From assembly GCA_022449765.1 (NCBI GenBank), contig JAKUPZ010000002.1, positions 1 to 64,000 on the forward strand: 64,000 nucleotides of DNA, given 5' to 3'. The position numbers were made by a program, and so were the translations under genes. This document shows positions 1 through 64,000 of this stretch, in pieces (position 1 is the first letter of the stretch; each line of letters opens with the position of its first letter). This stretch comes from Dehalococcoidia bacterium (lineage in GTDB: Bacteria; Chloroflexota; Dehalococcoidia; Lucifugimonadales; Australimonadaceae). The notes under the pieces were generated by a model, which saw only the letters and a program-made list of their open reading frames with translations, had not been told where the DNA came from and searched no databases.

Positions 1-512
1 TGTTTTTCAGCGGGATAGGTCAATTCTGCCTGCTCTGCAAGCTCCACCAAAGCATTCCCTGCCTTTCGCATGTAAGCCGGATCAAGTAAGTCACCTTCCT
101 CAAATAATCGAATCAGCTTGGGCTCAAGTCTGATGGTTCCTGAAATATTTTTTAAATTTGCGGTATTAAAATGCTTCATAGAATCGCTGATCCCTTCAAA
201 TGTGTGACCATTTGAAGGGAGAAATTTGCCCTTGCTGAATTCGAGTTGCTGCGAGATATTTGCTTCGTGCTCTACTTCGATAAGGGTGAAAGGGATATCT
301 CTAATGATCCCCTCGTCCCACCCTAAAGACCAGCGAGGTAGTTTAACTATACGAGCGCTAACTTTCCGCTGGGCTTCTTTAGTAAAAGTACCAAATGATT
401 CAATCCCAAAGCCGGAATTTCGCATCCTAGCCCTGTTAAAGAATGACCAGAATAGCAGGAAAGCAGTAATTGCTACGAATAAGAATATAGGGATCATATT
501 GTATGAGCTCAT
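1..512 (-). CDS. membrane-anchored protein of unknown function (3' end outside window)
   Basis: The reading frame is open from an ATG at 512 to the window edge, about 170 codons, with no stop. Residues ~6-22 form one hydrophobic segment (IPIFLFVAITAFLLFW) followed by basic residues, so the protein is probably inserted by an N-terminal helix with the rest cytoplasmic. I do not recognise the soluble part. A GGAG ribosome-binding site lies 8-9 bases before the ATG. The distinctive feature is upstream: an intrinsic terminator ends about 12 bases before the start codon and is preceded by a short Cys-run ORF, so expression may be attenuated. The gene also contains a perfect 12-bp inverted repeat at 191-220. 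Reality as a gene is likely; function is unknown. Confidence 0.7.
   Translation of the reverse strand, partial: MSSYNMIPIFLFVAITAFLLFWSFFNRARMRNSGFGIESFGTFTKEAQRKVSARIVKLPRWSLGWDEGIIRDIPFTLIEVEHEANISQQLEFSKGKFLPSNGHTFEGISDSMKHFNTANLKNISGTIRLEPKLIRLFEEGDLLDPAYMRKAGNALVELAEQAELTYPAEK
191..220. repeat. perfect intragenic inverted repeat, 12-bp arms
   Basis: Arms TCCCTTCAAATG (191-202) and CATTTGAAGGGA (209-220) are perfectly complementary around a 6-base loop. They lie inside the coding sequence of the 1-512 gene, in codons for the LPSN..TFEGI region. There is no U-run, so this is not a terminator. Confidence 0.9.
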
Positions 513-523
513 TTTTTAACTCC

Positions 524-552
524 AAAAAAAACCCCCTTGTTTTCAAGGGGGT
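524..552 (-). terminator. intrinsic terminator in the leader of the 1-512 gene
   Basis: On the minus strand a 9-bp GC-rich stem (531-539 with 544-552, tetraloop 540-543) is followed at once by eight T residues (531-524, the first shared with the stem). This is a textbook Rho-independent terminator. It sits just before the ribosome-binding site of the 1-512 gene and after the Cys-run short ORF. It could end transcription from the dehydrogenase gene, act as an attenuator for the 1-512 gene, or both. Confidence 0.85.
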
Positions 553-583
553 AAGCATTTTTCCTAGGTTTTTTAAAACTTTC

Positions 584-673
584 TCAGCGCACACCGTAAT
601 GCATGCAGCTAGAGGAAAAAGGGTTTGCTCCCCCCTCTTCGCTACAACAACAACAACAATTGAACATCATCAT
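584..673 (-). CDS. 29-residue leader peptide with five consecutive Cys codons
   Basis: A short ORF begins with three ATG codons (673-665) and soon has five TGT codons in a row (658-644), then a Ser/Gly-rich tail and a sixth Cys; it stops at TGA 586-584. No Shine-Dalgarno precedes it. A TAATAT hexamer lies 6 bases upstream of the first ATG, which is leaderless-promoter geometry. The terminator at 552-524 follows 31 bases after the stop, and the ribosome-binding site and ATG of the 1-512 gene come next. The order leader peptide with repeated codons, terminator, gene is the classical attenuator layout. Poly-Cys leaderless short ORFs acting as Cys-responsive attenuators are known from mycobacteria. 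The role here is inferred. Confidence 0.5.
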   Translation of the reverse strand: MMMFNCCCCCSEEGGANPFSSSCMHYGVR

Positions 674-679
674 GTGCAT

Positions 680-685
680 ATATTA
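680..685 (-). promoter_or_regulatory. candidate -10 box for the poly-Cys leader
   Basis: TAATAT on the minus strand ends 6 bases before the first ATG of the short ORF, so transcription would start at or next to the A of ATG. I see no convincing -35 box at 16-18 bp spacing. Confidence 0.35.
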
Positions 686-725
686 ATGGTACATCATTTG
701 AACTTTGGGCACCAGAAGAACTTCC

Positions 726-1625
726 TTAGTTGGAAGTTTCTCCGCTGACGATCACTCCGTTTTGAGCCTCGATCATCTTTATGGACTCTAGAGGATCGCT
801 TGCGCTGAACCCTGCTTCAATCGCTTGTTCCCAATATACCTCAGCTAATTCACGTAGCGGCAATTGCAAGCCGACTTGTTCACTAAGCCAGCGAGTGCGT
901 AGCTGGTTTACATGGTGACCGTAGAGATGAGACGTCTGATTACCAAAATCACGTGCTAGTAATTTTGGACCAATGCGTTCAAGCTGGCGACTATTAGCAG
1001 ATGCAGAGCGTAATACTTCTAATAGCAGGTTCATATCAAGGTTTAATGATGCGGCGAGAGCAAATGTTTCCATAATTATGATTTGGTTAACATCACCAAT
1101 GAGATTATTGAGTAATTTGGTTATATTTCCACTGCCAACGGGGCCCATTAAGTGCGCAGCGATGCTTACATGAGCAAGAATGGGTTTTATTTTTTCAAAA
1201 GCAACAGGATCCCCTCCCGCCATGATTGTTAATTTCCCGTCCCATGCGACCTTCCCTGTACCGGAAACAGGAGCATCAATGTAGGTGGCTTGATGGGTTT
1301 CACATAATGCTGCAAATCGCTTGGCTGATTCTGGGTGAATAGTGCTGTGGTCAACAATTATGACACCAGGTTTAATGCTTGAGAGCACTCCATTGTCACC
1401 GTTAAGAACAAGCTCAACGATATCTTCGCCCTGAAGGCAAAGTATCACTACGTCAGCAGTAGCAGATCCTTCAGACGGGGTTCCTCCGTTTCGCGCACCT
1501 AAGGCAACGAGTTCTTGAATTTTTCCTTGACTACGGTTAACAACCGTGACATCGACTCCAGCTTTAATAAGGTTGATAGCTATTGGCTTACCCATTAGCC
1601 CAATTCCAATGAATGTTACTTTCAT
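726..1625 (-). CDS. NAD(P)-binding beta-hydroxyacid dehydrogenase (3-hydroxyisobutyrate dehydrogenase-like)
   Basis: Probably oxidises a beta-hydroxyacid, or reduces the semialdehyde, with NAD(P). The N-terminus is a Rossmann fold (MKVTFIGIGLMGKP). The family substrate motif appears as DAPVSGTGKVAWDGKL near residue 120, and the catalytic-Lys region as GSGNITKLLNN near 165. Length (299 aa) fits the family. An ATG at 1625 has an AGGAGA site just upstream; an in-frame TTG 18 bases earlier lies in front of that site and is less likely. The substrate (3-hydroxyisobutyrate, tartronate semialdehyde or another) cannot be told from sequence. The next terminator downstream is at 552-524, beyond the poly-Cys ORF. 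Confidence 0.85.
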   Translation of the reverse strand: MKVTFIGIGLMGKPIAINLIKAGVDVTVVNRSQGKIQELVALGARNGGTPSEGSATADVVILCLQGEDIVELVLNGDNGVLSSIKPGVIIVDHSTIHPESAKRFAALCETHQATYIDAPVSGTGKVAWDGKLTIMAGGDPVAFEKIKPILAHVSIAAHLMGPVGSGNITKLLNNLIGDVNQIIIMETFALAASLNLDMNLLLEVLRSASANSRQLERIGPKLLARDFGNQTSHLYGHHVNQLRTRWLSEQVGLQLPLRELAEVYWEQAIEAGFSASDPLESIKMIEAQNGVIVSGETSN

Positions 1626-1657
1626 CGTTCTCCTCAAAATCAAAGATTTGCTCTAAT

Positions 1658-1693
1658 AAAACAGGCCTTCAGTACGTACCGAAGGCCTGTTTT
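1658..1693 (-). terminator. intrinsic terminator after the 1711-2346 gene
   Basis: A 13-bp perfect stem (1658-1670 with 1681-1693, AAAACAGGCCTTC and its complement) encloses a 10-base loop. On the minus strand the stem ends in TTTT. The A/T flanks could also allow function on the other strand, but no plus-strand gene ends here. Confidence 0.8.
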
Positions 1694-1710
1694 ATGAAAG
1701 TAGCTACTTA

Positions 1711-2346
1711 CTAAGCTTCGTCTTTGGATCTAAGGGTTAGAACTCCCATAATTACCACTGTAAGGGTAAAGAGCATGAATGCCACGTCATTAAGGTAAAA
1801 GTCATCGGCAAGCTCAGGGTAAGATATTACTGCGCTTCCTACTAGGACCACTCCAAGAATAATGCTGATTATTCCAATAATGATATTTAGACTCTTGGAT
1901 AAATAAATAGCTAGCCCTGTGAAGATTCCCGTTGCTCCTAGAAGTACAGGAAATGCATAAGAACCAGCATCATTTACAGCAGCTATAAGTTCTTGTGAAC
2001 CACGGAAATCTGTGTCCGTTGAGACAATTCCGACTCCTAGATTTGCCGCGCTAGCTGCAGCTGCAAGAAGCGCTACTATAGCTCCAAGACCTGCTATATC
2101 TGATGCTACGCTGCCTCCAGTGTTCATTGATCGATTCAGGAATACCAGTGCAATTAGCATTGTGATCCATGACGTCATGCCGAGAAGCATGACGTAAGGA
2201 GCAAGGTCATCTGCTTGGATGGCCGCTATTTCCTCAACATAAGTCGGATTTGCTCCATCTGGACTAGGCCACAGTCCCATCCATACTGCCATCATAAGTA
2301 TTGGAGCTATTGTCAATAAGTATCCAGTAAGTTTCTTTGAAATCAT
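1711..2346 (-). CDS. six-helix integral membrane protein of unknown function
   Basis: The 211-residue product is almost entirely hydrophobic, with about six predicted membrane segments (roughly residues 8-27, 50-70, 82-108, 130-150, 153-177 and 184-205) and a charged C-terminal tail. A polar, acidic loop (PYVEEIAAIQADD) follows the first helix. I recognise no known transporter signature. A GGGAG site precedes the ATG. It lies downstream of the MmpL gene on the same strand but appears to have its own promoter (2392-2420) with a palindrome over the predicted start point, suggesting separate regulation. A terminator follows at 1658-1693. Confidence 0.75.
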   Translation of the reverse strand: MISKKLTGYLLTIAPILMMAVWMGLWPSPDGANPTYVEEIAAIQADDLAPYVMLLGMTSWITMLIALVFLNRSMNTGGSVASDIAGLGAIVALLAAAASAANLGVGIVSTDTDFRGSQELIAAVNDAGSYAFPVLLGATGIFTGLAIYLSKSLNIIIGIISIILGVVLVGSAVISYPELADDFYLNDVAFMLFTLTVVIMGVLTLRSKDEA

Positions 2347-2366
2347 TACTATACTCCCTTATAAAT

Positions 2367-2387
2367 TGACTCTATTAATTAGAGTCA
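2367..2387. promoter_or_regulatory. 21-bp operator-like palindrome
   Basis: TGACTCTA (2367-2374) and TAGAGTCA (2380-2387) are perfect 8-bp half-sites with a 5-base AT centre. It lies between the predicted promoter and the ribosome-binding site of the 1711-2346 gene and overlaps the predicted transcription start (about 2385). It lacks a U-run, so a dimeric repressor site is more plausible than a terminator. Confidence 0.45.
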
Positions 2388-2391
2388 TCTA

Positions 2392-2420
2392 CATATCCCA
2401 TATGGATTTCGGTTTGTAAA
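2392..2420 (-). promoter_or_regulatory. candidate sigma70-type promoter for the 1711-2346 gene
   Basis: On the minus strand TTTACA (2420-2415) and GATATG (2397-2392) are separated by exactly 17 bases. The predicted start point falls in the adjacent palindrome. Confidence 0.4.
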
Positions 2421-2463
2421 CTGATTTCGTATTAATAATTCGATGGGTTAGGCCAATAGAGTG

Positions 2464-4785
2464 CTATTTAATTGCGGTTTCTTCCCTCCTTGGCCACCAA
2501 CTCCATTTCCCAAGTATGGCTGTCATGCTGGGGACTAGAAATGCTCTGACGATAAAAGTATCTATTAAGACCCCAAGCATTACTGCGAAGCCGAGCTGAA
2601 ACAGATCCCTAAGAGGCAGCGTAGTCAGAACGGCAAAAGTACCAGCAAGAATTATCCCAGCAGAGGTAATAACACCTCCAGTTCTTCCAACTGCAGTGGC
2701 TATACCCGCCTGCATGCCTTCCGCTTTGACAGCTTCACGAATCCTGGACATTACGAAAATATTGTAGTCAGCACCTAATGCGACTAAGAAAATAAACATC
2801 CAGACACCATTGGAGTAAGCAACCCCTGTATGGGAGAACACATTTTGGAAAATAAAGATTGCAATTCCAAAAGTTGCCCCGAAGCTTACTATCACGCTAA
2901 ATACCAGATATAGGGGGGCAACAAGGGATTTTAATAGAAGTACAAGTACTAAGAAGATTGCTAATAGAGAAACTGGCGCTAGCCAGCTTATGTCACTGTC
3001 AATTGATGCTTTGGTATCAGTTTGTAATGCTGTGGCTCCACCTACAAGCACTTGATAATTGTTGTCCATCCCTATTGATGAAGCAGCGGCAGCAGTACGT
3101 ACGGTGTTGATAAGCTCAAGTGCTCTTGAAGAGTAGGGGTCATCAGCTAGAGATATTTCTAGACGGGCTGTTGAACCATCAGGCGAAATAAACCTTCCAG
3201 CACCTTGTGCTAAAGCCTCAGGCATGGTCACAGGGATACCTATTGGCCGCGTAGGACCAGTGACGGTGGAGACCCCGTCAATGAGCGCAACTTGATTGGC
3301 CAAATTTTCTAAGTTTTGGTAGGACTCCATTATGTTGCCCTTTTTGCTCTCTACAAGCATTTCACTTGGGGCTAACTGCCCTGGCGGGAATGCGCTTGAT
3401 AGAAGAGCGTAGCCTACCTTGGATTCAGTATCGTCAGGAAACCCATCAAGAAAATTGTAGCTAGGTTTCATTGACCATGCTGGGAGAGTGGCAAGAACAA
3501 TTCCAACCATAGTAATAGTAAAAATCACACGTGGCTTCGAGCTAACTAACCTACCCGCCTTATCCCATACACCGTTGTTTGTATTTTGGGAGCCATCATT
3601 TTTACGAAATACTTTCCCTACGGTCCTTAAAACTAGCGAAATAATTATGGACGCTACCAGAAGAGGTAAAAATATGATGCTTAGTATTAAAGCAATTACT
3701 TTTCCAGCGCCGTCTTCTGGGATCAGGTTGTTGTTTGGCCAAAATGCCCATCTTCCTATGAGGGCGATTACAGCTGGAATAACAAATAACCCTGAAATTA
3801 GCACGACGACAATTGCCATAGCGAGCATAGGGCCAAGCGATTTAAAGGATCCAAAAGATGCAAAGCTGAGTGCGGACATAGCAACTACTGTTGTACCTGC
3901 TGACCCTGCGATTGAAGGCCCGACACTGGACATGGCTGCATGCATTGCAGACCATCTGTTTGGTTCTCGGGTGAGCTCTTCTTTATAACGAGAAACAATA
4001 AACATTGCGTAGTTAGTGCCCGCACCAAAAACCAGAATAGACATTATGGAGGTTACTTGCTGGTTTAAGGCTAATCCAAATTCTTTAGCAAGGATGGCAG
4101 ATATGCTTTGCGCCAGCATTAGAGATGTTCCCGTGACAATTAATGGCACAATTGCCAAGAGAGGCGAGCGGTAGATTAGTAGGAGAAGTACAAGAACTAG
4201 AACTACAGTAAACAAAGTTACTTTTATATCAATTGACCTAAAGACTTTTACTGCGTCATTAGTGATACCCGCAGGTCCTGTAACCGCAGATTGAATATTG
4301 AACATATCGCTTGCTTTTCGAGATTCAGTGACTAGCCAATCAACGGCTTCTTGGAAATCATCATTTGAAGGAGCACCACCGATCCCAACCACTACCATGC
4401 CCGTAGTACCAGAGGGTGAAATTAGCGTTGCTGCTGCTGCTGGAGAGTCAGTAGGAGAGAATACTGATGCAATTCTTTCAGGCGCAGCAGTAGTTTTAAT
4501 TGCGTTAGTGAACGTCGAGATAGCTTCCTGCAGTCCTGCAGTTTCCTGGCCAGAGCTAAATACCACCAGGGCTGGCACTCCATCATCTGATGGGAATTTC
4601 GTAGATTTTAGAGCTAAGGCAGTGACTGATTCAGCTTTTGGAGGCAGGAATTCGCTTTGCTCACCACTTGTTACTTCTGATAGAGCAGGAGCAATTGAGA
4701 AACCTCCTCCAATAATTAGAAGCCATAGTAATATAGCTACACCAGCGCCTCTGATACTGGACGAGCTGAATAATAGAGATTGCAT
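2464..4785 (-). CDS. MMPL/RND-family membrane exporter
   Basis: A 773-residue RND-superfamily protein of MmpL type, expected to export lipids, hopanoids or hydrophobic compounds using the proton gradient. It has the classic duplicated plan: one N-terminal helix, a large extracytoplasmic domain (~35-190), six helices (~195-400), a second extracytoplasmic domain (~430-590) and six more helices (~600-760). Charged residues typical of the proton relay occur in the central helices (GAGTNYAMFIVSRYKEE and GADYNIFVMSRIREA repeats). It lacks a partner membrane-fusion protein, as is usual for MmpL. The ATG at 4785 has only a weak AGG site. It is divergent from the amidohydrolase operon; the cargo is unknown. 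Confidence 0.9.
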   Translation of the reverse strand: MQSLLFSSSSIRGAGVAILLWLLIIGGGFSIAPALSEVTSGEQSEFLPPKAESVTALALKSTKFPSDDGVPALVVFSSGQETAGLQEAISTFTNAIKTTAAPERIASVFSPTDSPAAAATLISPSGTTGMVVVGIGGAPSNDDFQEAVDWLVTESRKASDMFNIQSAVTGPAGITNDAVKVFRSIDIKVTLFTVVLVLVLLLLIYRSPLLAIVPLIVTGTSLMLAQSISAILAKEFGLALNQQVTSIMSILVFGAGTNYAMFIVSRYKEELTREPNRWSAMHAAMSSVGPSIAGSAGTTVVAMSALSFASFGSFKSLGPMLAMAIVVVLISGLFVIPAVIALIGRWAFWPNNNLIPEDGAGKVIALILSIIFLPLLVASIIISLVLRTVGKVFRKNDGSQNTNNGVWDKAGRLVSSKPRVIFTITMVGIVLATLPAWSMKPSYNFLDGFPDDTESKVGYALLSSAFPPGQLAPSEMLVESKKGNIMESYQNLENLANQVALIDGVSTVTGPTRPIGIPVTMPEALAQGAGRFISPDGSTARLEISLADDPYSSRALELINTVRTAAAASSIGMDNNYQVLVGGATALQTDTKASIDSDISWLAPVSLLAIFLVLVLLLKSLVAPLYLVFSVIVSFGATFGIAIFIFQNVFSHTGVAYSNGVWMFIFLVALGADYNIFVMSRIREAVKAEGMQAGIATAVGRTGGVITSAGIILAGTFAVLTTLPLRDLFQLGFAVMLGVLIDTFIVRAFLVPSMTAILGKWSWWPRREETAIK

Positions 4786-4920
4786 TATGTAAACCTAAAT
4801 TTCCCTGGATATTTGTTGCGATTGTGTCGCTGTGTTAATTATATGGATATAGATTAATTTTCGGAATTATTTTCAAGGAAATTAAGAGTAAAAGAACAGG
4901 TTAAATTAAAAGAGGACTAT

Positions 4921-6081
4921 ATGCGTAATGGGTTTCAAGTTTTTGATGCAGATACTCATCTTCAGCCGTCGGTTGAAACTCTGACTCAGTATATGGGTAA
5001 AGCATTACTTAATAGAAAATCAGAGCTTGAGCCATTTTTAAGAGAAGTTAAAACGGGTCGTGCAGGTCAAGTTCTTGACCCTCCTTTTAATCATTGGTAC
5101 CGATTTGAGAACGTAGGGGGATGGGGCGCAGGCAAACCTCGCCATCTTGGGGAGTCTGGTCCTCGTGAGAAAGAGGAACGGCATTTTCAGAATTTCATGG
5201 GATCAAAGTACCCTTCTAGGTATTCTGAAGATTGGAATATCGAGCAGCGGATAGCAGAAATGGACGAAGAAGGAGTGGATGTAGAGCTTCTTGTCCCTGG
5301 CTCGTTCACGGGCTCCAAAGATGTGTCGGTAGACATAGCCATGATCGAGACGCTCCATCGATTTTTAGACGACGTTTGTTCTCGTTATCCCGATAGGCTT
5401 ACATCAATGATCACTGCGAGCGCTCGTGACGTGGATGCGGCTGTAAATGAAATTAAGAGATGGGGAAAGGCACGCTGGGCGCGCGGGGTAATAATGGATT
5501 TGCCCGTGGACTACCCAATTGATCATCCAGATTTACATCCAATTTGGAAGCTAGCCGATGAATTGGGCCTTGTCGTAGTACACCATAGTTTTGCTTCAGG
5601 TTACCCAGGGTACAGGGATTTATGGGAAAGCCCTTTTATTGGACGCACTGCCTCGCACCCCTGGGGTGCAATGAGAATGGTTGCAGCGTTCATGGGATCT
5701 GGGTTAATGGATTTGTATCCCAATATCAATTTGGCTATTTTGGAATCTGGGTTTGGATGGTTACCATTTTGGATGAAGCGAATGGAAGATCAAGTTCATT
5801 ACATGGGTTACGTTTCGGAGCATCTGAAGAGCACTATGGAAGAATACATGACGGGAGGCCGTTTTTTTGCCGCAGTTGTCCTGCATGAAGGCCAAGAGAT
5901 GGTCAAAATGGTGAGCGATTTCATGGGGGATCATGTACTCATGTTTGGCTCTGACTTTCCTCATGCAGAATCACGCTTCCCAGACTCGGTCGACGAATTC
6001 CTTGGCTGGAACAAGCTTCCTGATGATTTGAAAAGGAAATTGCTTTGGGACAATCCGGCGAAATGCTTTAGGTGGGAATAA
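4921..6081 (+). CDS. amidohydrolase-2 family metal-dependent hydrolase/decarboxylase
   Basis: A TIM-barrel enzyme of the ACMSD-like amidohydrolase-2 family, which hydrolyses or decarboxylates small acids, often ring-cleavage products. Metal-site motifs are in order: DADTH at residues 9-13, a VVVHHS strand with His221/222, ESG at 275 and GSDFPH with Asp at ~345. At 386 aa it is longer than the usual ~300-340, with an insertion around residues 40-100. An AGAGGA site sits just before the ATG. It begins a three-gene run with the VOC protein and the molybdenum hydroxylase, consistent with a catabolic pathway for an aromatic or heterocyclic acid. Substrate unknown. Confidence 0.85.
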   Translation: MRNGFQVFDADTHLQPSVETLTQYMGKALLNRKSELEPFLREVKTGRAGQVLDPPFNHWYRFENVGGWGAGKPRHLGESGPREKEERHFQNFMGSKYPSRYSEDWNIEQRIAEMDEEGVDVELLVPGSFTGSKDVSVDIAMIETLHRFLDDVCSRYPDRLTSMITASARDVDAAVNEIKRWGKARWARGVIMDLPVDYPIDHPDLHPIWKLADELGLVVVHHSFASGYPGYRDLWESPFIGRTASHPWGAMRMVAAFMGSGLMDLYPNINLAILESGFGWLPFWMKRMEDQVHYMGYVSEHLKSTMEEYMTGGRFFAAVVLHEGQEMVKMVSDFMGDHVLMFGSDFPHAESRFPDSVDEFLGWNKLPDDLKRKLLWDNPAKCFRWE

Positions 6082-6089
6082 GATTACCA

Positions 6090-6941
6090 ATGCCTTTCAT
6101 TAATCCTCGAGGAATAACATTTGGGCACTATGAATGTCGTAACTTGGATGAAAGCCTCGCTGTGCTTTCAGATCTTTTTGCATGCGAGATAATTGATCGG
6201 CAGGAAAAGAATGCGCAGGTAAAACACCCTAATACATCTACTTCTTTGATAGTTCATGAGCTAAATGAGTCAATACCAGATAAGCCACATGCCAATCACT
6301 ATGGATTTCGGGTCGCCCATCACAAGGAGATTGAGGCAGCTGCAAAATACTTATCCGAAAACAAGGGAAAATATCGCCTAAAGAGCATAGTTGGGCCTCA
6401 GGCTAGCCACTTTGCATACTCAGTGTATTTAGAGGAACCAGGGGGAAATACCCTTGAACTTGAGTACTATAATCCCAATGCTGCAACACACGGCAGAAGG
6501 ATTGCTTCCGGGCATTGGAACAATCTTTTATCGGACCCTGATTTTTCGTCTAAGGGATTCATGCCACAAGCAATGTCACACGGAACACTTGAGTGCGATA
6601 ACCCTGAAATCAGTAATAAATTCTATACAGAAGTTTTAGGGCTTGAAGTGGTTGGAGGGGGCAATATTTCGACCTATATAGGATTGTCGTCCCAGCCTTG
6701 GTACATAGTGGTTTTACCAGCTACTTTGAGAGTGCATTTACGACCAACAAATAGATACGTAATTAAATTAGGGAGCCGGGTAGAAGTAATTGAGGCATAT
6801 AATCAACTATCGGCTGACCCAAAAGGTATTTCACAATTAAGTGAATTATCTGATGACGATAAAGAGCCTTGGTTTTTATTGTCTGACCCCGATAAAAACT
6901 GGTGGGAGATAACTTCTTCCTCTCTACCTAATTTCAGCTAA
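6090..6941 (+). CDS. two-domain VOC (glyoxalase/type I extradiol dioxygenase-like) protein
   Basis: Two vicinal-oxygen-chelate modules in tandem (about residues 8-135 and 155-280) give the layout of type I extradiol dioxygenases. The first module carries plausible metal ligands: GHYE, NHYGF and the C-terminal NTLELEYY glutamate. The second module starts GTLECDN and ends WWEI. The strict dioxygenase pattern cannot be confirmed by eye, so a lyase, isomerase or ring-cleavage role is open. I chose the ATG at 6090. An in-frame GTG at 6072 would overlap the end of the amidohydrolase; neither has a strong ribosome-binding site. Only 16 bases separate it from the molybdenum subunit gene. Confidence 0.75.
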   Translation: MPFINPRGITFGHYECRNLDESLAVLSDLFACEIIDRQEKNAQVKHPNTSTSLIVHELNESIPDKPHANHYGFRVAHHKEIEAAAKYLSENKGKYRLKSIVGPQASHFAYSVYLEEPGGNTLELEYYNPNAATHGRRIASGHWNNLLSDPDFSSKGFMPQAMSHGTLECDNPEISNKFYTEVLGLEVVGGGNISTYIGLSSQPWYIVVLPATLRVHLRPTNRYVIKLGSRVEVIEAYNQLSADPKGISQLSELSDDDKEPWFLLSDPDKNWWEITSSSLPNFS

Positions 6942-6957
6942 ATTTTATGGAGATGCT

Positions 6958-9180
6958 ATGACCTCACATTATGCGCTTGGACACGCTTCTCCTAGGGTAG
7001 ACGGTTTCACTAAAGTAACGGGCCGGGCAGATTACACATCTGATAAATCGCTCCCAGGAATTCTTTGGGCAAAATGTTTGAGGAGTCCCTATCCGCATGC
7101 ACGTATTGTTCGGATTGACGTAACAAAGGCCATGGCCCTTCCAGGGGTTCATGCAGTGCTGACGGGAAAAGATGTACAAGGCATTTTGTATGGTCGCCGT
7201 ATGCGTGATGTTCCAGTTTTAGCGGATGAGGTAGTGCGTTTTGTAGGTGAACGAGTCGCTGCTGTTGCTGCAGATGACACTGAGATAGCACAGCGTGCTG
7301 TAGAGCTTATAGAAATTGACTATGAAGAATTACCTGCTGTTTTTGAACCAGAAGAGGCACTGAAACCGGATGCTCCACTTATACACCCGGATATACAAAA
7401 CTATGTTGGTCTTCCCAAAGTTTTAGAAAATCCTACTAACGGATTCGTGAAAGACGTATGGGGCAGAGGGTCAGTTGAGCAAGGTTTCAGTGAAGCAGAA
7501 ATCATCGTAGAAGGCGTGTATTCGACGCAACGTACCCATCAAGCATATCTTGAGCCACATGCAGGAATTGTTTGGATCGACAATGATGGCAGAGTCCAAG
7601 TTTGGGCTCCTAATAAAGCTCCTCATCGACTCAAACTTAATCTGTCAGATGCAATTGGCCTGGAACTAGATCAAATCGTGGTTCATCACTCAACAATAGG
7701 CGCTGATTTTGGTGGAAAAGGTTCCCCGATGGACATACCGGTTGCCTATTTCCTTGCAGTTAAAACTGGAAGACCTGTTAAAACAGTACTCACTTATGCA
7801 GAGGAATTATCCGCAGCGAACCCTCGTCATCCAAGCTCCATACGGATGAGGACGGGTCTCAAAAAAGATGGAACCTTTACAGCGCATGAGGCAAAAATCC
7901 TGTTTAACAGTGGTGCGTACGGAGGATTTAAGCCTGTGCCAGGAGTTAACTTACCCGGCGCAGCCCATGCTGCAGGTATGTACAGATTCCCTCACGCCAG
8001 AATTGAAGCAACGATTGTTTATACCAACACCATACCTGGCGGATTTTTTCGAGGCCCCGGTGCTGTGCAAGCAACATTTGGGATCGAATCGCACATGGAT
8101 GTCATTGCTCAAAAGATCGGGATGGATCCTTTAGAGCTGCGACGTAAGAACATGGTCACAAACGGCGAGGGATTACCAAATGGGTACCCCGGTATTTCCA
8201 TGGAACCCGAACGAACTTTAGATGCAGCTATTGAGGCGTCAGGCTATTTACATCCGAAAGAAGATGGAATTGGAAGAGGGATAGCGGTTTGCTTCAAGGA
8301 TCAAGGCGAAGGCATATCTTCATCTGCTGTTACTTTTTATGCAGATGGTTCGATTGTTCTGAATACTTCAGTGTTTGAGCAAGGTACCGGTACATACACT
8401 GCGTTAAGCCAGATAGTTGCGGAGGCGCTTGGCATTGAATCTCACTCAATTACGGTAATTCCTTGGGATACTGATGATGGACCTTTTGATAGCGGCGTAG
8501 GTGCAAGTCGTGTAACAAGAGTTTCTGGTCCCTCAGCGTATGAGGCTGCCAAGCTGGCATTGTCTGAATTACTTGATCGGGCAGCAATAGAGATGGAATG
8601 CACCCCTGAAGAACTTCATTTAGAAGGGGAGTTTATTAAGAGGATTGGCCATGATGATCAAATTGAAAGGACGAAATTACTAGGATCATCACCAGTTACG
8701 GGTAGATATACCAATGAAGAGCATGAAAGATCCCCGATAGGTTCTGCGATGGTTCAAATAGCTGAGGTTCAGGTCGATAAAGAAACTGGAAAGGCGACTT
8801 TATTGAAATTAACTTCTGCGCATGATGTAGGAGTTGTAATCAACCCAACAGGTCACCAAGGTCAGATTAATGGGGGTGTAGCTCAGGGTCTTGGCCAGGC
8901 AATGTCGGAGGAACTTATAGTTGATCAGGGATATGTGCAAACATTGAGTTTTGCAGATTACAAATTACCTGCAATTACTGATATGCCTCAACTTATTACA
9001 GCGCTTGTTTCTTCAGACGAAGGTAGTGGCCCCTACAAGACAAAGGGTATCGGTGAGTATGCAATTGAGGGGATTGCTGCTGCGGTAGCTAATGCAGTGC
9101 ATGATGCGTGTGGCGTACGAATTTCAGATGCGCCCGTTACTGCCGAGAAGATTTACAAGGAATTGGCGAATCATAGATAA
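6958..9180 (+). CDS. molybdenum hydroxylase large subunit (xanthine dehydrogenase/CoxL family)
   Basis: Binds molybdopterin-cytosine dinucleotide and hydroxylates an aldehyde, N-heterocycle or aromatic acyl-CoA with water as oxygen source. The 740 residues cover the aldehyde-oxidase a/b hammerhead domain (~15-125) and the Mo-binding domains (~140-735). Visible motifs are FGGKG (251-255), the loop GGFFRGPGAVQ (361-371) and the catalytic Glu in KGIGE (Glu700). The active-site loop lacks the Cys of true CO dehydrogenases (AYXCSFR), so CO is unlikely. The FAD and 2Fe-2S subunits that normally accompany it are absent from the neighbourhood. A GGAGA site precedes the ATG. MoaA and MoaC for the cofactor are encoded at 59-63 kb. 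Confidence 0.9.
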   Translation: MTSHYALGHASPRVDGFTKVTGRADYTSDKSLPGILWAKCLRSPYPHARIVRIDVTKAMALPGVHAVLTGKDVQGILYGRRMRDVPVLADEVVRFVGERVAAVAADDTEIAQRAVELIEIDYEELPAVFEPEEALKPDAPLIHPDIQNYVGLPKVLENPTNGFVKDVWGRGSVEQGFSEAEIIVEGVYSTQRTHQAYLEPHAGIVWIDNDGRVQVWAPNKAPHRLKLNLSDAIGLELDQIVVHHSTIGADFGGKGSPMDIPVAYFLAVKTGRPVKTVLTYAEELSAANPRHPSSIRMRTGLKKDGTFTAHEAKILFNSGAYGGFKPVPGVNLPGAAHAAGMYRFPHARIEATIVYTNTIPGGFFRGPGAVQATFGIESHMDVIAQKIGMDPLELRRKNMVTNGEGLPNGYPGISMEPERTLDAAIEASGYLHPKEDGIGRGIAVCFKDQGEGISSSAVTFYADGSIVLNTSVFEQGTGTYTALSQIVAEALGIESHSITVIPWDTDDGPFDSGVGASRVTRVSGPSAYEAAKLALSELLDRAAIEMECTPEELHLEGEFIKRIGHDDQIERTKLLGSSPVTGRYTNEEHERSPIGSAMVQIAEVQVDKETGKATLLKLTSAHDVGVVINPTGHQGQINGGVAQGLGQAMSEELIVDQGYVQTLSFADYKLPAITDMPQLITALVSSDEGSGPYKTKGIGEYAIEGIAAAVANAVHDACGVRISDAPVTAEKIYKELANHR

Positions 9181-9184
9181 CAGC

Positions 9185-9950
9185 TCAAGTTGCCTGTTGA
9201 ATTTTCGTGAGTAACGGCCTTCCCCTCCATCCGCCTTTTATTTCAAGAACACCTGGGAAATTGCTTATAAGGAGATTCCTGGTTTCGACACGTCCATCTA
9301 TGTAGATAGAGCACCCGGTTTTTAGATTAGGTAGGAGCTTGATTAAATCCCCGTTGGGATAAATTATTTTTTCCTTATTACTAAACATCGGCCCGTCTAC
9401 TATGACAAAATCAAATCCTTCGCCAACGTCATTTTGGAGATAATTGGAGATAACAGGACCACTGTCGCTCAAAGTAAGTTTCCAGTTGAACGTCGCTATG
9501 GATGATCTGAATTCTTGATTTGTAAGGCTCTGGGATAAGTGTCTCTGCAGTTTTTACCATTTCAGGTAATTGCTCCAACGAGACTATTGAACCTTTTGCA
9601 TTATGCTGCATAGCAGCCGCGATAAACGCTGATGAAGTCCCAATTCCCGTCCCAAACTCTAGGCATTTAGAGAAGCGATTCACTCGAACATGTCGATAGA
9701 GACGGTATGCGTCTAATTCACTTATGATCATTGCCCCTTGGGGGTGATTAGAAAAAATGTTGTATAACTGCCGTACCGACTTTGGAGTAAGTAACCTATA
9801 GTAACTAAGTATGATCCAATCACGTGTTTTTCTCGCGAAATTAAGTACCAATTTTATTTCCAGAGTGCGTTTGGGTAATATTGCGGCATAAGGACAGAAA
9901 TAGATATTATTTTTAATTATAGTAATTAATGGATTGAGATGAACCAGCAA
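9185..9950 (-). pseudogene. frameshifted class I SAM-dependent methyltransferase
   Basis: Two overlapping minus-strand frames encode successive parts of one methyltransferase. The upstream part (to about 9429) has the SAM-binding segment CLEFGTGIGTSSAFIAAAM and the following strand with SLEQ. The downstream part (from about 9472 to 9185) has the motif FDFVIVDGP and a C-terminal segment. The frame changes once, near 9470-9510, around SDVQ/NWKL. This may be a real inactivating frameshift or a base-calling error. The 5' end overlaps the divergent acyltransferase start by 12 bases, so the true start is probably internal. It resembles small-molecule O-methyltransferases. Confidence 0.6.
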
Positions 9951-11108
9951 CGACTCTATTACCTAGATGCATTGAGAGCATTCGCTATGTTGCTGGGAAT
10001 CGTTCTCCACGCTGGCATGCCTTTGTACCCTTGGCGGTCTTGGTCTGGAGATGAGTCGGCTCAGGCATTGTCCATAGATATCCTTATGGGTTCGATTCAT
10101 TCATTCCGGATGCCACTGTTTTTTTTACTTAGCGGATTCTTTGCGCTGATGCTCCTTAATCGCAGAGGAATTACAGGATTTGTTCGGCATCGATTGCGCC
10201 GTGTTGCTTTACCTTTCGCTGTAGGCTATCCAGTTATTTTGATATCAATGATTGGAGCTTATATTGCCGGCTTTATAGCGATTGTAATTGGAGATCCTGA
10301 TCTGGGGAAAGAACTTGAGGCAAAAATGGAAGACGGTGAGGAATCCGGAGGATTTGACCTTATGCACCTTTGGTTCCTCTGGTATCTCTCTCTGTTTGTC
10401 GGGACATTTGCATTGATGATGAAATTTCTGCAATCGATAAGAATACCTGAAGCACTGCAGTTCACCTTACGCAAAGTGTTGATGCTTACCATACCTTTAC
10501 TGCTGCTTATCCCTTATCTTTTTATGCCCCGAGACGGCACTCCTGAGGTGGATACGTATAGTCTCCTGAACTGGAGAATGTTTACCTACTATTTCGGGTA
10601 TTTCCTTTTCGGGGCATTGCTGTTTGGGCAAAATACCAAATCAGGGCAGCCTCTTATTGAGTGGATAGGCAATAAATGGAAATTCCTCTTATCTGTTGCA
10701 TTAACCTTGCTGATGTTTAGCTTCGCGCTAACAGATTTCACAAAGTCTTCAGTGTGGTGGTTTGTTTATTGCGTGGTACATATATCTGCTTGCTGGTGCT
10801 TTTGCTTTGGGTTTATTGGCTTGTTTAACAGGTACTTTTCTGAAGGGAAGTATTGGATTCGCTACTGGTCAGATGCTTCGTTTTTTATGTACCTCATGCA
10901 CCTCCCAGTACTTGTTTTCATGCAGGCGATCGTTATTCCTATCCCCGTACCATTAATTGCAAAATTTCTATTACAGTGCCTGCTTGCGGTGGGGATGTTG
11001 TATGTGATGTACCGATTTGCCGTGCGTTATACATGGATAGGGAGATTGCTCAATGGGAAGCGCACTAGAGATGGGGACCGTGAGCTGAAAGATACATTGG
11101 TTGCTTAG
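9939..11108 (+). CDS. acyltransferase-3 family membrane protein (OpgC-like)
   Basis: A polytopic membrane acyltransferase with about ten helices. The N-terminal signature YYLDALRAFAMLLGIVLHAG holds the expected Arg and the catalytic His at the end of helix 1, and the RMPLFFLLSGFFA helix matches family members that acylate glycans, such as OpgC or OafA. Length (389 aa) is normal for the stand-alone form without a SGNH domain. A weak purine-rich site precedes the ATG. It is convergent with the HNH-HIT gene. The acceptor is unknown; a surface polysaccharide or glucan is a reasonable guess given the nearby island. Confidence 0.85.
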   Translation: MNQQRLYYLDALRAFAMLLGIVLHAGMPLYPWRSWSGDESAQALSIDILMGSIHSFRMPLFFLLSGFFALMLLNRRGITGFVRHRLRRVALPFAVGYPVILISMIGAYIAGFIAIVIGDPDLGKELEAKMEDGEESGGFDLMHLWFLWYLSLFVGTFALMMKFLQSIRIPEALQFTLRKVLMLTIPLLLLIPYLFMPRDGTPEVDTYSLLNWRMFTYYFGYFLFGALLFGQNTKSGQPLIEWIGNKWKFLLSVALTLLMFSFALTDFTKSSVWWFVYCVVHISACWCFCFGFIGLFNRYFSEGKYWIRYWSDASFFMYLMHLPVLVFMQAIVIPIPVPLIAKFLLQCLLAVGMLYVMYRFAVRYTWIGRLLNGKRTRDGDRELKDTLVA

Positions 11109-11120
11109 CATGCTCTTACT

Positions 11121-12113
11121 TTAATATTGCTGTTTTAAGGGGAGGACGCCACGAACTCCACCTCTGGGGTTATTTACATCACCTGGGCGCCGTGGGATTA
11201 AATGGACATGGCAATGAAAAATGGTCTGGCCGGCATCATGGCCGGCATTAATGCCTATGTTGAAACCTGTTACGGTGGGGTCATTTTTTTTAATTCTAGA
11301 TTTGGCACTGAATAAAAGAGCGTTAATAGCGTTTAACTCAGGTTGAAACAGATCAAAAAAGTCACTTACGTGTCGGTTAGGTATTACAAGTGTGTGTAGA
11401 GGAGTTACTGGGAAAGCGTCATTTAGCGCATAGCATAATTCGTTTTGCTCTTGTTCAATGGTATTGGTATGGGAAGGTTGGCAAAAAACGCATTCGCTGT
11501 CTCTAATTTCATAAACTTCATTGATACTTCGAAAATCAGTATCGTCTCTGTTTTGCTTCATTGCGTTGCATGAATAGCAAAGTGCTTGAAGGTTACTTAA
11601 ATCATCAGTTCCCTGCAGGCTTCGAGGCACTATGTGATCTACTTCTAATGCCTTTTTGTCTTTAGATACGCCACAAAGCTCACATCGCCCATGAGCTCGT
11701 TTAAGGACCTCGTACTTCAATGAGCCTGATACATATCCTGTCGATTTACGCCTGTGTGACCATGGATCAGACCGCGCCGCCTGGTATGTGTTTATTCGGT
11801 CATTGCAAAGCTTTATCAATTCAGTAACTTCTCCTGATGTGAGCTGATTAAAACCCGGTAGAGTGTACGTATTCTTAGTTTTGCTTGTAATTTTGTGATT
11901 AGTAGTGAGTACCTTCCCCGGCATTTTCAGTGTGATTTGCTCGTAATAATCAGCTTGAGAAGGGTCCATCAATAGAATCGCCTGTGCGATTTCTGAAACG
12001 GTTGCTTCTCCATTTTTGCGAAGTAATTCAATAAGCATCACGGGTTGATATATATGCGACATTCGCATCGTTGTAGAAATAAAATGTGATAATTGTTCAA
12101 ATGTTTTCGACAT
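11121..12113 (-). CDS. HNH endonuclease-HIT domain fusion protein
   Basis: Three parts are visible. The N-terminal ~120 residues look like a winged-helix or restriction-like region (EATVSEIAQAILL). An HNH domain follows (~140-195) with zinc pairs CELC (144-147) and CYSC (179-182) around EVDHIVPRSLQ and NLQALC. A HIT domain ends the protein (~205-315) with a CxxC at 208-211 and the histidine triad HCHVHLIPR (300-308). The HIT part should hydrolyse or transfer a nucleotidyl group; the HNH part should nick or cut DNA. The ATG at 12113 has a GAGGA site; an in-frame start at 12131 would sit upstream of it. The combination suggests nucleic-acid defence or repair, but no partner gene is adjacent. 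Confidence 0.85.
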   Translation of the reverse strand: MSKTFEQLSHFISTTMRMSHIYQPVMLIELLRKNGEATVSEIAQAILLMDPSQADYYEQITLKMPGKVLTTNHKITSKTKNTYTLPGFNQLTSGEVTELIKLCNDRINTYQAARSDPWSHRRKSTGYVSGSLKYEVLKRAHGRCELCGVSKDKKALEVDHIVPRSLQGTDDLSNLQALCYSCNAMKQNRDDTDFRSINEVYEIRDSECVFCQPSHTNTIEQEQNELCYALNDAFPVTPLHTLVIPNRHVSDFFDLFQPELNAINALLFSAKSRIKKNDPTVTGFNIGINAGHDAGQTIFHCHVHLIPRRPGDVNNPRGGVRGVLPLKQQY

Positions 12114-12198
12114 ATATTCCTCGCAAAACACATGTAATAATTCTTACTATAAGTATCTATTTTCTTCAGGTGGTACGATACGCTTGTATCGGTACAAA

Positions 12199-13020
12199 AT
12201 GTCTATAAATATTGATGAGATTTTAGATGAGGGACTTCAATACCATGGAGTTCATTTTGCTTCAAAGCCAGCAGCTCTCAGGCAGCTGGTTTTAGTTCGG
12301 GATATCTTGGATGCATTGCCTGAAGGTGACTGGGTCACTGGAGTAGATATTGGGTCGAAATATGATGACCTTGGGCAAATGCTGAAGGCTCATAACGTTC
12401 GATGCACACGGGTAGATATAGAAAACAGACCAGGTGATGGTGAATTTGTACTAGGGGACGGGGAATCATTACCTTTTGCGGACAATTCGGTGGGCTTTGC
12501 AGTGCTTTCGCACGTTATGGCTCATGTTGAGCACTTGGATAGGATGATGAGCGAAGTTGCCAGAATTTTGATACCTGGGGGGCGTGTATTTATTTTACAG
12601 TCCAATCGATACGGCTGGTGGAAATTTTGGGGGTATTACCTGCGTAGGAACGATCGCGTTGTTCACTGGCGCACTATAGATGCCTGGGGCATGCAACACT
12701 GGTTAGCAGATGCGGGACTGGGTATAGAAAAAATGTATGCCCCGTACCATTTCTATCTCCATAGCAAACTAAGTGGATTTTTCTATAAATTGGACCGCGT
12801 ACTGGAAAGGCGGGTCCCGAAAGCTATCGCAACGCAGTGGCTAGTTCGAGCAAAAAAGCCAGATAAAGACCTCCCTTTCCCCTCTAGGAAACGTTCTCTA
12901 ACATTGCCAGAAAAAGCTACTTTGATTGTAATTGCAACATTGCAAGCAGTTGGTATAAAAGCCCTGGAACTGGCGTTACGATTACTAAAAGGTGGAAAGT
13001 CAGTCGCTGAGCAGACATAA
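12199..13020 (+). CDS. class I SAM-dependent methyltransferase
   Basis: A Methyltransf_11-type domain lies at ~45-150: the first strand reads VTGVDIGSKYDDLGQML, and the later motif is DNSVGFAVLSHVMAHVEHLDRMMSEVARIL with ILIPGGRVFIL. Motif I is atypical (DIGSKYDDL rather than DxGxGxG). The C-terminal ~80 residues are basic with a hydrophobic stretch. The gene ends three bases before the ABC flippase gene, so the two are probably co-transcribed. I chose the ATG at 12199; a TTG 15 bases earlier is possible. An extended -10-like TGGTACGAT at 12171-12179 suggests a very short leader. Likely a glycan or lipid methyltransferase, by context. Confidence 0.75.
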   Translation: MSINIDEILDEGLQYHGVHFASKPAALRQLVLVRDILDALPEGDWVTGVDIGSKYDDLGQMLKAHNVRCTRVDIENRPGDGEFVLGDGESLPFADNSVGFAVLSHVMAHVEHLDRMMSEVARILIPGGRVFILQSNRYGWWKFWGYYLRRNDRVVHWRTIDAWGMQHWLADAGLGIEKMYAPYHFYLHSKLSGFFYKLDRVLERRVPKAIATQWLVRAKKPDKDLPFPSRKRSLTLPEKATLIVIATLQAVGIKALELALRLLKGGKSVAEQT

Positions 13021-13022
13021 AA

Positions 13023-14819
13023 ATGTTGAAGTTATTCAGAATACTGGAAAAGCGTGAACGTAGGATTTTTGCGTTTGTAGTAGCAGTTATGCTGCTTATG
13101 GGCGTTACTCAGCTTGTCGGGATTGGTGCATTATTTCCTTTCATAACTCTTTTGGCAGATCCTGATCAGCTGCAGCAGAATGGTTTACTTTCCCGAGCAT
13201 ATGACGCTTTTGGGTTTGAGAGTTCACGTTCTTTTTTGGTTTTTGTAGGAGGAGTTGCACTTCTTGCCCTAGTAATTACCAATGTGGTCACTGCATTCGG
13301 GTTGTATGTAACAGAAAAATACGCTCGCTCGATGCAGCATAAATTGTCTGCAAGGTTGTTCGAAGGCTATCTTTCAAGGCCCTACTCTTTTTTCCTGTCG
13401 GGTAACTCTAGTGATCTTTCGCGGAATGTATTGATTGAGACAGGTATTCTTGTTGAAGGTGTGGTCATACCTACTATTCAAGTGATGACCGGAATTATCA
13501 TTTCATTTTTCATTTTGAGTTTTTTGATATGGCTTAATCCATTGATGACTCTGATAGTGGTAATTGCAATGGGAGCTTCATATTTTATTGTGTACCTAAT
13601 AGTGAGTCGTTTGATGTCAATTTTTGGAAAGAAGCGCTTCGAGGCGAATGCGGCTAGATTCCGCTCTGCTAATGAGGCGTTTGCGGGGATTAAAGATTTG
13701 AAAGTGCTCGGTCGGCAGGATGAGTATGAGCGTAGGTTTAGGGGCAGCTCGCGTGAATTCACTAACGCACTGGTTGTAGAGTCAGTATCTGCCCAATTAC
13801 CTCGATTTTTGATTGAAACGATTGCCTTTGGTGGAATATTGGTAATGGTTCTATATCTGCTACTTACTGGAGCAGCGTTTAAAGAAATTGTGATACTGGC
13901 AAGTATTTTTGCTTTTGCTGGTTATCGAACATTACCTGCGCTACAGCAAATATATCGTGCTTCCGCAAAGCTAAAATTCACTGAAATAGTTGCAGAGACC
14001 TTGATTGGCGATCTTGATAAAGATAAGTCCAGTATTGCTTTCTCTTCGAATAGTAACGTTGAGGTTAAGCTTGATGATGCTATAGCTCTGAAGGGCGTAA
14101 GTTTTTCCTATAGCGAGAGAAATTCTGAGGCACTTCAGAATGTCACTTTGGAAATAAAGAAAGGTTCTTTTGTAGCTGTAGTAGGCAGAACAGGTTCAGG
14201 CAAAACTACATTGGTTGATTTGATGCTTGGGTTGTTGGAGCCTAGCTCAGGTCAATTTTTAGTGGACGAGGTGAAAATTGATCAGTCCAGCGCACCTTCG
14301 TGGAGACGGCAGGTAGGTTATGTGCCTCAACAGATTTTCTTATCAGATGACACATTGGCCTCGAATATTGCTCTCGGTATTTCGCAGAATTTAATAGATT
14401 TAGAAAAAGTAAAACGTGCTGCGTCTATTGCCCAGGTTGAGGAATTTCTAGATCAGCTGCCTGATGGATTTAACACATTGATCGGCGAGCGAGGGGTACG
14501 TTTAAGTGGCGGGCAGCGCCAGAGGGTTGGCATAGCACGTGCAATTTATTCTTCGCCATCCATCTTAATTTTGGATGAAGCTACGAGCTCGTTAGATTCA
14601 ATTACCGAGCGTGCAGTTATGGATGCTATAGAGCAGCTTAGAGGAGATATGACAATAATTGTAGTTGCGCATAGATTGTCCACGGTGATGAGCAGTGAGG
14701 AAATCTATGTTTTTGACTCCGGCTCACTAGTCGATCATGGTAGCTACAAGGATCTTGTAAAAAATAGCGATTTATTCCAAGAATTAGCGTCTATGTTTGA
14801 AGAGGAATCAAGCAAGTAG
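13023..14819 (+). CDS. ABC transporter, fused permease-ATPase (lipid-linked oligosaccharide flippase type)
   Basis: A half-transporter of MsbA/PglK type: six membrane helices (~15-310) and one nucleotide-binding domain (~355-590). The ATPase has Walker A GRTGSGKTT (388-396), signature LSGGQ (494-498), Walker B ILILDE (514-519) and switch His in VVAHRLS. It functions as a homodimer at the inner membrane. Its place at the edge of a polysaccharide island, with no Wzx-type flippase elsewhere in the window, makes it the best candidate for flipping the lipid-linked repeat unit. It follows the methyltransferase by two bases and converges with a GT4 gene, overlapping 12 bases. Confidence 0.9.
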   Translation: MLKLFRILEKRERRIFAFVVAVMLLMGVTQLVGIGALFPFITLLADPDQLQQNGLLSRAYDAFGFESSRSFLVFVGGVALLALVITNVVTAFGLYVTEKYARSMQHKLSARLFEGYLSRPYSFFLSGNSSDLSRNVLIETGILVEGVVIPTIQVMTGIIISFFILSFLIWLNPLMTLIVVIAMGASYFIVYLIVSRLMSIFGKKRFEANAARFRSANEAFAGIKDLKVLGRQDEYERRFRGSSREFTNALVVESVSAQLPRFLIETIAFGGILVMVLYLLLTGAAFKEIVILASIFAFAGYRTLPALQQIYRASAKLKFTEIVAETLIGDLDKDKSSIAFSSNSNVEVKLDDAIALKGVSFSYSERNSEALQNVTLEIKKGSFVAVVGRTGSGKTTLVDLMLGLLEPSSGQFLVDEVKIDQSSAPSWRRQVGYVPQQIFLSDDTLASNIALGISQNLIDLEKVKRAASIAQVEEFLDQLPDGFNTLIGERGVRLSGGQRQRVGIARAIYSSPSILILDEATSSLDSITERAVMDAIEQLRGDMTIIVVAHRLSTVMSSEEIYVFDSGSLVDHGSYKDLVKNSDLFQELASMFEEESSK

Positions 14820-15926
14820 ATTTTCAAAAACCTTCAGGTACTGGCCGGTAATGAAAGTTTCCTCAAACTCTTCTATGGCTATCCGCCTGCTTTCCTGACC
14901 CATTTTTTTACGTAATGCCGCGTCGTCAATCAAAGTCTCAATACTTGATGCCAAGAGGTTTATATCTTTGACCGGGACTAGGAATCCATTTATTCCGTCC
15001 TTTGTTACGTACTTACACCCGCCGACGTTGGTAGTGACAATGGGTAAGCCGGCGCTTGCACTCTCAAGCAAAAAACGTGGGAGCCCTTCGTGGTAACTCG
15101 GTAATACCACGATATCCACTTGACTCAAAATACTGGGCATATCATCGATATGGCCTTTGAAATTTATAGAATGCTCGTAAGTAGATTTTTCTTGTTGCGA
15201 TATGGGAACGAGGCTTCCTTCATCTTCTCCCCCAATATGCCAGAATTCGGCCTTTTTGCCTTTCGCTTGTAAGATTTTGCCAGCTTCAGCATATTCATAG
15301 ATTCCCTTCTCTTGTATAAGCCTGGAAGCCATGAGCACAACGAGGTTTTTTGATTCTTTAGCTGGTGGCCCCGGCTGGAATTTTTCAGTGTTGACACCAC
15401 CGCCGAGGATCACTGAAGAACTCTTTTGGTCAGTAAGGTTTAATTTGATGAGGTGCTCCTGATCATCAGGGTTATGAAAAATTGTGTGAGAGTTTTTATT
15501 TTTTAAGAAGCGCCCCAGTACCAGTGAAAGAAATGGTCGAAATTGTTTTGAAAGCCGAGTATCTGTAAACGGAAAGGAAACACCGGTAAAAGTACTTATG
15601 TATTTCGGATGATTTGATAAGCGGGCTGCTATGGGCCCATACAGGATTGGTTTTATTGTGAAATGTTGGACTATGTCGGGCTTCTCCCTGCGGTAAATTC
15701 CAGCGAGACTCAAAATCGCTTTTAATTCACTGAATGGATTGAGGCTTCTTCTTGATAGATTCCAATTTATGCAGCGAAAGCCTTCGTTTATAAGTTGATC
15801 TGCGTATTTAGTAAATGGAGAAACCAACACGACCTCATGGCCGTCTTTTTGCAACGCTCGTGCCAGAGGGAGCCTGTGTAAGTAATGCCCAGTGTCTTCA
15901 TTAGTTACCAGCATTATTTTAGGCAT
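14808..15926 (-). CDS. GT4-family glycosyltransferase
   Basis: A GT-B fold enzyme that transfers a sugar from a nucleotide donor. The N-terminal acceptor domain begins MPKIMLVTNEDTGHYLHRLPLA. The C-terminal donor domain has LVVLMASRLIQEKGIYEYAEA and the EX7E-type motif HEGLPRFLLESASAGLPIV near residues 280-298. Length 372 is normal. It overlaps the end of the asnB-like gene by eight bases and is probably co-transcribed from the leaderless promoter at 17858. The sugar specificity cannot be told. A WbpX/WbnH-like capsular transferase is the closest general description. Confidence 0.9.
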   Translation of the reverse strand: MPKIMLVTNEDTGHYLHRLPLARALQKDGHEVVLVSPFTKYADQLINEGFRCINWNLSRRSLNPFSELKAILSLAGIYRREKPDIVQHFTIKPILYGPIAARLSNHPKYISTFTGVSFPFTDTRLSKQFRPFLSLVLGRFLKNKNSHTIFHNPDDQEHLIKLNLTDQKSSSVILGGGVNTEKFQPGPPAKESKNLVVLMASRLIQEKGIYEYAEAGKILQAKGKKAEFWHIGGEDEGSLVPISQQEKSTYEHSINFKGHIDDMPSILSQVDIVVLPSYHEGLPRFLLESASAGLPIVTTNVGGCKYVTKDGINGFLVPVKDINLLASSIETLIDDAALRKKMGQESRRIAIEEFEETFITGQYLKVFENLLA

Positions 15927-17850
15927 TAGGCTGAACCTGAGATTCTTGTAGTGGCATTGAAGCGAAAGAGTTTGATTCGATTGCTCGTAACCATAATTCC
16001 AGGTTCATCAAAACCCAGAGCTTTCGCCCCATTGGTTTCCCTTTTTGATGATCTCGATAAAGTTGAGTTATTTTTTGGGAGCTCAGAAATTGAGATGCGC
16101 GTGAATCTTGAGCTAACAAAGTATCCTGAATGATTGAAGATAGTTCGTTTCGAAACCATTTATCTATGGGTGGGTCAAATCCTTTTTTAGGCATTTGCAT
16201 CAATTTACTCGGCAACAAATCTTTGAATGTTTCACGCAGCAAAATTTTAGTTTTTCTACCCTTTAGCTTATAGCTCTCAGGTAGAGTGGCGACATATTCA
16301 ACTAATGCTGTATCTAGGAATGGGGACCTTGCTTCCAAGCCAACTGCCATACTCATGCGATCTGCTTTGACTAGAAGTGCGTCAGGAAGCACTGTTTCAT
16401 AATGGGCTTGCATAATTTCGTGAAGGGGAGAATTGCGAGCGGCTCGTTTTCTAGCCTCTGTCTCCGATGTGAATAATGATTCTTCGCTAGAGTAGGCACG
16501 CAGTTCTTTGGATACCAGTTCTTCAATTTCATGTACTGAGAATATGCTAGAAAAATTAAGATAGCGTTGCCACGCGTCATAGCTTGAATTTTCCATGAAT
16601 TTTTTCAAATTCTGAAATTTTGTATTCGATGGATATATTTTTGATAAAGCACTTGGTACCCAATTAAGTAATTTGGGTATCGGAAGTTGGTATAACGAAC
16701 CTGCAAAACGGTTGTAACCTGCGAAGCTTTCATCGCCTCCGTCTCCATTCAATACAACGGTGACATGCTCTTTTGCTGCTTGCGACACAAGATAACTTGG
16801 AATTGCAGATTCGTCCCCATACGGCTGATCATGATGCCACAGGATTGTTTCTATGAGTTTTTCTACATTTGAATCAACGGAGATTTCAGTATGTGAAGTT
16901 CCGTACATTTCGACGGTCATTTTTGCCGCAGATCGTTCATCAAAATCAGCTTCATTGAATCCGACGGTGAACGTTTTTAAGGGCGTATCCAACGATTGTG
17001 AAGCAAGAGCGACTATGATTGCAGAATCTAATCCTCCGCTGAGTAACGCGCCCAATGGTGCATCACTGACTAACCTTTTAGCTACGGCTTTATTTAATAA
17101 ATGGTAAGTTTTTTCCTGTGCTTGCTTGAATGAATCGACTGCATCTAAAGGTGCTCCGAACGTGGGGGTCCAGTAATTTTCAGGTTCATGGATACCATCC
17201 TTGTCAAAGACCATGAAGGATCCTGGAGGGACTTGTAAAATACCCTCATACATAGTCTCCGGCCAAGGGACGAACCCGTGCAGCAATAGGTCAGGTATAT
17301 TCTGAAAGGCTATTTGCTGAGTAACCCATGGACACGCCAGCAACGTTTTGATTTCGGAACCAAAAGTTAAATATCTGTTGTTGAAATTGTAATAAAGGGG
17401 CTTCTTTCCAGAACGGTCCCTTGCGAGAAGAAGCTTTTCTTTATTTTCGTCCCAAATTGAAAAAGCGAACATTCCATCCAAATAATTGACTACCCCATCG
17501 CCGAATTGTTCGTAGGCATGTACAAGTACTTCGGTGTCTGACTGAGATCGAAACTTATAGCCTTTGAGTTCAAGATCTAGCCGTAATTCGCGGTAATTGT
17601 ATATCTCTCCATTTAATGAAACCCAAATGGTGGAATTTTGATTTGGCATGGGTTGGTCACCATTTTCGCTCAGATCTATAACCCTTAGCCGCGTGTGACC
17701 TAAGAAAACCGTGGGGCGATTCTCTCCATGTTTGGTGATGCTGCCTGTTCCTTCAGGGCCGCGATGCTTTAGCAGCGTGATCATCTGGCTCGCAACTTCA
17801 GGTTGCGAAGGCTCACCATGTAAATCAATAAACCCGCATATACCGCACAT
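15919..17850 (-). CDS. asnB: AsnB-type glutamine amidotransferase (asparagine synthase family)
   Basis: Glutamine-dependent enzyme that activates a carboxylate with ATP and amidates it. The start is fixed by MCGICGF: Cys2 is the Ntn-type glutaminase nucleophile. The second half has the PP-loop LLSGGLDS and the synthase domain. At 643 aa it matches the PEP-CTERM/exosortase and O-antigen type AsnB proteins. The -10 box TATAAT lies 7 bases before ATG, with no ribosome-binding site, so the mRNA is probably leaderless. In polysaccharide clusters such enzymes can amidate uronic acids; with two nucleotide-sugar dehydrogenases nearby this is plausible, but true asparagine synthesis is equally possible. 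Confidence 0.9.
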   Translation of the reverse strand: MCGICGFIDLHGEPSQPEVASQMITLLKHRGPEGTGSITKHGENRPTVFLGHTRLRVIDLSENGDQPMPNQNSTIWVSLNGEIYNYRELRLDLELKGYKFRSQSDTEVLVHAYEQFGDGVVNYLDGMFAFSIWDENKEKLLLARDRSGKKPLYYNFNNRYLTFGSEIKTLLACPWVTQQIAFQNIPDLLLHGFVPWPETMYEGILQVPPGSFMVFDKDGIHEPENYWTPTFGAPLDAVDSFKQAQEKTYHLLNKAVAKRLVSDAPLGALLSGGLDSAIIVALASQSLDTPLKTFTVGFNEADFDERSAAKMTVEMYGTSHTEISVDSNVEKLIETILWHHDQPYGDESAIPSYLVSQAAKEHVTVVLNGDGGDESFAGYNRFAGSLYQLPIPKLLNWVPSALSKIYPSNTKFQNLKKFMENSSYDAWQRYLNFSSIFSVHEIEELVSKELRAYSSEESLFTSETEARKRAARNSPLHEIMQAHYETVLPDALLVKADRMSMAVGLEARSPFLDTALVEYVATLPESYKLKGRKTKILLRETFKDLLPSKLMQMPKKGFDPPIDKWFRNELSSIIQDTLLAQDSRASQFLSSQKITQLYRDHQKGKPMGRKLWVLMNLELWLRAIESNSFASMPLQESQVQPNA

Positions 17851-17857
17851 TAGCTTG

Positions 17858-17863
17858 ATTATA
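17858..17863 (-). promoter_or_regulatory. -10 box of a leaderless promoter for the AsnB-like gene
   Basis: A perfect TATAAT on the minus strand ends 7 bases before the ATG at 17850, placing the predicted transcription start at the start codon. The -35 region is weak. Confidence 0.5.
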
Positions 17864-17933
17864 CGTGTCAAAATCAGTATTGAACCCTGTTTTACGTTCA
17901 CATACCGAATTTGCGTACCGTCATTTCCTGCAA

Positions 17934-17942
17934 TGGTACAAT
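17934..17942 (+). promoter_or_regulatory. extended -10 of a leaderless promoter for the deacetylase gene
   Basis: TGGTACAAT (TGn plus TACAAT) ends 8 bases before the ATG at 17951, which has no ribosome-binding site. It is back to back with the opposite leaderless promoter at 17858-17863. Confidence 0.4.
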
Positions 17943-17950
17943 TTGCATCT

Positions 17951-18916
17951 ATGGCAGGCACATTTGTTCTTTCTCTAGATACTGAATTAGGCTGGGGTAC
18001 TGTTGATAAATACAACCCTTCAAAGTACCTTCGCCATTTAGAAGGTACGCGCGATGCTATAAGTCGCCTTCTAGGATTATTTGCTACCTATGAAATTCCG
18101 GTTACATGGGCAATGGTTGGGCATCTTTTTTTAAATGAGTGTGATCATACTGATGGCATGGACTCGCACCCTGATGTCGAAACGGGGCGCAAATTAAGCA
18201 ATGGCTTACCTTGGCATTCGGCAGATCCTGGAACTAATAGAATTACGGATCCATTCTGGTACGGGGATGACATTCTGAAAATGATCCTAGAAGCGAAACC
18301 GAGACATGAAATAGGATGCCATACATTTAGCCATTTGCCGTTTGATCATCCTGATGTTGATGCGACCACGGTCGCATCTCAACTGAGCAAATGCCACCAG
18401 GTAGCGTCAGTAGCAAATGTTAAATTACGGTCTTTTGTTTTTCCGAGAAATCGAATTCGGCATGAGGATTTATTGGGAGAAAACGGTTTTATTTCTTACC
18501 GGGGGATTCAAGAAAATTGGTACGCCAAATTCCCTCTACATTTGCGTAGAGCCGTATCGCTTGGCGATCGAATTCTTTGCCTGACACCTACGGTATATCC
18601 TCGAAATAAATTACATATACGCAATGGTGCGGTGAATATTCCGGCTTCAATGTACCTGATGCCGCCGGACGGTGTCCGCAAATTCTTGCCAGGCTCATTT
18701 CGAGTCCGTCAAGCAGAAAAAGGATTAGTAAAAGCCGTCAATAGCGATGCTATTTTTCACCTTTGGTTTCATCCTTGGAATGCTGGAGGAACACCAATTA
18801 TTGAAGACTGGCTAGAAAGAATATTGGAAAAAGTTTCTAATTTTCGTACAAATAATGCTCTTAGAACGATGACTATGGAGCAAGTGGCAGATGAGCGATT
18901 AGAAGGTGCTTTTTGA
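17951..18916 (+). CDS. polysaccharide deacetylase (NodB-like, CE4)
   Basis: Removes N- or O-acetyl groups from a glycan or glycolipid. The NodB-type metal site is visible: LSLDTELGWG near residue 10 supplies the first Asp, and HEIGCHTFSHLPFDH (~115-130) holds the two His. The later active-site His is probably in FHLWFHPWN. At 321 aa with no signal peptide it is probably cytoplasmic, as in PIG-L-independent glycan pathways. The start MAGTF at 17951 is chosen for domain fit and promoter spacing. It overlaps the formyltransferase by three bases, so the acts of removing an acyl group and adding a formyl group may be linked. Confidence 0.85.
   Translation: MAGTFVLSLDTELGWGTVDKYNPSKYLRHLEGTRDAISRLLGLFATYEIPVTWAMVGHLFLNECDHTDGMDSHPDVETGRKLSNGLPWHSADPGTNRITDPFWYGDDILKMILEAKPRHEIGCHTFSHLPFDHPDVDATTVASQLSKCHQVASVANVKLRSFVFPRNRIRHEDLLGENGFISYRGIQENWYAKFPLHLRRAVSLGDRILCLTPTVYPRNKLHIRNGAVNIPASMYLMPPDGVRKFLPGSFRVRQAEKGLVKAVNSDAIFHLWFHPWNAGGTPIIEDWLERILEKVSNFRTNNALRTMTMEQVADERLEGAF
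18359..18378. repeat. perfect inverted repeat, 9-bp arms, 2-base centre
   Basis: GATGCGACC (18359-18367) and GGTCGCATC (18370-18378) are complementary, inside the deacetylase coding sequence. At 9 bp it may be chance in a window of this size. Confidence 0.6.
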
Positions 18917-19683
18917 GCGTCTGCATATTAGCAAACGATGATCCTCAATCTAGAGCAATGATAGCGGGCATCGCTAAGGACCATAGTATTTCTGCGATTA
19001 TTTTTGAAAAAAAACCCAAGGGTTCTATGTTAAAGACTCTTAAATTTCGAATAAGACGCTTGGGTTACAAAAAAGTAATAGGCCAATTACTGCTTCTTGT
19101 TTATGAAAAAATGTTTTTGTCCAAAAGATCGCTAAGCGCAATTCAGGATTCCTTAGGTTCATTTGGGCCGATTCCAACTAGCATCCCGACATATACCGTT
19201 AAAAGCGTTAATAGCGATCGAACTTTAGAATTACTTGAACTGCATCAGCCGCAAATTTGCGTTATTACAGGAACTTCTATCATTAAGCCAGTAGTGCTGG
19301 ATAAATGCTCCTTGTTCCTCAATATTCATTGCGGAATTACTCCTGCATACAGAGGAGTTCATGGAGGGTTCTGGGCGATTAAAGAACAGGATTTCAAAAA
19401 CGTAGGAGTTACCATCCATAAAGTTGACCAAGGTATAGATACAGGCGATATTGTTTATCAGGAAGAGGTGTCTTTTACTAAGAAGTTTGAGACTCATCGA
19501 ACACTTGCAGCAAAGCAGTACAAAATCGGCATACCTTTAATGTCAAAAGCTATTGATGATGGATTAAATGGTAGGCTTCCGTCATTTCGTAGAGATGATC
19601 TTGAAAGTAGGCAGTGGTTCTCTCCAACCCTTTTGGATTATTTTGGTTTCAGGAAAATTCTTTCTGAAATTGCACTTAACTAA
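18913..19683 (+). CDS. formyltransferase-family protein (sugar N-formyltransferase-like)
   Basis: Belongs to the 10-formyl-tetrahydrofolate formyltransferase fold. The catalytic Asn-His-Asp set is visible: FLNIHCG (Asn137, His139), AYRGVHGGFWA and the Asp in VDQGIDTGDI (172-179). The N-terminal ~90 residues diverge from methionyl-tRNA formyltransferase, and there is no tRNA-binding C-terminal domain, so an amino-sugar substrate is more likely than Met-tRNA. Translation probably starts at a TTG that overlaps the upstream TGA (TTGA coupling). Coupled to the deacetylase, it may formylate the amine exposed by deacetylation. Confidence 0.8.
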   Translation: MSVCILANDDPQSRAMIAGIAKDHSISAIIFEKKPKGSMLKTLKFRIRRLGYKKVIGQLLLLVYEKMFLSKRSLSAIQDSLGSFGPIPTSIPTYTVKSVNSDRTLELLELHQPQICVITGTSIIKPVVLDKCSLFLNIHCGITPAYRGVHGGFWAIKEQDFKNVGVTIHKVDQGIDTGDIVYQEEVSFTKKFETHRTLAAKQYKIGIPLMSKAIDDGLNGRLPSFRRDDLESRQWFSPTLLDYFGFRKILSEIALN

Positions 19684-20509
19684 GCCAAATTTTGGTTAAT
19701 GGTTTCCCTGAAATTTGTGAAGTATTTTCTATGTCTTTTGCAAAATAATCGTTGAGTTTTTTATAAACTTCTGTCGGTATTGATTGGTTATCTGCTTGGG
19801 TATTCAAATTTCGTAGCTTTGAGACAATCCCAACTTTTTTTGCCCATCGTAGTAATTTACGCAAGTTAAGTGCTCTGGCTAGGTCACCTGCATTGTTAAA
19901 TTGTTGATCAACCCAGGTTGACTTAGGTTTCCGACCCACGTTTACTTCGACTCTTGCCATTGTCGGGCTGAAATTTGGATCAACTTCCAAGAATTCATAA
20001 ATAGCAGAGAACCATTTTTCGGGATTAGCTACTATTTCTTCATATACCAATATAAGCAAATTTTCGTTAAAGATGCCTTTGAATCTCTCAAGCCCCTCAG
20101 AGTAAGCGCTTTTTTCTAAAAGATCAGGGAAATCATTTAATGCGTCCTCAAAAGCTTTTGTTCTTGGTATTTCCCCGGACGCTATTCCGTTTAAATATGC
20201 TGAGTAAGTGCGATCTGAAGGGTTGCGTATAGAGGCAATTAATTTCAAATTGGGATCGAAGTCATAAATGCGTTGCGGCGCTCTTTTGTCATATAAGTAA
20301 AGTGACGACATTTCCCCAGCATAAGTTGCACTACCGCAAGAATTAAAATGATTTTCATACCAAGTAGTACCTTGATCATATTTTTCATCATGAACGAAGA
20401 AGTTCAATTCTTTTTGTGGAAGGCATAGGCTCGGATGTTCATCAAGGCAATTGTAAATCCATGCAGTTCCACATCTCTGTCCACCGATCCCAAGAAACTT
20501 TGGTTTCAT
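19676..20509 (-). CDS. PAPS-dependent sulfotransferase
   Basis: Transfers sulfate from PAPS to a hydroxyl or amine. The 5'-phosphosulfate loop is GGQRCGTAWIYN at residues 9-20. The 3'-phosphate binding segment is SIRNPSDRTYSAYL near residue 93. Length (277 aa) fits bacterial members related to heparan/chitin-type sulfotransferases. It overlaps the convergent formyltransferase by eight bases. The Sat-CysC gene at 35575-37302 in the same island can make PAPS, so the pair argues for a sulfated polysaccharide or glycolipid. Confidence 0.9.
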   Translation of the reverse strand: MKPKFLGIGGQRCGTAWIYNCLDEHPSLCLPQKELNFFVHDEKYDQGTTWYENHFNSCGSATYAGEMSSLYLYDKRAPQRIYDFDPNLKLIASIRNPSDRTYSAYLNGIASGEIPRTKAFEDALNDFPDLLEKSAYSEGLERFKGIFNENLLILVYEEIVANPEKWFSAIYEFLEVDPNFSPTMARVEVNVGRKPKSTWVDQQFNNAGDLARALNLRKLLRWAKKVGIVSKLRNLNTQADNQSIPTEVYKKLNDYFAKDIENTSQISGKPLTKIWLS

Positions 20510-20520
20510 AAATGCATCAC

Positions 20521-21594
20521 CTAGCTTTGCGCAATTGAAAAATTTTTGAAAATTTCGATTACTCGATCCATCAGCCTATTCACGTCATGATCTGCTACCA
20601 CAACTGATCTAAGATCATTTCCTATTTGGTTTCGCTCTGTAACACTTAATGTGAAAAACTTTTCAATTTTTTCTGCAAGTAAATGGGCTTCATTGGGAGG
20701 GCAGTAAAGTAAAGAGTCGTAGTCTTTAAATAATGGGCGGAATTTTGGATTGCACGAAATTACAGGTAATTCGCACGCCATAGCTTCGAGAACTGATTTG
20801 TCTAGCGCACTAGGCCCAGTACTAGCGTTGACGTATAAAGCTGCGGAGTTCAGCATTTCTGGCATCCTGTCATTAGCTATTACACCTTCTAAACTGACAG
20901 TATGTGCCAAATTTAGGTCAGATATTTTGCGCTTTAGTTTAACGAGCAGAGACAGGTCGTAATTCGAATAGGCTTCCCCGTAAATCTTCAAATAAATTGG
21001 ATCATTATTTCCCTTATTCAGAATTCCAAGGGCCTCGATAAGAACTTCATAGCCTTTCACTTTGGATATTCGTCCAGCAGAGACTATAAGCCTGGGCTCA
21101 GCAGGACTAGAAAGCTTTACAAATTTTCCAGTGTCGATTCCTTGACCCACCGCAATTTTTTTATCTGTGTCGATCGGAAACGTATCATCAGTAGTAGTAG
21201 TGATTGCTGTAAAAAAGGGCAAATAATGCTTTACAGTTGGAGGCATTGAGCCATGCGCCTTGAATAGGATGACAGGAATACGGCGTACTTTTGCGTAGAA
21301 TATAAGTAAGCCCCATATCTGCCCCTGGTGGATAAAAACCCCATCAACTTTCCTAAGTAATAACAATGGAAGCATTACTCGTTGAAGATTGAGAAACCGT
21401 ATGAGTTTAGAGGCACCTTTTTCTTTGGCCATGGAAAATACGGAGACATTGTTTGGAAGTTGATAATCTCCAACAGACATTCCAATGACTGTGAGGTGCT
21501 CAACTCGTTGAGCTAGTGATCGGATCCACGCAATATTTGAGCCATACACTGAATCAGCGGAGTCTACTTTTGTAATTATCATGGCTAGTCGCAT
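20521..21594 (-). CDS. GT4-family glycosyltransferase
   Basis: GT-B glycosyltransferase with the GT1-type C-terminal domain: LIVSAGRISKVKGYEVLIEAL, then VSLEGVIANDRMPEML, then SALDKSVLEAMACELPVIS as the EX7E-type motif (around 265-280). The N-terminal half is less conserved. 357 aa. It lies between the sulfotransferase and the initiating transferase and is translationally close to both (gaps of 11 and 2 bases), so it may add the second sugar of the repeat unit. Confidence 0.9.
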   Translation of the reverse strand: MRLAMIITKVDSADSVYGSNIAWIRSLAQRVEHLTVIGMSVGDYQLPNNVSVFSMAKEKGASKLIRFLNLQRVMLPLLLLRKVDGVFIHQGQIWGLLIFYAKVRRIPVILFKAHGSMPPTVKHYLPFFTAITTTTDDTFPIDTDKKIAVGQGIDTGKFVKLSSPAEPRLIVSAGRISKVKGYEVLIEALGILNKGNNDPIYLKIYGEAYSNYDLSLLVKLKRKISDLNLAHTVSLEGVIANDRMPEMLNSAALYVNASTGPSALDKSVLEAMACELPVISCNPKFRPLFKDYDSLLYCPPNEAHLLAEKIEKFFTLSVTERNQIGNDLRSVVVADHDVNRLMDRVIEIFKNFSIAQS

Positions 21595-21596
21595 TT

Positions 21597-22214
21597 TTAA
21601 TCACTATCTAATGGGAGCTTTGCATTATCGTCCCATTTCCCTCGGATTGTTCGATAGACGGAGCGGAGAATGATAGTGATATCAAGCCATATTGATAATT
21701 TTTCAACATATTCGATATCGTTGCGAATTTTTGCTTCAATGTCATCTCTTCTTGCATTTATTTGCGCCAATCCTGTTAATCCTGCTGGTACTAAAAACCT
21801 CTTAGACAGGTTGTAGGATTTAGGAGCTAATTCGTCCAATTCTTTTTGAGCAAGAGCTCGAGGACCAACGAAACTCATTTCACCCTTGAAGATATTAATT
21901 ATTTGCGGCAATTCATCTAATGCTGTTGGTCTTAAGATACGACCAATTTTTGTAATTCGTGGGTCACTCGCGGTAGTCCATGCGGGACCTAAATCGTCGG
22001 CGTTTTTTACCATAGTGCGAAATTTCAATACAGTGAAAGTTTTTCCATCTTTTCCAGCTCTTTGTTGCCTGTAAAAAATAGGTGATCCTGAGTCAGCATA
22101 AATCAATACGGGGATTCCAATCCAAATCAAAACCCAAATGGGTGCAAGTAGCACATGCGCAAAGAGGAGTATAAGGAGATCAAAAATTCGTTTTAAAAGT
22201 AACTTCGTGGTCAT
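21597..22214 (-). CDS. initiating phosphoglycosyl transferase (bacterial sugar transferase, PglC-like)
   Basis: Attaches the first sugar-1-phosphate to undecaprenyl phosphate, starting repeat-unit assembly. The 205-residue small-PGT plan is complete: re-entrant hydrophobic helix (~10-40) after basic KRIFDLL, then QQRAGKDGKTFTVLKFRTM with the family active-site region, LDELPQIINIFKGEMSFVGPRA and GLTGLAQINARRD. It lacks the N-terminal helices of WcaJ/WbaP. The first sugar is probably a HexNAc or its derivative, by analogy with the short family. It is the only initiating transferase in the window. Confidence 0.92.
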   Translation of the reverse strand: MTTKLLLKRIFDLLILLFAHVLLAPIWVLIWIGIPVLIYADSGSPIFYRQQRAGKDGKTFTVLKFRTMVKNADDLGPAWTTASDPRITKIGRILRPTALDELPQIINIFKGEMSFVGPRALAQKELDELAPKSYNLSKRFLVPAGLTGLAQINARRDDIEAKIRNDIEYVEKLSIWLDITIILRSVYRTIRGKWDDNAKLPLDSD

Positions 22215-22244
22215 TGTGCCTCGGGGAAACCGGCACCTCTATGG

Positions 22245-23558
22245 TTACAGTCTCCAGTAGATAATATCATCGCGCGAATCTGGTTTTAGCACACCTTTTA
22301 TGTCAAGAATTATCCCAGCAGCATTATGTGTGTTGAGCAAGCTTACGTATTGCTTATAGGTCATTTGCGCTAAATCTTTGTGTGGGACTGCTAAAATTAA
22401 ACAATCAAAACTATTTTCGTAACCTAGAACATCAGAAGGCGCAGGTTTGAGTCCTAGGTGCTCTAGATCTTCCGAAGACGCAAGGGGATCATAGACCACT
22501 ACGTTGGCTCCATAGGTGATAAGTTTGTTGTTTAGCTCTACTACGGGGGTATTGCGGAAATCCTTCACGTTTTCTTTGTAGGTTGCACCAAGTATCAGAA
22601 TGTGAGATCCCTTAACATCCTTTGCCGCATTACTGTAGAGTTTTTTAATTTGTATTGCGAGCTTTTCAGGCATGGTGTTGTTCGTATGGCGACCAGCTAG
22701 TATTACTTCTGGATTAAAGCCAATTTGTTTTGCGATATAGGTTAAATAGTATGGATCAACGGGAATGCAATGCCCGCCCACTATGCCAGGTTTGAATTGC
22801 AAAAAATTCCATTTAGTAGAAGCCGCTTCTAAAACGGAAGAAGTTTCTATTCCTAGCTCATTGAATAAAAATGCAAGCTCGTTCATTAACGCAATATTCA
22901 AATCACGCTGAATATTTTCAATTACCTTTGCGGCCTCTGCAGTTTTAATACTGGAGGCTTTGTGCACTCCTGATTTGGCAACATGTGAATACAAACTAGC
23001 TAAGCGTTCGCACGTGATATGATCTTGTCCGGATACGATTTTAATGACGTTAGACAAGGTGTGTTCTGTGTCTCCAGGGTTAACTCTTTCAGGTGAGTAG
23101 CCGACAGTGAAGTCTTTGGAGGATGTTAGGCCTGATTCATTTTCAATTATCGGTACACAGTAATCTTCAGTACATCCGGGATAGACTGTCGATTCAAACA
23201 CAATCAGAGGCTTAGAGCTACTTGCCCTAACCCGTAATGCATGCCCTATAGAAATACACGCATTCTCTAATGGTCTTAAATCGGGTGTATTGTCTTTATC
23301 AACAGGGGTTGGTACTGCCACAATTATGGCATCGGCATTATTTAGACTCGAAGGATCTGTAGTAAATTCTACTTTGCAAGATTTTAAGATTTGCTCAGGT
23401 ACTTCCTCGTAACGATCATAATTTCTTTGTAATTCGGTGATCCTACTTATATCAAGGTCATACCCAATTACTGTTATTTCTTTAGAGAAAGCTACTGCAA
23501 GTTGAAGGCCAACATATCCTTGGCCGATGATCGTTATATTTTGGTCGTGATAGGTAAT
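22245..23558 (-). CDS. nucleotide-sugar dehydrogenase (UDP-HexNAc type) with a non-canonical start
   Basis: Oxidises C6 of a UDP-sugar to the uronic acid. The open frame extends well past the first standard start codon (GTG at 23321), giving the full Rossmann motif NITIIGQGYVGLQLAVAF. It runs up to a TGA at 23564-23562 with no ATG, GTG or TTG between the stop and that motif. An ATT at 23558 with a GGA 11 bases upstream is the best in-frame candidate; otherwise a one-base slip in an A5 tract next to ATG 23565 breaks the frame. The catalytic motif GIVGGHCIPVDPYY is typical of WbpA/WecC/TviB-like enzymes for UDP-GlcNAc/GalNAc/ManNAc. ~437 aa. Confidence 0.8.
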   Translation of the reverse strand: MTYHDQNITIIGQGYVGLQLAVAFSKEITVIGYDLDISRITELQRNYDRYEEVPEQILKSCKVEFTTDPSSLNNADAIIVAVPTPVDKDNTPDLRPLENACISIGHALRVRASSSKPLIVFESTVYPGCTEDYCVPIIENESGLTSSKDFTVGYSPERVNPGDTEHTLSNVIKIVSGQDHITCERLASLYSHVAKSGVHKASSIKTAEAAKVIENIQRDLNIALMNELAFLFNELGIETSSVLEAASTKWNFLQFKPGIVGGHCIPVDPYYLTYIAKQIGFNPEVILAGRHTNNTMPEKLAIQIKKLYSNAAKDVKGSHILILGATYKENVKDFRNTPVVELNNKLITYGANVVVYDPLASSEDLEHLGLKPAPSDVLGYENSFDCLILAVPHKDLAQMTYKQYVSLLNTHNAAGIILDIKGVLKPDSRDDIIYWRL

Positions 23559-23592
23559 TTTTCATGTTCCAAAAGATTTAATAATTGCAGGC

Positions 23593-24981
23593 TTATGGTA
23601 ACCAATCCATTACTACTTTTGCGAGCCTATTCCCTGCGAGTCCGTCTGGTTTCCACAAGATATTAGTTACAATAGATTGCCGACCTTCCTTATCGGTCTC
23701 TGGATGAGTCAGGTATTGAATGAGCCAATCTTTTAAGCTTTCTTGGGTTTCAACTACTCGCATACCCTTCGATTCAATCAGTTGCATATTGTGCTCAGCA
23801 GAATAGCAGCGTTTCGCACGATGAGCCCATGGAACATTTTTGTCATATTTATCTAAATGGAATGCTATACATGGGGTGTCTTCACAAGCCGCATCTACAG
23901 CAATGGAAGAACTCACTTGTATTACTACGTCCGAAAAATGCATCAGTTCACGTAAATGAATTAACTCCTCTGGAGATTGATCGAATCGGTCTGCCCATTT
24001 AGGCACCACTGAGCCAGCATCCTCAACAGTTAAACCTAATTCCTTCTCAATTTTCGAGTATTCAGCGTTTGATTTCGGGTATTTTCTGATATGTAGATGG
24101 CAGTCAAAAGGGAAATTCTTATCGTTAATAACTTTATGTATTTTTCGTAGATTGGCATCATCGGAAAATGTCCAAGAAGTACCTGGAGAGTAAACGATAA
24201 GCTTTTTCTTAGGGTTGACTCCTATCCTCTTCATAAATGCAGCGCGTGAAGGGAATTTATGTTCTTGAAAAAAGAAGTCAAATTGCGGGGTACCCGTTAT
24301 TTCTATTTTTACAGGATCTACGTAATGGTACTTGATGGCTTCATGCTTCATTTGTGGAGACCAAGTAATCCAATGGTTTGGCTCGCTTGCTACCCTTGTT
24401 TTACTGGTCAAATTATCCCAGCTTTTCACAGCTCCAATAGTCGGAATTCCTCGTTTTTTTGCTTCGGCAATATAATGGGAATCTGGTTCAAATGGGTATG
24501 CTGATATGAATAAATCAGGTTGAACTCGATTGAATAAATCTTCAATTTCTGGGTGCTTGCAAAAAATGGGGTCCATTTTTAAAAGTATTCGTCTAAATTT
24601 GCGCGAGCGGTGAAGATTGAGCAGCCCTGAAAGCCCGCGAATAATGAAATCAAATAATCGGGATGTATAGCCACTTTCGGGCTTTATTAGCCCTTCATGA
24701 AGCCATTTTGTAGTCAGGGTTTTTGTGGTTCCTGGATGCTCGAAGCTTAGAGAGTTGGCTAATGAGCTGTACACTCGCTCCGGAAATCTCTTTTTAAGAA
24801 TAGGCTCTGGATGTAATTCCACTCCTTTTTCAGTCATTTCCTTGAGGAATTTTGGATCATCATATGCGGGACAAGCCACTACTACTTTGATATTGGCTTC
24901 AAGGAGTGACTCCAAGAACCTTGTTCGTAGAAACGTTCTTGCAGTCATCCCATATCTAATTAAAATTAAGACTTTACTCAT
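23593..24981 (-). CDS. GT-B-fold glycosyltransferase-like protein (CDP-glycerol transferase/epimerase-related)
   Basis: 462 residues with a GT-B-like plan. The N-terminal half contains MSKVLILIRYGMTARTFLRT. The second half has KKKLIVYSPGTSWTF, VEDAGSVVPKWADRFDQSPEELIHLRELMHFSDVVIQVSSSIAVDAACEDTPCIAFHLD. The last part resembles the donor-side Ser/Asp-rich loop of CDP-glycerol glycerophosphotransferases and UDP-GlcNAc 2-epimerases. I cannot assign a substrate. Its place inside the island next to the nucleotide-sugar dehydrogenase supports a glycan role. Confidence 0.65.
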   Translation of the reverse strand: MSKVLILIRYGMTARTFLRTRFLESLLEANIKVVVACPAYDDPKFLKEMTEKGVELHPEPILKKRFPERVYSSLANSLSFEHPGTTKTLTTKWLHEGLIKPESGYTSRLFDFIIRGLSGLLNLHRSRKFRRILLKMDPIFCKHPEIEDLFNRVQPDLFISAYPFEPDSHYIAEAKKRGIPTIGAVKSWDNLTSKTRVASEPNHWITWSPQMKHEAIKYHYVDPVKIEITGTPQFDFFFQEHKFPSRAAFMKRIGVNPKKKLIVYSPGTSWTFSDDANLRKIHKVINDKNFPFDCHLHIRKYPKSNAEYSKIEKELGLTVEDAGSVVPKWADRFDQSPEELIHLRELMHFSDVVIQVSSSIAVDAACEDTPCIAFHLDKYDKNVPWAHRAKRCYSAEHNMQLIESKGMRVVETQESLKDWLIQYLTHPETDKEGRQSIVTNILWKPDGLAGNRLAKVVMDWLP

Positions 24982-25038
24982 TCATTGGATCTTTCATGCT
25001 TCCATTGCTTGGCATTGGGAATCTACTAAATTATCTAT

Positions 25039-26118
25039 TCATTTCAAAGCCGCCATGAAGACACGCTCGGTTTCTTCAGTCATCCTGCTTATTGAGAAAT
25101 GTTTTCGAGCGATAGTTGATGCTTCGTTGCCTAATTCAACCCTTAAATCGTAATTCCCAAGCATATTTGCTAAGGCTATTTCTAGGTCCTCAACCTCTCC
25201 CGGTGCTACAAGGAGACCATTAGCTCCCGGGTTTATAATTTCGGGAATCCCATCGATATTTGTAGCTATTACAGGAAGGCCTGTAGCCATACCTTCGATG
25301 ATTGATATCGGAAAACCTTCGTAAAAGGATGGTAAAACGAGGATATCCATTTTTTGTAAAAGTTCAGGCACGTCATGCCTGTCACCTAAAAATTGAACGA
25401 TATGCTCGATTTTCAATTCATAGCAAAGCGACTTTAATTGTTCCTCTAACGGGCCCCAGCCAATAATCATTAGCTTCGCCCAGTCCCCATTGAATTTGCG
25501 ACTAAGATTGGAAATTGCGCGCAGAAGGATTTCATGTCCTTTTCTTGGAATCATTCTTGCAACTATCCCAATAGTTGGCTCGTTGGTAGGTTTTCGTTGG
25601 AAATATGGGAATTTATCGAGATTAATCCCATTGTGGATAACATTAATTTTACTTGCTTTAATACCTGTTTCAATCAACCTGGATTTATTACTTTCTGAGA
25701 CAGTAATAATTGAGTCGCTTGTTAGATTTGTCATAATTCGTATGTATTTGAATGCTTTGGGATTCTCAATCAAATGCATTGTGTAAATTTTGCGTGGAGA
25801 TCGCATGCTTACAGCGGCTCCAATTTTTGATACCCAAGTAGTTAATAATGAATGAGAATTGATTAAATTGTATTGGTTTTCTCTTACAACTTTGGATAGC
25901 CAAAGCCCGTTTATGAATAGATTGTGAGGTTTTCTTTTTGCCAATGAAGGTTTGACATGCACTTTTGCTCCAGCTGCAGCCATTTCGTTAAGCAGATGCC
26001 CGCCTGACGTGGCAATTCCTACGTTGTGACCATTGCTTAGCAGGCCTTTCCCAAGGTCAGCAATCATCCTTTCTGTTCCGCCTGTAATCATATGAGGTGT
26101 CACAAAAAGAATATTCAT
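25039..26118 (-). CDS. GT4-family glycosyltransferase
   Basis: Starts MNILFVTPHMITGGTERMIADL, the usual GT4 N-terminal strand with the GG loop. The C-terminal domain has TIGIVARMIPRKGHEILLRAI and YEGFPISIIEGMATGLPVIATNIDG (EX7E near 280-296). 359 aa. It is three bases from the next GT4 gene upstream and is likely translated with it. Donor unknown. Confidence 0.92.
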   Translation of the reverse strand: MNILFVTPHMITGGTERMIADLGKGLLSNGHNVGIATSGGHLLNEMAAAGAKVHVKPSLAKRKPHNLFINGLWLSKVVRENQYNLINSHSLLTTWVSKIGAAVSMRSPRKIYTMHLIENPKAFKYIRIMTNLTSDSIITVSESNKSRLIETGIKASKINVIHNGINLDKFPYFQRKPTNEPTIGIVARMIPRKGHEILLRAISNLSRKFNGDWAKLMIIGWGPLEEQLKSLCYELKIEHIVQFLGDRHDVPELLQKMDILVLPSFYEGFPISIIEGMATGLPVIATNIDGIPEIINPGANGLLVAPGEVEDLEIALANMLGNYDLRVELGNEASTIARKHFSISRMTEETERVFMAALK

Positions 26119-26121
26119 ATA

Positions 26122-27243
26122 TTAGTTATGATTGGCACCAGAAGAAATGTAAGCCATATCTACCTTTTTTGCGATGATAGACCAATCAAAATTCCTGGAA
26201 ATTTTCCTATTATTTTGCCGAATCTTTTTTGTTAAATCAGGGCTAGATATCATCGTGTTGATCGCCTGCGCTAATTTATCTGAGTCCCGTTCTGGTACTA
26301 GATAGCCATTTATATTTTGCTTGATTATGTCTTTTATCCCAGCTATTTCACTTCCGATTACGGGTAGCCCCGTTGCCATTGCTTCTAATATTACTGTGGG
26401 CGTAGTTTCTGTCTGCCCGGTTAGTACAACAGATGGAACAACTATTGCATCGTACCTAGACAAGAGATTTGGAATTTGATCGTGCTTTACGACGCCTAAA
26501 AAAGTAATAGTTGTATTTGACTCATCAGCTGCTTTTTGGAGATTAGCTCGTTCGGGGCCTTCGCCGGCTATATCAAGAGTTACGTCAGTATTAGCAAATT
26601 GAGATACAGCAGTAATTAGGTAACCGAAACCTTTCATTTTATGTAAGCGACCAATTGCAATTAATCGTAATGGTAGCTCATTGGTCGGATTTTTACTGAG
26701 CTTAAACTGCTCGTACCAAATTCCGCTGTGTAATTGCTGAATTTTTGAATTAGGAACTCCAAATGAACCCATTTCCTTGAGCAAATCAGAGGATTGAACA
26801 ATTACGCCTCCAGCATGAGGGAATGACCTTCTTGCAAAGAATTTATACAGCTTACTTTGATTTAATCCCGAATGAACATGAATAACTGCAGGAACCTTTA
26901 GGATCCAAGAGAGCACCCGAGCCAAATTCGCCTCTACCCAATCGCCATGTATATGAATAATGTCGTAGTGATGCACTTTGTGAAAACGACTAACTTTCCA
27001 AAAGAAACATATTGCGCTGAAAATCGATATGGCGCTTTCACTTTTGAATAACTTAGCGAGGCGACTACCTGGAACTTGGATGACCCTTAAATTTGGATGG
27101 TCTGCTTGCTCTGCTTTTCCAAACATAATGAAAACATCCACATGATTGTCGTTTTTTGCCTGTTGTATGCTCAATGAACGGACGTGATTCTCTAATCCGC
27201 CTATAAGAGGAGGGTAGCGTTTAGTTATTCTACAAATACGCAT
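26122..27243 (-). CDS. GT4-family glycosyltransferase
   Basis: Starts MRICRITKRYPPLIGGLENHVRSL, typical of retaining GT4 enzymes. Donor domain: LRLIAIGRLHKMKGFGYLI and TETTPTVILEAMATGLPVIGSEIAG. 373 aa. A 29-base gap separates it from the FAD-oxidoreductase gene upstream. Sugar specificity is not predictable from the sequence. Confidence 0.92.
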   Translation of the reverse strand: MRICRITKRYPPLIGGLENHVRSLSIQQAKNDNHVDVFIMFGKAEQADHPNLRVIQVPGSRLAKLFKSESAISIFSAICFFWKVSRFHKVHHYDIIHIHGDWVEANLARVLSWILKVPAVIHVHSGLNQSKLYKFFARRSFPHAGGVIVQSSDLLKEMGSFGVPNSKIQQLHSGIWYEQFKLSKNPTNELPLRLIAIGRLHKMKGFGYLITAVSQFANTDVTLDIAGEGPERANLQKAADESNTTITFLGVVKHDQIPNLLSRYDAIVVPSVVLTGQTETTPTVILEAMATGLPVIGSEIAGIKDIIKQNINGYLVPERDSDKLAQAINTMISSPDLTKKIRQNNRKISRNFDWSIIAKKVDMAYISSGANHN

Positions 27244-27272
27244 TGAGAGAAGAGCTCGTTTGAAGAAGTCGA

Positions 27273-28340
27273 TTATGCAATCTGTTGCCTCACGATTGCC
27301 GCTGCAGATTTAGCTGCATGGATACTTGTCCCTATTTTCCCAGAAAAAAGCCTTATAACACTAGGTGATAATTGAGCAACTTCAGTAGGTCGTTCATCGG
27401 TTAGGTCCCTTCTTGGGAGAACGGTTCTCACTGTAAACATTGAACCTACAAATTCGGCCTCAGATAGAGCAGGGATGAATGCTTGGCCAGATTCGATAAA
27501 GTGATTGAAGTTTGATACGGACGGATTTGTGATGATTCCACGATTTAACATGGGCGCTATGGTGGGACTGACCTGAGGTTCATGCCCATCATTTACTGAA
27601 TGTATGGCGTGTACCACGTTACCTAGAACAAAGAGATCAGAGTGGCCATAAGGGTCAATACACATGAAGGGTCCATCCATTACAACAATGCTTACTCTCC
27701 CGAATGATTTTGGCATTCTTACAATAGGTTTTTCACATACTTCATATTGATATTCCTGCACGGGAAGTTCGAGCTGAGATACTAATTCATTACTGGATGC
27801 ATAAGTAGCAATAACGACGAAGTCAAATTTATTTAATATAGACTTCGTTGCATTTGTCTGTAGTTTTATTTTTACCCCTGCGTTATCCAATTCCTTATGG
27901 ACAAGCTGACGAAGCGTGCCAGGATCGAATAGATATTCTTCAGCCCTTAAGGTGACCGCGACTTTGGGAGATACAAGCGGAAGCTCAACTTCTTGGTGAT
28001 AGAGGTTGGTTTCTTGGCAGAATTTAATGTACTGCTCGGGCGATACTTTGCTGTTTTCAGCCGCTATGGAGTAGTAATGCTCTGCACCTTGGACAATTGC
28101 GGGCGAGAATCGAGATGCAAATTCAGGTTCTGCTTCTTTAGATGAAAGTGCGGTTTCCGTGCTTCTTGGGTAGTGATAACCGCGATGTAATCTGTATTGG
28201 TTAATACCTGAAGCTGCTTGTAATAAATCGTGTTCTCGTTCAAAGATAGTGACGTCAACATTTAAGGTAGCAATTTCAATCGCTGCAGCAGCTCCAAAAA
28301 TTCCTCCCCCTACAACAGCGACTTTGTAATTTGAATTCAC
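27273..28340 (-). CDS. FAD-dependent oxidoreductase (DAO family)
   Basis: The N-terminal dinucleotide motif VAVVGGGIFGAAAAIEIA and the following EREHDLLQAASGINQYRLHRGYHYP match the D-amino-acid/glycine oxidase (DadA/ThiO) superfamily. The C-terminal FAD-contact segment is FSGKIGTSIHAAKSAA. 355 aa. It is embedded in a block of glycosyltransferases, five bases from a methyltransferase upstream. It could oxidise an amine or hydroxyl of a sugar or aminoacyl substituent; a housekeeping amine oxidase is also possible. Confidence 0.8.
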   Translation of the reverse strand: MNSNYKVAVVGGGIFGAAAAIEIATLNVDVTIFEREHDLLQAASGINQYRLHRGYHYPRSTETALSSKEAEPEFASRFSPAIVQGAEHYYSIAAENSKVSPEQYIKFCQETNLYHQEVELPLVSPKVAVTLRAEEYLFDPGTLRQLVHKELDNAGVKIKLQTNATKSILNKFDFVVIATYASSNELVSQLELPVQEYQYEVCEKPIVRMPKSFGRVSIVVMDGPFMCIDPYGHSDLFVLGNVVHAIHSVNDGHEPQVSPTIAPMLNRGIITNPSVSNFNHFIESGQAFIPALSEAEFVGSMFTVRTVLPRRDLTDERPTEVAQLSPSVIRLFSGKIGTSIHAAKSAAAIVRQQIA

Positions 28341-28345
28341 TTCGC

Positions 28346-29101
28346 CTAATACTCCAATTTCTGGGCTTCAAAAAACATTTCATTAGTTAGTTTCTCTAGC
28401 ATTTGACTATCTGAGGAATTTATATTGATTTCGTCTTCTAAACTTAACCAATTAAGTAGTAAGTCCTTGCTTATTTGGTCATCTGAAATAAGCTTATGGG
28501 CCATTTTTATGTCGTCCAAAGAGTAATTTTTCTCATCAAGAATATTAAAACCATTAGCTACCAATGAGTTTTTTAATTGAGACTTGTTTACAGGAAATGC
28601 GTAGTAGCGATCATAACCAAGGATTGCTAAGATTTTTGACATAAAATTCCTAGCGTCTGTAATTGAACCTTCTTTGAAATGATTTGTACCATAAGAAAAT
28701 AATAAGGTGCCTTGTGGTAGAAGAACTTTTGATAACGAATGGATGAATTTGGCCCTCTTATATACATGTTCGAAAACCGCACGTGTTACTACGACATCAA
28801 ATTGAAAATCGAACATGGAGCTTAGATCCTCTCCACGACCTTGAAAAATCTGATGGGCATGTTTTGGTAAATTTGCTTGAGCGTTTAATACTAAAGAATT
28901 GCTAGGTTCAATTCCAAAATAATTTATAGAGGGCATGTTATTTAAAAGAGGACGTAGCCAATCAGCATTACCACAACCTACATCAAGAACGTTGATAGTA
29001 CTCGATTGACCCAAATTCCACAGGCGCGAGAGAATCTTCGTTTTTACGATACTATTTCGTTCTATGCAAAAATCTGGGAGATCTCGTTCCATTCGTTTCA
29101 T
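28346..29101 (-). CDS. class I SAM-dependent methyltransferase
   Basis: A Methyltransf_23/11-type domain with motif I INVLDVGCGNADWLRPLL near residue 40, followed by FGIEPSNSLVLNA and FDVVVTRAVFEHVYKRAKFIHSL (motif around 105-130). LLPQGTLLFSYG is motif III. 251 aa, with a poorly conserved C-terminus. Position within the glycan island suggests sugar O- or N-methylation. Confidence 0.85.
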   Translation of the reverse strand: MKRMERDLPDFCIERNSIVKTKILSRLWNLGQSSTINVLDVGCGNADWLRPLLNNMPSINYFGIEPSNSLVLNAQANLPKHAHQIFQGRGEDLSSMFDFQFDVVVTRAVFEHVYKRAKFIHSLSKVLLPQGTLLFSYGTNHFKEGSITDARNFMSKILAILGYDRYYAFPVNKSQLKNSLVANGFNILDEKNYSLDDIKMAHKLISDDQISKDLLLNWLSLEDEININSSDSQMLEKLTNEMFFEAQKLEY

Positions 29102-29115
29102 TAAAACAACAATCT

Positions 29116-29946
29116 TTACCTTATAGTTTTTATGCGATCAGAGATCATTTTGATTGTATCGTATGACCCCCTCAGCCATGCCAGAAATAGAGAATCTTCC
29201 ATTTCAGGTGAGAGACTATCCCGATGGAGGCTGGTCCTAGGTGTATTTTTCAGGTTATACCCAGGAATGATGGTCGATGCGCTTTCAAAGCCTGCCTTTA
29301 AAACTTCAGCCTCTGCAATCTCTGAAAAATTGCCTATCGCTCCAAAAGGATAAGCCAAATGGAGGATTTCAGTTTTTGTGATTTCTTCTAATTTTTGTTT
29401 TGAAAGAATTAGCTCAGTGTGAATTTTTTGGGGATCAGATATTTCCCCTAAATCTAAATGATTATGGGTATGACAGCCAACTTGAAATAGTGGTTCATTA
29501 GCTAGATCAGAAATTTGTGTTGCCGTTGGGCCAACCGCATAATTAATCCCTACTTGGTTGCGATAATAATTTGAAGCCTCCTCCCCTGTTAGCCCCACAG
29601 ACCCTGAGAGAATAAAAAAAGTAGCCGGGATTTCGTATTTTTTTAATATTGGGGCAGCTATATCGATTTGCTCTGAAAACCCGTCATCAAAAGTGATAGC
29701 AACATTGGTAATTTTTTTATGTAGCCCGATATTTTTGACTACCAGATCTAAAGGAACAATGTGAAAATTTTGAATCAATAGCCGGATTTTGTTTTCAAAA
29801 GAATTTGCATCAGTGATTTCATGAAAGCAAACGACCCTAGATAGTCCTTCATTAATTTTTTGCAAATATGCGCGCCTGCCTGCCGACAGCCCACTTTTAT
29901 CGAATAATCGAATTCCACTATCTCGAATGATGTGTTTAAGTTTCAT
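29116..29946 (-). CDS. polysaccharide deacetylase (CE4/NodB-like)
   Basis: The second deacetylase of the island. The metal-binding Asp is in NVAITFDDGFSEQ (~70-85) and the His pair in QVGCHTHNHLDLGE (~160-172). LAYPFGA matches the active-site strand. 276 aa with no obvious signal peptide, so intracellular action on a lipid-linked or nucleotide-bound intermediate is likely. It overlaps the upstream GT4 gene by four bases. Confidence 0.88.
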   Translation of the reverse strand: MKLKHIIRDSGIRLFDKSGLSAGRRAYLQKINEGLSRVVCFHEITDANSFENKIRLLIQNFHIVPLDLVVKNIGLHKKITNVAITFDDGFSEQIDIAAPILKKYEIPATFFILSGSVGLTGEEASNYYRNQVGINYAVGPTATQISDLANEPLFQVGCHTHNHLDLGEISDPQKIHTELILSKQKLEEITKTEILHLAYPFGAIGNFSEIAEAEVLKAGFESASTIIPGYNLKNTPRTSLHRDSLSPEMEDSLFLAWLRGSYDTIKMISDRIKTIR

Positions 29947-31100
29947 TTTTCAGTTACCGCTGATACATGTAAATCTACCAGAGACGCTGCTAGCTCATTG
30001 AAATTGTGATTAACCACGATATGATCGCGCGCTGCTTTACCGATTCGCCTTCTTTCATTGTTCTTTTTTATTAAAGGTTTTAACACGTTTGTAATTGATT
30101 CAGAATTATTACTTTCAAGTAAAATGCCTGTTTTGCCATTTTCAATGACCTCAGGTATGCCTCCGACCTTAGTTGCAATTACAGGTACTTCCATAGCCAT
30201 AGCTTCGAGAATCACTCTCGGTGTTCCTTCATGTTTGCTTGGTAGAACAAAAATGTCAGTTGCAGCTAAATAATTAGGAATTAGGTTAAACGCTACTTTC
30301 CCTACAAAGTGCGTAGATTTAATTAACCCCGCCTTGTTGATAGCAGCCTCAATCTTTGCGTCCTCTGGAGAATCGCCAATTAATAACAAATGAGGTTTAA
30401 TCCCAGGGAGATTTGATATGCCTTCTACCAATTCATATATACCTTTGTGCGATTCCAACCTACCGATAAATGAAATTACAGTACTTTCATTATCAATACC
30501 CAACTCTGCTCTGATTTGCTTGCCATATATTGCTTTGCTGACAGGGTCAAATAATTGCGTATCACACCTGTTATAGATTAAGGCTATTTTTTGTTCTTTG
30601 ATTCCCGATGCAATTGCTTGGGATTTTATTTCGTTTGATACAACTCGCACACGATCTGCATGACCTGCCACGTAACGAGCTAGCCCTCTGGTTATATACC
30701 TTCTGATCCAGACATAACTTTCAGAAGGTAATTTTAAAGTTTGCCCTTGGATTTGAACAATTAAAGGGATTTTTATTGCTTTTTTTGCAAAGACACCAGT
30801 CATTCCTGCTCCTAACGCATCGCTGGTACTAATGACATCAATGGGTAATTGATCATTAATATCTTTAGTACGCTTTAGTGCATTACGAACAAAACCGAAA
30901 AACCCTAACATACCTTTCCCTTCAACTAAATGTAGAGAGATGTTGCCATATTGAGTAACCGACGATTTGTTATCTGGGGCTCTATATATTAAGGAGACGT
31001 GATCAAATTCTTTTGCGAATGCTTTAAAGATGGGTGCATCCAATGAATTTTCTTCAAATTGAGGGTTCATTGAGTGCCGGCCTATAAAACAAATATGCAT
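29943..31100 (-). CDS. GT4-family glycosyltransferase
   Basis: Donor domain with TVISFIGRLESHKGIYELVEGI, HFVGKVAFNLIPNYL and HEGTPRVILEAMAMEVPVIATKVGG (EX7E). The N-terminus MHICFIGRHSMNPQFEEN is less typical. 385 aa. It overlaps the deacetylase gene by four bases, suggesting coupled translation. A second perfect inverted repeat (10 bp arms) lies inside at 30697-30730. Confidence 0.92.
   Translation of the reverse strand: MHICFIGRHSMNPQFEENSLDAPIFKAFAKEFDHVSLIYRAPDNKSSVTQYGNISLHLVEGKGMLGFFGFVRNALKRTKDINDQLPIDVISTSDALGAGMTGVFAKKAIKIPLIVQIQGQTLKLPSESYVWIRRYITRGLARYVAGHADRVRVVSNEIKSQAIASGIKEQKIALIYNRCDTQLFDPVSKAIYGKQIRAELGIDNESTVISFIGRLESHKGIYELVEGISNLPGIKPHLLLIGDSPEDAKIEAAINKAGLIKSTHFVGKVAFNLIPNYLAATDIFVLPSKHEGTPRVILEAMAMEVPVIATKVGGIPEVIENGKTGILLESNNSESITNVLKPLIKKNNERRRIGKAARDHIVVNHNFNELAASLVDLHVSAVTEK
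30697..30730. repeat. perfect intragenic inverted repeat, 10-bp arms
   Basis: TACCTTCTGA (30697-30706) and TCAGAAGGTA (30721-30730) with a 14-base loop, inside a GT4 coding sequence. No U-run follows. Confidence 0.8.
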
Positions 31101-31101
31101 T

Positions 31102-32199
31102 TCAGCTATTTAGAGCCGATTCTATGATCAATCTTGCTCGTTCTTCCCATGTATTTTCTTGAGCAATTTTAAAAGCATTCTCAACTTTTAAGGTATTGTC
31201 AGCTTTCAGAGTATTTATGATACCTATTGCTAGATCTTCCGGGCTATCAGGCTGTACAAAAGTTGCAGATGATTCGTCCAATATTTCGCGTATTGACGGT
31301 AAATCAGATGCAATAATCGGTCGTTTGGAAGCCATGTATTCAAATAATTTCAAAGGAGACGTGTGCAGCACTGACAATTGGTTCTCTGCTTTATTAGGAA
31401 TGACAAGAGCATCAGCTGCTTTCAAATACTTGGGAATTTCAGAATGGGGTTGGAATTCAATTACTGAAACTTTGTTAGAAACTCCGCATTCAGATATTTT
31501 AGTTCTCATTTTCTCTGGCTCTCCTTCGAACCCACCAATCAGTAGAATATTGACATCATCTGGTAAATGCTTTGCTGATTCAATTAAAGTGTCAGTTCCC
31601 TTCCAACTTGAAAATCGCCCAGAATAAACGACTAACTTACTTTGTGGATCTAACCCTAAGGAAGATCTAGCATCTGAGCTTCGTAGTTCTATATCAAAAG
31701 CATTTAAATCTACGGCATCTGGTCGAATTTGAATTTTCCCATCATTTAATCCTGCATTGATTGCTGTATTTTTAAGACCTTGTGAAATAACGATAGTATG
31801 CTTGCTTTTTTGAACTAGCCGGGGGTAGTAGCGTTGATACCTAGGGAGTAGGTCTAACATTTCATATATGTAGTCACGCTTGAACCAACTAATTAACCAT
31901 CCAATTAATTCTTCGCGAAAATACAGGATGTCAGGTTTTAGTTTTAAGATTTGAATTATGGAAGGGATCAGAGAGTAGACACTTTGGGGGCCCCAAATAG
32001 GCTCCCCAATAACCTTAATATTAAATGGTGTTTTGACATCGTAGTATTCCCAAAGCTCGTCTATAGATGAATGTAATTTTGAGACTACAAGGGTTACTTC
32101 GGCATATTGAGAAAAGGCTTCTGCCATTTTGATGGTTTGAACTCGGTTAGCAACACGACGAGGGAAATCTCTTGGGGCGATGTATAAAAGTTTCGGCAT
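31102..32199 (-). CDS. GT4-family glycosyltransferase
   Basis: Starts MPKLLYIAPRDFPRRVANRVQTIKMA. Donor domain with LVVYSGRFSSWKGTDTLIESA and SVLHTSPLKLFEYMASKRPIIASDLPS, where the second Glu of the EX7E region (LFEYMAS) is retained. 365 aa. It ends two bases before the next GT4 start and its first base overlaps the epimerase stop. This is the form often found in capsule and EPS loci. Confidence 0.9.
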   Translation of the reverse strand: MPKLLYIAPRDFPRRVANRVQTIKMAEAFSQYAEVTLVVSKLHSSIDELWEYYDVKTPFNIKVIGEPIWGPQSVYSLIPSIIQILKLKPDILYFREELIGWLISWFKRDYIYEMLDLLPRYQRYYPRLVQKSKHTIVISQGLKNTAINAGLNDGKIQIRPDAVDLNAFDIELRSSDARSSLGLDPQSKLVVYSGRFSSWKGTDTLIESAKHLPDDVNILLIGGFEGEPEKMRTKISECGVSNKVSVIEFQPHSEIPKYLKAADALVIPNKAENQLSVLHTSPLKLFEYMASKRPIIASDLPSIREILDESSATFVQPDSPEDLAIGIINTLKADNTLKVENAFKIAQENTWEERARLIIESALNS

Positions 32200-33167
32200 T
32201 AGTTTCCTAATTCAATGGTGCTAGCCCAAGAACGCTGTGAGTTGTACCAATTCACTACATTTTCAATCCCAGAATCAAAGCTGGTAGAGGGTTGCCATCC
32301 AAGAATTTTCCTAGCTTTATCTATATCAGCCCAAGTTGCAAAAATATCTGCTGGATGAGTTGGCTCAAATACAATATCTGCTTTTTTCCCAATGGTATTC
32401 TCTAATTTAGAGATCGCCTGATTGATTGAAATTGGATTGTCTGAACCTAGATTAATGATTTCATAGCCCAGAGGTTTCATTGCTAATATTGTTCCCTCTG
32501 CGACATCATCAACATAAGTAAAATCTCTTTCCTGATTGCCGTCTCCAGTGACACTTAATGAATGGCCTTCAGTTATCCAACGGGCGAATCGAAAAATGCT
32601 CATATCAGGCCGGCCTGCCGGCCCATAAACAGTGAAGTATCGCAAGATAGTTATATCAATGTCATAGAGATGATGGTATGAGAATGATAAAGATTCAGCA
32701 GCTTTTTTTGACGCTGCATAAGGGGACAAAGGCTTGTCTGTTGATAGATCTTCAGAGAATGGACTTATTTTGTGTGCACCATACAGACTAGAAGTTGAGG
32801 ACAGCACGAATTTAGGAATACTTAATTTCCGGCAAAGCTCCAGCATATTCAAAGTGCCTATACAATTTGATTCGTAGAAAACCCACGGGTTTTCTACGCT
32901 TTGCCTTACTCCTGCTCGAGCTGCAAGATTGAGTAGAGCTTTTGGCGTTTCATTAAATTCAATATCTTGTATTTCTGGTTTACTTATATCTGCTTCGAGA
33001 AATTTAAACTGAGGTCGATCGATTAATTGCTCGAGCCGCCATTTTTTAAGTTCGGGCGCATATGCATCGTTCATATTGTCAACGCCATAGACCTCTTCGC
33101 CTGCATCTAACAACATTGTGCAAACGCGTGAAGCAATGAACCCTGAGCATCCAGTAACTATAATCAT
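32199..33167 (-). CDS. NAD-dependent sugar epimerase/dehydratase
   Basis: Extended short-chain dehydrogenase: MIIVTGCSGFIASRVCTML (TGxxGxxA) binds NAD, and the YAASKKAAE motif gives Tyr and Lys of the Ser-Tyr-Lys triad. SSTSSLYG supplies the Ser region. RYFTVYGPAGRPDMSI is typical of UDP-glucuronate 4-epimerases and UDP-GlcNAc C4-epimerases. 322 aa. The likely product is UDP-galacturonate or a related 4-epimer, which pairs with Ugd at 38821-40167. A perfect 12-bp inverted repeat lies inside. Confidence 0.88.
   Translation of the reverse strand: MIIVTGCSGFIASRVCTMLLDAGEEVYGVDNMNDAYAPELKKWRLEQLIDRPQFKFLEADISKPEIQDIEFNETPKALLNLAARAGVRQSVENPWVFYESNCIGTLNMLELCRKLSIPKFVLSSTSSLYGAHKISPFSEDLSTDKPLSPYAASKKAAESLSFSYHHLYDIDITILRYFTVYGPAGRPDMSIFRFARWITEGHSLSVTGDGNQERDFTYVDDVAEGTILAMKPLGYEIINLGSDNPISINQAISKLENTIGKKADIVFEPTHPADIFATWADIDKARKILGWQPSTSFDSGIENVVNWYNSQRSWASTIELGN
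32873..32898. repeat. perfect intragenic inverted repeat, 12-bp arms, 2-base centre
   Basis: CGTAGAAAACCC (32873-32884) and GGGTTTTCTACG (32887-32898) form a 26-bp near-continuous palindrome in the epimerase coding sequence (codons for VENPWVFY). No U-run follows. Confidence 0.9.
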
Positions 33168-33251
33168 GATTTCCTAATTTAATTTATTGCTTACTACCAA
33201 TAATAACGATGACATTATCTAGCAAGATTTTGACGATAAAAAAACATATTC

Positions 33252-35501
33252 TTATTTTGAGAGGAGTCTTTTGAGTAGCTCTTCTGCTGGTTGAGTTCTT
33301 CGCATTTCCAATGATCTATTTACTGCATCAATGGCCTCAGCGGTTCGCCCCAACCCATCGAGTGCAAAAGCTTCAACAAACGGAATAAAAGTAGCCTGCG
33401 ACGCTGCTGAAGCATTTGCATTAGCACTAAGTGCTGCAGCATTCTCAACCTCATCTAATGCCCTTTCATATTCTCCTAGCTCAGCATATGTCCATGCGAG
33501 CGCCGCACTAGGTTGCCAAAATCCGGGCATGAGTTCTTTAATTAGCATGTTCGAATGAAATGCATCCCTCTTTTTTTCAGGGTTATCTTTTGCTAAGGAT
33601 TTCTCCATTTCAGCTATACGTGACCAAGCTCTATTGTCCATTGGGTTCCGCTTAATAATTTCTGATACTTCAATGATCGCACGTTCCGTGAGGCGGTTTT
33701 TTTCAGCAGTTGTAGGTGCAACTTTTGATAGCTCGAATAAGATTTCAGCGTATTTAAGGTAATAAATAGCTGAGTTGGGGCTAGCTGATTGGGCATCTCG
33801 ATAAAGGTCTAGTGATTTTTGGATTTGACCTGATTCGGCTGCTTGCTCAGCATCTTTTGCGGTCATTGCACTAAGTGGCTGAGCAAGTACAAAGTTATAC
33901 CAAATTATTATAAGAATGACCGTCAAAATTGCGGGGACTACCAATCGATATTGATAGCTAGTAGTTTGCTTACTTCGACGAGTAGTTCTTTTCCGCTGTG
34001 ACGAACTATTATCTATTGGTGTACTGGCTTCAGTTCGGGAATGTTCAATTAAAGGTAATGCAGCAATTACAGCTAAAAGGGTCCACATTATTAGTAAGTC
34101 AGAGACTTGAGCTTTACCTGGTATTTGCTCTATCACTCGTCCAATTAGTATTGCGAAAAGCCCGATACTGGCTAATGCAGTAAAGCTTAATTCTTCTGAT
34201 TTTCGAGATTTATTAATGATCTTGAGTAGTATGAACCCAGCACTTAGTGCAAGTGAGATATAGGCAAGCATGCCAAAAAGACCTATTTCTAAAAGGGCAT
34301 GAATTAAGAAGGAATGCCCATGGCTTGCTAGCTCGAACGTATATGTAGATTCTCCAACAAGAGGGTAAGCATGCTGGAACATGTCTGGACCGTAGCCAAA
34401 AATTGGCTTCGTGATGCTCAATCCAATGTCTGGAAGCTCCGGGAATTCTTCTGTATCAACCCAAGGAACATTACCCCAGGCATTAATTGCAGTGGTCCAA
34501 ATGGTATAGCGGTTACTTAAGCCACCACCAATACCTGGTCCGATGGAAGATACTCGATCTACTAAATCGTTTCCTCCAAAATTTTGTCTGTCTGGTGTTG
34601 GAAGAGTCGTCAAAATTAGTGCAAACAGAAGCGCAATGGCAAACATCGCAATAACTCGCACAGCAAGGTCAGATTTTTTAAGCCATAGTAGAAGTGCTAA
34701 CAAGGTTACTATTATTGAAATCATGCCAACCATGGGTCCTCGGCTTAGTGCAAAAAGAAGCCCTGTCATTTGCAGTGCAACTAAACCGCCTCCCATTGAA
34801 ACATGGGCGAAGTAACTCATTTTGGATCGATACTCAAGAAATACTAATAAAGTTAGAGGTATCGTCATAATCAGGAATGACCCAGCAAAGATTGAGTTGC
34901 CTAAGGTGGAGTGTGCTCTGGTGAGTACGAATGGAGCGTTGCGGAAAATATCAATACCGAAATGCTGCCCGATTGCTACAAGCCCTACAATTGCCCCCGC
35001 TAAAGTCAGAGCCCAAATTAAATGTTGCACTTGAGCAGTCGTTTTCAAATGAGTTGCTATTGTGTAGAAAAAAATTATGAAGCCCGTAGTGTTTGCTATC
35101 CCGTAGGTATCCCATCCAACATCGATTCCTAAAATTCCAATAGCAGGGATAGGCGAATTTGCAACAGAGAATATGTTTGCAAGGAAAACTAGCCCTGCAG
35201 CTAGAAGTAATAGGCGTGATGGGTGAGCTTGGAGGTAATGGCGGATCCTGTTAGAAGTGAATTTATTGCTGGACGAATCATTTCTGTTGGATATTGCCCA
35301 CTCCAAGGCCAATAGCGCTAAGAAATACATAGCGATTGTACGCATAAGAAACACTTTGGGTATTTGTATGAAACCTAGCATTTCGGATTCTGGCCAGCTT
35401 GCTAAAGGAACTAGAACTACAGCTAGAATCCACCCAGCTTCAAATGCACGCTGGATACGACGGTTGGCAGGCGATGTATATAAAAATTCTGACGCTTGCA
35501 T
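33252..35501 (-). CDS. O-antigen ligase/polymerase-like membrane protein with C-terminal TPRs
   Basis: About 12 membrane helices in the first 510 residues, with a Wzy_C-type region (FGYGPDMFQHAYPLV and FELASHGHSFLIHALLEIGLFG) containing the His/Arg cluster typical of WaaL/Wzy. The last ~200 residues are soluble and alpha-helical, with TPR-like repeats (SLDLYRDAQSASPNSAIYYLKYAEILF; GEYERALDEVENAAALS). It could polymerise or ligate the glycan at the outer face of the membrane. The ATG at 35501 is preferred over an upstream TTG at 35513. A well-spaced promoter precedes it. Confidence 0.85.
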   Translation of the reverse strand: MQASEFLYTSPANRRIQRAFEAGWILAVVLVPLASWPESEMLGFIQIPKVFLMRTIAMYFLALLALEWAISNRNDSSSNKFTSNRIRHYLQAHPSRLLLLAAGLVFLANIFSVANSPIPAIGILGIDVGWDTYGIANTTGFIIFFYTIATHLKTTAQVQHLIWALTLAGAIVGLVAIGQHFGIDIFRNAPFVLTRAHSTLGNSIFAGSFLIMTIPLTLLVFLEYRSKMSYFAHVSMGGGLVALQMTGLLFALSRGPMVGMISIIVTLLALLLWLKKSDLAVRVIAMFAIALLFALILTTLPTPDRQNFGGNDLVDRVSSIGPGIGGGLSNRYTIWTTAINAWGNVPWVDTEEFPELPDIGLSITKPIFGYGPDMFQHAYPLVGESTYTFELASHGHSFLIHALLEIGLFGMLAYISLALSAGFILLKIINKSRKSEELSFTALASIGLFAILIGRVIEQIPGKAQVSDLLIMWTLLAVIAALPLIEHSRTEASTPIDNSSSQRKRTTRRSKQTTSYQYRLVVPAILTVILIIIWYNFVLAQPLSAMTAKDAEQAAESGQIQKSLDLYRDAQSASPNSAIYYLKYAEILFELSKVAPTTAEKNRLTERAIIEVSEIIKRNPMDNRAWSRIAEMEKSLAKDNPEKKRDAFHSNMLIKELMPGFWQPSAALAWTYAELGEYERALDEVENAAALSANANASAASQATFIPFVEAFALDGLGRTAEAIDAVNRSLEMRRTQPAEELLKRLLSK

Positions 35502-35519
35502 CGGTGGTCTCAAAGACTA

Positions 35520-35548
35520 TTTATAATCCCTTTTTCACTCAACTTGAA
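35520..35548 (-). promoter_or_regulatory. candidate sigma70-type promoter for the ligase-led operon
   Basis: On the minus strand TTCAAG (35548-35543) and TATAAA (35525-35520) are spaced by 17 bases, with a start point close to the ligase gene. It may drive the run of genes down to the sulfotransferase. Confidence 0.4.
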
Positions 35549-35574
35549 TTGATTTTGAGGGTTCTTGCCTAAGA

Positions 35575-37302
35575 CTAGCAGTCATTTCGAATATCTAAAA
35601 GACCTTGTCCTTCTAGGTATTTCATGACATTTTCAATTGCATCTTTTGGATCAAGCATACTCGTGTCTATTCGTAATTCAGGTGATTCGGGTGACTCATA
35701 AGGGTCATCGATTCCAGTGAAACCGGTAATTTGACCTGCCCTTGCTTTAGCATAAAGCCCTTTTAGGTCTCGTAATTCACAAATTTCTAAAGGGGTAGCA
35801 ACATGAATTAATATGAATTTACCGTATTGCTCTATTATTGAGCGTATTTCCTCGCGTGTTTCGGAATAAGGTGCAATCGGCGCACAGATGGCAATGCCTC
35901 GATGCTTTGTTATTTCACTCGCAACATACCCTATTCGTTTAATATTAAGATCTCTATGCTCTTTGGAAAACCCTAGTTCACTGGATAAATTTTTTCGCAC
36001 TAGATCACCGTCAAGTAGAGTAACGGGCCTAGAAGTAATCTCCATGAGCCTCGACATTAGTACGTTTGCAAGAGTAGATTTCCCGGAGCTAGGCAGGCCG
36101 GTAAAAAATATTGTGAATCCTTGTTTATTTTTTGGAGGGTATGCGTCGCGTAGAATACCTACCACTTCCGGAAAGGAGAACCATTCAGGTATTTCCGTTC
36201 CATCCATCAATTTTTGCCTCAATTCTGTACCGGAAAGATTTAGAGTAGTTTTTGCCTGATCCACTTCCGAAACAGGTAGGTAAGCATTATCTTCGTAGAC
36301 GTAGACCATTTCTTTAAACTCTGCTACATCTATTCCTAATTCATTAGAATGCTTCCGAAGTAAGTCTTGGGCTTCATATGCACCATAAAAAGGATTGCCT
36401 TCAGAATCGTTTCCCGGTCCAGCATGGTCCCTCCCTACGATGAAATGCGTGCATCCATAGTTTTTTCTGATGATTGCATGCCATATTGCTTCACGTGGTC
36501 CTCCCATACGCATCGCTAATGGTAAGAGACTGAGTTCTGCAGAATCATTTTCATAATGGGAAAGCATTGCACGATAAGCGCGAACTCTTACGAAATAATC
36601 AACATCACCTGGTTTTGTTAATCCGACAACCGGATGAATAAGTAATTTGGCTCCAGTTTCTTCACTTGCTCTTTTAGTTAGTTCTACGTGCGCCCGGTGC
36701 ATGGGATTCCTTGTTTGGAAGGCTACTATTTTCGTCCATCCCTTGGATTCAAAACGTTGGCGTAATGTGAATGGAGTATGGCGTATCTCATCAAAATCAT
36801 GATGGGGCGGCAACTGAAGTCCCTGTATGCCACCGCCAAGATAAATAGGGTTACATTCATCTAGGAGAGTTTTCACCCCTGGGTGAGCTAAGTCATTTGT
36901 ATTAAAAATTTTCAGTGCCTCTAGGTTACGGTCAGGTTCCCATTTGTCAGTTACTTCCATTATGGCTAGTGGGATTCCTTCGGGGTTTCGTAAAGCGATT
37001 TTTTCCCCTGATGACAAATTTTCAGCGAATTCCCTATTGACGTCTAAATTGATGGGCATTGGCCATAACAATCCGTTTGATAGGCGCATCTCATTACACA
37101 CACTCAAATATTCCGATTCACTCATGAATCCACTTAAAGGTGAGAATCCTCCTATTAGCAGAAGCTCGAGGTCGCAAATTTGCCTTGGGCTTAAATCCCA
37201 AGATTGCATATCCTTTATATCGGACTTAAGCCTATCGACTTGTTCTGCTTCGGCCATGAGGTTAATTAATGCTCCACCGTGGGGTTCGGGAAGAATAGTC
37301 AT
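35575..37302 (-). CDS. bifunctional sulfate adenylyltransferase/APS kinase (Sat-CysC)
   Basis: Makes PAPS from sulfate and two ATP. The N-terminal sulfurylase (~1-390) has the PUA-like start, QTRNPMHRAHVELTKRA and GRDHAGPG nucleotide loops. The C-terminal APS kinase (~395-570) has the P-loop FFTGLPSSGKST and KGLYAKARAGQITGFTGIDDPYESP. 575 aa is the normal fused size. CGGAG precedes ATG. No APS or PAPS reductase is nearby, so the product is more likely used for sulfation by the island's sulfotransferase than for assimilation; assimilation genes elsewhere are not excluded. Confidence 0.95.
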   Translation of the reverse strand: MTILPEPHGGALINLMAEAEQVDRLKSDIKDMQSWDLSPRQICDLELLLIGGFSPLSGFMSESEYLSVCNEMRLSNGLLWPMPINLDVNREFAENLSSGEKIALRNPEGIPLAIMEVTDKWEPDRNLEALKIFNTNDLAHPGVKTLLDECNPIYLGGGIQGLQLPPHHDFDEIRHTPFTLRQRFESKGWTKIVAFQTRNPMHRAHVELTKRASEETGAKLLIHPVVGLTKPGDVDYFVRVRAYRAMLSHYENDSAELSLLPLAMRMGGPREAIWHAIIRKNYGCTHFIVGRDHAGPGNDSEGNPFYGAYEAQDLLRKHSNELGIDVAEFKEMVYVYEDNAYLPVSEVDQAKTTLNLSGTELRQKLMDGTEIPEWFSFPEVVGILRDAYPPKNKQGFTIFFTGLPSSGKSTLANVLMSRLMEITSRPVTLLDGDLVRKNLSSELGFSKEHRDLNIKRIGYVASEITKHRGIAICAPIAPYSETREEIRSIIEQYGKFILIHVATPLEICELRDLKGLYAKARAGQITGFTGIDDPYESPESPELRIDTSMLDPKDAIENVMKYLEGQGLLDIRNDC

Positions 37303-37370
37303 TGTTGCTCCGTGAATGGAAGTTTATTACTTAAGGATACATGACGAAGTTACCGGAATGTGCGGGATAG

Positions 37371-38681
37371 CTATTTATAATTTTGTACAATTTCTAGTAA
37401 TGCTTTTGCAAGTTTTTCGGGATCATGCCTGCTCACCCTTGATTCATCAACAATGTCCTTAAGGACAGCAATAACATCACTGTTGGAGAAATTAGTTTCG
37501 GGCATGATTGGTTCTTGGTGATGGGACGGTTCAATTTTGATTGGTCTGGAATTCATTACAAAATGTGAAGGATAGAAATTCCCATGTTTGATAATTGCAG
37601 TTAAATGATCGGCTGCAGTAAATGAGTCAGTTTCTAAGTACTGGGTAGCTATATTACAGACTAGAATTTTAGGGCATTGAGCTTCTTTTAGGGCGGTAGT
37701 AATACGCGGGATTAATAGGTTAGGTAAGATACTTGTAAATAAACTGCCAGGCCCAATAACAATGGCATCTGCGTTGTTAATGGCATTGATTGCCTCTAAA
37801 TTCGCCTCCACTTCTTTAGGTGTTAGCCATATAGAAGTTATTTCTTCTCCTGCCTTTCCTATGGAAGACTCCCCGATAAGGTGCTTGCCGGAAACAGTTT
37901 GCGCCTCTAGCGTAACTCCATTTTGATCCGAGGAAGGCAAAACTTGGCCTCGAACTGCGAGTAGGTTATGTGCTGCGTGGAGGCCGTTTGAGAATCCCCC
38001 TTCTGATTTGATCATGCCTGAAAGTAAGAGATTCCCCAGGCTATGTCCTTCTAGCCCTTCCCCTTCATCAAAGCGATAAGAAAATACACGTTCCATCAAC
38101 GGTTCTGCATCAGACAGCGCGATTAAGCATTGCCTTGCGTCTCCCAAAGATGGTACCCCGAATAGCTCTCGAAGTCGGCCAGTACTACCACCGTCGTCGG
38201 CTGGTGTCACTAGAGCAGTCAAATTGTCAGTATAATTTTTAAGACCTCGAAGTAATGCAGAAAGACCGGTTCCTCCGCCTATGGCTACAATATGCGGACC
38301 GGAACTTCGTATTCTATGTGAAGCGAGGCTTTCTATGATTCCTCTATTACCTTTGGAGTATCGCGCACCGAATGTGAGCCTCTCGTATAGCATCCACCCT
38401 GCGTAAATACTCAGACTTAACCCTACTACACCTACAACACTGCCTCTCCAAATAGGGCTAAGAACATTGCCAAATGTAATGAACCTGACAAATTGAAGTA
38501 AAGGTTGACTAATACCTATCGATAAAATGAATGCGATTCCACATGCAAAAATGAAAACGCCAAATGAACCGAGTACTACCCAGCGTTTAACTCCAATCCC
38601 AGGGACAATAAATAGGAGCAGCCACTCTAGAGAGCCTGCTTTAGGACCAAGGTTATTATGGTTTCTTTGTTTATTTTTCAT
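37371..38681 (-). CDS. yvcK: YvcK-family (CofD-like) protein, with N-terminal membrane helices
   Basis: The family binds UDP-GlcNAc or other UDP-sugars and is needed for carbon-source-dependent envelope growth. The CofD-like core begins HIVAIGGGTGLSALLRGLKNYT (~110-130), then VTPADDGGSTGRLRELFGVPSLGDARQCL and VIGPGSLFTSILPNLL. It differs from the minimal Bacillus protein (~320 aa) in having about 95 extra N-terminal residues with two or three hydrophobic helices. A TTGATG-17-TACGAT promoter precedes it, with a very short leader. Confidence 0.92.
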   Translation of the reverse strand: MKNKQRNHNNLGPKAGSLEWLLLFIVPGIGVKRWVVLGSFGVFIFACGIAFILSIGISQPLLQFVRFITFGNVLSPIWRGSVVGVVGLSLSIYAGWMLYERLTFGARYSKGNRGIIESLASHRIRSSGPHIVAIGGGTGLSALLRGLKNYTDNLTALVTPADDGGSTGRLRELFGVPSLGDARQCLIALSDAEPLMERVFSYRFDEGEGLEGHSLGNLLLSGMIKSEGGFSNGLHAAHNLLAVRGQVLPSSDQNGVTLEAQTVSGKHLIGESSIGKAGEEITSIWLTPKEVEANLEAINAINNADAIVIGPGSLFTSILPNLLIPRITTALKEAQCPKILVCNIATQYLETDSFTAADHLTAIIKHGNFYPSHFVMNSRPIKIEPSHHQEPIMPETNFSNSDVIAVLKDIVDESRVSRHDPEKLAKALLEIVQNYK

Positions 38682-38692
38682 ATACTTTGTTA

Positions 38693-38721
38693 ATCGTAAC
38701 TAGCAGATCATCACTCATCAA
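38693..38721 (-). promoter_or_regulatory. promoter for the yvcK gene
   Basis: Minus-strand TTGATG (38721-38716) and TACGAT (38698-38693) are spaced by 17 bases. The predicted start is about 5 bases from the ATG, and no ribosome-binding site is visible. Confidence 0.5.
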
Positions 38722-38820
38722 TGCATGTTTGTTAATCATTGTTGCCTATTACTGTATAAATAACTGTGAGAATCTTATTTGACAAGTGATAATGTCTAAA
38801 CAGTAGTTAAGGGGTGTAAG

Positions 38821-40167
38821 TTGGATATTGCTGTCATTGGTGGAGCGGGGTACGTCGGGCTAATAACTGCGGTTGGATTAGCTAAGCTAGGGCATAACGT
38901 GATTGGTACAGATATCAACAGTGCCCGAATTGAAATGTTGCGCAAGTCTATTTCACCAATTCATGAGCCAGGTATAGAAGAAGCCTTGGCCGAAACACAG
39001 TCATTAGGAACTCTGAATTTTACGACAGACACAGAATTAGCAGTTAAAAACTCGAACGTGGTTTTCCTTGCAGTTGGGACACCTCCTAGGCACGATGGAA
39101 GCACTGATTTAAACCAGCTCAGAACTGCAGTGACTTCTATGGCAAAAGCTCTTACTCCAGATACTGTCCTAGTAATTAAATCTACTTTGCCTGCTGGGAC
39201 ACTAAATGTTATCAAAGGACTACTCGCTGAAGCTGGTGGTACCAATAAAATCGATTTTGTTATTAACCCTGAATTCCTTAGCGAAGGCAATGGATTAAAT
39301 GATTTCTTTTTCCCTTCGCGAATCGTTGTGGGCACTGAATCAAGTAGAGGAGCTAAAATACTTAGAGAAATTTTTGCTCCATTTACCGATGGCGGATCAA
39401 TTACTACTGATATTTTGATGTCTCGAAATGTTCCTTACATTGAGACAGACCCGGTAGATGCACAGTTGATTAAATACGCTTCCAACGCTTTTCTAGCAAC
39501 AAGAGTTTCATTTATTAATGAAGTAGCTGCAATATGTGAGCAGGTGGGCGCAGATATTGGCAAGGTGGCAGAAGGGCTAGGGTATGATCCTCGTATTGGG
39601 CATCGTTATCTTCAAGCTGGAATTGGATTTGGTGGGCCTTGCCTTGAGAAAGACTTGGTTGCTCTAATTAATTTTTCGGGCTTAGAAGGGCACACGCCTC
39701 AATTATTGAAGGCTGTTCTTGATCGTAATGACGAACAAATAAGAGTAATTATTCGAAAAATTTCAGGTCTATTGGATAACCAAATTATGGGGAAACGAAT
39801 CGGTGTTCTTGGATTAGCATTCAAACCTGGAACTAATGATGCACGATCCTCTTTATCACTTAGAGTAATGACTTCATTGTTGGAAATGGGCGCTCATGTC
39901 GTAGCCTCTGATCCCATGGCGATTCCTGACGCGAAAGAAATAGTTACATCAGCACGTTATGAAGAAGACCCGGAAGCTGTTTTTAAAGATGCAGATTTAA
40001 TTCTATTTTTGACTGCTTGGCCTGAGTATAAAGATTTAGATCTTGCTCAATTATCAAAGGTAATGAAAAAAGCTCCTTCTATTATGGACGGAGTGAATTT
40101 AATGAGCAGGAAGACAATAGAATCTGCAGGCTTCAAATATGCAGGCATTGGGAAGCCAACTGGATAA
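38821..40167 (+). CDS. ugd: UDP-glucose 6-dehydrogenase
   Basis: Converts UDP-glucose to UDP-glucuronate with two NAD+. The N-terminal Rossmann motif is IAVIGGAGYVGLITAVGLA, the central EFLSEGNGLNDFFFPSRIVVG segment binds substrate, and the catalytic Cys is Cys274 in GFGGPCLEKDL. The C-terminal domain is LGLAFKPGTNDARSSLS. 448 aa is normal. Translation starts at TTG (38821) behind an AAGGGG site. It feeds uronic acids to the island's acidic glycan. It is the second nucleotide-sugar dehydrogenase of the window and clearly of a different subfamily from the one at 22245. Confidence 0.95.
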   Translation: MDIAVIGGAGYVGLITAVGLAKLGHNVIGTDINSARIEMLRKSISPIHEPGIEEALAETQSLGTLNFTTDTELAVKNSNVVFLAVGTPPRHDGSTDLNQLRTAVTSMAKALTPDTVLVIKSTLPAGTLNVIKGLLAEAGGTNKIDFVINPEFLSEGNGLNDFFFPSRIVVGTESSRGAKILREIFAPFTDGGSITTDILMSRNVPYIETDPVDAQLIKYASNAFLATRVSFINEVAAICEQVGADIGKVAEGLGYDPRIGHRYLQAGIGFGGPCLEKDLVALINFSGLEGHTPQLLKAVLDRNDEQIRVIIRKISGLLDNQIMGKRIGVLGLAFKPGTNDARSSLSLRVMTSLLEMGAHVVASDPMAIPDAKEIVTSARYEEDPEAVFKDADLILFLTAWPEYKDLDLAQLSKVMKKAPSIMDGVNLMSRKTIESAGFKYAGIGKPTG

Positions 40168-40204
40168 ATTCCCCTCTAATGAAAATACAAACTTTCAAAG
40201 GAAA

Positions 40205-40534
40205 TTATTGGGAGGTGTTTATCAATTTTGTAACAGTACTATCCCAGTCTCCATTGAAATTAATTCCTCGGTCGTCTATATAAAAACGCGCGGTTGGCTT
40301 TCCAAAAACTAGTTGGTCATATTCGAAATGGTTATCGTTTAGCCAGCGAGTTGTAATTTCCCAATGATTAAAATGCCGAGCCGTAAATATTATAATTTTC
40401 CAGCCATTAAATCTGAGTGTACGTAAGGCGTCCGCTGCACCCGGCATTGGAGGTGCTGACGAGTAATCATCAGTTATTTCAGCTAACGTCCCATCTAAGT
40501 CAATGCATAGACTGTTTTGTTCTAGCGAATTCAC
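40205..40534 (-). CDS. small HAD-family phosphatase
   Basis: 109-residue HAD protein with the nucleophile motif IDLDGT (Asp12, Asp14), a Thr motif FTARH and the terminal FYIDDRGINF acidic loop. The size fits minimal HAD phosphatases found in nonulosonate and capsule loci. It starts at GTG overlapping the TGA of the NeuB-like gene. By context it may dephosphorylate the 9-phosphate product of the NeuB-like synthase. Confidence 0.85.
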   Translation of the reverse strand: MNSLEQNSLCIDLDGTLAEITDDYSSAPPMPGAADALRTLRFNGWKIIIFTARHFNHWEITTRWLNDNHFEYDQLVFGKPTARFYIDDRGINFNGDWDSTVTKLINTSQ

Positions 40535-42069
40535 GAAGTTAGTAAGACAGTCTTTCTTGTTGTAGGGTCGCTAGGGATAGAGGAATCTACGTATACCGAA
40601 TCTCCAGGAACGTGAGTCGTTGAGACTTCTTCAATAATTACGCCTGTTTGCGAGGAAAAGCTGTGGATATGTCCCGGCTCTATAAGCTTTGTTTGTCCGG
40701 GCCCTAAGTGGTTGTTTTGACCATCTACAACTAGATCGACTGCCCCGTGAAGTACCTGAAACGTTTCCTCTTTTTGGATATGGTGATGCCCTGGATGATT
40801 TTGACCAGGGAATTGAATTAATATTTTCTTGGCATAGTCCCTATTAATGATATTTACAATAACGGCACCCTGCTCATAGAAATGCTCAATTCCATATTGG
40901 TGAGAAATTTCCAGCTCGGTTTCGCTCTCCACTGTTATTTGAGCACTCCGTAAAGCCTCTTCCACCCGCGCTATGATGCTGGAAATGATGAGAGATTTGG
41001 GGAGTTTTTTAGTGACATCTAATCCAATGGGCAAATTGGGGTGAATATCTGCCATTGGGGTGAAAGTATCCACTATTTCATAATATTTGCCAGCATGAAA
41101 TTGTCCTTCAAAACATGGGGCAGATAGGAAGATGTCATCAGCTGTAACTGTTTTACCTGCGGGGATCGAATGTTTAGCGTAAATACCACGGCGTAATGAT
41201 TGCAATGCATCAAATTCACCTTCTACCGCACGACGTTCATTCCCAACACCTCCACACGCAGCACCCGCTCTCACCGTAGTGGCAATCCATTCTTCTGCCT
41301 GCTCAGGGCTTAGACTGTAAGCATTTAACTTGACCGAATCACTAGGGACTCCAAAATGCCTTTCAAATAATACTGCACCTTTGGCTAATGCTAGTCCTCC
41401 AAACTCTGGACGTTGAGGATCTTCATGCCCTGAGTATCCAATTGTTATATCAGGATACCTTTCGGTGTATTGCCGCACTACATCTATTTGGAGATCTTCT
41501 GTAGCGGTAGGGTACACAGAAACGCAGTGCATTAACGCTAAGGGATTTCCGGAATTTCTAAATAAATCAACGACATCGTCAATTTCGTTGATACTAAGAC
41601 CTCCAACAGAGGCAATCACTGGTAGGCCGGTTTTAGCAATTTTTCGTAATAGCGGCCAATCGTACGCTGAAGGGCTTCCTATTTTTATTGCTTCAAAGCC
41701 AGCTGCGACACATCTATCTACAGAAGGTTCATCGAAGGGAGTTGAGTAGATCCCTATCCCTGCATCTCTAGCTGATTTAATAAGTACATCAAAATCAGAG
41801 TTATGTAGTTCGGTTTCTCTAAATCGAATAGCTTGTTTAGTTACTGGATCAGATAAATCCTGCCCTCTGTCGGCAGGGTGTAAAAAAGTACTAAGTTCTC
41901 GAAATTGTAGTTTTAACCAGACACGTGCATTAGTGCGATTCGCTATTGCTGCCGCCGCTTCAACAATTCTAATTCCATGCTCGGTGCTCCCGGAATGATT
42001 ATTGGCCATTTCAAGGCAGAAAAGCGGCTTCAAGCTTGACCCAAAATCAAATGTAGTATTTGTAGTCAT
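40531..42069 (-). CDS. NeuB-family nonulosonate synthase fused to a cupin domain
   Basis: Condenses phosphoenolpyruvate with a six-carbon sugar to give a nonulosonic or similar keto-sugar acid. The TIM-barrel synthase (~1-290) has LEMANNHSGS, VWLKLQFRELSTF and TIGYSGHEDPQ. A SAF-like domain follows (~290-345: KHSIPAGKTVTADDI). A C-terminal cupin (~405-510) has HPGHHHIQKEETFQVLHGAVDLVVDG with metal-ligand His. 512 aa. Start ATG at 42069 is fixed by GGAGG spacing and a four-base overlap with the upstream TGA. The cupin may act on the sugar, such as isomerisation. Confidence 0.88.
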   Translation of the reverse strand: MTTNTTFDFGSSLKPLFCLEMANNHSGSTEHGIRIVEAAAAIANRTNARVWLKLQFRELSTFLHPADRGQDLSDPVTKQAIRFRETELHNSDFDVLIKSARDAGIGIYSTPFDEPSVDRCVAAGFEAIKIGSPSAYDWPLLRKIAKTGLPVIASVGGLSINEIDDVVDLFRNSGNPLALMHCVSVYPTATEDLQIDVVRQYTERYPDITIGYSGHEDPQRPEFGGLALAKGAVLFERHFGVPSDSVKLNAYSLSPEQAEEWIATTVRAGAACGGVGNERRAVEGEFDALQSLRRGIYAKHSIPAGKTVTADDIFLSAPCFEGQFHAGKYYEIVDTFTPMADIHPNLPIGLDVTKKLPKSLIISSIIARVEEALRSAQITVESETELEISHQYGIEHFYEQGAVIVNIINRDYAKKILIQFPGQNHPGHHHIQKEETFQVLHGAVDLVVDGQNNHLGPGQTKLIEPGHIHSFSSQTGVIIEEVSTTHVPGDSVYVDSSIPSDPTTRKTVLLTS

Positions 42070-43034
42070 GACCATACCTCCGCGTTGCCATGGAAGAATA
42101 ATTTAAGTCGCTCGGTAACTATTGCATCCTCATTCTCTAATTGCGAAGCAGTGTGCTCAAGCGCTGCTAATCTCACATTATCAGGAATGTGGTCATATAG
42201 AGACTCCAAAAGTAATTCACCTATTAATGCTACCCGCGTGGATGAAGGTACTACAAAACTTATTGATTCTGCCCTGAATGCACCTTTGGAAAGTTGCTTT
42301 TCGTCTCCGGAACGTTGGTATACATGGTGATACCCATATTGCTCGTGTGTTGCGCGCAAATCAGAAATGGCTGCTTTGACAGGTGTGGAGATAGCGAATG
42401 GTTCAGAAGCGTTTGAGCTTTTGCTACGGTCGGGCACCAAAATCGCCATCAGTCCTTCAACTGCTAACAAGCTTCTAAGGTATTCAACAGTACCTTTGGG
42501 GAGAATAGGTTCACTATGAGTGACATAAATTACGTCGTAGGAGCGACTAAAGGGGATTTTGTCAGGAGTATTGCTATATACAGTTAGTTGTTTTTCCCCA
42601 TATATTTCTTTTATTTTCGATGCCTGTAATTGCCAATATGCTACTAGGCCAGGATCATTTGCAAGATTAGAGAGAATTCGATAAGGGGCAACTATTTCGC
42701 AGAAATTATTTATGATTTCTGCGATGTCTTCGTTATCAGCATGCCTTAAGAATTGAAACAATTGAGTGTTAATGAGCTTAAAGCTCACTGTCTCTACAAT
42801 AGCATCTTCTAATCGCTCTACCATCCATGTTTCAGCTTCACCTATACCATGGCTTGAGACGGTTAGTACTCGGCATGGAGAATTTGATGCTCCCTGGTGA
42901 TCTAGATAACCCTTGGTGTAAGAAAGGGCTGAGATTTCACCAGTTTGATATATGCCAGATGCATATCTGTATATCATTAATAGCAAATGTGCTGGGCGTA
43001 AATGCAGATTATTGCCAGCTTCAAGGAAAATCAT
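42066..43034 (-). CDS. unknown protein in the nonulosonate operon (methyltransferase-like fold?)
   Basis: 322 residues with no motif I recognise. The middle (PFSRSYDVIYVTHSEPILPKG and LLAVEGLMAILVPDRS) resembles the later strands of class I methyltransferases, but a glycine-rich SAM motif is absent. It sits between the Gfo/Idh and NeuB-like genes, overlapping each by one to four bases, so it is probably an obligate pathway partner. It may be a degenerate methyltransferase or a scaffold. It contains a 10-bp perfect inverted repeat at 42697-42724. Confidence 0.6.
   Translation of the reverse strand: MIFLEAGNNLHLRPAHLLLMIYRYASGIYQTGEISALSYTKGYLDHQGASNSPCRVLTVSSHGIGEAETWMVERLEDAIVETVSFKLINTQLFQFLRHADNEDIAEIINNFCEIVAPYRILSNLANDPGLVAYWQLQASKIKEIYGEKQLTVYSNTPDKIPFSRSYDVIYVTHSEPILPKGTVEYLRSLLAVEGLMAILVPDRSKSSNASEPFAISTPVKAAISDLRATHEQYGYHHVYQRSGDEKQLSKGAFRAESISFVVPSSTRVALIGELLLESLYDHIPDNVRLAALEHTASQLENEDAIVTERLKLFFHGNAEVWS
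42697..42724. repeat. perfect intragenic inverted repeat, 10-bp arms
   Basis: TCGCAGAAAT (42697-42706) and ATTTCTGCGA (42715-42724) with an 8-base loop, inside the unknown gene. No U-run follows on either strand. Confidence 0.8.
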
Positions 43035-44047
43035 TATTTATCTATAGCTCCAAAAGGTTCTACAACTTTATCATTCATTGAAGATTCAATCGCGGCTAGG
43101 GCAAAAGATAGAGTTTTTAGGGCGTCATATCCATCGACCGGGACTTTAGGGCCGCCTTGAATTGCATTCAGCCAATGTCGAACCTCATTTAAGAACATAT
43201 CATTTCGATCATCCTCAAATTGAATTACTTCCCATTTTTCTAAATTCGCTTGATATAAAGCGACCGTGTTCTTATAAAAATCCCAGTAAATATTACCCAA
43301 TTCCCCCTGAATGGACAGTTCCTTACGATGGTGCCGTCCATATATATCCATATGTATAGATCCTATGACCCCAGAGTGGAAGCGCACTATGATTTCTGCT
43401 AGATCATCTGAATCAATTTCGAGCTTACTGAAAGTACCATTAACCCCATATATGGTCCTAGCTTCGCCAAAAAGCCACCTCATGATATCTATTGCATGGC
43501 TCTCATCTAATAATGCTCCTCCACCTAGTTCTTTTTTAGCCATGAACCATGACCGATAGTCTTCCCAAGGATGCCAATCAGGTAAATACTCAGAGAAAAT
43601 GATATTCGCTGAATAAATTTGTCCAATTTGATCATTCTCCAAAAAGTATTTAATTTTTTGGAGAGCAGGCCAGAATCTATAGGTATAGCCTACGGCAACT
43701 ACTAGGCTGGATTCTTTTGCTAAAGATAAGAGTTCAGGGACGCCTTCGCTCGTGTTGGATAAGGGTTTTTCTATAAGGACACTAGCACCAGATTTGATGG
43801 CTTCTTTGGCTACGTCTAGGTGTATTGAAGTAGGCACACAAACTACAACCCCATCGCACTTGCTCTTTAATTGCTCGGATAAATTATCCGAGCAAAGGAT
43901 CTCACTTCCTATTCGTTCTGTTACTTCTTGAAGCCTATCCTTACGAGTATCTACGGCCACGAGATTCTCGACGCCAAGTGCCTTTAGGTTTCCGAGGTGC
44001 CTTTTACCAATTGAACCGCAACCAACGACAATTATTCTCAAAGCCAT
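43034..44047 (-). CDS. Gfo/Idh/MocA-family oxidoreductase
   Basis: NAD(P)-binding sugar oxidoreductase. N-terminal motif IIVVGCGSIGKRHLGNL, then VLIEKPLSNT with the catalytic-region Lys (EKP) near 95, and the C-terminal beta-sheet domain. 337 aa. It follows the cytidylyltransferase by seven bases and shares one base with the unknown gene downstream. A dehydrogenation or epimerisation step on the sugar acid is likely. Two perfect inverted repeats (43636-43664 and 43871-43895) lie inside. Confidence 0.9.
   Translation of the reverse strand: MALRIIVVGCGSIGKRHLGNLKALGVENLVAVDTRKDRLQEVTERIGSEILCSDNLSEQLKSKCDGVVVCVPTSIHLDVAKEAIKSGASVLIEKPLSNTSEGVPELLSLAKESSLVVAVGYTYRFWPALQKIKYFLENDQIGQIYSANIIFSEYLPDWHPWEDYRSWFMAKKELGGGALLDESHAIDIMRWLFGEARTIYGVNGTFSKLEIDSDDLAEIIVRFHSGVIGSIHMDIYGRHHRKELSIQGELGNIYWDFYKNTVALYQANLEKWEVIQFEDDRNDMFLNEVRHWLNAIQGGPKVPVDGYDALKTLSFALAAIESSMNDKVVEPFGAIDK
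43636..43664. repeat. perfect intragenic inverted repeat, 10-bp arms
   Basis: TCTCCAAAAA (43636-43645) and TTTTTGGAGA (43655-43664) with a 9-base loop, inside the Gfo/Idh gene. Confidence 0.75.
43871..43895. repeat. perfect intragenic palindrome, 12-bp arms, 1-base centre
   Basis: TTGCTCGGATAA (43871-43882) and TTATCCGAGCAA (43884-43895) in the Gfo/Idh coding sequence (CSDNLSEQ region). It is not followed by a U-run. Confidence 0.9.
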
Positions 44048-44054
44048 TTCCCTG

Positions 44055-44765
44055 CTAAGTACGTTTATTCATCAAGATCTCTGCAAGTGCCCAATCAATA
44101 GGGTTATCAATATTTACGGAATCTTCAGCGCTCATAATCATAGCTTTGATGTTTGCCCCACTCATTGAATTGCCAGTTGTAATTACTTCCGTGCGAACTA
44201 CATCTACTGAACCATTCTGTATATATGCATCACCCAATTCTTGCCTTGGCATATTATAAGGCTCCTTGAATCCAGTGGTACTAGTTGGCACGAAAGGTTC
44301 AAGGAATCCGTTTTCTATTTTCCAGGTTTTTAGAGGATGTTGCGGAGAAGATGTAACTGTCCGCACACAATCGACTTTCGGGGTTTCTAGGAATAAATTG
44401 ATAGCTTTATCTATATGCGCTGCTGTTCGAAGGGGTGCAGTGGGTCTTAAATGAACCACAATATCGGGAGAATAAGATTCATTGTCTTTTAGCCAAGATA
44501 GGCAATGTAGAAATACTTCTAAATCTCTTGAAGAGTCATCTGCAAGGTGCGCGGGGCGAATAAAAGGTACCTCACAGTTGTATGTTGCCGCACATTCTGC
44601 GATTTCAGTGTCTTCGGTTGAAAGTACTAGCCTCGTAATTAAATTTGAGTTTTGAGCCGCTATTACACTGTGGGCGATCAAAGGTAGGCCAGCTAATAGT
44701 TTTATATTCTTACGAGGGATTCCTTTTGAACCGCCTCTGGCGGGGATTATTCCTAAAATATGCAT
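44055..44765 (-). CDS. CMP-sugar synthetase (acylneuraminate cytidylyltransferase family)
   Basis: Activates a keto-sugar acid with CTP to give the CMP-sugar. The N-terminal signature IIPARGGSKGIPRKNIKLLAG binds CTP, and VVHLRPTAPLRTAAHI is the second conserved region. 236 aa. It opens the five-gene operon (cytidylyltransferase, Gfo/Idh, unknown, NeuB-cupin, HAD) at 44765-40205. No NeuC or dedicated glycosyltransferase accompanies it. Legionaminate/pseudaminate-like or other CMP-sugar acids are all possible. Confidence 0.92.
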   Translation of the reverse strand: MHILGIIPARGGSKGIPRKNIKLLAGLPLIAHSVIAAQNSNLITRLVLSTEDTEIAECAATYNCEVPFIRPAHLADDSSRDLEVFLHCLSWLKDNESYSPDIVVHLRPTAPLRTAAHIDKAINLFLETPKVDCVRTVTSSPQHPLKTWKIENGFLEPFVPTSTTGFKEPYNMPRQELGDAYIQNGSVDVVRTEVITTGNSMSGANIKAMIMSAEDSVNIDNPIDWALAEILMNKRT

Positions 44766-44893
44766 CCAAATCTACACATTCTTTTTAGATTAAAGCTCAA
44801 TAATTGTACATTGATTTTAGCAAATTTAGTTTTTAAGACACTCTGAATATTGAACCAATTAAAATCTATATGAGGGTATGGATTCGTAATGTG

Positions 44894-44923
44894 TTGTACT
44901 GATGTACAATTTGGAAAGATTAT
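44894..44923 (+). promoter_or_regulatory. candidate promoter of the tRNA cluster with a short inverted repeat
   Basis: TTGTAC (44894-44899) and GATTAT (44918-44923) are spaced 18 bases. The -35 half is also one arm of TTGTAC/GTACAA (44894-44899, 44904-44909). The rest of 44766-44963 shows no gene. Confidence 0.3.
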
Positions 44924-44963
44924 GGATTAGCTTCCGCTTCTTCCATTAGAATGAGGGAGAGCG

Positions 44964-45040
44964 GGGCGGTTAGCTCAGTTGGTTAGAGCGCTAGCTTCAC
45001 ACGCTAGAGGTCACAGGTTCGAATCCTGTATCGCCCACCA
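44964..45040 (+). tRNA. tRNA-Val (CAC)
   Basis: Full cloverleaf: 7-bp acceptor GGGCGGT/ATCGCCC, D-arm GCTC-GAGC, anticodon arm CTAGC-TTCACAC-GCTAG with CAC, and T-arm ACAGG-TTCGAAT-CCTGT. CCA is encoded (45038-45040). Confidence 0.97.
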
Positions 45041-45047
45041 GTAGATA

Positions 45048-45132
45048 GCCGAGGTGGCGGAACGGCAGACGCGCTGTGTTCAGGGCGCAGTGTCCTTAGG
45101 GCGTGCGAGTTCAAATCTCGCCCTCGGCACCA
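45048..45132 (+). tRNA. tRNA-Leu (CAG)
   Basis: 85-nt class II tRNA with acceptor GCCGAGG/CCTCGGC, anticodon stem CTGTG/CGCAG around CAG, a short variable arm, and encoded CCA (45130-45132). It lies seven bases after tRNA-Val. Confidence 0.96.
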
Positions 45133-45144
45133 AATATATATTCT

Positions 45145-45220
45145 GCGCTAGTAGCTCAGTGGATAGAGCGCATCCCTGCGGAGGATGAGGCCGTGGGTTC
45201 GAGTCCCACCTAGCGCGCCA
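45145..45220 (+). tRNA. tRNA-Arg (GCG)
   Basis: Acceptor GCGCTAG/CTAGCGC, anticodon arm CATCC-CTGCGGA-GGATG giving anticodon GCG, encoded CCA (45218-45220). Most bacteria read CGN with an ACG (inosine) tRNA, so G34 here is noteworthy. Confidence 0.95.
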
Positions 45221-45304
45221 TTATATTCCGAATTACTATATATTCACTGAAGTTATTGTCCTGTTCTCAAGGTAACGCGAATAGAACCTTTTCTGGAGGG
45301 ACGA

Positions 45305-46588
45305 GTGCTAAGTATTGATGACAATATCTATATGACTCAAGTTGATCGAGGCTCTGCAATGGGCGATTTCCTTCGCCTATTTTGGGTTCCAGCATTGCTG
45401 TCTTCTGAATTACCCGGACCCGATTGCGCTCCGATTAGGGTTACTTTGTTGGGTGAAAAATTGATTGCATTTCGAGATTCCTCCGGTAAGGTCGGATTGT
45501 TATTTGAGAAATGTCCACATAGAAGAGCTAGTTTATTTTTTGGGCGCAATGAAGAAATGGGAATAAGGTGCGCATACCACGGCTGGAAGTTTGATGTTAA
45601 TGGCGAATGTATTGATATGCCATCGGAACCAGTAGCTTCTAATTTTCGGCATAAAATTAAGCAGACTGCTTTCGCCACTGAAGAAAAAGGAGGCCTTATC
45701 TGGGCTTATTTAGGCTCAAAAACGTCAATGCCTGAATTCCCAGCATTCCCATGGATTAATTTACCTTCTAAACAGGTTCATATAACTAAGCGATTAGAAC
45801 GTACAAACTGGATTCAAGGACTCGAAGGAGGAATAGATTCCTCGCATTCTAATTTTTTGCATTCAAACCTTGAATCATTTCGCATGACTAAAGAATGGGT
45901 AGAAAAAGCTGCAAAAGCATCCGACTTACGAGCAAAATATCACGCATTGGATCGATCTCCTGTTTTTACCGCAGAGGATACAAACTACGGAGTGCGGGTG
46001 GGTGCACGACGGGATATTGGTGAAGGTAAATATTATTGGCGCTTCACCCATTGGATGATGCCTTTTTACAATCTTTTCAAGAACGGAGATAAAGCACCAG
46101 GGATGAATAGTCAGGGTATTGCTTGGATTCCGATTGATAAGACCAATTGCTGGACTATTGTGATTACGTGGAATGAGCAAAGGGAACTATCTGATGCAGA
46201 TATTTCTTCAGCTGATGATTTCGCAGGCCCAGTTATTACAGGATCGTTCGAACCTGTAAGGAATATAAATAATGACTATCAGATTAATCGAGAGGATCAG
46301 ATACTGAATACGTTTACTGGAATTGAGGGTATCCAAGCTCAGGACATGGCAGTGCAAGAAAGCATGGGATCCATCGTAGATCGGAATGAAGAGCACTTGG
46401 GTACAAGTGACACCGCAATTATTGCAATGAGGCGGAGGCTTCTGAAGCTTTCCTCGGATTATTCGAAAGGATATAAGCCGCCTGCTGTTAATGATGGAAG
46501 TGTATACAGAGTACGTTTTGCAGAAGCGTTAGTTGACCAAAATCAAGAATTAAGTGAAGTGGAGCGCACTAGAATGTGCCAGCATTAG
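45305..46588 (+). CDS. Rieske ring-hydroxylating oxygenase alpha subunit
   Basis: Oxygenates an aromatic ring or O-demethylates with O2. The Rieske 2Fe-2S motif is CPH..C at Cys70/His72 and Cys89/His92 (CAYHGWKF). The mononuclear iron ligands appear in GGIDSSHSNFLH (Asp178, His181, His186). 427 aa resembles phthalate-4,5-dioxygenase/vanillate-demethylase-like alpha subunits. A GGAGG site precedes a GTG start. No ferredoxin or reductase gene is adjacent. It leads an operon with PanB-like, LigJ-like and LigB-like genes, so it may create the catechol-type diol or phenol for ring cleavage. Confidence 0.9.
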   Translation: MLSIDDNIYMTQVDRGSAMGDFLRLFWVPALLSSELPGPDCAPIRVTLLGEKLIAFRDSSGKVGLLFEKCPHRRASLFFGRNEEMGIRCAYHGWKFDVNGECIDMPSEPVASNFRHKIKQTAFATEEKGGLIWAYLGSKTSMPEFPAFPWINLPSKQVHITKRLERTNWIQGLEGGIDSSHSNFLHSNLESFRMTKEWVEKAAKASDLRAKYHALDRSPVFTAEDTNYGVRVGARRDIGEGKYYWRFTHWMMPFYNLFKNGDKAPGMNSQGIAWIPIDKTNCWTIVITWNEQRELSDADISSADDFAGPVITGSFEPVRNINNDYQINREDQILNTFTGIEGIQAQDMAVQESMGSIVDRNEEHLGTSDTAIIAMRRRLLKLSSDYSKGYKPPAVNDGSVYRVRFAEALVDQNQELSEVERTRMCQH

Positions 46589-46604
46589 GGCTTGGGAGGA
46601 AGAG

Positions 46605-47363
46605 TTGTCGCGATTAACAATTAATGATTTGCAATTAATGAAAAATAAAGGCGAGAAGATAGCAGCTGGTGTTTGCTACGACGTACAAATGACTAAAATT
46701 TGGGAACGTGCTGGCGTTGATCTTCTTTCTGTTGGTGATAGCGTCAGTCGAACTTTTCTTGGAATGGAAGATGATTCCGAATTTTCTTTAGATGCGATGC
46801 TTTTATTTGGTAAAGCTGTCGCTCGCGTTGCCCAAAGAGCAGTAGTAAATGTTGATATGCCTACTGTTACTTGTAATGCAGGGCCGAAAGCTGTTGAGGA
46901 GGCTGCAAAAAGAATCAAATCTGAAACTTTGGCTGATATGACAAAAGTGGATATTCGAACACAGGAAGAGGAACTTTTTGATGATGTTTTAGCCGTCATA
47001 GGTACGGGATTCCCTGTGTATCCTCAAATTGGATTTGATGTTTGGGAGCCATCACACGGTTCTACTAAAGATTTTGACCACGTAATGAAATGGTGTAATG
47101 CAGTTCAAGATGCAGGTGCGGTAATGATTGACCTGACTAACGTAAGCCATGAAATTTACTCTGCGGTTGCAAACGCTATAAAGGTTCCCGTAATTGGGGG
47201 ACAATCGGGACCTGAGGCGGATGGCAGAATTTATGTAAGCTATTTATTAACAGGATACCGATCAGATTCTATTGATAAAAACGACGGGACCCCCAGCGCT
47301 GCGAAATATATCTACGAAATTGCTTCAGATGCCGTTTCAAAGATACACTCCGGAACTTGGTGA
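46605..47363 (+). CDS. PanB-like (ketopantoate hydroxymethyltransferase fold) lyase/transferase
   Basis: A TIM-barrel enzyme of the PEP-mutase/isocitrate-lyase superfamily, PanB branch. Metal-ligand positions are retained: VGDS (Asp45) and VDMP (Asp84); the third (Glu in PanB) reads KVDIR (~114-118). The TTG at 46605 is chosen because a GGGAGGA site lies just upstream; 252 aa fits PanB (~260). It is one of four genes with a Rieske oxygenase, LigJ-like hydratase and LigB-like dioxygenase, so an aldolase-type role on a ring-cleavage product is more likely than pantothenate synthesis. This is an inference. Confidence 0.75.
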   Translation: MSRLTINDLQLMKNKGEKIAAGVCYDVQMTKIWERAGVDLLSVGDSVSRTFLGMEDDSEFSLDAMLLFGKAVARVAQRAVVNVDMPTVTCNAGPKAVEEAAKRIKSETLADMTKVDIRTQEEELFDDVLAVIGTGFPVYPQIGFDVWEPSHGSTKDFDHVMKWCNAVQDAGAVMIDLTNVSHEIYSAVANAIKVPVIGGQSGPEADGRIYVSYLLTGYRSDSIDKNDGTPSAAKYIYEIASDAVSKIHSGTW

Positions 47364-47390
47364 GATCCCACTGACATATATAGGAGCATT

Positions 47391-48404
47391 ATGATTATCG
47401 ATTCCCATGGCCATTACACAACGGCCCCTGCAGGTGTACAGATTTTTCGAGCTACACAGATTACATTTATGGGCAACCCTGTAAAGCATCCTGTTAATGT
47501 TTCGGACGATGAAATTCGTGCGTCACTCGAGAAGGGTCAATTAAAGCTTCAGAATGAAAGAGGTACTGATATTGCGCTTTTTTCTCCAAGAGCGTCTTGG
47601 ATGGGTCATCATTTTGGAGGAGAATTAATTAGTAGATATTGGACAGAAATTAATAATGACATCATTAAGAGAGTTTGTGATTTATTCCCTGATCGATTTA
47701 TACCAGTAGCATCCTTACCTCAATCCCCCGGCGTTCCGCCTGAAAAAGGGGTCGTACAAGAACTGGAGCGAGTGGTTAACGAGATGGGCTTTGTTGGATG
47801 CAATCTAAACCCTGACCCATCAGGGGGGTTTTGGTCTGATCCTCCTTTAGGAGACCGTTATTGGTACCCACTTTACGAGAAGTTAGTTGAATTAGATGTC
47901 CCCGCAATGATCCATGGGTCGGGTACTTGTAACCCCGCATTTACGACAACGGGCTCACATTATATGAATGTGGACAATACTGGATTTGTGCAAATAATGG
48001 ATTCAGATATATATAAAGATTTTCCTACGATCAAATTTATTATGCCTCACGGCGGCGGTGCAATCCCTTATCAATATGCCCGTTTCAAAGGTCTAAGCAT
48101 AATGAGTAAAAGAATGCCTTTCGATGAACTATTAAGCAAAATGTATTTTGATACGGCAATTTACAATCAGGCCGCCACAGAATTTTTAATCAAAACTGTA
48201 GGTGTGGACAATGTGCTGTTTGCTTCTGAAATGATTGGCGGAGTCCAAGCTGAAGATCCAGATACTGGAAGGCAGTACGATGATACAAAACCTTATATCG
48301 ATGGCATCGATTGGCTAACGGAAGCGGATCGTCGGAAATTATTTGAAGAGAATGTTCAGGTAGCCTACCCGCGAATGAAGCCGTATTTGGAGAAAATCCA
48401 ATAG
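47391..48404 (+). CDS. amidohydrolase-2 family, 4-oxalomesaconate hydratase (LigJ)-like
   Basis: The N-terminus MIIDSHGHYTTAP carries His6 and His8; other likely metal ligands are IHG (His175), MPHGGG (His220) and FASE (Glu280). A Glu in place of the usual Asp at the last ligand, and the DSHGHY start, both fit LigJ-type 4-oxalomesaconate hydratases of the protocatechuate/gallate meta-cleavage route, which are zinc enzymes. 337 aa. It lies between the PanB-like and LigB-like genes, 27 and 45 bases apart. The substrate may be a close analogue. Confidence 0.85.
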   Translation: MIIDSHGHYTTAPAGVQIFRATQITFMGNPVKHPVNVSDDEIRASLEKGQLKLQNERGTDIALFSPRASWMGHHFGGELISRYWTEINNDIIKRVCDLFPDRFIPVASLPQSPGVPPEKGVVQELERVVNEMGFVGCNLNPDPSGGFWSDPPLGDRYWYPLYEKLVELDVPAMIHGSGTCNPAFTTTGSHYMNVDNTGFVQIMDSDIYKDFPTIKFIMPHGGGAIPYQYARFKGLSIMSKRMPFDELLSKMYFDTAIYNQAATEFLIKTVGVDNVLFASEMIGGVQAEDPDTGRQYDDTKPYIDGIDWLTEADRRKLFEENVQVAYPRMKPYLEKIQ

Positions 48405-48449
48405 CTGTGCTTGTTATAAATATCCTGTCATTAATTTTGAGATTTTAAA

Positions 48450-49436
48450 ATGGCGAAGCTTGTAGGGACTTTTTTCCATTCACACGGAGGGACAACATCT
48501 TTACCCCCGGAGCTTTGGGTTGAACGCCGGAATAACAGGCCGATAAGGTCGGATGTGCCCAATGAGTCACTTGCGAAGAATACGGCAAAATCGGAGCGAG
48601 TTCATAAGGGTTTTCAGACCCTAAGGGATAAAGTACAAGAGCTCAAAGTGGACGTTCTTATCGTCTTTAGTGATGACCAACTTGAGTGTTTTGATTTTAA
48701 TAATTACCCAGCGTTTGCTGTATACGTTGGTGAAAAATTTAGTAAATCTCAACGAATAATAAGATCTCCATTGATTGGTCGCCATGCTCCCCCAGGGTAC
48801 GAGTTTTTAGGACACCCTAAGCTTGCTACAGAATTATTATTAGGTGTAATGTCTCGAGGTTTTGATCCTGCTTTTAGTATGAATATGCCTAAACCAGACA
48901 AGGGCCTTGCTGGAGGCATAATAAGATCTGCTGAAGAGCTTACCAATTTTACGACGCCAATTGTTCCCATAATGATGAACTTATATTTTGCTCCGCAGGT
49001 TACAGGCATGCGGAGTTATTTGTTCGGCAAGGCTGTTCGTGAGGTCATTGACGAATTTGATCAAAACATTCGTATTGGAGTAGTCGCTTCAGGAGGGTTA
49101 TGGCATACGCCTGGGATGCCCAATGCTTGGCTAAACACCGAATTTGATCATAAGACGCTAGATTTGTTAGCCAAAGGAGACGCCCGTGGAATGGCGGAAC
49201 ATTTTGATAGTTACGTTATTCCGGAAGATGACTTGAGTCAGGATATTTCAACTCAGATTCGCGTTAATACTGGTATGCCCTCTTTAGGTGGACCAGCATT
49301 TGGAACCCGTGAAACATGTGCATGGATTGCAGTTGCTGCAGTATCTGAGGGGAGTGCTATTAATATCGTTGATTATATTGATGTTTTCGCCTCACCTGTT
49401 GGTAATGCGTTTGCATATTGTGAGAGCTTTATTTAG
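48450..49436 (+). CDS. class III extradiol dioxygenase, LigB superfamily
   Basis: Cleaves a catechol-type ring outside the diol. The N-terminal part (VGTFFHSHGG) and VDVLIVFSDDQLECFDFNNYPAFAVY align with the LigB beta-subunit plan. VVASGGLWHTPGMP is the conserved Gly-rich segment near the end, and DHKTLDLLAKGD follows. 328 aa. At the position where LigB has its second metal His (NDH), this protein reads SDDQ. The gene overlaps the convergent Rieske gene at 49429 by eight bases. With LigJ-like hydratase upstream, a protocatechuate/gallate-type substrate is likely. Confidence 0.8.
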   Translation: MAKLVGTFFHSHGGTTSLPPELWVERRNNRPIRSDVPNESLAKNTAKSERVHKGFQTLRDKVQELKVDVLIVFSDDQLECFDFNNYPAFAVYVGEKFSKSQRIIRSPLIGRHAPPGYEFLGHPKLATELLLGVMSRGFDPAFSMNMPKPDKGLAGGIIRSAEELTNFTTPIVPIMMNLYFAPQVTGMRSYLFGKAVREVIDEFDQNIRIGVVASGGLWHTPGMPNAWLNTEFDHKTLDLLAKGDARGMAEHFDSYVIPEDDLSQDISTQIRVNTGMPSLGGPAFGTRETCAWIAVAAVSEGSAINIVDYIDVFASPVGNAFAYCESFI

Positions 49437-50676
49437 GGAACATTCCTATAATTTCTTCAATTTTAGGATTGTACCTTTGATGCCCATGGTAAATCATCCT
49501 AGCTTGATTTCTATCTGGAGTGTAATAAACGCTTTCTTGAGTCATCATGATGCATTCGTTTTCTTCTGGAATTCGAAACACATTCATGGGGTCACCCCCG
49601 TCTTTTACTACGTCAATCGCTTCAAATAGCATTTGCCGGAACTGTATTACTCCTATATCTGATTCACCCAGCCTTTCAATTGTTCTATTTGTCACTGGTC
49701 CCTGTGTCACCCATGCCATGAAGTCTTGAGGCAGCGGAACCTCAAGATTGAGCTCTCCATTGATGTATAAAGGAATTTCGTAGTAAGGAACTACTTCTTG
49801 GGGAGGTACATCCACTTCAGAGGGGAATTGATATCGTGTATACACGACATGGAGGGTATTGTAATCATCAATCGGAACTCTAATCTGAAATTCTGTGCTG
49901 GTAGTTCCTGTAGTGGAGCGCAAAATATTTGGAAAAACCCAAGGATGCCCCACTTTCCAAATATCATCTTCCTCAGATGTGCCTTCAACAACACGTTTTT
50001 TGAATACCCCATGGGCAAATTTCTCAAAACCAATCTTTTGATGAGGACGAGCCATTGCGACTCTCCATGGGGGGACTTCGGCCCCTGTTTTTTGAGCTAA
50101 ATAAAGACCGTAGACGCCATGCAACCATTCTGCATGAACAGGGTCGGTAGAGTTCTCTTGGCATTGAACCCAATTGCATGGGAGTATAGTGAATCCTATA
50201 TCCCGCCATGCATGTTCTGTAACAAAAAGATCCCATCGGGGAACAAGGGGTGCTGGGGAAGGCCCTAAATAGGCAAATAGCAATCCACCTAATTCTTCTA
50301 CCGGATAGGCAACTACATTGACTTTTTCTTTAAATCTGCCGTCAGGCCTTACTGTTTCTTCGAATGGTTGTTCAATGCATTGACCCTCTTTGTTTAACAT
50401 CCATCCGTGATACATACATCGGAGGCCATTCTCTTCAGGTATTCCATAAGAAAGATCTACACGCCGGTGAGGACAAAACCTATCAATGAGCCCTATTTCC
50501 CCAGATTTGTCTTTGTACAGAACAAGGTCCTCACCAAGTAGCCTAACCGGTTTAGTTGGTTTTTCATTCAATTCAGCTGCCGCAGCTATAGGATGCCAAT
50601 AACGCCGAAGTAACTCCCCCATTGGAGTACCTTTTCCAACCTGAGTTAGTAATTCGTTTTGTTCTTGAGTTAGCAT
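49429..50676 (-). CDS. Rieske ring-hydroxylating oxygenase alpha subunit
   Basis: A second member of the family. Rieske motif at Cys68/His70 (CPHRRVDL) and Cys87/His90 (CMYHGWML); iron ligands in ENSTDPVHAEWLHG (Asp178, His181, His186). 415 aa. It starts MLTQEQNELL like the third oxygenase gene (51498-52841), so the two are close paralogues. It is transcribed against the extradiol gene. No dedicated reductase is nearby. A perfect 11-bp inverted repeat (49925-49964) lies inside. Confidence 0.9.
   Translation of the reverse strand: MLTQEQNELLTQVGKGTPMGELLRRYWHPIAAAAELNEKPTKPVRLLGEDLVLYKDKSGEIGLIDRFCPHRRVDLSYGIPEENGLRCMYHGWMLNKEGQCIEQPFEETVRPDGRFKEKVNVVAYPVEELGGLLFAYLGPSPAPLVPRWDLFVTEHAWRDIGFTILPCNWVQCQENSTDPVHAEWLHGVYGLYLAQKTGAEVPPWRVAMARPHQKIGFEKFAHGVFKKRVVEGTSEEDDIWKVGHPWVFPNILRSTTGTTSTEFQIRVPIDDYNTLHVVYTRYQFPSEVDVPPQEVVPYYEIPLYINGELNLEVPLPQDFMAWVTQGPVTNRTIERLGESDIGVIQFRQMLFEAIDVVKDGGDPMNVFRIPEENECIMMTQESVYYTPDRNQARMIYHGHQRYNPKIEEIIGMFPK
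49925..49964. repeat. perfect intragenic inverted repeat, 11-bp arms
   Basis: ATATTTGGAAA (49925-49935) and TTTCCAAATAT (49954-49964) with an 18-base loop, inside the oxygenase gene. Confidence 0.75.
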
Positions 50677-50753
50677 GACATCCTCAAATGGTCGAATATG
50701 GAGACATTAGCATATTTTTGAGGAAATTATTTAATAATTGAGTAGGAGGAATA

Positions 50754-51452
50754 ATGACTAAATACGGCTTTGAGGATCATTGTTGGCAAGATGTAATTAG
50801 CCCAGAAGACTTATATTTATATCGTCATTATGAGAGAGATTTGTATATAGGTGAACGACCTGCGCTTTTGGCGATAGATCTCTACAACATGGCCTATCAA
50901 GGAGGGGCGGGTGCAATACATGAAATTGCAGAGAAATTTCCCAGCGCATGCGGGGATTTTGCTTGGAATGCTATAGATCCTACTAAACAGCTTTTTTCAA
51001 TGATGAGATCTCGAGGGCTTCCTGTTTTTTACACTACAGGAGAGGATCGCCAGGAATCTAGGCCAAACAAAGTACGCGCTACTAATCGGCAATCGACAAA
51101 TACAAGTGAAAACCCTTTTGAAATTTTTGACTCGTTTAGTCCTGAACCAGAAGACACAATTATTTATAAGCAAAGAGCAAGCGGATTTTATGGCACTCCT
51201 TTAATGGCTCACTTAACCCAAGCTGGCATTGATACAGTGATTGTCTGCGGTGAGAGTACAAGTGGTTGCGTGAGAGCTTCAGTAGCGGATGCTTATTCGA
51301 ACGGCTTGCACGTTGTGATTGCTGAGGAATGTGTATTTGATCGAGGACTGCTTTCACACAAAATTAATTTATTTGATATGCATCATAAATATGCGGACGT
51401 AATGCACTTAGACGAAATTGCTGAACGGCTAGAAGTATTTCCAGAAATATAA
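50754..51452 (+). CDS. isochorismatase-family (cysteine) hydrolase
   Basis: Cysteine hydrolase fold with the triad visible: Asp42 (LLAIDLYN), Lys139 (IIYKQRASGF) and Cys172 (GESTSGCVRASVADA). 232 aa fits the N-carbamoylsarcosine amidohydrolase / maleamate amidohydrolase branch. AGGAGG precedes ATG. It lies between two Rieske oxygenase genes, so an amide or carbamate from the same pathway is plausible; nicotinate-type pathways use a maleamate amidohydrolase of this fold. The exact substrate is unknown. It shares the bidirectional terminator at 51456-51497. Confidence 0.85.
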   Translation: MTKYGFEDHCWQDVISPEDLYLYRHYERDLYIGERPALLAIDLYNMAYQGGAGAIHEIAEKFPSACGDFAWNAIDPTKQLFSMMRSRGLPVFYTTGEDRQESRPNKVRATNRQSTNTSENPFEIFDSFSPEPEDTIIYKQRASGFYGTPLMAHLTQAGIDTVIVCGESTSGCVRASVADAYSNGLHVVIAEECVFDRGLLSHKINLFDMHHKYADVMHLDEIAERLEVFPEI

Positions 51453-51455
51453 CTA

Positions 51456-51497
51456 TTAATAAAGAGCCTTCAATTTATATTGAAGGCTCTTTATTAA
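51456..51497. terminator. bidirectional intrinsic terminator
   Basis: A perfect 18-bp stem (51456-51473 with 51480-51497, containing AAAGAGCCTTCAA) with a 6-base loop, AT-rich ends, between two convergent genes. It serves the hydrolase on plus and the third Rieske gene on minus. Confidence 0.88.
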
Positions 51498-52841
51498 TTA
51501 TGATTTAGCTTGTTCTACTGCCTCTTCCATTCTTCGATGGAGTTCTCCCACAAGAGGGATAGCTGGTCCATACCTATCTGATTCCCACGTAGCTCCGCCT
51601 TTGTGATATTGGGCTCGCGTGTTGCGATTCAGCTCGACGCTGTTTTTAGCCCAATTGGGATCAGTCCACGTTTCAGCTGGTGCACCTCCTCCGTACAAAA
51701 TATCCCCCATTTGAGTAGGATCCCTGAAAACATTCATAGGATCTCCACCGTCTTCAACAATCTTAATGTTTTCGTCAATTTGTTTGCGTAAAAAGACTAC
51801 GGGGATATCAGTCCTCCCAAGATTTTCTGCAGTTCGATCAGTCAGCGGTCCTTGAGACCACCATCCAACAAAATCTTGATTGAGGATACAATCGAGAATT
51901 GGCTTTCCGTCTTCATCCCAAACGGGGACTTCATAATAAGGAACAAAATCTTGCTTTGGTGCTTCAACACCAGGAGGAGCAGCGTAGCAGTTATAATTTA
52001 TGTGGTATGTGTGTTCATCATCAATAGGTACTCGGATTTGAAATTCACTCCATGGAGCCCCTGCAGCATTTTGCTCAGTATAGAAGGGGAAAATGACCGT
52101 AGAGTGCCGAGTTTTTTTATCTTCAGCAGCGCCTAGCTCTTTGGAGTAGAGTATTCCTTTTTCCATCCCGTACTCAGTTTCATGTACGTATAGATCTTTA
52201 ATGCCATGCGCAGCATTGTGAAAATTCTTACTCATGCGTTCTAAGCGATCAGTATCACCCATTTTTTGCAGTGAGTATTCGAATAAATGGCCATGCAAGT
52301 AAACCCCATGTGCAGGATCACCTGTATTTTCTTGGCATTGTAGCCAATTTGCGTTTAAGACGGCGTAGCCAATTTGTCTTACAGAATTGGGCCACACAAA
52401 TAAATCCCAAGGCGGTAGCAATGGAGCTGGATTTGGCCCCATATAAGCAAATAGCAGGCCGCCCATTTCTTTAACGGGATATCCTGAAAGCTTTATTCGG
52501 TCTTTGAACATATCGGGTCGTGCTTCTAATGGGGCTTCTATGCATGAACCTTGTGAGTCATAAAGCCATCCGTGGTAAGGGCACCGAAGTCCATTTTCGT
52601 CGGGAATACCGTAACGTAAATCTACAGCCCTATGTAGACATCTTTGGCCGATAAGCCCTACATTCCCTGATTTATCTTTGTAGCACGTGAGATCTTCTCC
52701 GAGAAGCCTTACTGGTTGCACAGGGTCTTCATCCAGCTTGGCAGATGGCATAAACGGGAGCCAGTAGCGCCTGAAAAGTTCCCCCCCGGGTGTTCCGGGG
52801 CCAACACGCGCAATACGATCATTCATGTCTTGGGTTAGCAT
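51498..52841 (-). CDS. Rieske ring-hydroxylating oxygenase alpha subunit
   Basis: Third oxygenase. Rieske ligands at Cys68/His70 (CLHRAVDL) and Cys87/His90 (CPYHGWLY); iron site ENTGDPAHGVYLHG (Asp175, His178, His183). 447 aa, with a longer C-terminal tail than its neighbour. GGAGG precedes ATG. It is a close paralogue of the 49429-50676 gene (shared MLTQ start and PVRLLGEDL). Single-component or shared-reductase function is implied because no reductase is present. Confidence 0.9.
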   Translation of the reverse strand: MLTQDMNDRIARVGPGTPGGELFRRYWLPFMPSAKLDEDPVQPVRLLGEDLTCYKDKSGNVGLIGQRCLHRAVDLRYGIPDENGLRCPYHGWLYDSQGSCIEAPLEARPDMFKDRIKLSGYPVKEMGGLLFAYMGPNPAPLLPPWDLFVWPNSVRQIGYAVLNANWLQCQENTGDPAHGVYLHGHLFEYSLQKMGDTDRLERMSKNFHNAAHGIKDLYVHETEYGMEKGILYSKELGAAEDKKTRHSTVIFPFYTEQNAAGAPWSEFQIRVPIDDEHTYHINYNCYAAPPGVEAPKQDFVPYYEVPVWDEDGKPILDCILNQDFVGWWSQGPLTDRTAENLGRTDIPVVFLRKQIDENIKIVEDGGDPMNVFRDPTQMGDILYGGGAPAETWTDPNWAKNSVELNRNTRAQYHKGGATWESDRYGPAIPLVGELHRRMEEAVEQAKS

Positions 52842-52928
52842 ATTTACCCTCCTACATTGAATATCTAATTCGCGCGGAGCATACCACTATATAGTTAAGT
52901 TGTAGAGTACAGGTTTTGGCCCTAGGTA

Positions 52929-54095
52929 TTACATCAATTTACGGATGCGCTTTACTTGATCAGATAATACGCCTACTACTTTGTCAATTTCTTCCTCAGT
53001 AGTATTGGGGCTTAGGCTGAGTCGCAAACTTGCTCGCGAACGCTCATCAGTAATTTTCATTGCTCGCAAAACATGAGAAGGCTCTAGTGATCCTGCACTA
53101 CACGCACTACCAGAAGACGCATAAATACCTTCAAGGTCTAGTGCCATTAACAAAGGCTCTGATTCGATTCCTTCGAAAGAAATATTAACGTTATTGGGTA
53201 GCCGGTGCTCCAGAGTACCGTTGATATGTACGCCTTCAATTCTTTCACATAAACTAGCAAATAATTTATCTCTCAGTGCAACACATTTTTTAGAATTCTC
53301 CACGCGGCGGTATTCTGCTTCCTCAAGTGCAACGCTCATAGCTACTATTCCTGCCACATTTTCAGTACCTGCTCGCCTCTCACGCTCTTGTGCACCACCT
53401 GCCTGTGTTGGTACAAATGGTGTGCCTTGGCGTATATAAAGCAGCCCTACGCCTTTAGGACCATGGAATTTATGAGCGGATAAGCTCATAAGGTCTACGC
53501 CGAGATCATCCACATTAATGGATAGTGCCCCCGGTGCCTGCACAGCATCTGTGTGGAAGTAGATTGAATGCTGCAATTCATCTGCTTTTTGGCGAATTAC
53601 ATCTGATATTTTCTTAATAGGTTGAATAGTTCCTATTTCATTATTTGCGAGCATTACGCTTACCAAAACAGTGTCTTCACGTATTGCGCTTAATACAGAA
53701 TCTGGTGAGATTAACCCGTTAGCTTCTGGTTTTATGTAAGTGACTTCATAGCCTAGTAGCTCTAGTAACTTTGTAGCATGTAAGAGGGCATGGTGTTCTA
53801 TTGCAGTTGTGACAATGTGCATGCCAATTTTTTTTTGGGCAAACGCGACACCCATAGTGGCTGCGTTATCTGATTCAGTCCCACCACTAGTAAAAACAAT
53901 TTCACTCGGACGAGATCCTAATACTCTGGCACACCTATTCCTTGCTTGATCAAGTCCACGCCTAGCGCTTTGGCCTAACGAATACAGGCTAGAAGGATTA
54001 CCGTACTCTTCATAAAGATATGGATTCATTGCTGCTACGGCTAAAGCAGACATGGGAGTAGTAGCAGCATTATCTAAGTAAATAAATTCACTCAA
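52929..54095 (-). CDS. cysteine desulfurase (IscS/NifS-like)
   Basis: PLP enzyme that removes sulfur from cysteine for Fe-S clusters, tRNA thiolation and molybdopterin. PLP Lys209 is in SLSAHKFHGPKG, and the active Cys332 is in SSGSACSAGSLEPSH. 388 aa, class I (long active-site loop). The start is a TTG at 54095. It is not obviously linked to iscU. It lies downstream of tRNA-Pro on the same strand. Confidence 0.95.
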   Translation of the reverse strand: MSEFIYLDNAATTPMSALAVAAMNPYLYEEYGNPSSLYSLGQSARRGLDQARNRCARVLGSRPSEIVFTSGGTESDNAATMGVAFAQKKIGMHIVTTAIEHHALLHATKLLELLGYEVTYIKPEANGLISPDSVLSAIREDTVLVSVMLANNEIGTIQPIKKISDVIRQKADELQHSIYFHTDAVQAPGALSINVDDLGVDLMSLSAHKFHGPKGVGLLYIRQGTPFVPTQAGGAQERERRAGTENVAGIVAMSVALEEAEYRRVENSKKCVALRDKLFASLCERIEGVHINGTLEHRLPNNVNISFEGIESEPLLMALDLEGIYASSGSACSAGSLEPSHVLRAMKITDERSRASLRLSLSPNTTEEEIDKVVGVLSDQVKRIRKLM

Positions 54096-54173
54096 AATTG
54101 GTCATTGCCCTCTTGTGAATTCCGTAGTAGTAGGCACTAGGATATATCGTGAATAAGAGTGATGAAAGAGCTA

Positions 54174-54250
54174 TGGTCGGGGTGCCGGGATTCGAACCCG
54201 GGGCCTCTACGTCCCGAACGTAGCGCGCTACCGGACTGCGCCACACCCCG
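54174..54250 (-). tRNA. tRNA-Pro (CGG)
   Basis: Minus-strand cloverleaf: acceptor CGGGGTG/CACCCCG, anticodon stem CTACG-TTCGGGA-CGTAG giving CGG, T-arm CCGGG-TTCGAAT-CCCGG, encoded CCA (54176-54174). Confidence 0.96.
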
Positions 54251-54321
54251 AGTACTTGTACTCGCAATGAGGGAATTCTAGCATACGTATGGGGCATAAA
54301 ATTAAAGTTAATATCTCTGCG

Positions 54322-55029
54322 TCAATTTTGATTTGTATTTAAGAACTCTCCGATGATGTCTAAGTCTTTTATAGTTTCTAATGAACGCCAAAATGCATGG
54401 CTTTTCAGAGCTGCCAATTTCCCTTCCTGTGCCAAATCGGGAAATACTTTGGTTTCGTGATCACCTATATCTGGGAAAAGCTCAATTGTTTCTTTATTCA
54501 ATAAATAGGCACCACTATTTATCCAGTAAGGAAGTAGTGGTTTTTCTCTAAATCCTGTAACTGTATCCTCGTTCGTATCAACGACGCCGTACTGGCTGAC
54601 CATAGGAGTTAGTGCAATAGTGGCCATTGCTTGTTCGTTGCTATGAACAGCACAGAGATCATCAAATGAAATATTAGTGTAAATATCACCGTTACTTGCA
54701 TATACCAAAGAATCATTTAACCCTGCTTCGTAGTAGCCATGCTTAAAGGCACCCCCTCTCCCTAAAGGAGACTTTTCTTTAATGCACCGTACATCAAGGC
54801 CGTTTACTGGCTGGGAAGCAAAGTAATCGTTTATGACATTATGGAGGTACCCAGTCAGCAAAAAGGCTTTATTTATACTGTTATCACGCAGCCACTCGAG
54901 CTGATACTGAATAATCGGCTTTCCATTGACCAAAACCATCGGCTTGGGCCTGTTGTCCGTAAGCGGGCGTAATCGTTCACCTTTTCCGCCTGCAAGAATT
55001 AATGCTGTAGTAGGTTTTTCCATTACCAT
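54322..55029 (-). CDS. sugar-1-phosphate nucleotidyltransferase (NTP_transferase family)
   Basis: Makes an NDP-sugar. The N-terminal signature ALILAGGKGERLRPLTDNRPKPMVLVNGKP is complete, and the metal-binding YASNGDIY and GFREKP are visible. 235 aa, lacking the C-terminal left-handed helix of GlmU-type enzymes, as in short mannose/glucose-1-phosphate transferases. It is divergent from the flavoprotein reductase and polyprenyl-phosphate sugar genes, consistent with supplying their donor. A second ATG is six bases downstream. Confidence 0.88.
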   Translation of the reverse strand: MVMEKPTTALILAGGKGERLRPLTDNRPKPMVLVNGKPIIQYQLEWLRDNSINKAFLLTGYLHNVINDYFASQPVNGLDVRCIKEKSPLGRGGAFKHGYYEAGLNDSLVYASNGDIYTNISFDDLCAVHSNEQAMATIALTPMVSQYGVVDTNEDTVTGFREKPLLPYWINSGAYLLNKETIELFPDIGDHETKVFPDLAQEGKLAALKSHAFWRSLETIKDLDIIGEFLNTNQN

Positions 55030-55137
55030 AATATGCGAGTCTATGATGTACTTTGCTTCGGGTAAATATCTATGGACTGCTGCCTAAATCCTCGATTCAT
55101 TTTATACTCAATTAAAGCAGATGTGAGACGGAGAATG

Positions 55138-56301
55138 ATGGATATCCCTGTTAGTTCTGATGTAGTTGTTATAGGTGCTGGTCCCGCAGGAGCTCGCACT
55201 GCAGAACGCTTGGCGTCTATGGGCTATCAGGCTTTGCTATTAGAGCGTGAAAAAGTGATTGGTGAGCCAGTGCATTGCACCGGAGTTGTTTCAACCGAAT
55301 GCTTCGAGCGTTACGAGCTACCAGAAGAGTTAATTCTTCGAAAAATTAACTCCTTTGTACTTCGCTCTCCTAGTGGCCGAGCCGTTCAAATTAAAAGAAA
55401 GCAAACGCAAGCGTATGTACTCGATCGAGTAGAGTTGGATCAAGAGCTCGTCAATCGCGCAGTTCGTTCAGGTGTAAGCCTATATACCGAAATGGATGTT
55501 CGTGATGTTTCTTGGGAAGATGGCAAAGCACAAATCTCTTGCAAAATTGGATCAAAAGAGTACCAAATTCAGTCAAAAATAGCGGTTGTTGCGACTGGCT
55601 ACGGATCACCTTTATCTAGAAAACTTGGGTTAAGTCAATTTGATTCGTACGTAAGTGGATCTCAGGTTATTGTAGATGCAAAAGGAATAGATGAAGTTGA
55701 AGTTTTTACCGGTTCTTCATTAGGCAAAGGTGGTTTTGGCTGGATAGTCCCTTGGCGTGAAAATAAGGCATTGGTTGGTTTGCTAACAAGAGAACACACG
55801 GTTTCGTATATGCATGCACTAATAAATAAATTGCAAGATCAAGGAAGAATAGGTTCTATTCTCAAGACCTATAGAACGAGAGCTATTCCTGTCGGAATCC
55901 CTCGCAAATCTGTGATAGATGGAATACTAGCTGTGGGGGATATTGTGTCACAAGCCAAGCCAACTAGTGGTGGAGGGATTCACTATGGAATGATGGCTGC
56001 TGATTTAGCTAGTACTACTATCAGTGATGCGCTAATTCAGGGAGATTTCTCAGCGCAAGCTTTGATGCCTTATCAAGAGCAATGGCATGCAGTACTCGAG
56101 CATGAGCTGAATCAAGGAGTTAAGTTGCGAGAGTTGATTGAGCAACTGCCTGATATAGTGATCGAGCAATTACATCGACTATTGTCGATTCCTGGAGCAA
56201 AACGTCTTCTTTCATCCTCTACATTTGATTGGCATAGCAGCTCTTTGACTCAAGTTTTAGAGAAATTACAGTTTCGTCGCAGAAATTTTAGTAATGACTA
56301 G
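55138..56301 (+). CDS. geranylgeranyl-reductase-family FAD oxidoreductase
   Basis: Flavoprotein with the N-terminal FAD motif VVVIGAGPAGARTAERLA and the family segments EPVHCTGVVSTECFERY and AVGDIVSQAKPTSGGGIHYGM. 387 aa. The family reduces isoprenoid double bonds or hydroxylates related rings. Here it overlaps by eight bases a polyprenyl-phosphate mannosyltransferase-like gene, suggesting saturation of the lipid carrier. The ATG at 55138 is chosen for spacing from GGAG; ATG 55135 is nearly equivalent. Confidence 0.8.
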   Translation: MDIPVSSDVVVIGAGPAGARTAERLASMGYQALLLEREKVIGEPVHCTGVVSTECFERYELPEELILRKINSFVLRSPSGRAVQIKRKQTQAYVLDRVELDQELVNRAVRSGVSLYTEMDVRDVSWEDGKAQISCKIGSKEYQIQSKIAVVATGYGSPLSRKLGLSQFDSYVSGSQVIVDAKGIDEVEVFTGSSLGKGGFGWIVPWRENKALVGLLTREHTVSYMHALINKLQDQGRIGSILKTYRTRAIPVGIPRKSVIDGILAVGDIVSQAKPTSGGGIHYGMMAADLASTTISDALIQGDFSAQALMPYQEQWHAVLEHELNQGVKLRELIEQLPDIVIEQLHRLLSIPGAKRLLSSSTFDWHSSSLTQVLEKLQFRRRNFSND

Positions 56302-57016
56302 TAATGCAAATCCTTTAGTTTCGGTGATTTTACCGACCTTTAATGAGCGAGAGAACCTCAAGGATTTGATTCCATTGATTTTCGCTGTGCTTAAGGAATA
56401 TTCCTGCGATGTAATAGTAGTGGATGATGCTAGCCCAGATGGTACCGCAGAAATTGTTGAAAGCTTGCAACCCTCATATCCGTTCTTAAAACTTATTAAG
56501 CGCCCTGGTAAAAATGGACTATCTAGTGCAGTATTTGAAGGCTGTGATGCTTCCGTTGCAGAATGGGTCGTTATTATGGATTCTGATTTCTCACATGATC
56601 CATATGAAATCCCAGGGATGATTAACAAGGCAATGGGCGGGTTTGATGTAATTATTGGCTCGCGTTTTACTGAGGGATCTGCCTTTATAAATCAGCCATG
56701 GATGAGGATTCAAATTAGTAAAATATTTAATTTGAGTGCACGTTTATTACTCCGATTACCTTATCGAGATTTATTAACAGGATTTGCAGTGTGCCGGCGT
56801 AGGGAAATTACTCAAATGCCTACTCGTTATTCTGCCTCTGGCTTTAAATGGCTGCTAGAGTTGTTAGCTACTCAAAAAAACTTGAAAACCTATGAATGGG
56901 CAGTTACATTTCATGAACGAAAATCAGGGAACTCAAAAGCCAATTTGAGTGAAGTGTTAGCTTTTGTAAAATTGTGCCTTCAAATAATGAAATCGAACCT
57001 GCGCTCAGCTAGATAG
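56294..57016 (+). CDS. GT2 polyprenol-phosphate mannosyltransferase-like (DPM1-type)
   Basis: Transfers mannose or a similar hexose from GDP/UDP-sugar to polyprenyl phosphate. The GT-A motif VILPTFNERENLKDLIPLI, VVDDASPDGTAE and the DSDFSHDP (DXD-type) site are visible; RLPYRDLLTGFAVCRRRE and SGFKWLLELL are typical of DPM1. 240 aa without the C-terminal membrane helices, as in soluble DPM1 forms. It overlaps the reductase gene and is convergent with a second GT2 gene. Confidence 0.9.
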   Translation: MTSNANPLVSVILPTFNERENLKDLIPLIFAVLKEYSCDVIVVDDASPDGTAEIVESLQPSYPFLKLIKRPGKNGLSSAVFEGCDASVAEWVVIMDSDFSHDPYEIPGMINKAMGGFDVIIGSRFTEGSAFINQPWMRIQISKIFNLSARLLLRLPYRDLLTGFAVCRRREITQMPTRYSASGFKWLLELLATQKNLKTYEWAVTFHERKSGNSKANLSEVLAFVKLCLQIMKSNLRSAR

Positions 57017-57728
57017 TGCGCATGTTTTTTTTAATCCTTAAGGTCGCCCAGAGAGTCGAAGGAACATCTTTCCATGCGCGAACTTTTGAGCCTTCTGCAA
57101 CATGCTTCCATTCAACAGGAATTTCTGCGACAGAAAAATTGAATTTTTTGGCAACTGCAAGAACTTCTAGGTCGAACGCCCATCCTGTTTCAGCAACTTT
57201 AGCTGAGATTTTATTCCAAGCTACCGCTTTGAATGCTTTGGCTCCACATTGTGTATCTGAGTAGGGCAGTCCAAGAAAAGACTTGATCCATATCCTTGAA
57301 CAGACACTTATTACTCGCCTAATGAGTGGCTGAGTATTCCCTATCTGATTGCCATTGAATCGATCGGCGATGGCAATATCCGATTTTTTGAGCGCTGCTA
57401 TGAGTTTTTGAGTTTCTTTGGCACCCACCATATTGTCGGCATCGACATAGGCAATCAAAGATCCTTGTGCACTATTCATTCCCTGTATGATGGCACCCCC
57501 TTTTCCAAGAGGATTTTCAAACTCAATAAGTACAACTTCTTGGGAGCTACCTTGGATTGAGGCTACTACTTCTCTAGTAGAATCATGGCAGCCATTCAGG
57601 ACAACGATTATTTCAAATTGCCCTTTATGCGTGCCACTAAAACTAGATAGATATTCTTCTAGTGTGGGTTTTATTCGGTCCTGCTCATTGTAAGCAGGAA
57701 TAACGATCGAGAGTTCAAGTGCCATCAT
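57009..57728 (-). CDS. GT2 polyprenyl/dolichyl-phosphate glycosyltransferase-like
   Basis: GT2 domain with LSIVIPAYNEQDRIKPTLEEYL, IVVLNGCHDSTREVV, AYVDADN as the DXD site, and GLPYSDTQCGAKAFKAVAW. 239 aa. Closest general match is dolichyl-phosphate beta-glucosyltransferase-like enzymes. Start ATG 57728 overlaps the helicase stop region (14 bases), so it is probably the last gene of the rdgB-led operon. It faces the DPM1-type gene. Confidence 0.9.
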   Translation of the reverse strand: MMALELSIVIPAYNEQDRIKPTLEEYLSSFSGTHKGQFEIIVVLNGCHDSTREVVASIQGSSQEVVLIEFENPLGKGGAIIQGMNSAQGSLIAYVDADNMVGAKETQKLIAALKKSDIAIADRFNGNQIGNTQPLIRRVISVCSRIWIKSFLGLPYSDTQCGAKAFKAVAWNKISAKVAETGWAFDLEVLAVAKKFNFSVAEIPVEWKHVAEGSKVRAWKDVPSTLWATLRIKKNMRTI

Positions 57729-59925
57729 TCGCCGCTGATTTAACTAATTTTGCGTAACTATTTAATAATCTTTTGATACCTACATTACCGACAAATGCTA
57801 CGGTAATTTCGAAATCTCCAGGTCGTTCAGAACAATTCACTACAATCCCTTCTCCAAATGATGCATGTGAAACTTTATCACCTGCCTTGAAAGGATAAGC
57901 GATTTCTTCATTACGTGGCATTTCTACGACGTTCTCTATTTTAATCGCATGTGCTTTGCTGGATCTTGCCATTCGAGGCGTCTGTATCAACTGCAATGGT
58001 ATATCCCGTAAGAAACGTGACCCAATGGCCGGGCTAGTCATTCCATACATGCGTCGACGAATAGATCTTAATAGGTATAAACGGGATTGAGCCCTGGTAA
58101 TTCCGACGTATGCAAGTCGTCGTTCCTCTTCAATTTGGTCAGGGTCATCCATTGATCTTGCGTGAGGTATTAAACCTTCTTCCATTCCGATCATGAATAC
58201 TACTGGGTATTCGAGGCCTTTTATTTGATGTAGTGTGATTAATGTTAGATATTGCTGCTCATTTTCTTCCAATGAGTCTTGCTCAGAGACTAATGTCGCA
58301 TTTTCAATGAATGAAGGTAGGCTCTCTTTTGAGACGAGCCCGTTAAAATCTGTGGCTAACCCGCGTATTTCGCGAATATTATCTAAACGATCTTCTGCGT
58401 CTGGTTCGTCCGATTGCAAAAGGTTCTTTTTATATCCAGTCTGGTCCATTACAGCATCGATGAGCTCTGCTAATTCGAGTTCATTTGCTAAATCTTTTAG
58501 ATTGTTAAGTAAAGTGATGAATTCACATAATTGCTTTTGTTGTCGATTATTGAATGGCATCTGTAGGGTGGAGGATTGATCGTTAATTAACTGTAGTGCT
58601 GTGTACGGAGGGATTTCAAGATTTCTTGACCAGCTGATCAATTCGTCGAATGTGCGCTTTCCTATTGCTCGAGAGGGTACGTTGATGATTCTTTCCAGAC
58701 TTATCTCGTCATAAGGATCTTGCAGAAGCCTTAGGTAGGCGAGTAAGTCTTTTATTTCCTTGCGTTGATAAAAACGGACTCCCCCTACTAATTTGTAAGG
58801 TATTCCATAACGAATACATGCTTCTTCTAAGGCTCGAGATTGAGCATTGACTCGATACGTGATGACACAGTCTCTTAAATTGAACCCTTCTTCTTCGATT
58901 AGACGTTGTACTTCGGTTATGGCACCTGTAGCTTCTTCCTCCTCCGTGTAGGCCTCGGTAATGAAGACAAGTTCTCCTTCAGGATTGTCAGTAAACAACT
59001 CATGATCAATACGTTTTTGATTCGGACGAATTACGTTTTTTGCTGCTTCTAAGATATTGCCAGTAGAGCGATAATTTTGGGATAAATGTATGATCTTTGT
59101 TTCGGGATAATCCTTTTGAAATGACAGGATATTCGTTATATCTGCGTTTCTCCATGAATATATTGATTGGTCGGGATCCCCGACAACTGCAAGATTTCGA
59201 TGAGATTTAGTAATTTCACGTGAAATTTGATATTGGGCGGTATTAGTATCCTGAAATTCATCCACCATTAAATATTGGTATCTCTGTTGATATTTATCTC
59301 TAATCTCATCAGAATTCTTAAGTAATTCCACGGTACGAGACAGAAGATCATCAAAATCAAGACCGTGATTTTGCATGAGTAATTTTTGATATTCGGTATA
59401 GACACGACTGACAATTTCTTCAAAGTACCCCGAAGCGGCATTTGATAACGCCTCAGGCCCTAGAAGTTTCGATTTTGAGGAACTAATCGTGGATAAGATT
59501 GCGCGTGGCTGAAATCTCTTAGGGTCTATCTGAGTAATCTCCATTGATTGCTTGATCAGATTCAATTGGTCATCGTCATCCATAATCACAAAATCTTGTG
59601 GAATCCCAATGGCCTCGCCGTCACGTCGAAGAATCATTGCTGAAAAAGAATGAAATGTTCCCGCTTTTAAATACTTAGACTTTTCGCCCATCAAGCGCTC
59701 TAGACGATTGCGCATTTCGCGAGCCGCTCGATTGGTGAAAGTAACCGCAGCTATTTGGCTTGGGTAAACACCTATTTGATTTAAATGTGCAATCCGATGT
59801 GTTATGACCCGCGTTTTCCCTGACCCAGGGCCCGCCACAATTAGAAGCGGTCCTTCAATGTGTTGGACCGCTTCTAATTGTGCTGGGTTCAATGCACGGG
59901 TTGAATCAAATATAGCCTCTGTCAT
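57715..59925 (-). CDS. UvrD/PcrA-type DNA helicase
   Basis: 3'-5' DNA helicase (superfamily 1A) acting in repair and replication. Walker A VAGPGSGKTRVITHRIAHL, Walker B VDEFQDTNTAQY, motif III GDPDQSIYSWRNADI, and later motifs EERRLAYVGITRAQSRLYL near 630-650. 736 aa is normal for PcrA/UvrD, with the C-terminal Tudor-like tail (KAGDKVSHASFGEGIV). It contains a perfect 18-bp inverted repeat (59836-59882) near its 5' end, just before Walker A. It is part of a tight operon from rdgB to the GT2 gene. Confidence 0.95.
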   Translation of the reverse strand: MTEAIFDSTRALNPAQLEAVQHIEGPLLIVAGPGSGKTRVITHRIAHLNQIGVYPSQIAAVTFTNRAAREMRNRLERLMGEKSKYLKAGTFHSFSAMILRRDGEAIGIPQDFVIMDDDDQLNLIKQSMEITQIDPKRFQPRAILSTISSSKSKLLGPEALSNAASGYFEEIVSRVYTEYQKLLMQNHGLDFDDLLSRTVELLKNSDEIRDKYQQRYQYLMVDEFQDTNTAQYQISREITKSHRNLAVVGDPDQSIYSWRNADITNILSFQKDYPETKIIHLSQNYRSTGNILEAAKNVIRPNQKRIDHELFTDNPEGELVFITEAYTEEEEATGAITEVQRLIEEEGFNLRDCVITYRVNAQSRALEEACIRYGIPYKLVGGVRFYQRKEIKDLLAYLRLLQDPYDEISLERIINVPSRAIGKRTFDELISWSRNLEIPPYTALQLINDQSSTLQMPFNNRQQKQLCEFITLLNNLKDLANELELAELIDAVMDQTGYKKNLLQSDEPDAEDRLDNIREIRGLATDFNGLVSKESLPSFIENATLVSEQDSLEENEQQYLTLITLHQIKGLEYPVVFMIGMEEGLIPHARSMDDPDQIEEERRLAYVGITRAQSRLYLLRSIRRRMYGMTSPAIGSRFLRDIPLQLIQTPRMARSSKAHAIKIENVVEMPRNEEIAYPFKAGDKVSHASFGEGIVVNCSERPGDFEITVAFVGNVGIKRLLNSYAKLVKSAANDGT
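59836..59882. repeat. perfect intragenic inverted repeat, 18-bp arms
   Basis: Arms CACAATTAGAAGCGGTCC (59836-59853) and GGACCGCTTCTAATTGTG (59865-59882) are perfectly complementary with an 11-base loop. Both arms encode conserved helicase residues (AQLEAV and GPLLIV, before Walker A). No U-run follows. Of the inverted repeats in this window it is the longest inside a gene. Confidence 0.95.
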
Positions 59926-59936
59926 AGAGAGTACTT

Positions 59937-61052
59937 CTAGGACACGCCGTAAAGGGCGTTAGGATTGGCAGTTAATATTTTTTCTACATCGGATGACTTT
60001 ATGTCAGAACGGGATCGTAGATTTTGGACCATATGGGTCTGTGCAGAAGGGTCCGCATCCAAGCGCTCGTTTGTCCCAATAGAATGATGACCATAATCAG
60101 TACCAGTGACTAAATGGTCGGCGCCAATTATGTCCAATAGATAAGGCATGTCTTCAGCAACTTCGATTGAAATCCACATGTTGTATTCATCAAACAATTT
60201 AGGTCCAAAAAACTTTGGATCCACTTTCATGGTTCCTGCTAATTGGTACAGAGCAAAAGGAATCCAAGATGCTCCTGTTTCAATAAATCCGAAGCGTAAA
60301 GTTTTGAACATTTCAGGAATTCTGTTATGCACCAAATTCCTGAATGCCGAGATGGGAGGTAGGCGACCGTGAGTAAATGTATGACTACGGACTGGATCTA
60401 TTAGGCTATTGAGCGCAGGCGCACCTTGACCTTGATGTATACATATTCCTAGGCCTAGGGACTGGGCCTCCTCATATACGGGGAAAAAATATGGATCGTC
60501 AAGCATGCGATCTTTTTCAATTCCACGAAAAAATACCCCGCAGGCTCCATTTTTTTTGCCATAGCGCATTTCTTCGATAGTTGCGTCAATATCACGTAAG
60601 GCCGGTACAAGTACCCAGTGGATTCTATTTTCCGATTTGCTAAAAACATCGGCCATATAGCGATTGTAGGCTTTTGCTAAAGCTACTTCATAAGCAGGTT
60701 CATCAGTTAGATATCCTAGGAATAAAGTTGGATATACAACTTGTGCATCAACATGAGTAGCGCGCATGCCTTCAAATCGCATTGGGATGTCTGTTAATTC
60801 TCGAGCAGGCACATCAGCTCTACCCCTCACTCTTGTCTGTGAAGTAGGAGTGACGAAGGTGTTTCCAGCACGTCCAGCAACTTTAGGAAAAATTTGACCG
60901 TCAATTAGCCACATATGATCTGCTGTTCCGTATTGAGTATCGTCCGGAACACTAACTATTACGGGGCGACGGGAATGCCATTCTGGCTCAAGGTAATCCC
61001 ACATTTGTAGAGGTTCTGCGATATGCGTATCTGCATCTAAGATCCCTGCCAT
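59937..61052 (-). CDS. amidohydrolase-2 family metal-dependent hydrolase
   Basis: TIM-barrel hydrolase with DADTHIAEP (~6-14), a LGICIHQGQG His motif, GFIETGASW and GTDYGHHS carrying the late Asp. 371 aa. It shares the ACMSD/OHCU-like plan with the 4921-6081 enzyme, but it sits inside a housekeeping operon (moaC-rnhA-moaA-rdgB above, uvrD below), 6 and 11 bases from its neighbours. The substrate is unknown. A perfect 10-bp inverted repeat (60312-60344) lies inside. Confidence 0.85.
   Translation of the reverse strand: MAGILDADTHIAEPLQMWDYLEPEWHSRRPVIVSVPDDTQYGTADHMWLIDGQIFPKVAGRAGNTFVTPTSQTRVRGRADVPARELTDIPMRFEGMRATHVDAQVVYPTLFLGYLTDEPAYEVALAKAYNRYMADVFSKSENRIHWVLVPALRDIDATIEEMRYGKKNGACGVFFRGIEKDRMLDDPYFFPVYEEAQSLGLGICIHQGQGAPALNSLIDPVRSHTFTHGRLPPISAFRNLVHNRIPEMFKTLRFGFIETGASWIPFALYQLAGTMKVDPKFFGPKLFDEYNMWISIEVAEDMPYLLDIIGADHLVTGTDYGHHSIGTNERLDADPSAQTHMVQNLRSRSDIKSSDVEKILTANPNALYGVS
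60312..60344. repeat. perfect intragenic inverted repeat, 10-bp arms
   Basis: TTCAGGAATT (60312-60321) and AATTCCTGAA (60335-60344), 13-base loop, inside the amidohydrolase gene. Confidence 0.75.
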
Positions 61053-61058
61053 AATCGG

Positions 61059-61559
61059 TTACTCCTTTATTGCACTATTGAAATCACCATGAGTTCCGCC
61101 AGTTTTTTCCACTAGATGGATATCACTTATGATCATACCCCTATCAACCGCTTTGCACATATCATAAATTGTCAGAGCGGCTATATTAACTGCAGTTAAT
61201 GCCTCCATTTCTACTCCAGTTTTGTAATCTGTGGATGCTTCTCCAATAATCCTTAGTTCACCTTCATTCCCCGTGATTTCAAAATCAACTGAGATTTGAT
61301 GCAACGGGATTTGATGAGCTAATGGGATCAAATTCCAAGTGTTTTTTGCAGCGTTGATTCCTGCAAGGCGCGCTACAGTGAAGACTTCGCCTTTTTTAAT
61401 TTTCCCCTCTTGAATCAGAGCCAATGTATCTTTTGCCATAGTAATTAGACCTGCAGCTTTGGCAGTTCTAGCAGAATCAGGCTTGGAACCAACATTAACC
61501 ATTTGAGCTGTCCCTTGATCTGTGAGGTGGGATAATTTCTTTTCATGTTCGTTTGCCAT
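61059..61559 (-). CDS. moaC: cyclic pyranopterin monophosphate synthase
   Basis: Second step of molybdenum cofactor synthesis, after MoaA. The MoaC core is clear: MVNVGSKPDSARTAKAAGLI, VFTVARLAGINAAKNTWNLIPLAHQIPLH and TGVEMEALTAVNIAALTIYDMCKA. 166 aa is normal. Stop-start overlap with rnhA upstream is one base. It supports the molybdenum hydroxylase at 6958-9180. Confidence 0.97.
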   Translation of the reverse strand: MANEHEKKLSHLTDQGTAQMVNVGSKPDSARTAKAAGLITMAKDTLALIQEGKIKKGEVFTVARLAGINAAKNTWNLIPLAHQIPLHQISVDFEITGNEGELRIIGEASTDYKTGVEMEALTAVNIAALTIYDMCKAVDRGMIISDIHLVEKTGGTHGDFNSAIKE

Positions 61560-61954
61560 TATTTTTTTTGCTCCATTGCCTCAACTGCTAATCGATCTGC
61601 TTTTTCATTCCATGTGTTCCCTGCGTGACCTTTTACCCAAATGAACTTCACATCTCTTGATTTAACCAGGCTATCAAGCGCCCCCCATAAATCTTTATTC
61701 GCATTGCGCTTCCAGCCTAAATTCATAGTGTTGACAATATATTGACTGTCAGAATTGATAACTGAGGATGAACCTTCTGGAGTGGCTTCTAAGCCCCTTA
61801 TTACAGCGGTCAATTCCATCCGATTATTTGTTGTAGCGGCTTCTCCGCCCGAAAGGTCGTACCGGTTTTGATTTTCAAGCAGTACAACCCCCCACCCACC
61901 AGGGCCAGGGTTACCACTGCATGAGCCATCAGTGTAAATCTCGAATTTGCTCAT
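61559..61954 (-). CDS. rnhA: ribonuclease HI
   Basis: Degrades RNA in RNA-DNA hybrids. Catalytic residues Asp9, Glu47, Asp69 and Asp120 are visible in YTDGSCSGNPGPGGWG, NNRMELTAV, INSDSQYIV and KADRLA; the active-site-loop His (His110) is in KGHAGN. 131 aa. It lies between moaA and moaC in an operon with overlaps of a few bases. Confidence 0.95.
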   Translation of the reverse strand: MSKFEIYTDGSCSGNPGPGGWGVVLLENQNRYDLSGGEAATTNNRMELTAVIRGLEATPEGSSSVINSDSQYIVNTMNLGWKRNANKDLWGALDSLVKSRDVKFIWVKGHAGNTWNEKADRLAVEAMEQKK

Positions 61955-61959
61955 GTTGA

Positions 61960-62979
61960 TTACCCTCCAATTTGAAACATTTCAATTTTTCTTTGACCCG
62001 CAGTTGGCGAATTAGGTGAATTTCTTAATTCAGAGTAACGATCTGTTCTGTTCTCCCAAATATTTCGTATTCGGGTAAGTAATTCAGTATTTGATTCACC
62101 CGCGCGCAATGGCGTTTTTAAATCGATTCCTGAGTTGGCGAATAAGCAGGTAAAGAAAAATCCTTCAGGGGATAACCTAGCTCTTGTGCAGGATTGACAA
62201 AAGGGCTGAGTTATCGAAGATATGAACCCAATTTCCCCATCACCATCTAAGAATTTCCATCTTTCTGCCACTTCACCTACGTAATTTGCATCAACGGGCT
62301 CAATTGGAAAAATTTTGTTGATAGATTCGCAAAGTTCTTTTGATGGCACAACTTGATCACGTGCCCATCCATTAACATTGCCTACATCCATGAATTCTAT
62401 AAATCGTAATATATGCCCTGAACCTTTAAAGTACTTGACTAAATCGAGAACTCCATTGTCGTTTACCCCTCGTTCAATTACTGCATTGACTTTTACTGGC
62501 AAACCCAAATCCTCAGCGGCTTTGATACCGTTCAACACTACGTCAGGCTTGTAGCCCTTGCCATTCATTTTTGCAAATATATCTTCATCCAAGCTATCAA
62601 GGCTTACTGTTATTCGGCGTAGACCAGCTTTTTGTAGTTTTTCTACTTGCTCAGCTAATAAATACCCGTTAGTAGTCAGAGTTAAGTCTTCTATCTCCTC
62701 AATATTACTCAATTGCGCAATGAGTTTATCTATGTCACGTCTAACTAAAGGCTCCCCTCCAGTAATTCTGACTTTGCGGACTCCTAGGTGTATAAAAATC
62801 TCTGTAAGCCTTTTAATTTCTTCATAAGAAAGGACTTCCTCTCGATTGAGGAAATGGTATTTTTCGCCAAAAATTTCTGATGGCATGCAGTAGGTACAGC
62901 GAAAATTGCATCTATCCGTAACAGAAATGCGAAGATCCCGCAAAGGGCGACCGAGTAAATCATTAACTTGGTTACCCAT
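61960..62979 (-). CDS. moaA: GTP 3',8-cyclase (radical SAM)
   Basis: First step of molybdopterin synthesis. The radical-SAM triad CNFRCTYC (Cys24, 28, 31) is near the N-terminus and the second 4Fe-4S site FCQSCTRARLSPEGFFFTCLF near the C-terminus. The C-terminal GG tail (QIGG) needed for function is present. 339 aa is normal. Shares one base with rdgB. Confidence 0.97.
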   Translation of the reverse strand: MGNQVNDLLGRPLRDLRISVTDRCNFRCTYCMPSEIFGEKYHFLNREEVLSYEEIKRLTEIFIHLGVRKVRITGGEPLVRRDIDKLIAQLSNIEEIEDLTLTTNGYLLAEQVEKLQKAGLRRITVSLDSLDEDIFAKMNGKGYKPDVVLNGIKAAEDLGLPVKVNAVIERGVNDNGVLDLVKYFKGSGHILRFIEFMDVGNVNGWARDQVVPSKELCESINKIFPIEPVDANYVGEVAERWKFLDGDGEIGFISSITQPFCQSCTRARLSPEGFFFTCLFANSGIDLKTPLRAGESNTELLTRIRNIWENRTDRYSELRNSPNSPTAGQRKIEMFQIGG

Positions 62980-63581
62980 CAGATGCCTCCTTCACTTTGT
63001 AGCAGTTGAATCATTTTTTTAGTTGCCATTCCTCGATGACTAATCAAATCTTTTTGCTCTGGAGATAATTCCGCCATAGAGACCTGAGAATTATCTACTA
63101 AGAAAATAGGATCATACCCGAAACCATTTAAGCCTATTGGTTTGTGAGCGATTGATCCTTCACATTTACCTTCAGAGAGTATTTCACTCCCATCAGGTCT
63201 TGCTAAAACTAGAATAACCCTGTACCTGCATGTTCTTTTTTCAGTAGGAACATCAACCAATTCTCTCAATAATAATTGGACTCGGTCTTCATCTGACAGA
63301 TTTGTGCCACCGTACCTTGCGGAGTAAACACCGGGGCGTCCATCTAGTGCATCTACTTCAATTCCTGAATCATCTGCAAGCGAGTCAATGCCTGTAGCTT
63401 TTGCAAAAGCATGGGCTTTTAAGCGTGCGTTTTGCTCAAAAGTATTCCCTGACTCTTCGACATCTAGATTGACGCCAATACTTGCAGGGGTAAGTATTTC
63501 ATGATTTATGCCATTTAGAAGCCGTTTAAACTCTAAAATTTTATGAGCATTGTTAGTAGCAATTAGTAGGGAGTTACGCAA
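62979..63581 (-). CDS. rdgB: non-canonical purine NTP pyrophosphatase (RdgB/HAM1)
   Basis: Hydrolyses ITP/XTP/dITP to the monophosphate. LLIATNNAHKILEFKRLL, DSLADDSGIEVDALDGRPGVYSARYGG and GFGYDPIF are the family motifs. 200 aa. The likely start is a TTG at 63581 with no clear ribosome-binding site. It is the first gene of the operon running to the GT2 gene at 57009 and is divergent from pheS. Confidence 0.96.
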   Translation of the reverse strand: MRNSLLIATNNAHKILEFKRLLNGINHEILTPASIGVNLDVEESGNTFEQNARLKAHAFAKATGIDSLADDSGIEVDALDGRPGVYSARYGGTNLSDEDRVQLLLRELVDVPTEKRTCRYRVILVLARPDGSEILSEGKCEGSIAHKPIGLNGFGYDPIFLVDNSQVSMAELSPEQKDLISHRGMATKKMIQLLQSEGGI

Positions 63582-63661
63582 AATACTTAAATATTAACAG
63601 AGATATAAATATATTTTTTGTCAGGTTTTACACATTAGAGGATTCAGGAATGCTCATTATG

Positions 63662-63667
63662 TATAAT
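63662..63667 (+). promoter_or_regulatory. -10 box of a leaderless promoter for pheS
   Basis: A perfect TATAAT ends 6 bases before the ATG at 63674. No ribosome-binding site is present, so transcription probably starts at the ATG. The -35 region is not evident. Confidence 0.5.
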
Positions 63668-63673
63668 TCATCC

Positions 63674-64000
63674 ATGATTACAAAATCTTTACGTGACATA
63701 GAGTTGCTAAAAGAGAACTCCTTAAAGGAGTTGAATGAAATTAATACTCTCGATGCGTTAGATGCTTGGAGACTCCAGTATTTAGGGCGTTCTGGAAGCC
63801 TGACTCAATTACTACGATCAGTATCGGAATTACCTGTGGAGCAAAGGAAAACGGTGGGTTCTGCGGCTAATGCAGTGAAAGTTGCGTTAGAAGATCAATT
63901 GCATCTGCATCGGGAGGCTATTGAATTTGATAGCTTAGCTAAAGATGGGCAAGATTTTGTAGATATTTCTTTGCCGGGACGTAATGGATTGCTAGGTCGT
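63674..64000 (+). CDS. pheS: phenylalanine-tRNA ligase alpha subunit (3' end outside window)
   Basis: The first 109 codons of PheS: N-terminal coiled-coil region (MITKSLRDIELLKENSLKEL), LDAWRLQYLGRSGSLTQLLRSVSELP, then the start of the catalytic domain with DFVDISLPGRNGLLGR. The start ATG is fixed by the -10 spacing and the usual N-terminal length. The rest of the enzyme, and a likely pheT, lie beyond the window. No Phe-rich leader peptide is seen upstream. Confidence 0.93.
   Translation, partial: MITKSLRDIELLKENSLKELNEINTLDALDAWRLQYLGRSGSLTQLLRSVSELPVEQRKTVGSAANAVKVALEDQLHLHREAIEFDSLAKDGQDFVDISLPGRNGLLGR

Follow-up and report, generated by a model that had tools for sequence, protein, structure and literature searches.

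Predicted Leaderless Cysteine-Codon Attenuators Precede an Orphan Gene and Sulfur Genes in Marine SAR202 Bacteria

Why should a short open reading frame (ORF) with a run of cysteine codons, followed by a strong hairpin and a run of T residues, stand immediately before a gene in an uncultured marine bacterium? The question is raised by positions 690 to 513, minus strand, of the 64,000-nucleotide stretch analyzed here (the window), which opens contig C2 in a 1.6-Mb Dehalococcoidia assembly and covers its first 64 kb.

A cysteine-codon leader and an intrinsic terminator precede the 1-512 gene

The leader ORF comprises 31 codons on the minus strand (679-584; MHMMMFNCCCCCSEEGGANPFSSSCMHYGVR*) and has in-frame counterparts in two relatives, G001 (SAR202 cluster bacterium OSU_TB62, contig VFHU01000032.1 [L118], the sole same-genus genome compared) and G010 (another genus of the same family). 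It opens with four in-frame ATGs, where three had originally been counted; the five consecutive TGT codons at 658-644, the proposed sensor, and the TGA stop codon at 586-584 are as first described. The original prediction also held that a TAATAT box would serve as the -10 element of a leaderless transcript. We rejected this box because it abuts the ATG, so that as a -10 element it would place the start site inside the leader ORF. Alignment favors TACCAT (691-686), which aligns with the TATAAT of TATAAT-CTCTTT-ATG in G001, each 6 nt before an ATG. The putative promoter part thus consists of this -10 element and the 6-nt gap to the start codon (691-680), and most of the related leaders listed likewise have a TAnnnT box whose distance to the start codon is 6 to 7 nt. 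The leaderless conclusion is unchanged by the substitution: judged from sequence, transcription is predicted to start at or adjoining the A of the leader ATG.

Downstream of the leader ORF lies an intrinsic terminator (552-524, minus strand; ACCCCCTTG-AAAA-CAAGGGGGT followed by T8), which is conserved in G001 and has a counterpart in G010. The perfect 9-bp stem (552-544/539-531), AAAA loop, and T run (531-524) agree with the initial description; the spacing to the gene, given there as 8 to 9 bases, is slightly different, with a Shine-Dalgarno-like GGAG (523-520) abutting the T run and the ATG (512-510) 7 nt further on. At a threshold of nine perfect pairs, at least five of them GC, and at least six T in eight, this is the sole hairpin of such strength on either strand of the window, and none appeared in 10 Markov resamples of the 64 kb. 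The region 690-513 has a folding energy of -56.8 kcal/mol (z = -4.25 versus shuffles), and the fold of its G001 counterpart is much less unusual (z = -1.9). Rfam 15 covariance models gave no match at gathering score in 513-690 or in loci L005, L092, and L003, and the exact sequence of the conserved terminator block was absent from viral contigs. Elsewhere in the window, a strong near-palindrome at 1655-1696, in the gap between genes 726-1643 and 1711-2346, drew spurious microRNA models only from Rfam and is probably a terminator.

The proposed regulated gene (3-512, minus strand) is cut, since base 1 of the window is the end of contig C2. Its 170 or more residues include one N-terminal hydrophobic helix and belong to no known family: searches of Pfam and NCBIfam returned no match, and the AlphaFold model (mean pLDDT 41) was unusable. 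A homologue of 181 amino acids (aa) is encoded in G010 (29% identity; E = 7e-13). None beyond it was found in 98 close, 250 order-level, and 400 phylum-level genomes, and the protein had no match in the searched genome contigs or viral contigs.

Leader, Cys run, and terminator recur in two relatives

A DNA search of the family matched the element in G001 (E = 1.5e-28), where the start codon, the in-frame Cys run, the terminator, and the next start codon are all kept. The G001 leader ORF reads MHKMFKCCCCSQEGGLTRFPLATRIAV* (the in-frame counterpart begins MHKMFKCCCCSQEGG) with four in-frame Cys codons, and its terminator is ACCCCCTTGAAATGAAGGGGGT plus a T run. Relative to the window, the indels upstream of the G tract that follows the Cys codons are whole codons (one Met and one Cys), and beyond the G tract the frame is shifted, which argues that conservation extends to the Cys codons and the RNA but not to the peptide. 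In G010, a TTGACA-17-TAGTAT promoter-like sequence, a leader ORF (MNFSMNTRAQMCCCCCEEASRPSVSARVLQTS*, the in-frame counterpart beginning MNFSMNTRAQMCCCCCEEAS, with five Cys codons), and a terminator (GAGGCCCCCTCT..AGAGGGGGCCTTTCTTTTT) follow one another upstream of the 1-512 homologue. The run represented in the window by five TGT codons is thus kept in frame in three genomes, and the check run here found leader, Cys run, and terminator conserved both in G001 and before the 1-512 homologue in G010.

The surroundings of the element change between these genomes. The gene upstream of it is divergent in G010, so that the terminator there cannot serve that gene, and in G001 the upstream neighbor is unrelated and about 500 nt away. 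Because the flanking genes differ among the window, G001, and G010, we conclude that the terminator is not part of an upstream gene. In G001, the start codon after the terminator opens a 28-aa hydrophobic ORF that resembles the N terminus of the 1-512 protein. Given its length of just 28 aa, this ORF may be a remnant or an alternative ORF, and the gene under the G001 attenuator may have decayed.

Two further features were seen around the G001 element. Directly upstream of it, at about 1721-1760 on the minus strand of L005, is a tRNA- or tmRNA-like 3' end (GGTTCAAATCCGTTTGGTGGCTCCA), possibly an integration-site remnant, at which ARAGORN and Rfam called no RNA. The gene that follows the attenuator and the 28-aa ORF (L005 5-1222, minus strand) encodes a helix-turn-helix plus cupin-like protein, with sub-threshold Pfam matches only.

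Similar leaders precede sulfur genes

A search of the window's own genome for an ATG followed within 30 nt by (TGY)4 gave 11 matches. When these were read by hand, the Cys codons lay in an open frame in 2 of the 11: the window leader and a leader on contig C5. The latter (MKFGFNFTILTCCCCRKM*) has TAATAT 6 nt before its ATG, is by its sequence predicted to be leaderless like the window leader, and is followed by GCGCCCTTCTC..GAGAAGGGCGC..CTTTTTG and then by a gene of the sulfite/nitrite reductase (NIR_SIR) type (Pfam PF01077/PF03460), which we take to be an assimilatory sulfite reductase.

Cys-rich leaders with terminators precede the sulfite reductase orthologues in most of the 16 best-matching loci. 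The leader in G001 is MQIRVLNQNYFCCCQTKT; those in G013, G009, G004, and G014 share the form MNIAVTxCACCCRP; and G021, G010, and G022 carry MNIAVTTCACCRRP, MSFALNISFCCCCGP, and MTRSVDICRCCR, respectively. GTG-started ...NCACC/CACS forms occur in G002, G011, and G008, and ...VCTCRP forms in G062 and G027. G038 has a weaker leader candidate, and no Cys leader was found upstream of the sulfite reductase gene in G012 (L047). That upstream region in L047 is filled with short inverted-repeat elements (TTCCCGC..GCGGGAA).

The gene for CysH (phosphoadenosine phosphosulfate [PAPS] reductase, PF01507), which was not found in the window's own genome or in G001, is likewise preceded by Cys leaders and terminators in five relatives. 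Two of these came from the in-frame Cys4 matches of the family (MLSRATVCCCCC... in G009 and MISRASVCCCCC... in G004); the others read MSFQNACCCLP... in G010 and ..MCACPC../..MCACCC.. in G008 and G011. In G004, a ..CFCCSCC..MCCCC.. leader and a terminator also stand before a molybdopterin sulfite-oxidase-like gene (L160 1276-2524). The second in-frame Cys4 leader of the genome, before sulfite reductase, and the sulfite reductase and CysH leaders of relatives support the original prediction of a cysteine attenuator; such sulfur-gene leaders are spread over much of the family and are also found outside it. Taken alone, the ATG..(TGY)4 pattern showed no clear excess over a reversed control within the family; such matches are informative only as the in-frame, terminator-followed subset. 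A quick look at the 95 mostly chance matches of a TGCTA-box pattern in the window's own genome gave no further clear leader.

Since the same design precedes sulfite reductase both in its own genome and in relatives, and CysH in relatives as well, the 1-512 gene most likely belongs to a cysteine-limitation regulon. Its link to sulfur is drawn by analogy, because the gene is truncated by the contig end and has no assigned function.

A predicted antiterminator overlaps the terminator

The original prediction proposed that the G6 tract after the Cys codons could pair with the C5 arm of the terminator, and folding with a ribosome stalled on the first Cys codon indeed predicts such an antiterminator. 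Its 5' strand (637-612, minus strand) consists of GAGGGGGGAGCA (637-626) and UUUUUCCU (about 620-613), and its 3' strand, AGGAAAAAUGCUUACCCCCUU (566-545, minus strand), overlaps the terminator 5' arm; within this 3' strand, AAAAATGCTTACCCCCTTGAAA is identical in G001. The G tract can alternatively pair locally in a predicted hairpin, hairpin 1. For constrained folding, the RNA was cut just before the terminator 3' arm and the ribosome footprint was blocked out. For the window leader, engaging the terminator 5' arm then brought a free-energy gain of -8.2 kcal/mol when the ribosome occupied the first Cys codon, -4.8 kcal/mol in the absence of a ribosome, and -2.5 kcal/mol when it occupied the stop codon. 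The gain was largest in the stalled state in nearly all of 13 leaders, the exception being the G009 CysH leader.

Across the set, the segments after the Cys codons show more complementarity to the terminator arm than dinucleotide shuffles do (combined p = 4e-5 for 12 near-independent leaders), and the stalled-minus-stop difference also exceeds that of shuffles (combined p = 1e-4 for 11 leaders), both combined values being optimistic because some leaders are related. The window leader by itself gives weak values (p = 0.10 in the duplex test, and 0.09 and 0.045), so that its antiterminator case rests on the leader set. For the sulfite reductase antiterminator, we discarded a column-wise count of covariation, since the register is one base different between genera.

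For the complete transcript at equilibrium, the terminator is preferred in nearly all leaders at any ribosome position; the switch would therefore have to be kinetic, as in classical attenuators. The stop codon of the sulfite reductase leaders overlaps or adjoins the antiterminator segment (TAGGGC, TAAGGC), so that a terminating ribosome would cover the segment. The window-type ORF runs about 20 codons beyond the Cys run, and here hairpin 1 would more likely re-form behind the ribosome.

Similar candidate leaders occur in other phyla

A scan of 84,980 species for TATAAT-(5..8)-ATG-(0..30)-(TGT)4, a sample in that it covers one promoter and codon form, gave at least 81 matches in at least 80 stretches, with the Cys codons in frame in 18 of the 81 matches listed. 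Among these listed matches, a cysteine synthase gene lies directly downstream of 3 of the 18 in-frame and 0 of the 63 out-of-frame cases (Fisher p about 0.01, with L112 having supplied the query). The three in-frame leaders are from Saprospiraceae (L107), Acidobacteriaceae (L112), and Clostridia (L138). Another of the 18 in-frame matches, in Chloroflexi EAC84 (L092 4300-4750), is a predicted leaderless MILNNNLNNCCCCHVT*, which stands with a C/G terminator before a RimK-type ATP-grasp gene; the product may be a ligase acting on thiols or peptides and controlled by cysteine.

Some of these loci have features of their own. The in-frame Cys4 leaders of L112 and L138 are predicted to be leaderless and lie outside both Actinobacteria and Chloroflexota. 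In L107 (minus strand, reverse-complement coordinates about 4219-4560), cysteine synthase is preceded by two tandem Cys leaders, MKWQKVHMACCCCLFWWSERR* and MYCAQWTFCCAACCARFPFRKGGG*, and a strong terminator comes after each of them.

Leaderless poly-Cys attenuators with intrinsic terminators probably form a widespread, undescribed class outside Actinobacteria. The class would include a SAR202 regulon (sulfite reductase, CysH, the molybdopterin sulfite-oxidase-like enzyme, the RimK-type ATP-grasp ligase, and 1-512) and cysteine synthase in Bacteroidota, Acidobacteriota, and Clostridia.

Proposed mechanism and alternative explanations

We consider it very likely that the window unit is a transcription attenuator of the classical trp/his type, with Cys codons in a leaderless ORF, and that it belongs to a sulfur regulon. 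Transcription would start at or next to the leader AUG. With Cys-tRNA(Cys) plentiful, the ribosome would pass the five UGU codons, the G-rich segment would be masked or refold locally, and the C5/G5 terminator would form, ending transcription before the 1-512 gene. With Cys-tRNA short, the ribosome would stall on the Cys codons, the G-rich segment would pair with the terminator 5' arm as an antiterminator, and RNA polymerase would read through. The sequence elements, their conservation, and their association with sulfur-assimilation genes in the genomes are observed directly. The alternative folds of the window leader are model predictions, and we infer the transcription start, ribosome stalling, cysteine as the signal, and the direction of the response.

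Several other explanations would account for parts of these data. The region might instead encode a small structured RNA as a separate unit, promoter and terminator included, with the Cys ORF fortuitous; this would fit both the unusually stable fold of 690-513 (z = -4.25) and a conserved terminator in a block that stays constant while the flanking genes change between genomes. However, the region matches no Rfam family and its G001 counterpart reaches a z of only -1.9, the indels in the 5' half are whole codons with the Cys run in frame in three genomes, the start of the regulated ORF comes after the terminator in both G001 and G010, and the only other in-frame Cys4 leader of the genome precedes sulfite reductase; we therefore regard such an RNA as very unlikely. 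Least probable of all, in our estimation, is that the hairpin is the 3' terminator of gene 726-1643, a same-strand gene whose end is at 726, and that (TGT)5 is a slipped microsatellite. A caveat on the Cys run is that (TGT)n is a simple repeat and can expand by slippage. Yet the Cys run, terminator, and gene order persist where the upstream neighbor is divergent (G010) or unrelated and about 500 nt away (G001), and the sulfite reductase leaders use mixed TGT/TGC or CxCCC Cys codons that form no repeat.

Control could also act on translation, by attenuation or coupling, as inferred for mycobacterial leaders, instead of on termination. Mycobacterial poly-Cys leaders are without conserved terminators (PMC1262725), PMC13236596 calls their action translation attenuation, and the Shine-Dalgarno-like sequence in the window comes right after the T run of the terminator. 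Of the SAR202 cases examined, however, essentially all have a strong intrinsic terminator between leader and gene, and a segment immediately behind the Cys codons is predicted to pair with the terminator 5' arm in a mutually exclusive fold; we consider translational control highly improbable here.

On the preferred reading of transcription attenuation, SAR202 bacteria appear to switch on sulfite reductase, sulfate reduction genes, and a few others at cysteine shortage. If this is true, an abundant uncultured deep-ocean lineage needs no riboswitch or dedicated sensor protein to sense cysteine but relies on the coupling of leaderless translation to an intrinsic terminator, and leaderless initiation is tied to amino acid attenuation outside Actinobacteria. 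The arrangement would also provide a sequence signature for sulfur-regulon members in unculturable genomes and would mark the orphan membrane protein 1-512 as the product of a likely cysteine-limitation gene.

Comparison with known attenuators

In mycobacteria, poly-Cys leaderless ORFs have been described as cysteine-responsive attenuators (Canestrari et al. 2020, doi 10.1111/mmi.14498, as presented in PMC9031893, PMC9094748, and PMC13236596). The mycobacterial leaders resemble those described here in being short ORFs, leaderless (in SAR202 by prediction), with contiguous Cys codons, several of them before sulfur or cysteine genes, and a response to cysteine is proposed in both. They differ from the SAR202 elements, which belong to the phylum Chloroflexota and in which the Cys codons are immediately followed by a predicted antiterminator segment complementary to the terminator arm; the mycobacterial leaders are without a conserved terminator hairpin (PMC1262725), whereas an intrinsic terminator is conserved in SAR202. 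Cys leaders of Mycobacterium, Propionibacterium, and Bifidobacterium had been predicted in 2005 (PMC1262725). In these candidates, from Mycobacterium, the cys operons of Propionibacterium acnes, and cbs of Bifidobacterium longum, the Cys run lies toward the end of a short ORF that precedes sulfur genes, much as in the sulfite reductase leaders found here (e.g., MNIAVTMCACCCRP*). Those candidates are from Actinobacteria only, and no terminator was found in them, whereas the SAR202 leaders have terminators.

The searchable literature, which did not extend to a 2010 survey of bacterial attenuation (Lopatovskaya et al., cited in PMC4833913), gave no account of a cysteine attenuator from Chloroflexota. 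With the trp, his, phe, and ilv attenuators the elements share a regulatory codon run, a terminator with an alternative antiterminator (here a predicted one), and a gene immediately downstream; they differ in having Cys codons, a predicted leaderless ORF, and, in the window type, an ORF that continues about 20 codons past the Cys run. The kind of element is thus known from the mycobacterial poly-Cys leaders, and its intrinsic-terminator form, its lineage, and its orphan target appear to be new. In the way they would sense cysteine, the SAR202 elements resemble mycobacterial leaders; in the way they would control output, they resemble trp/his attenuators.
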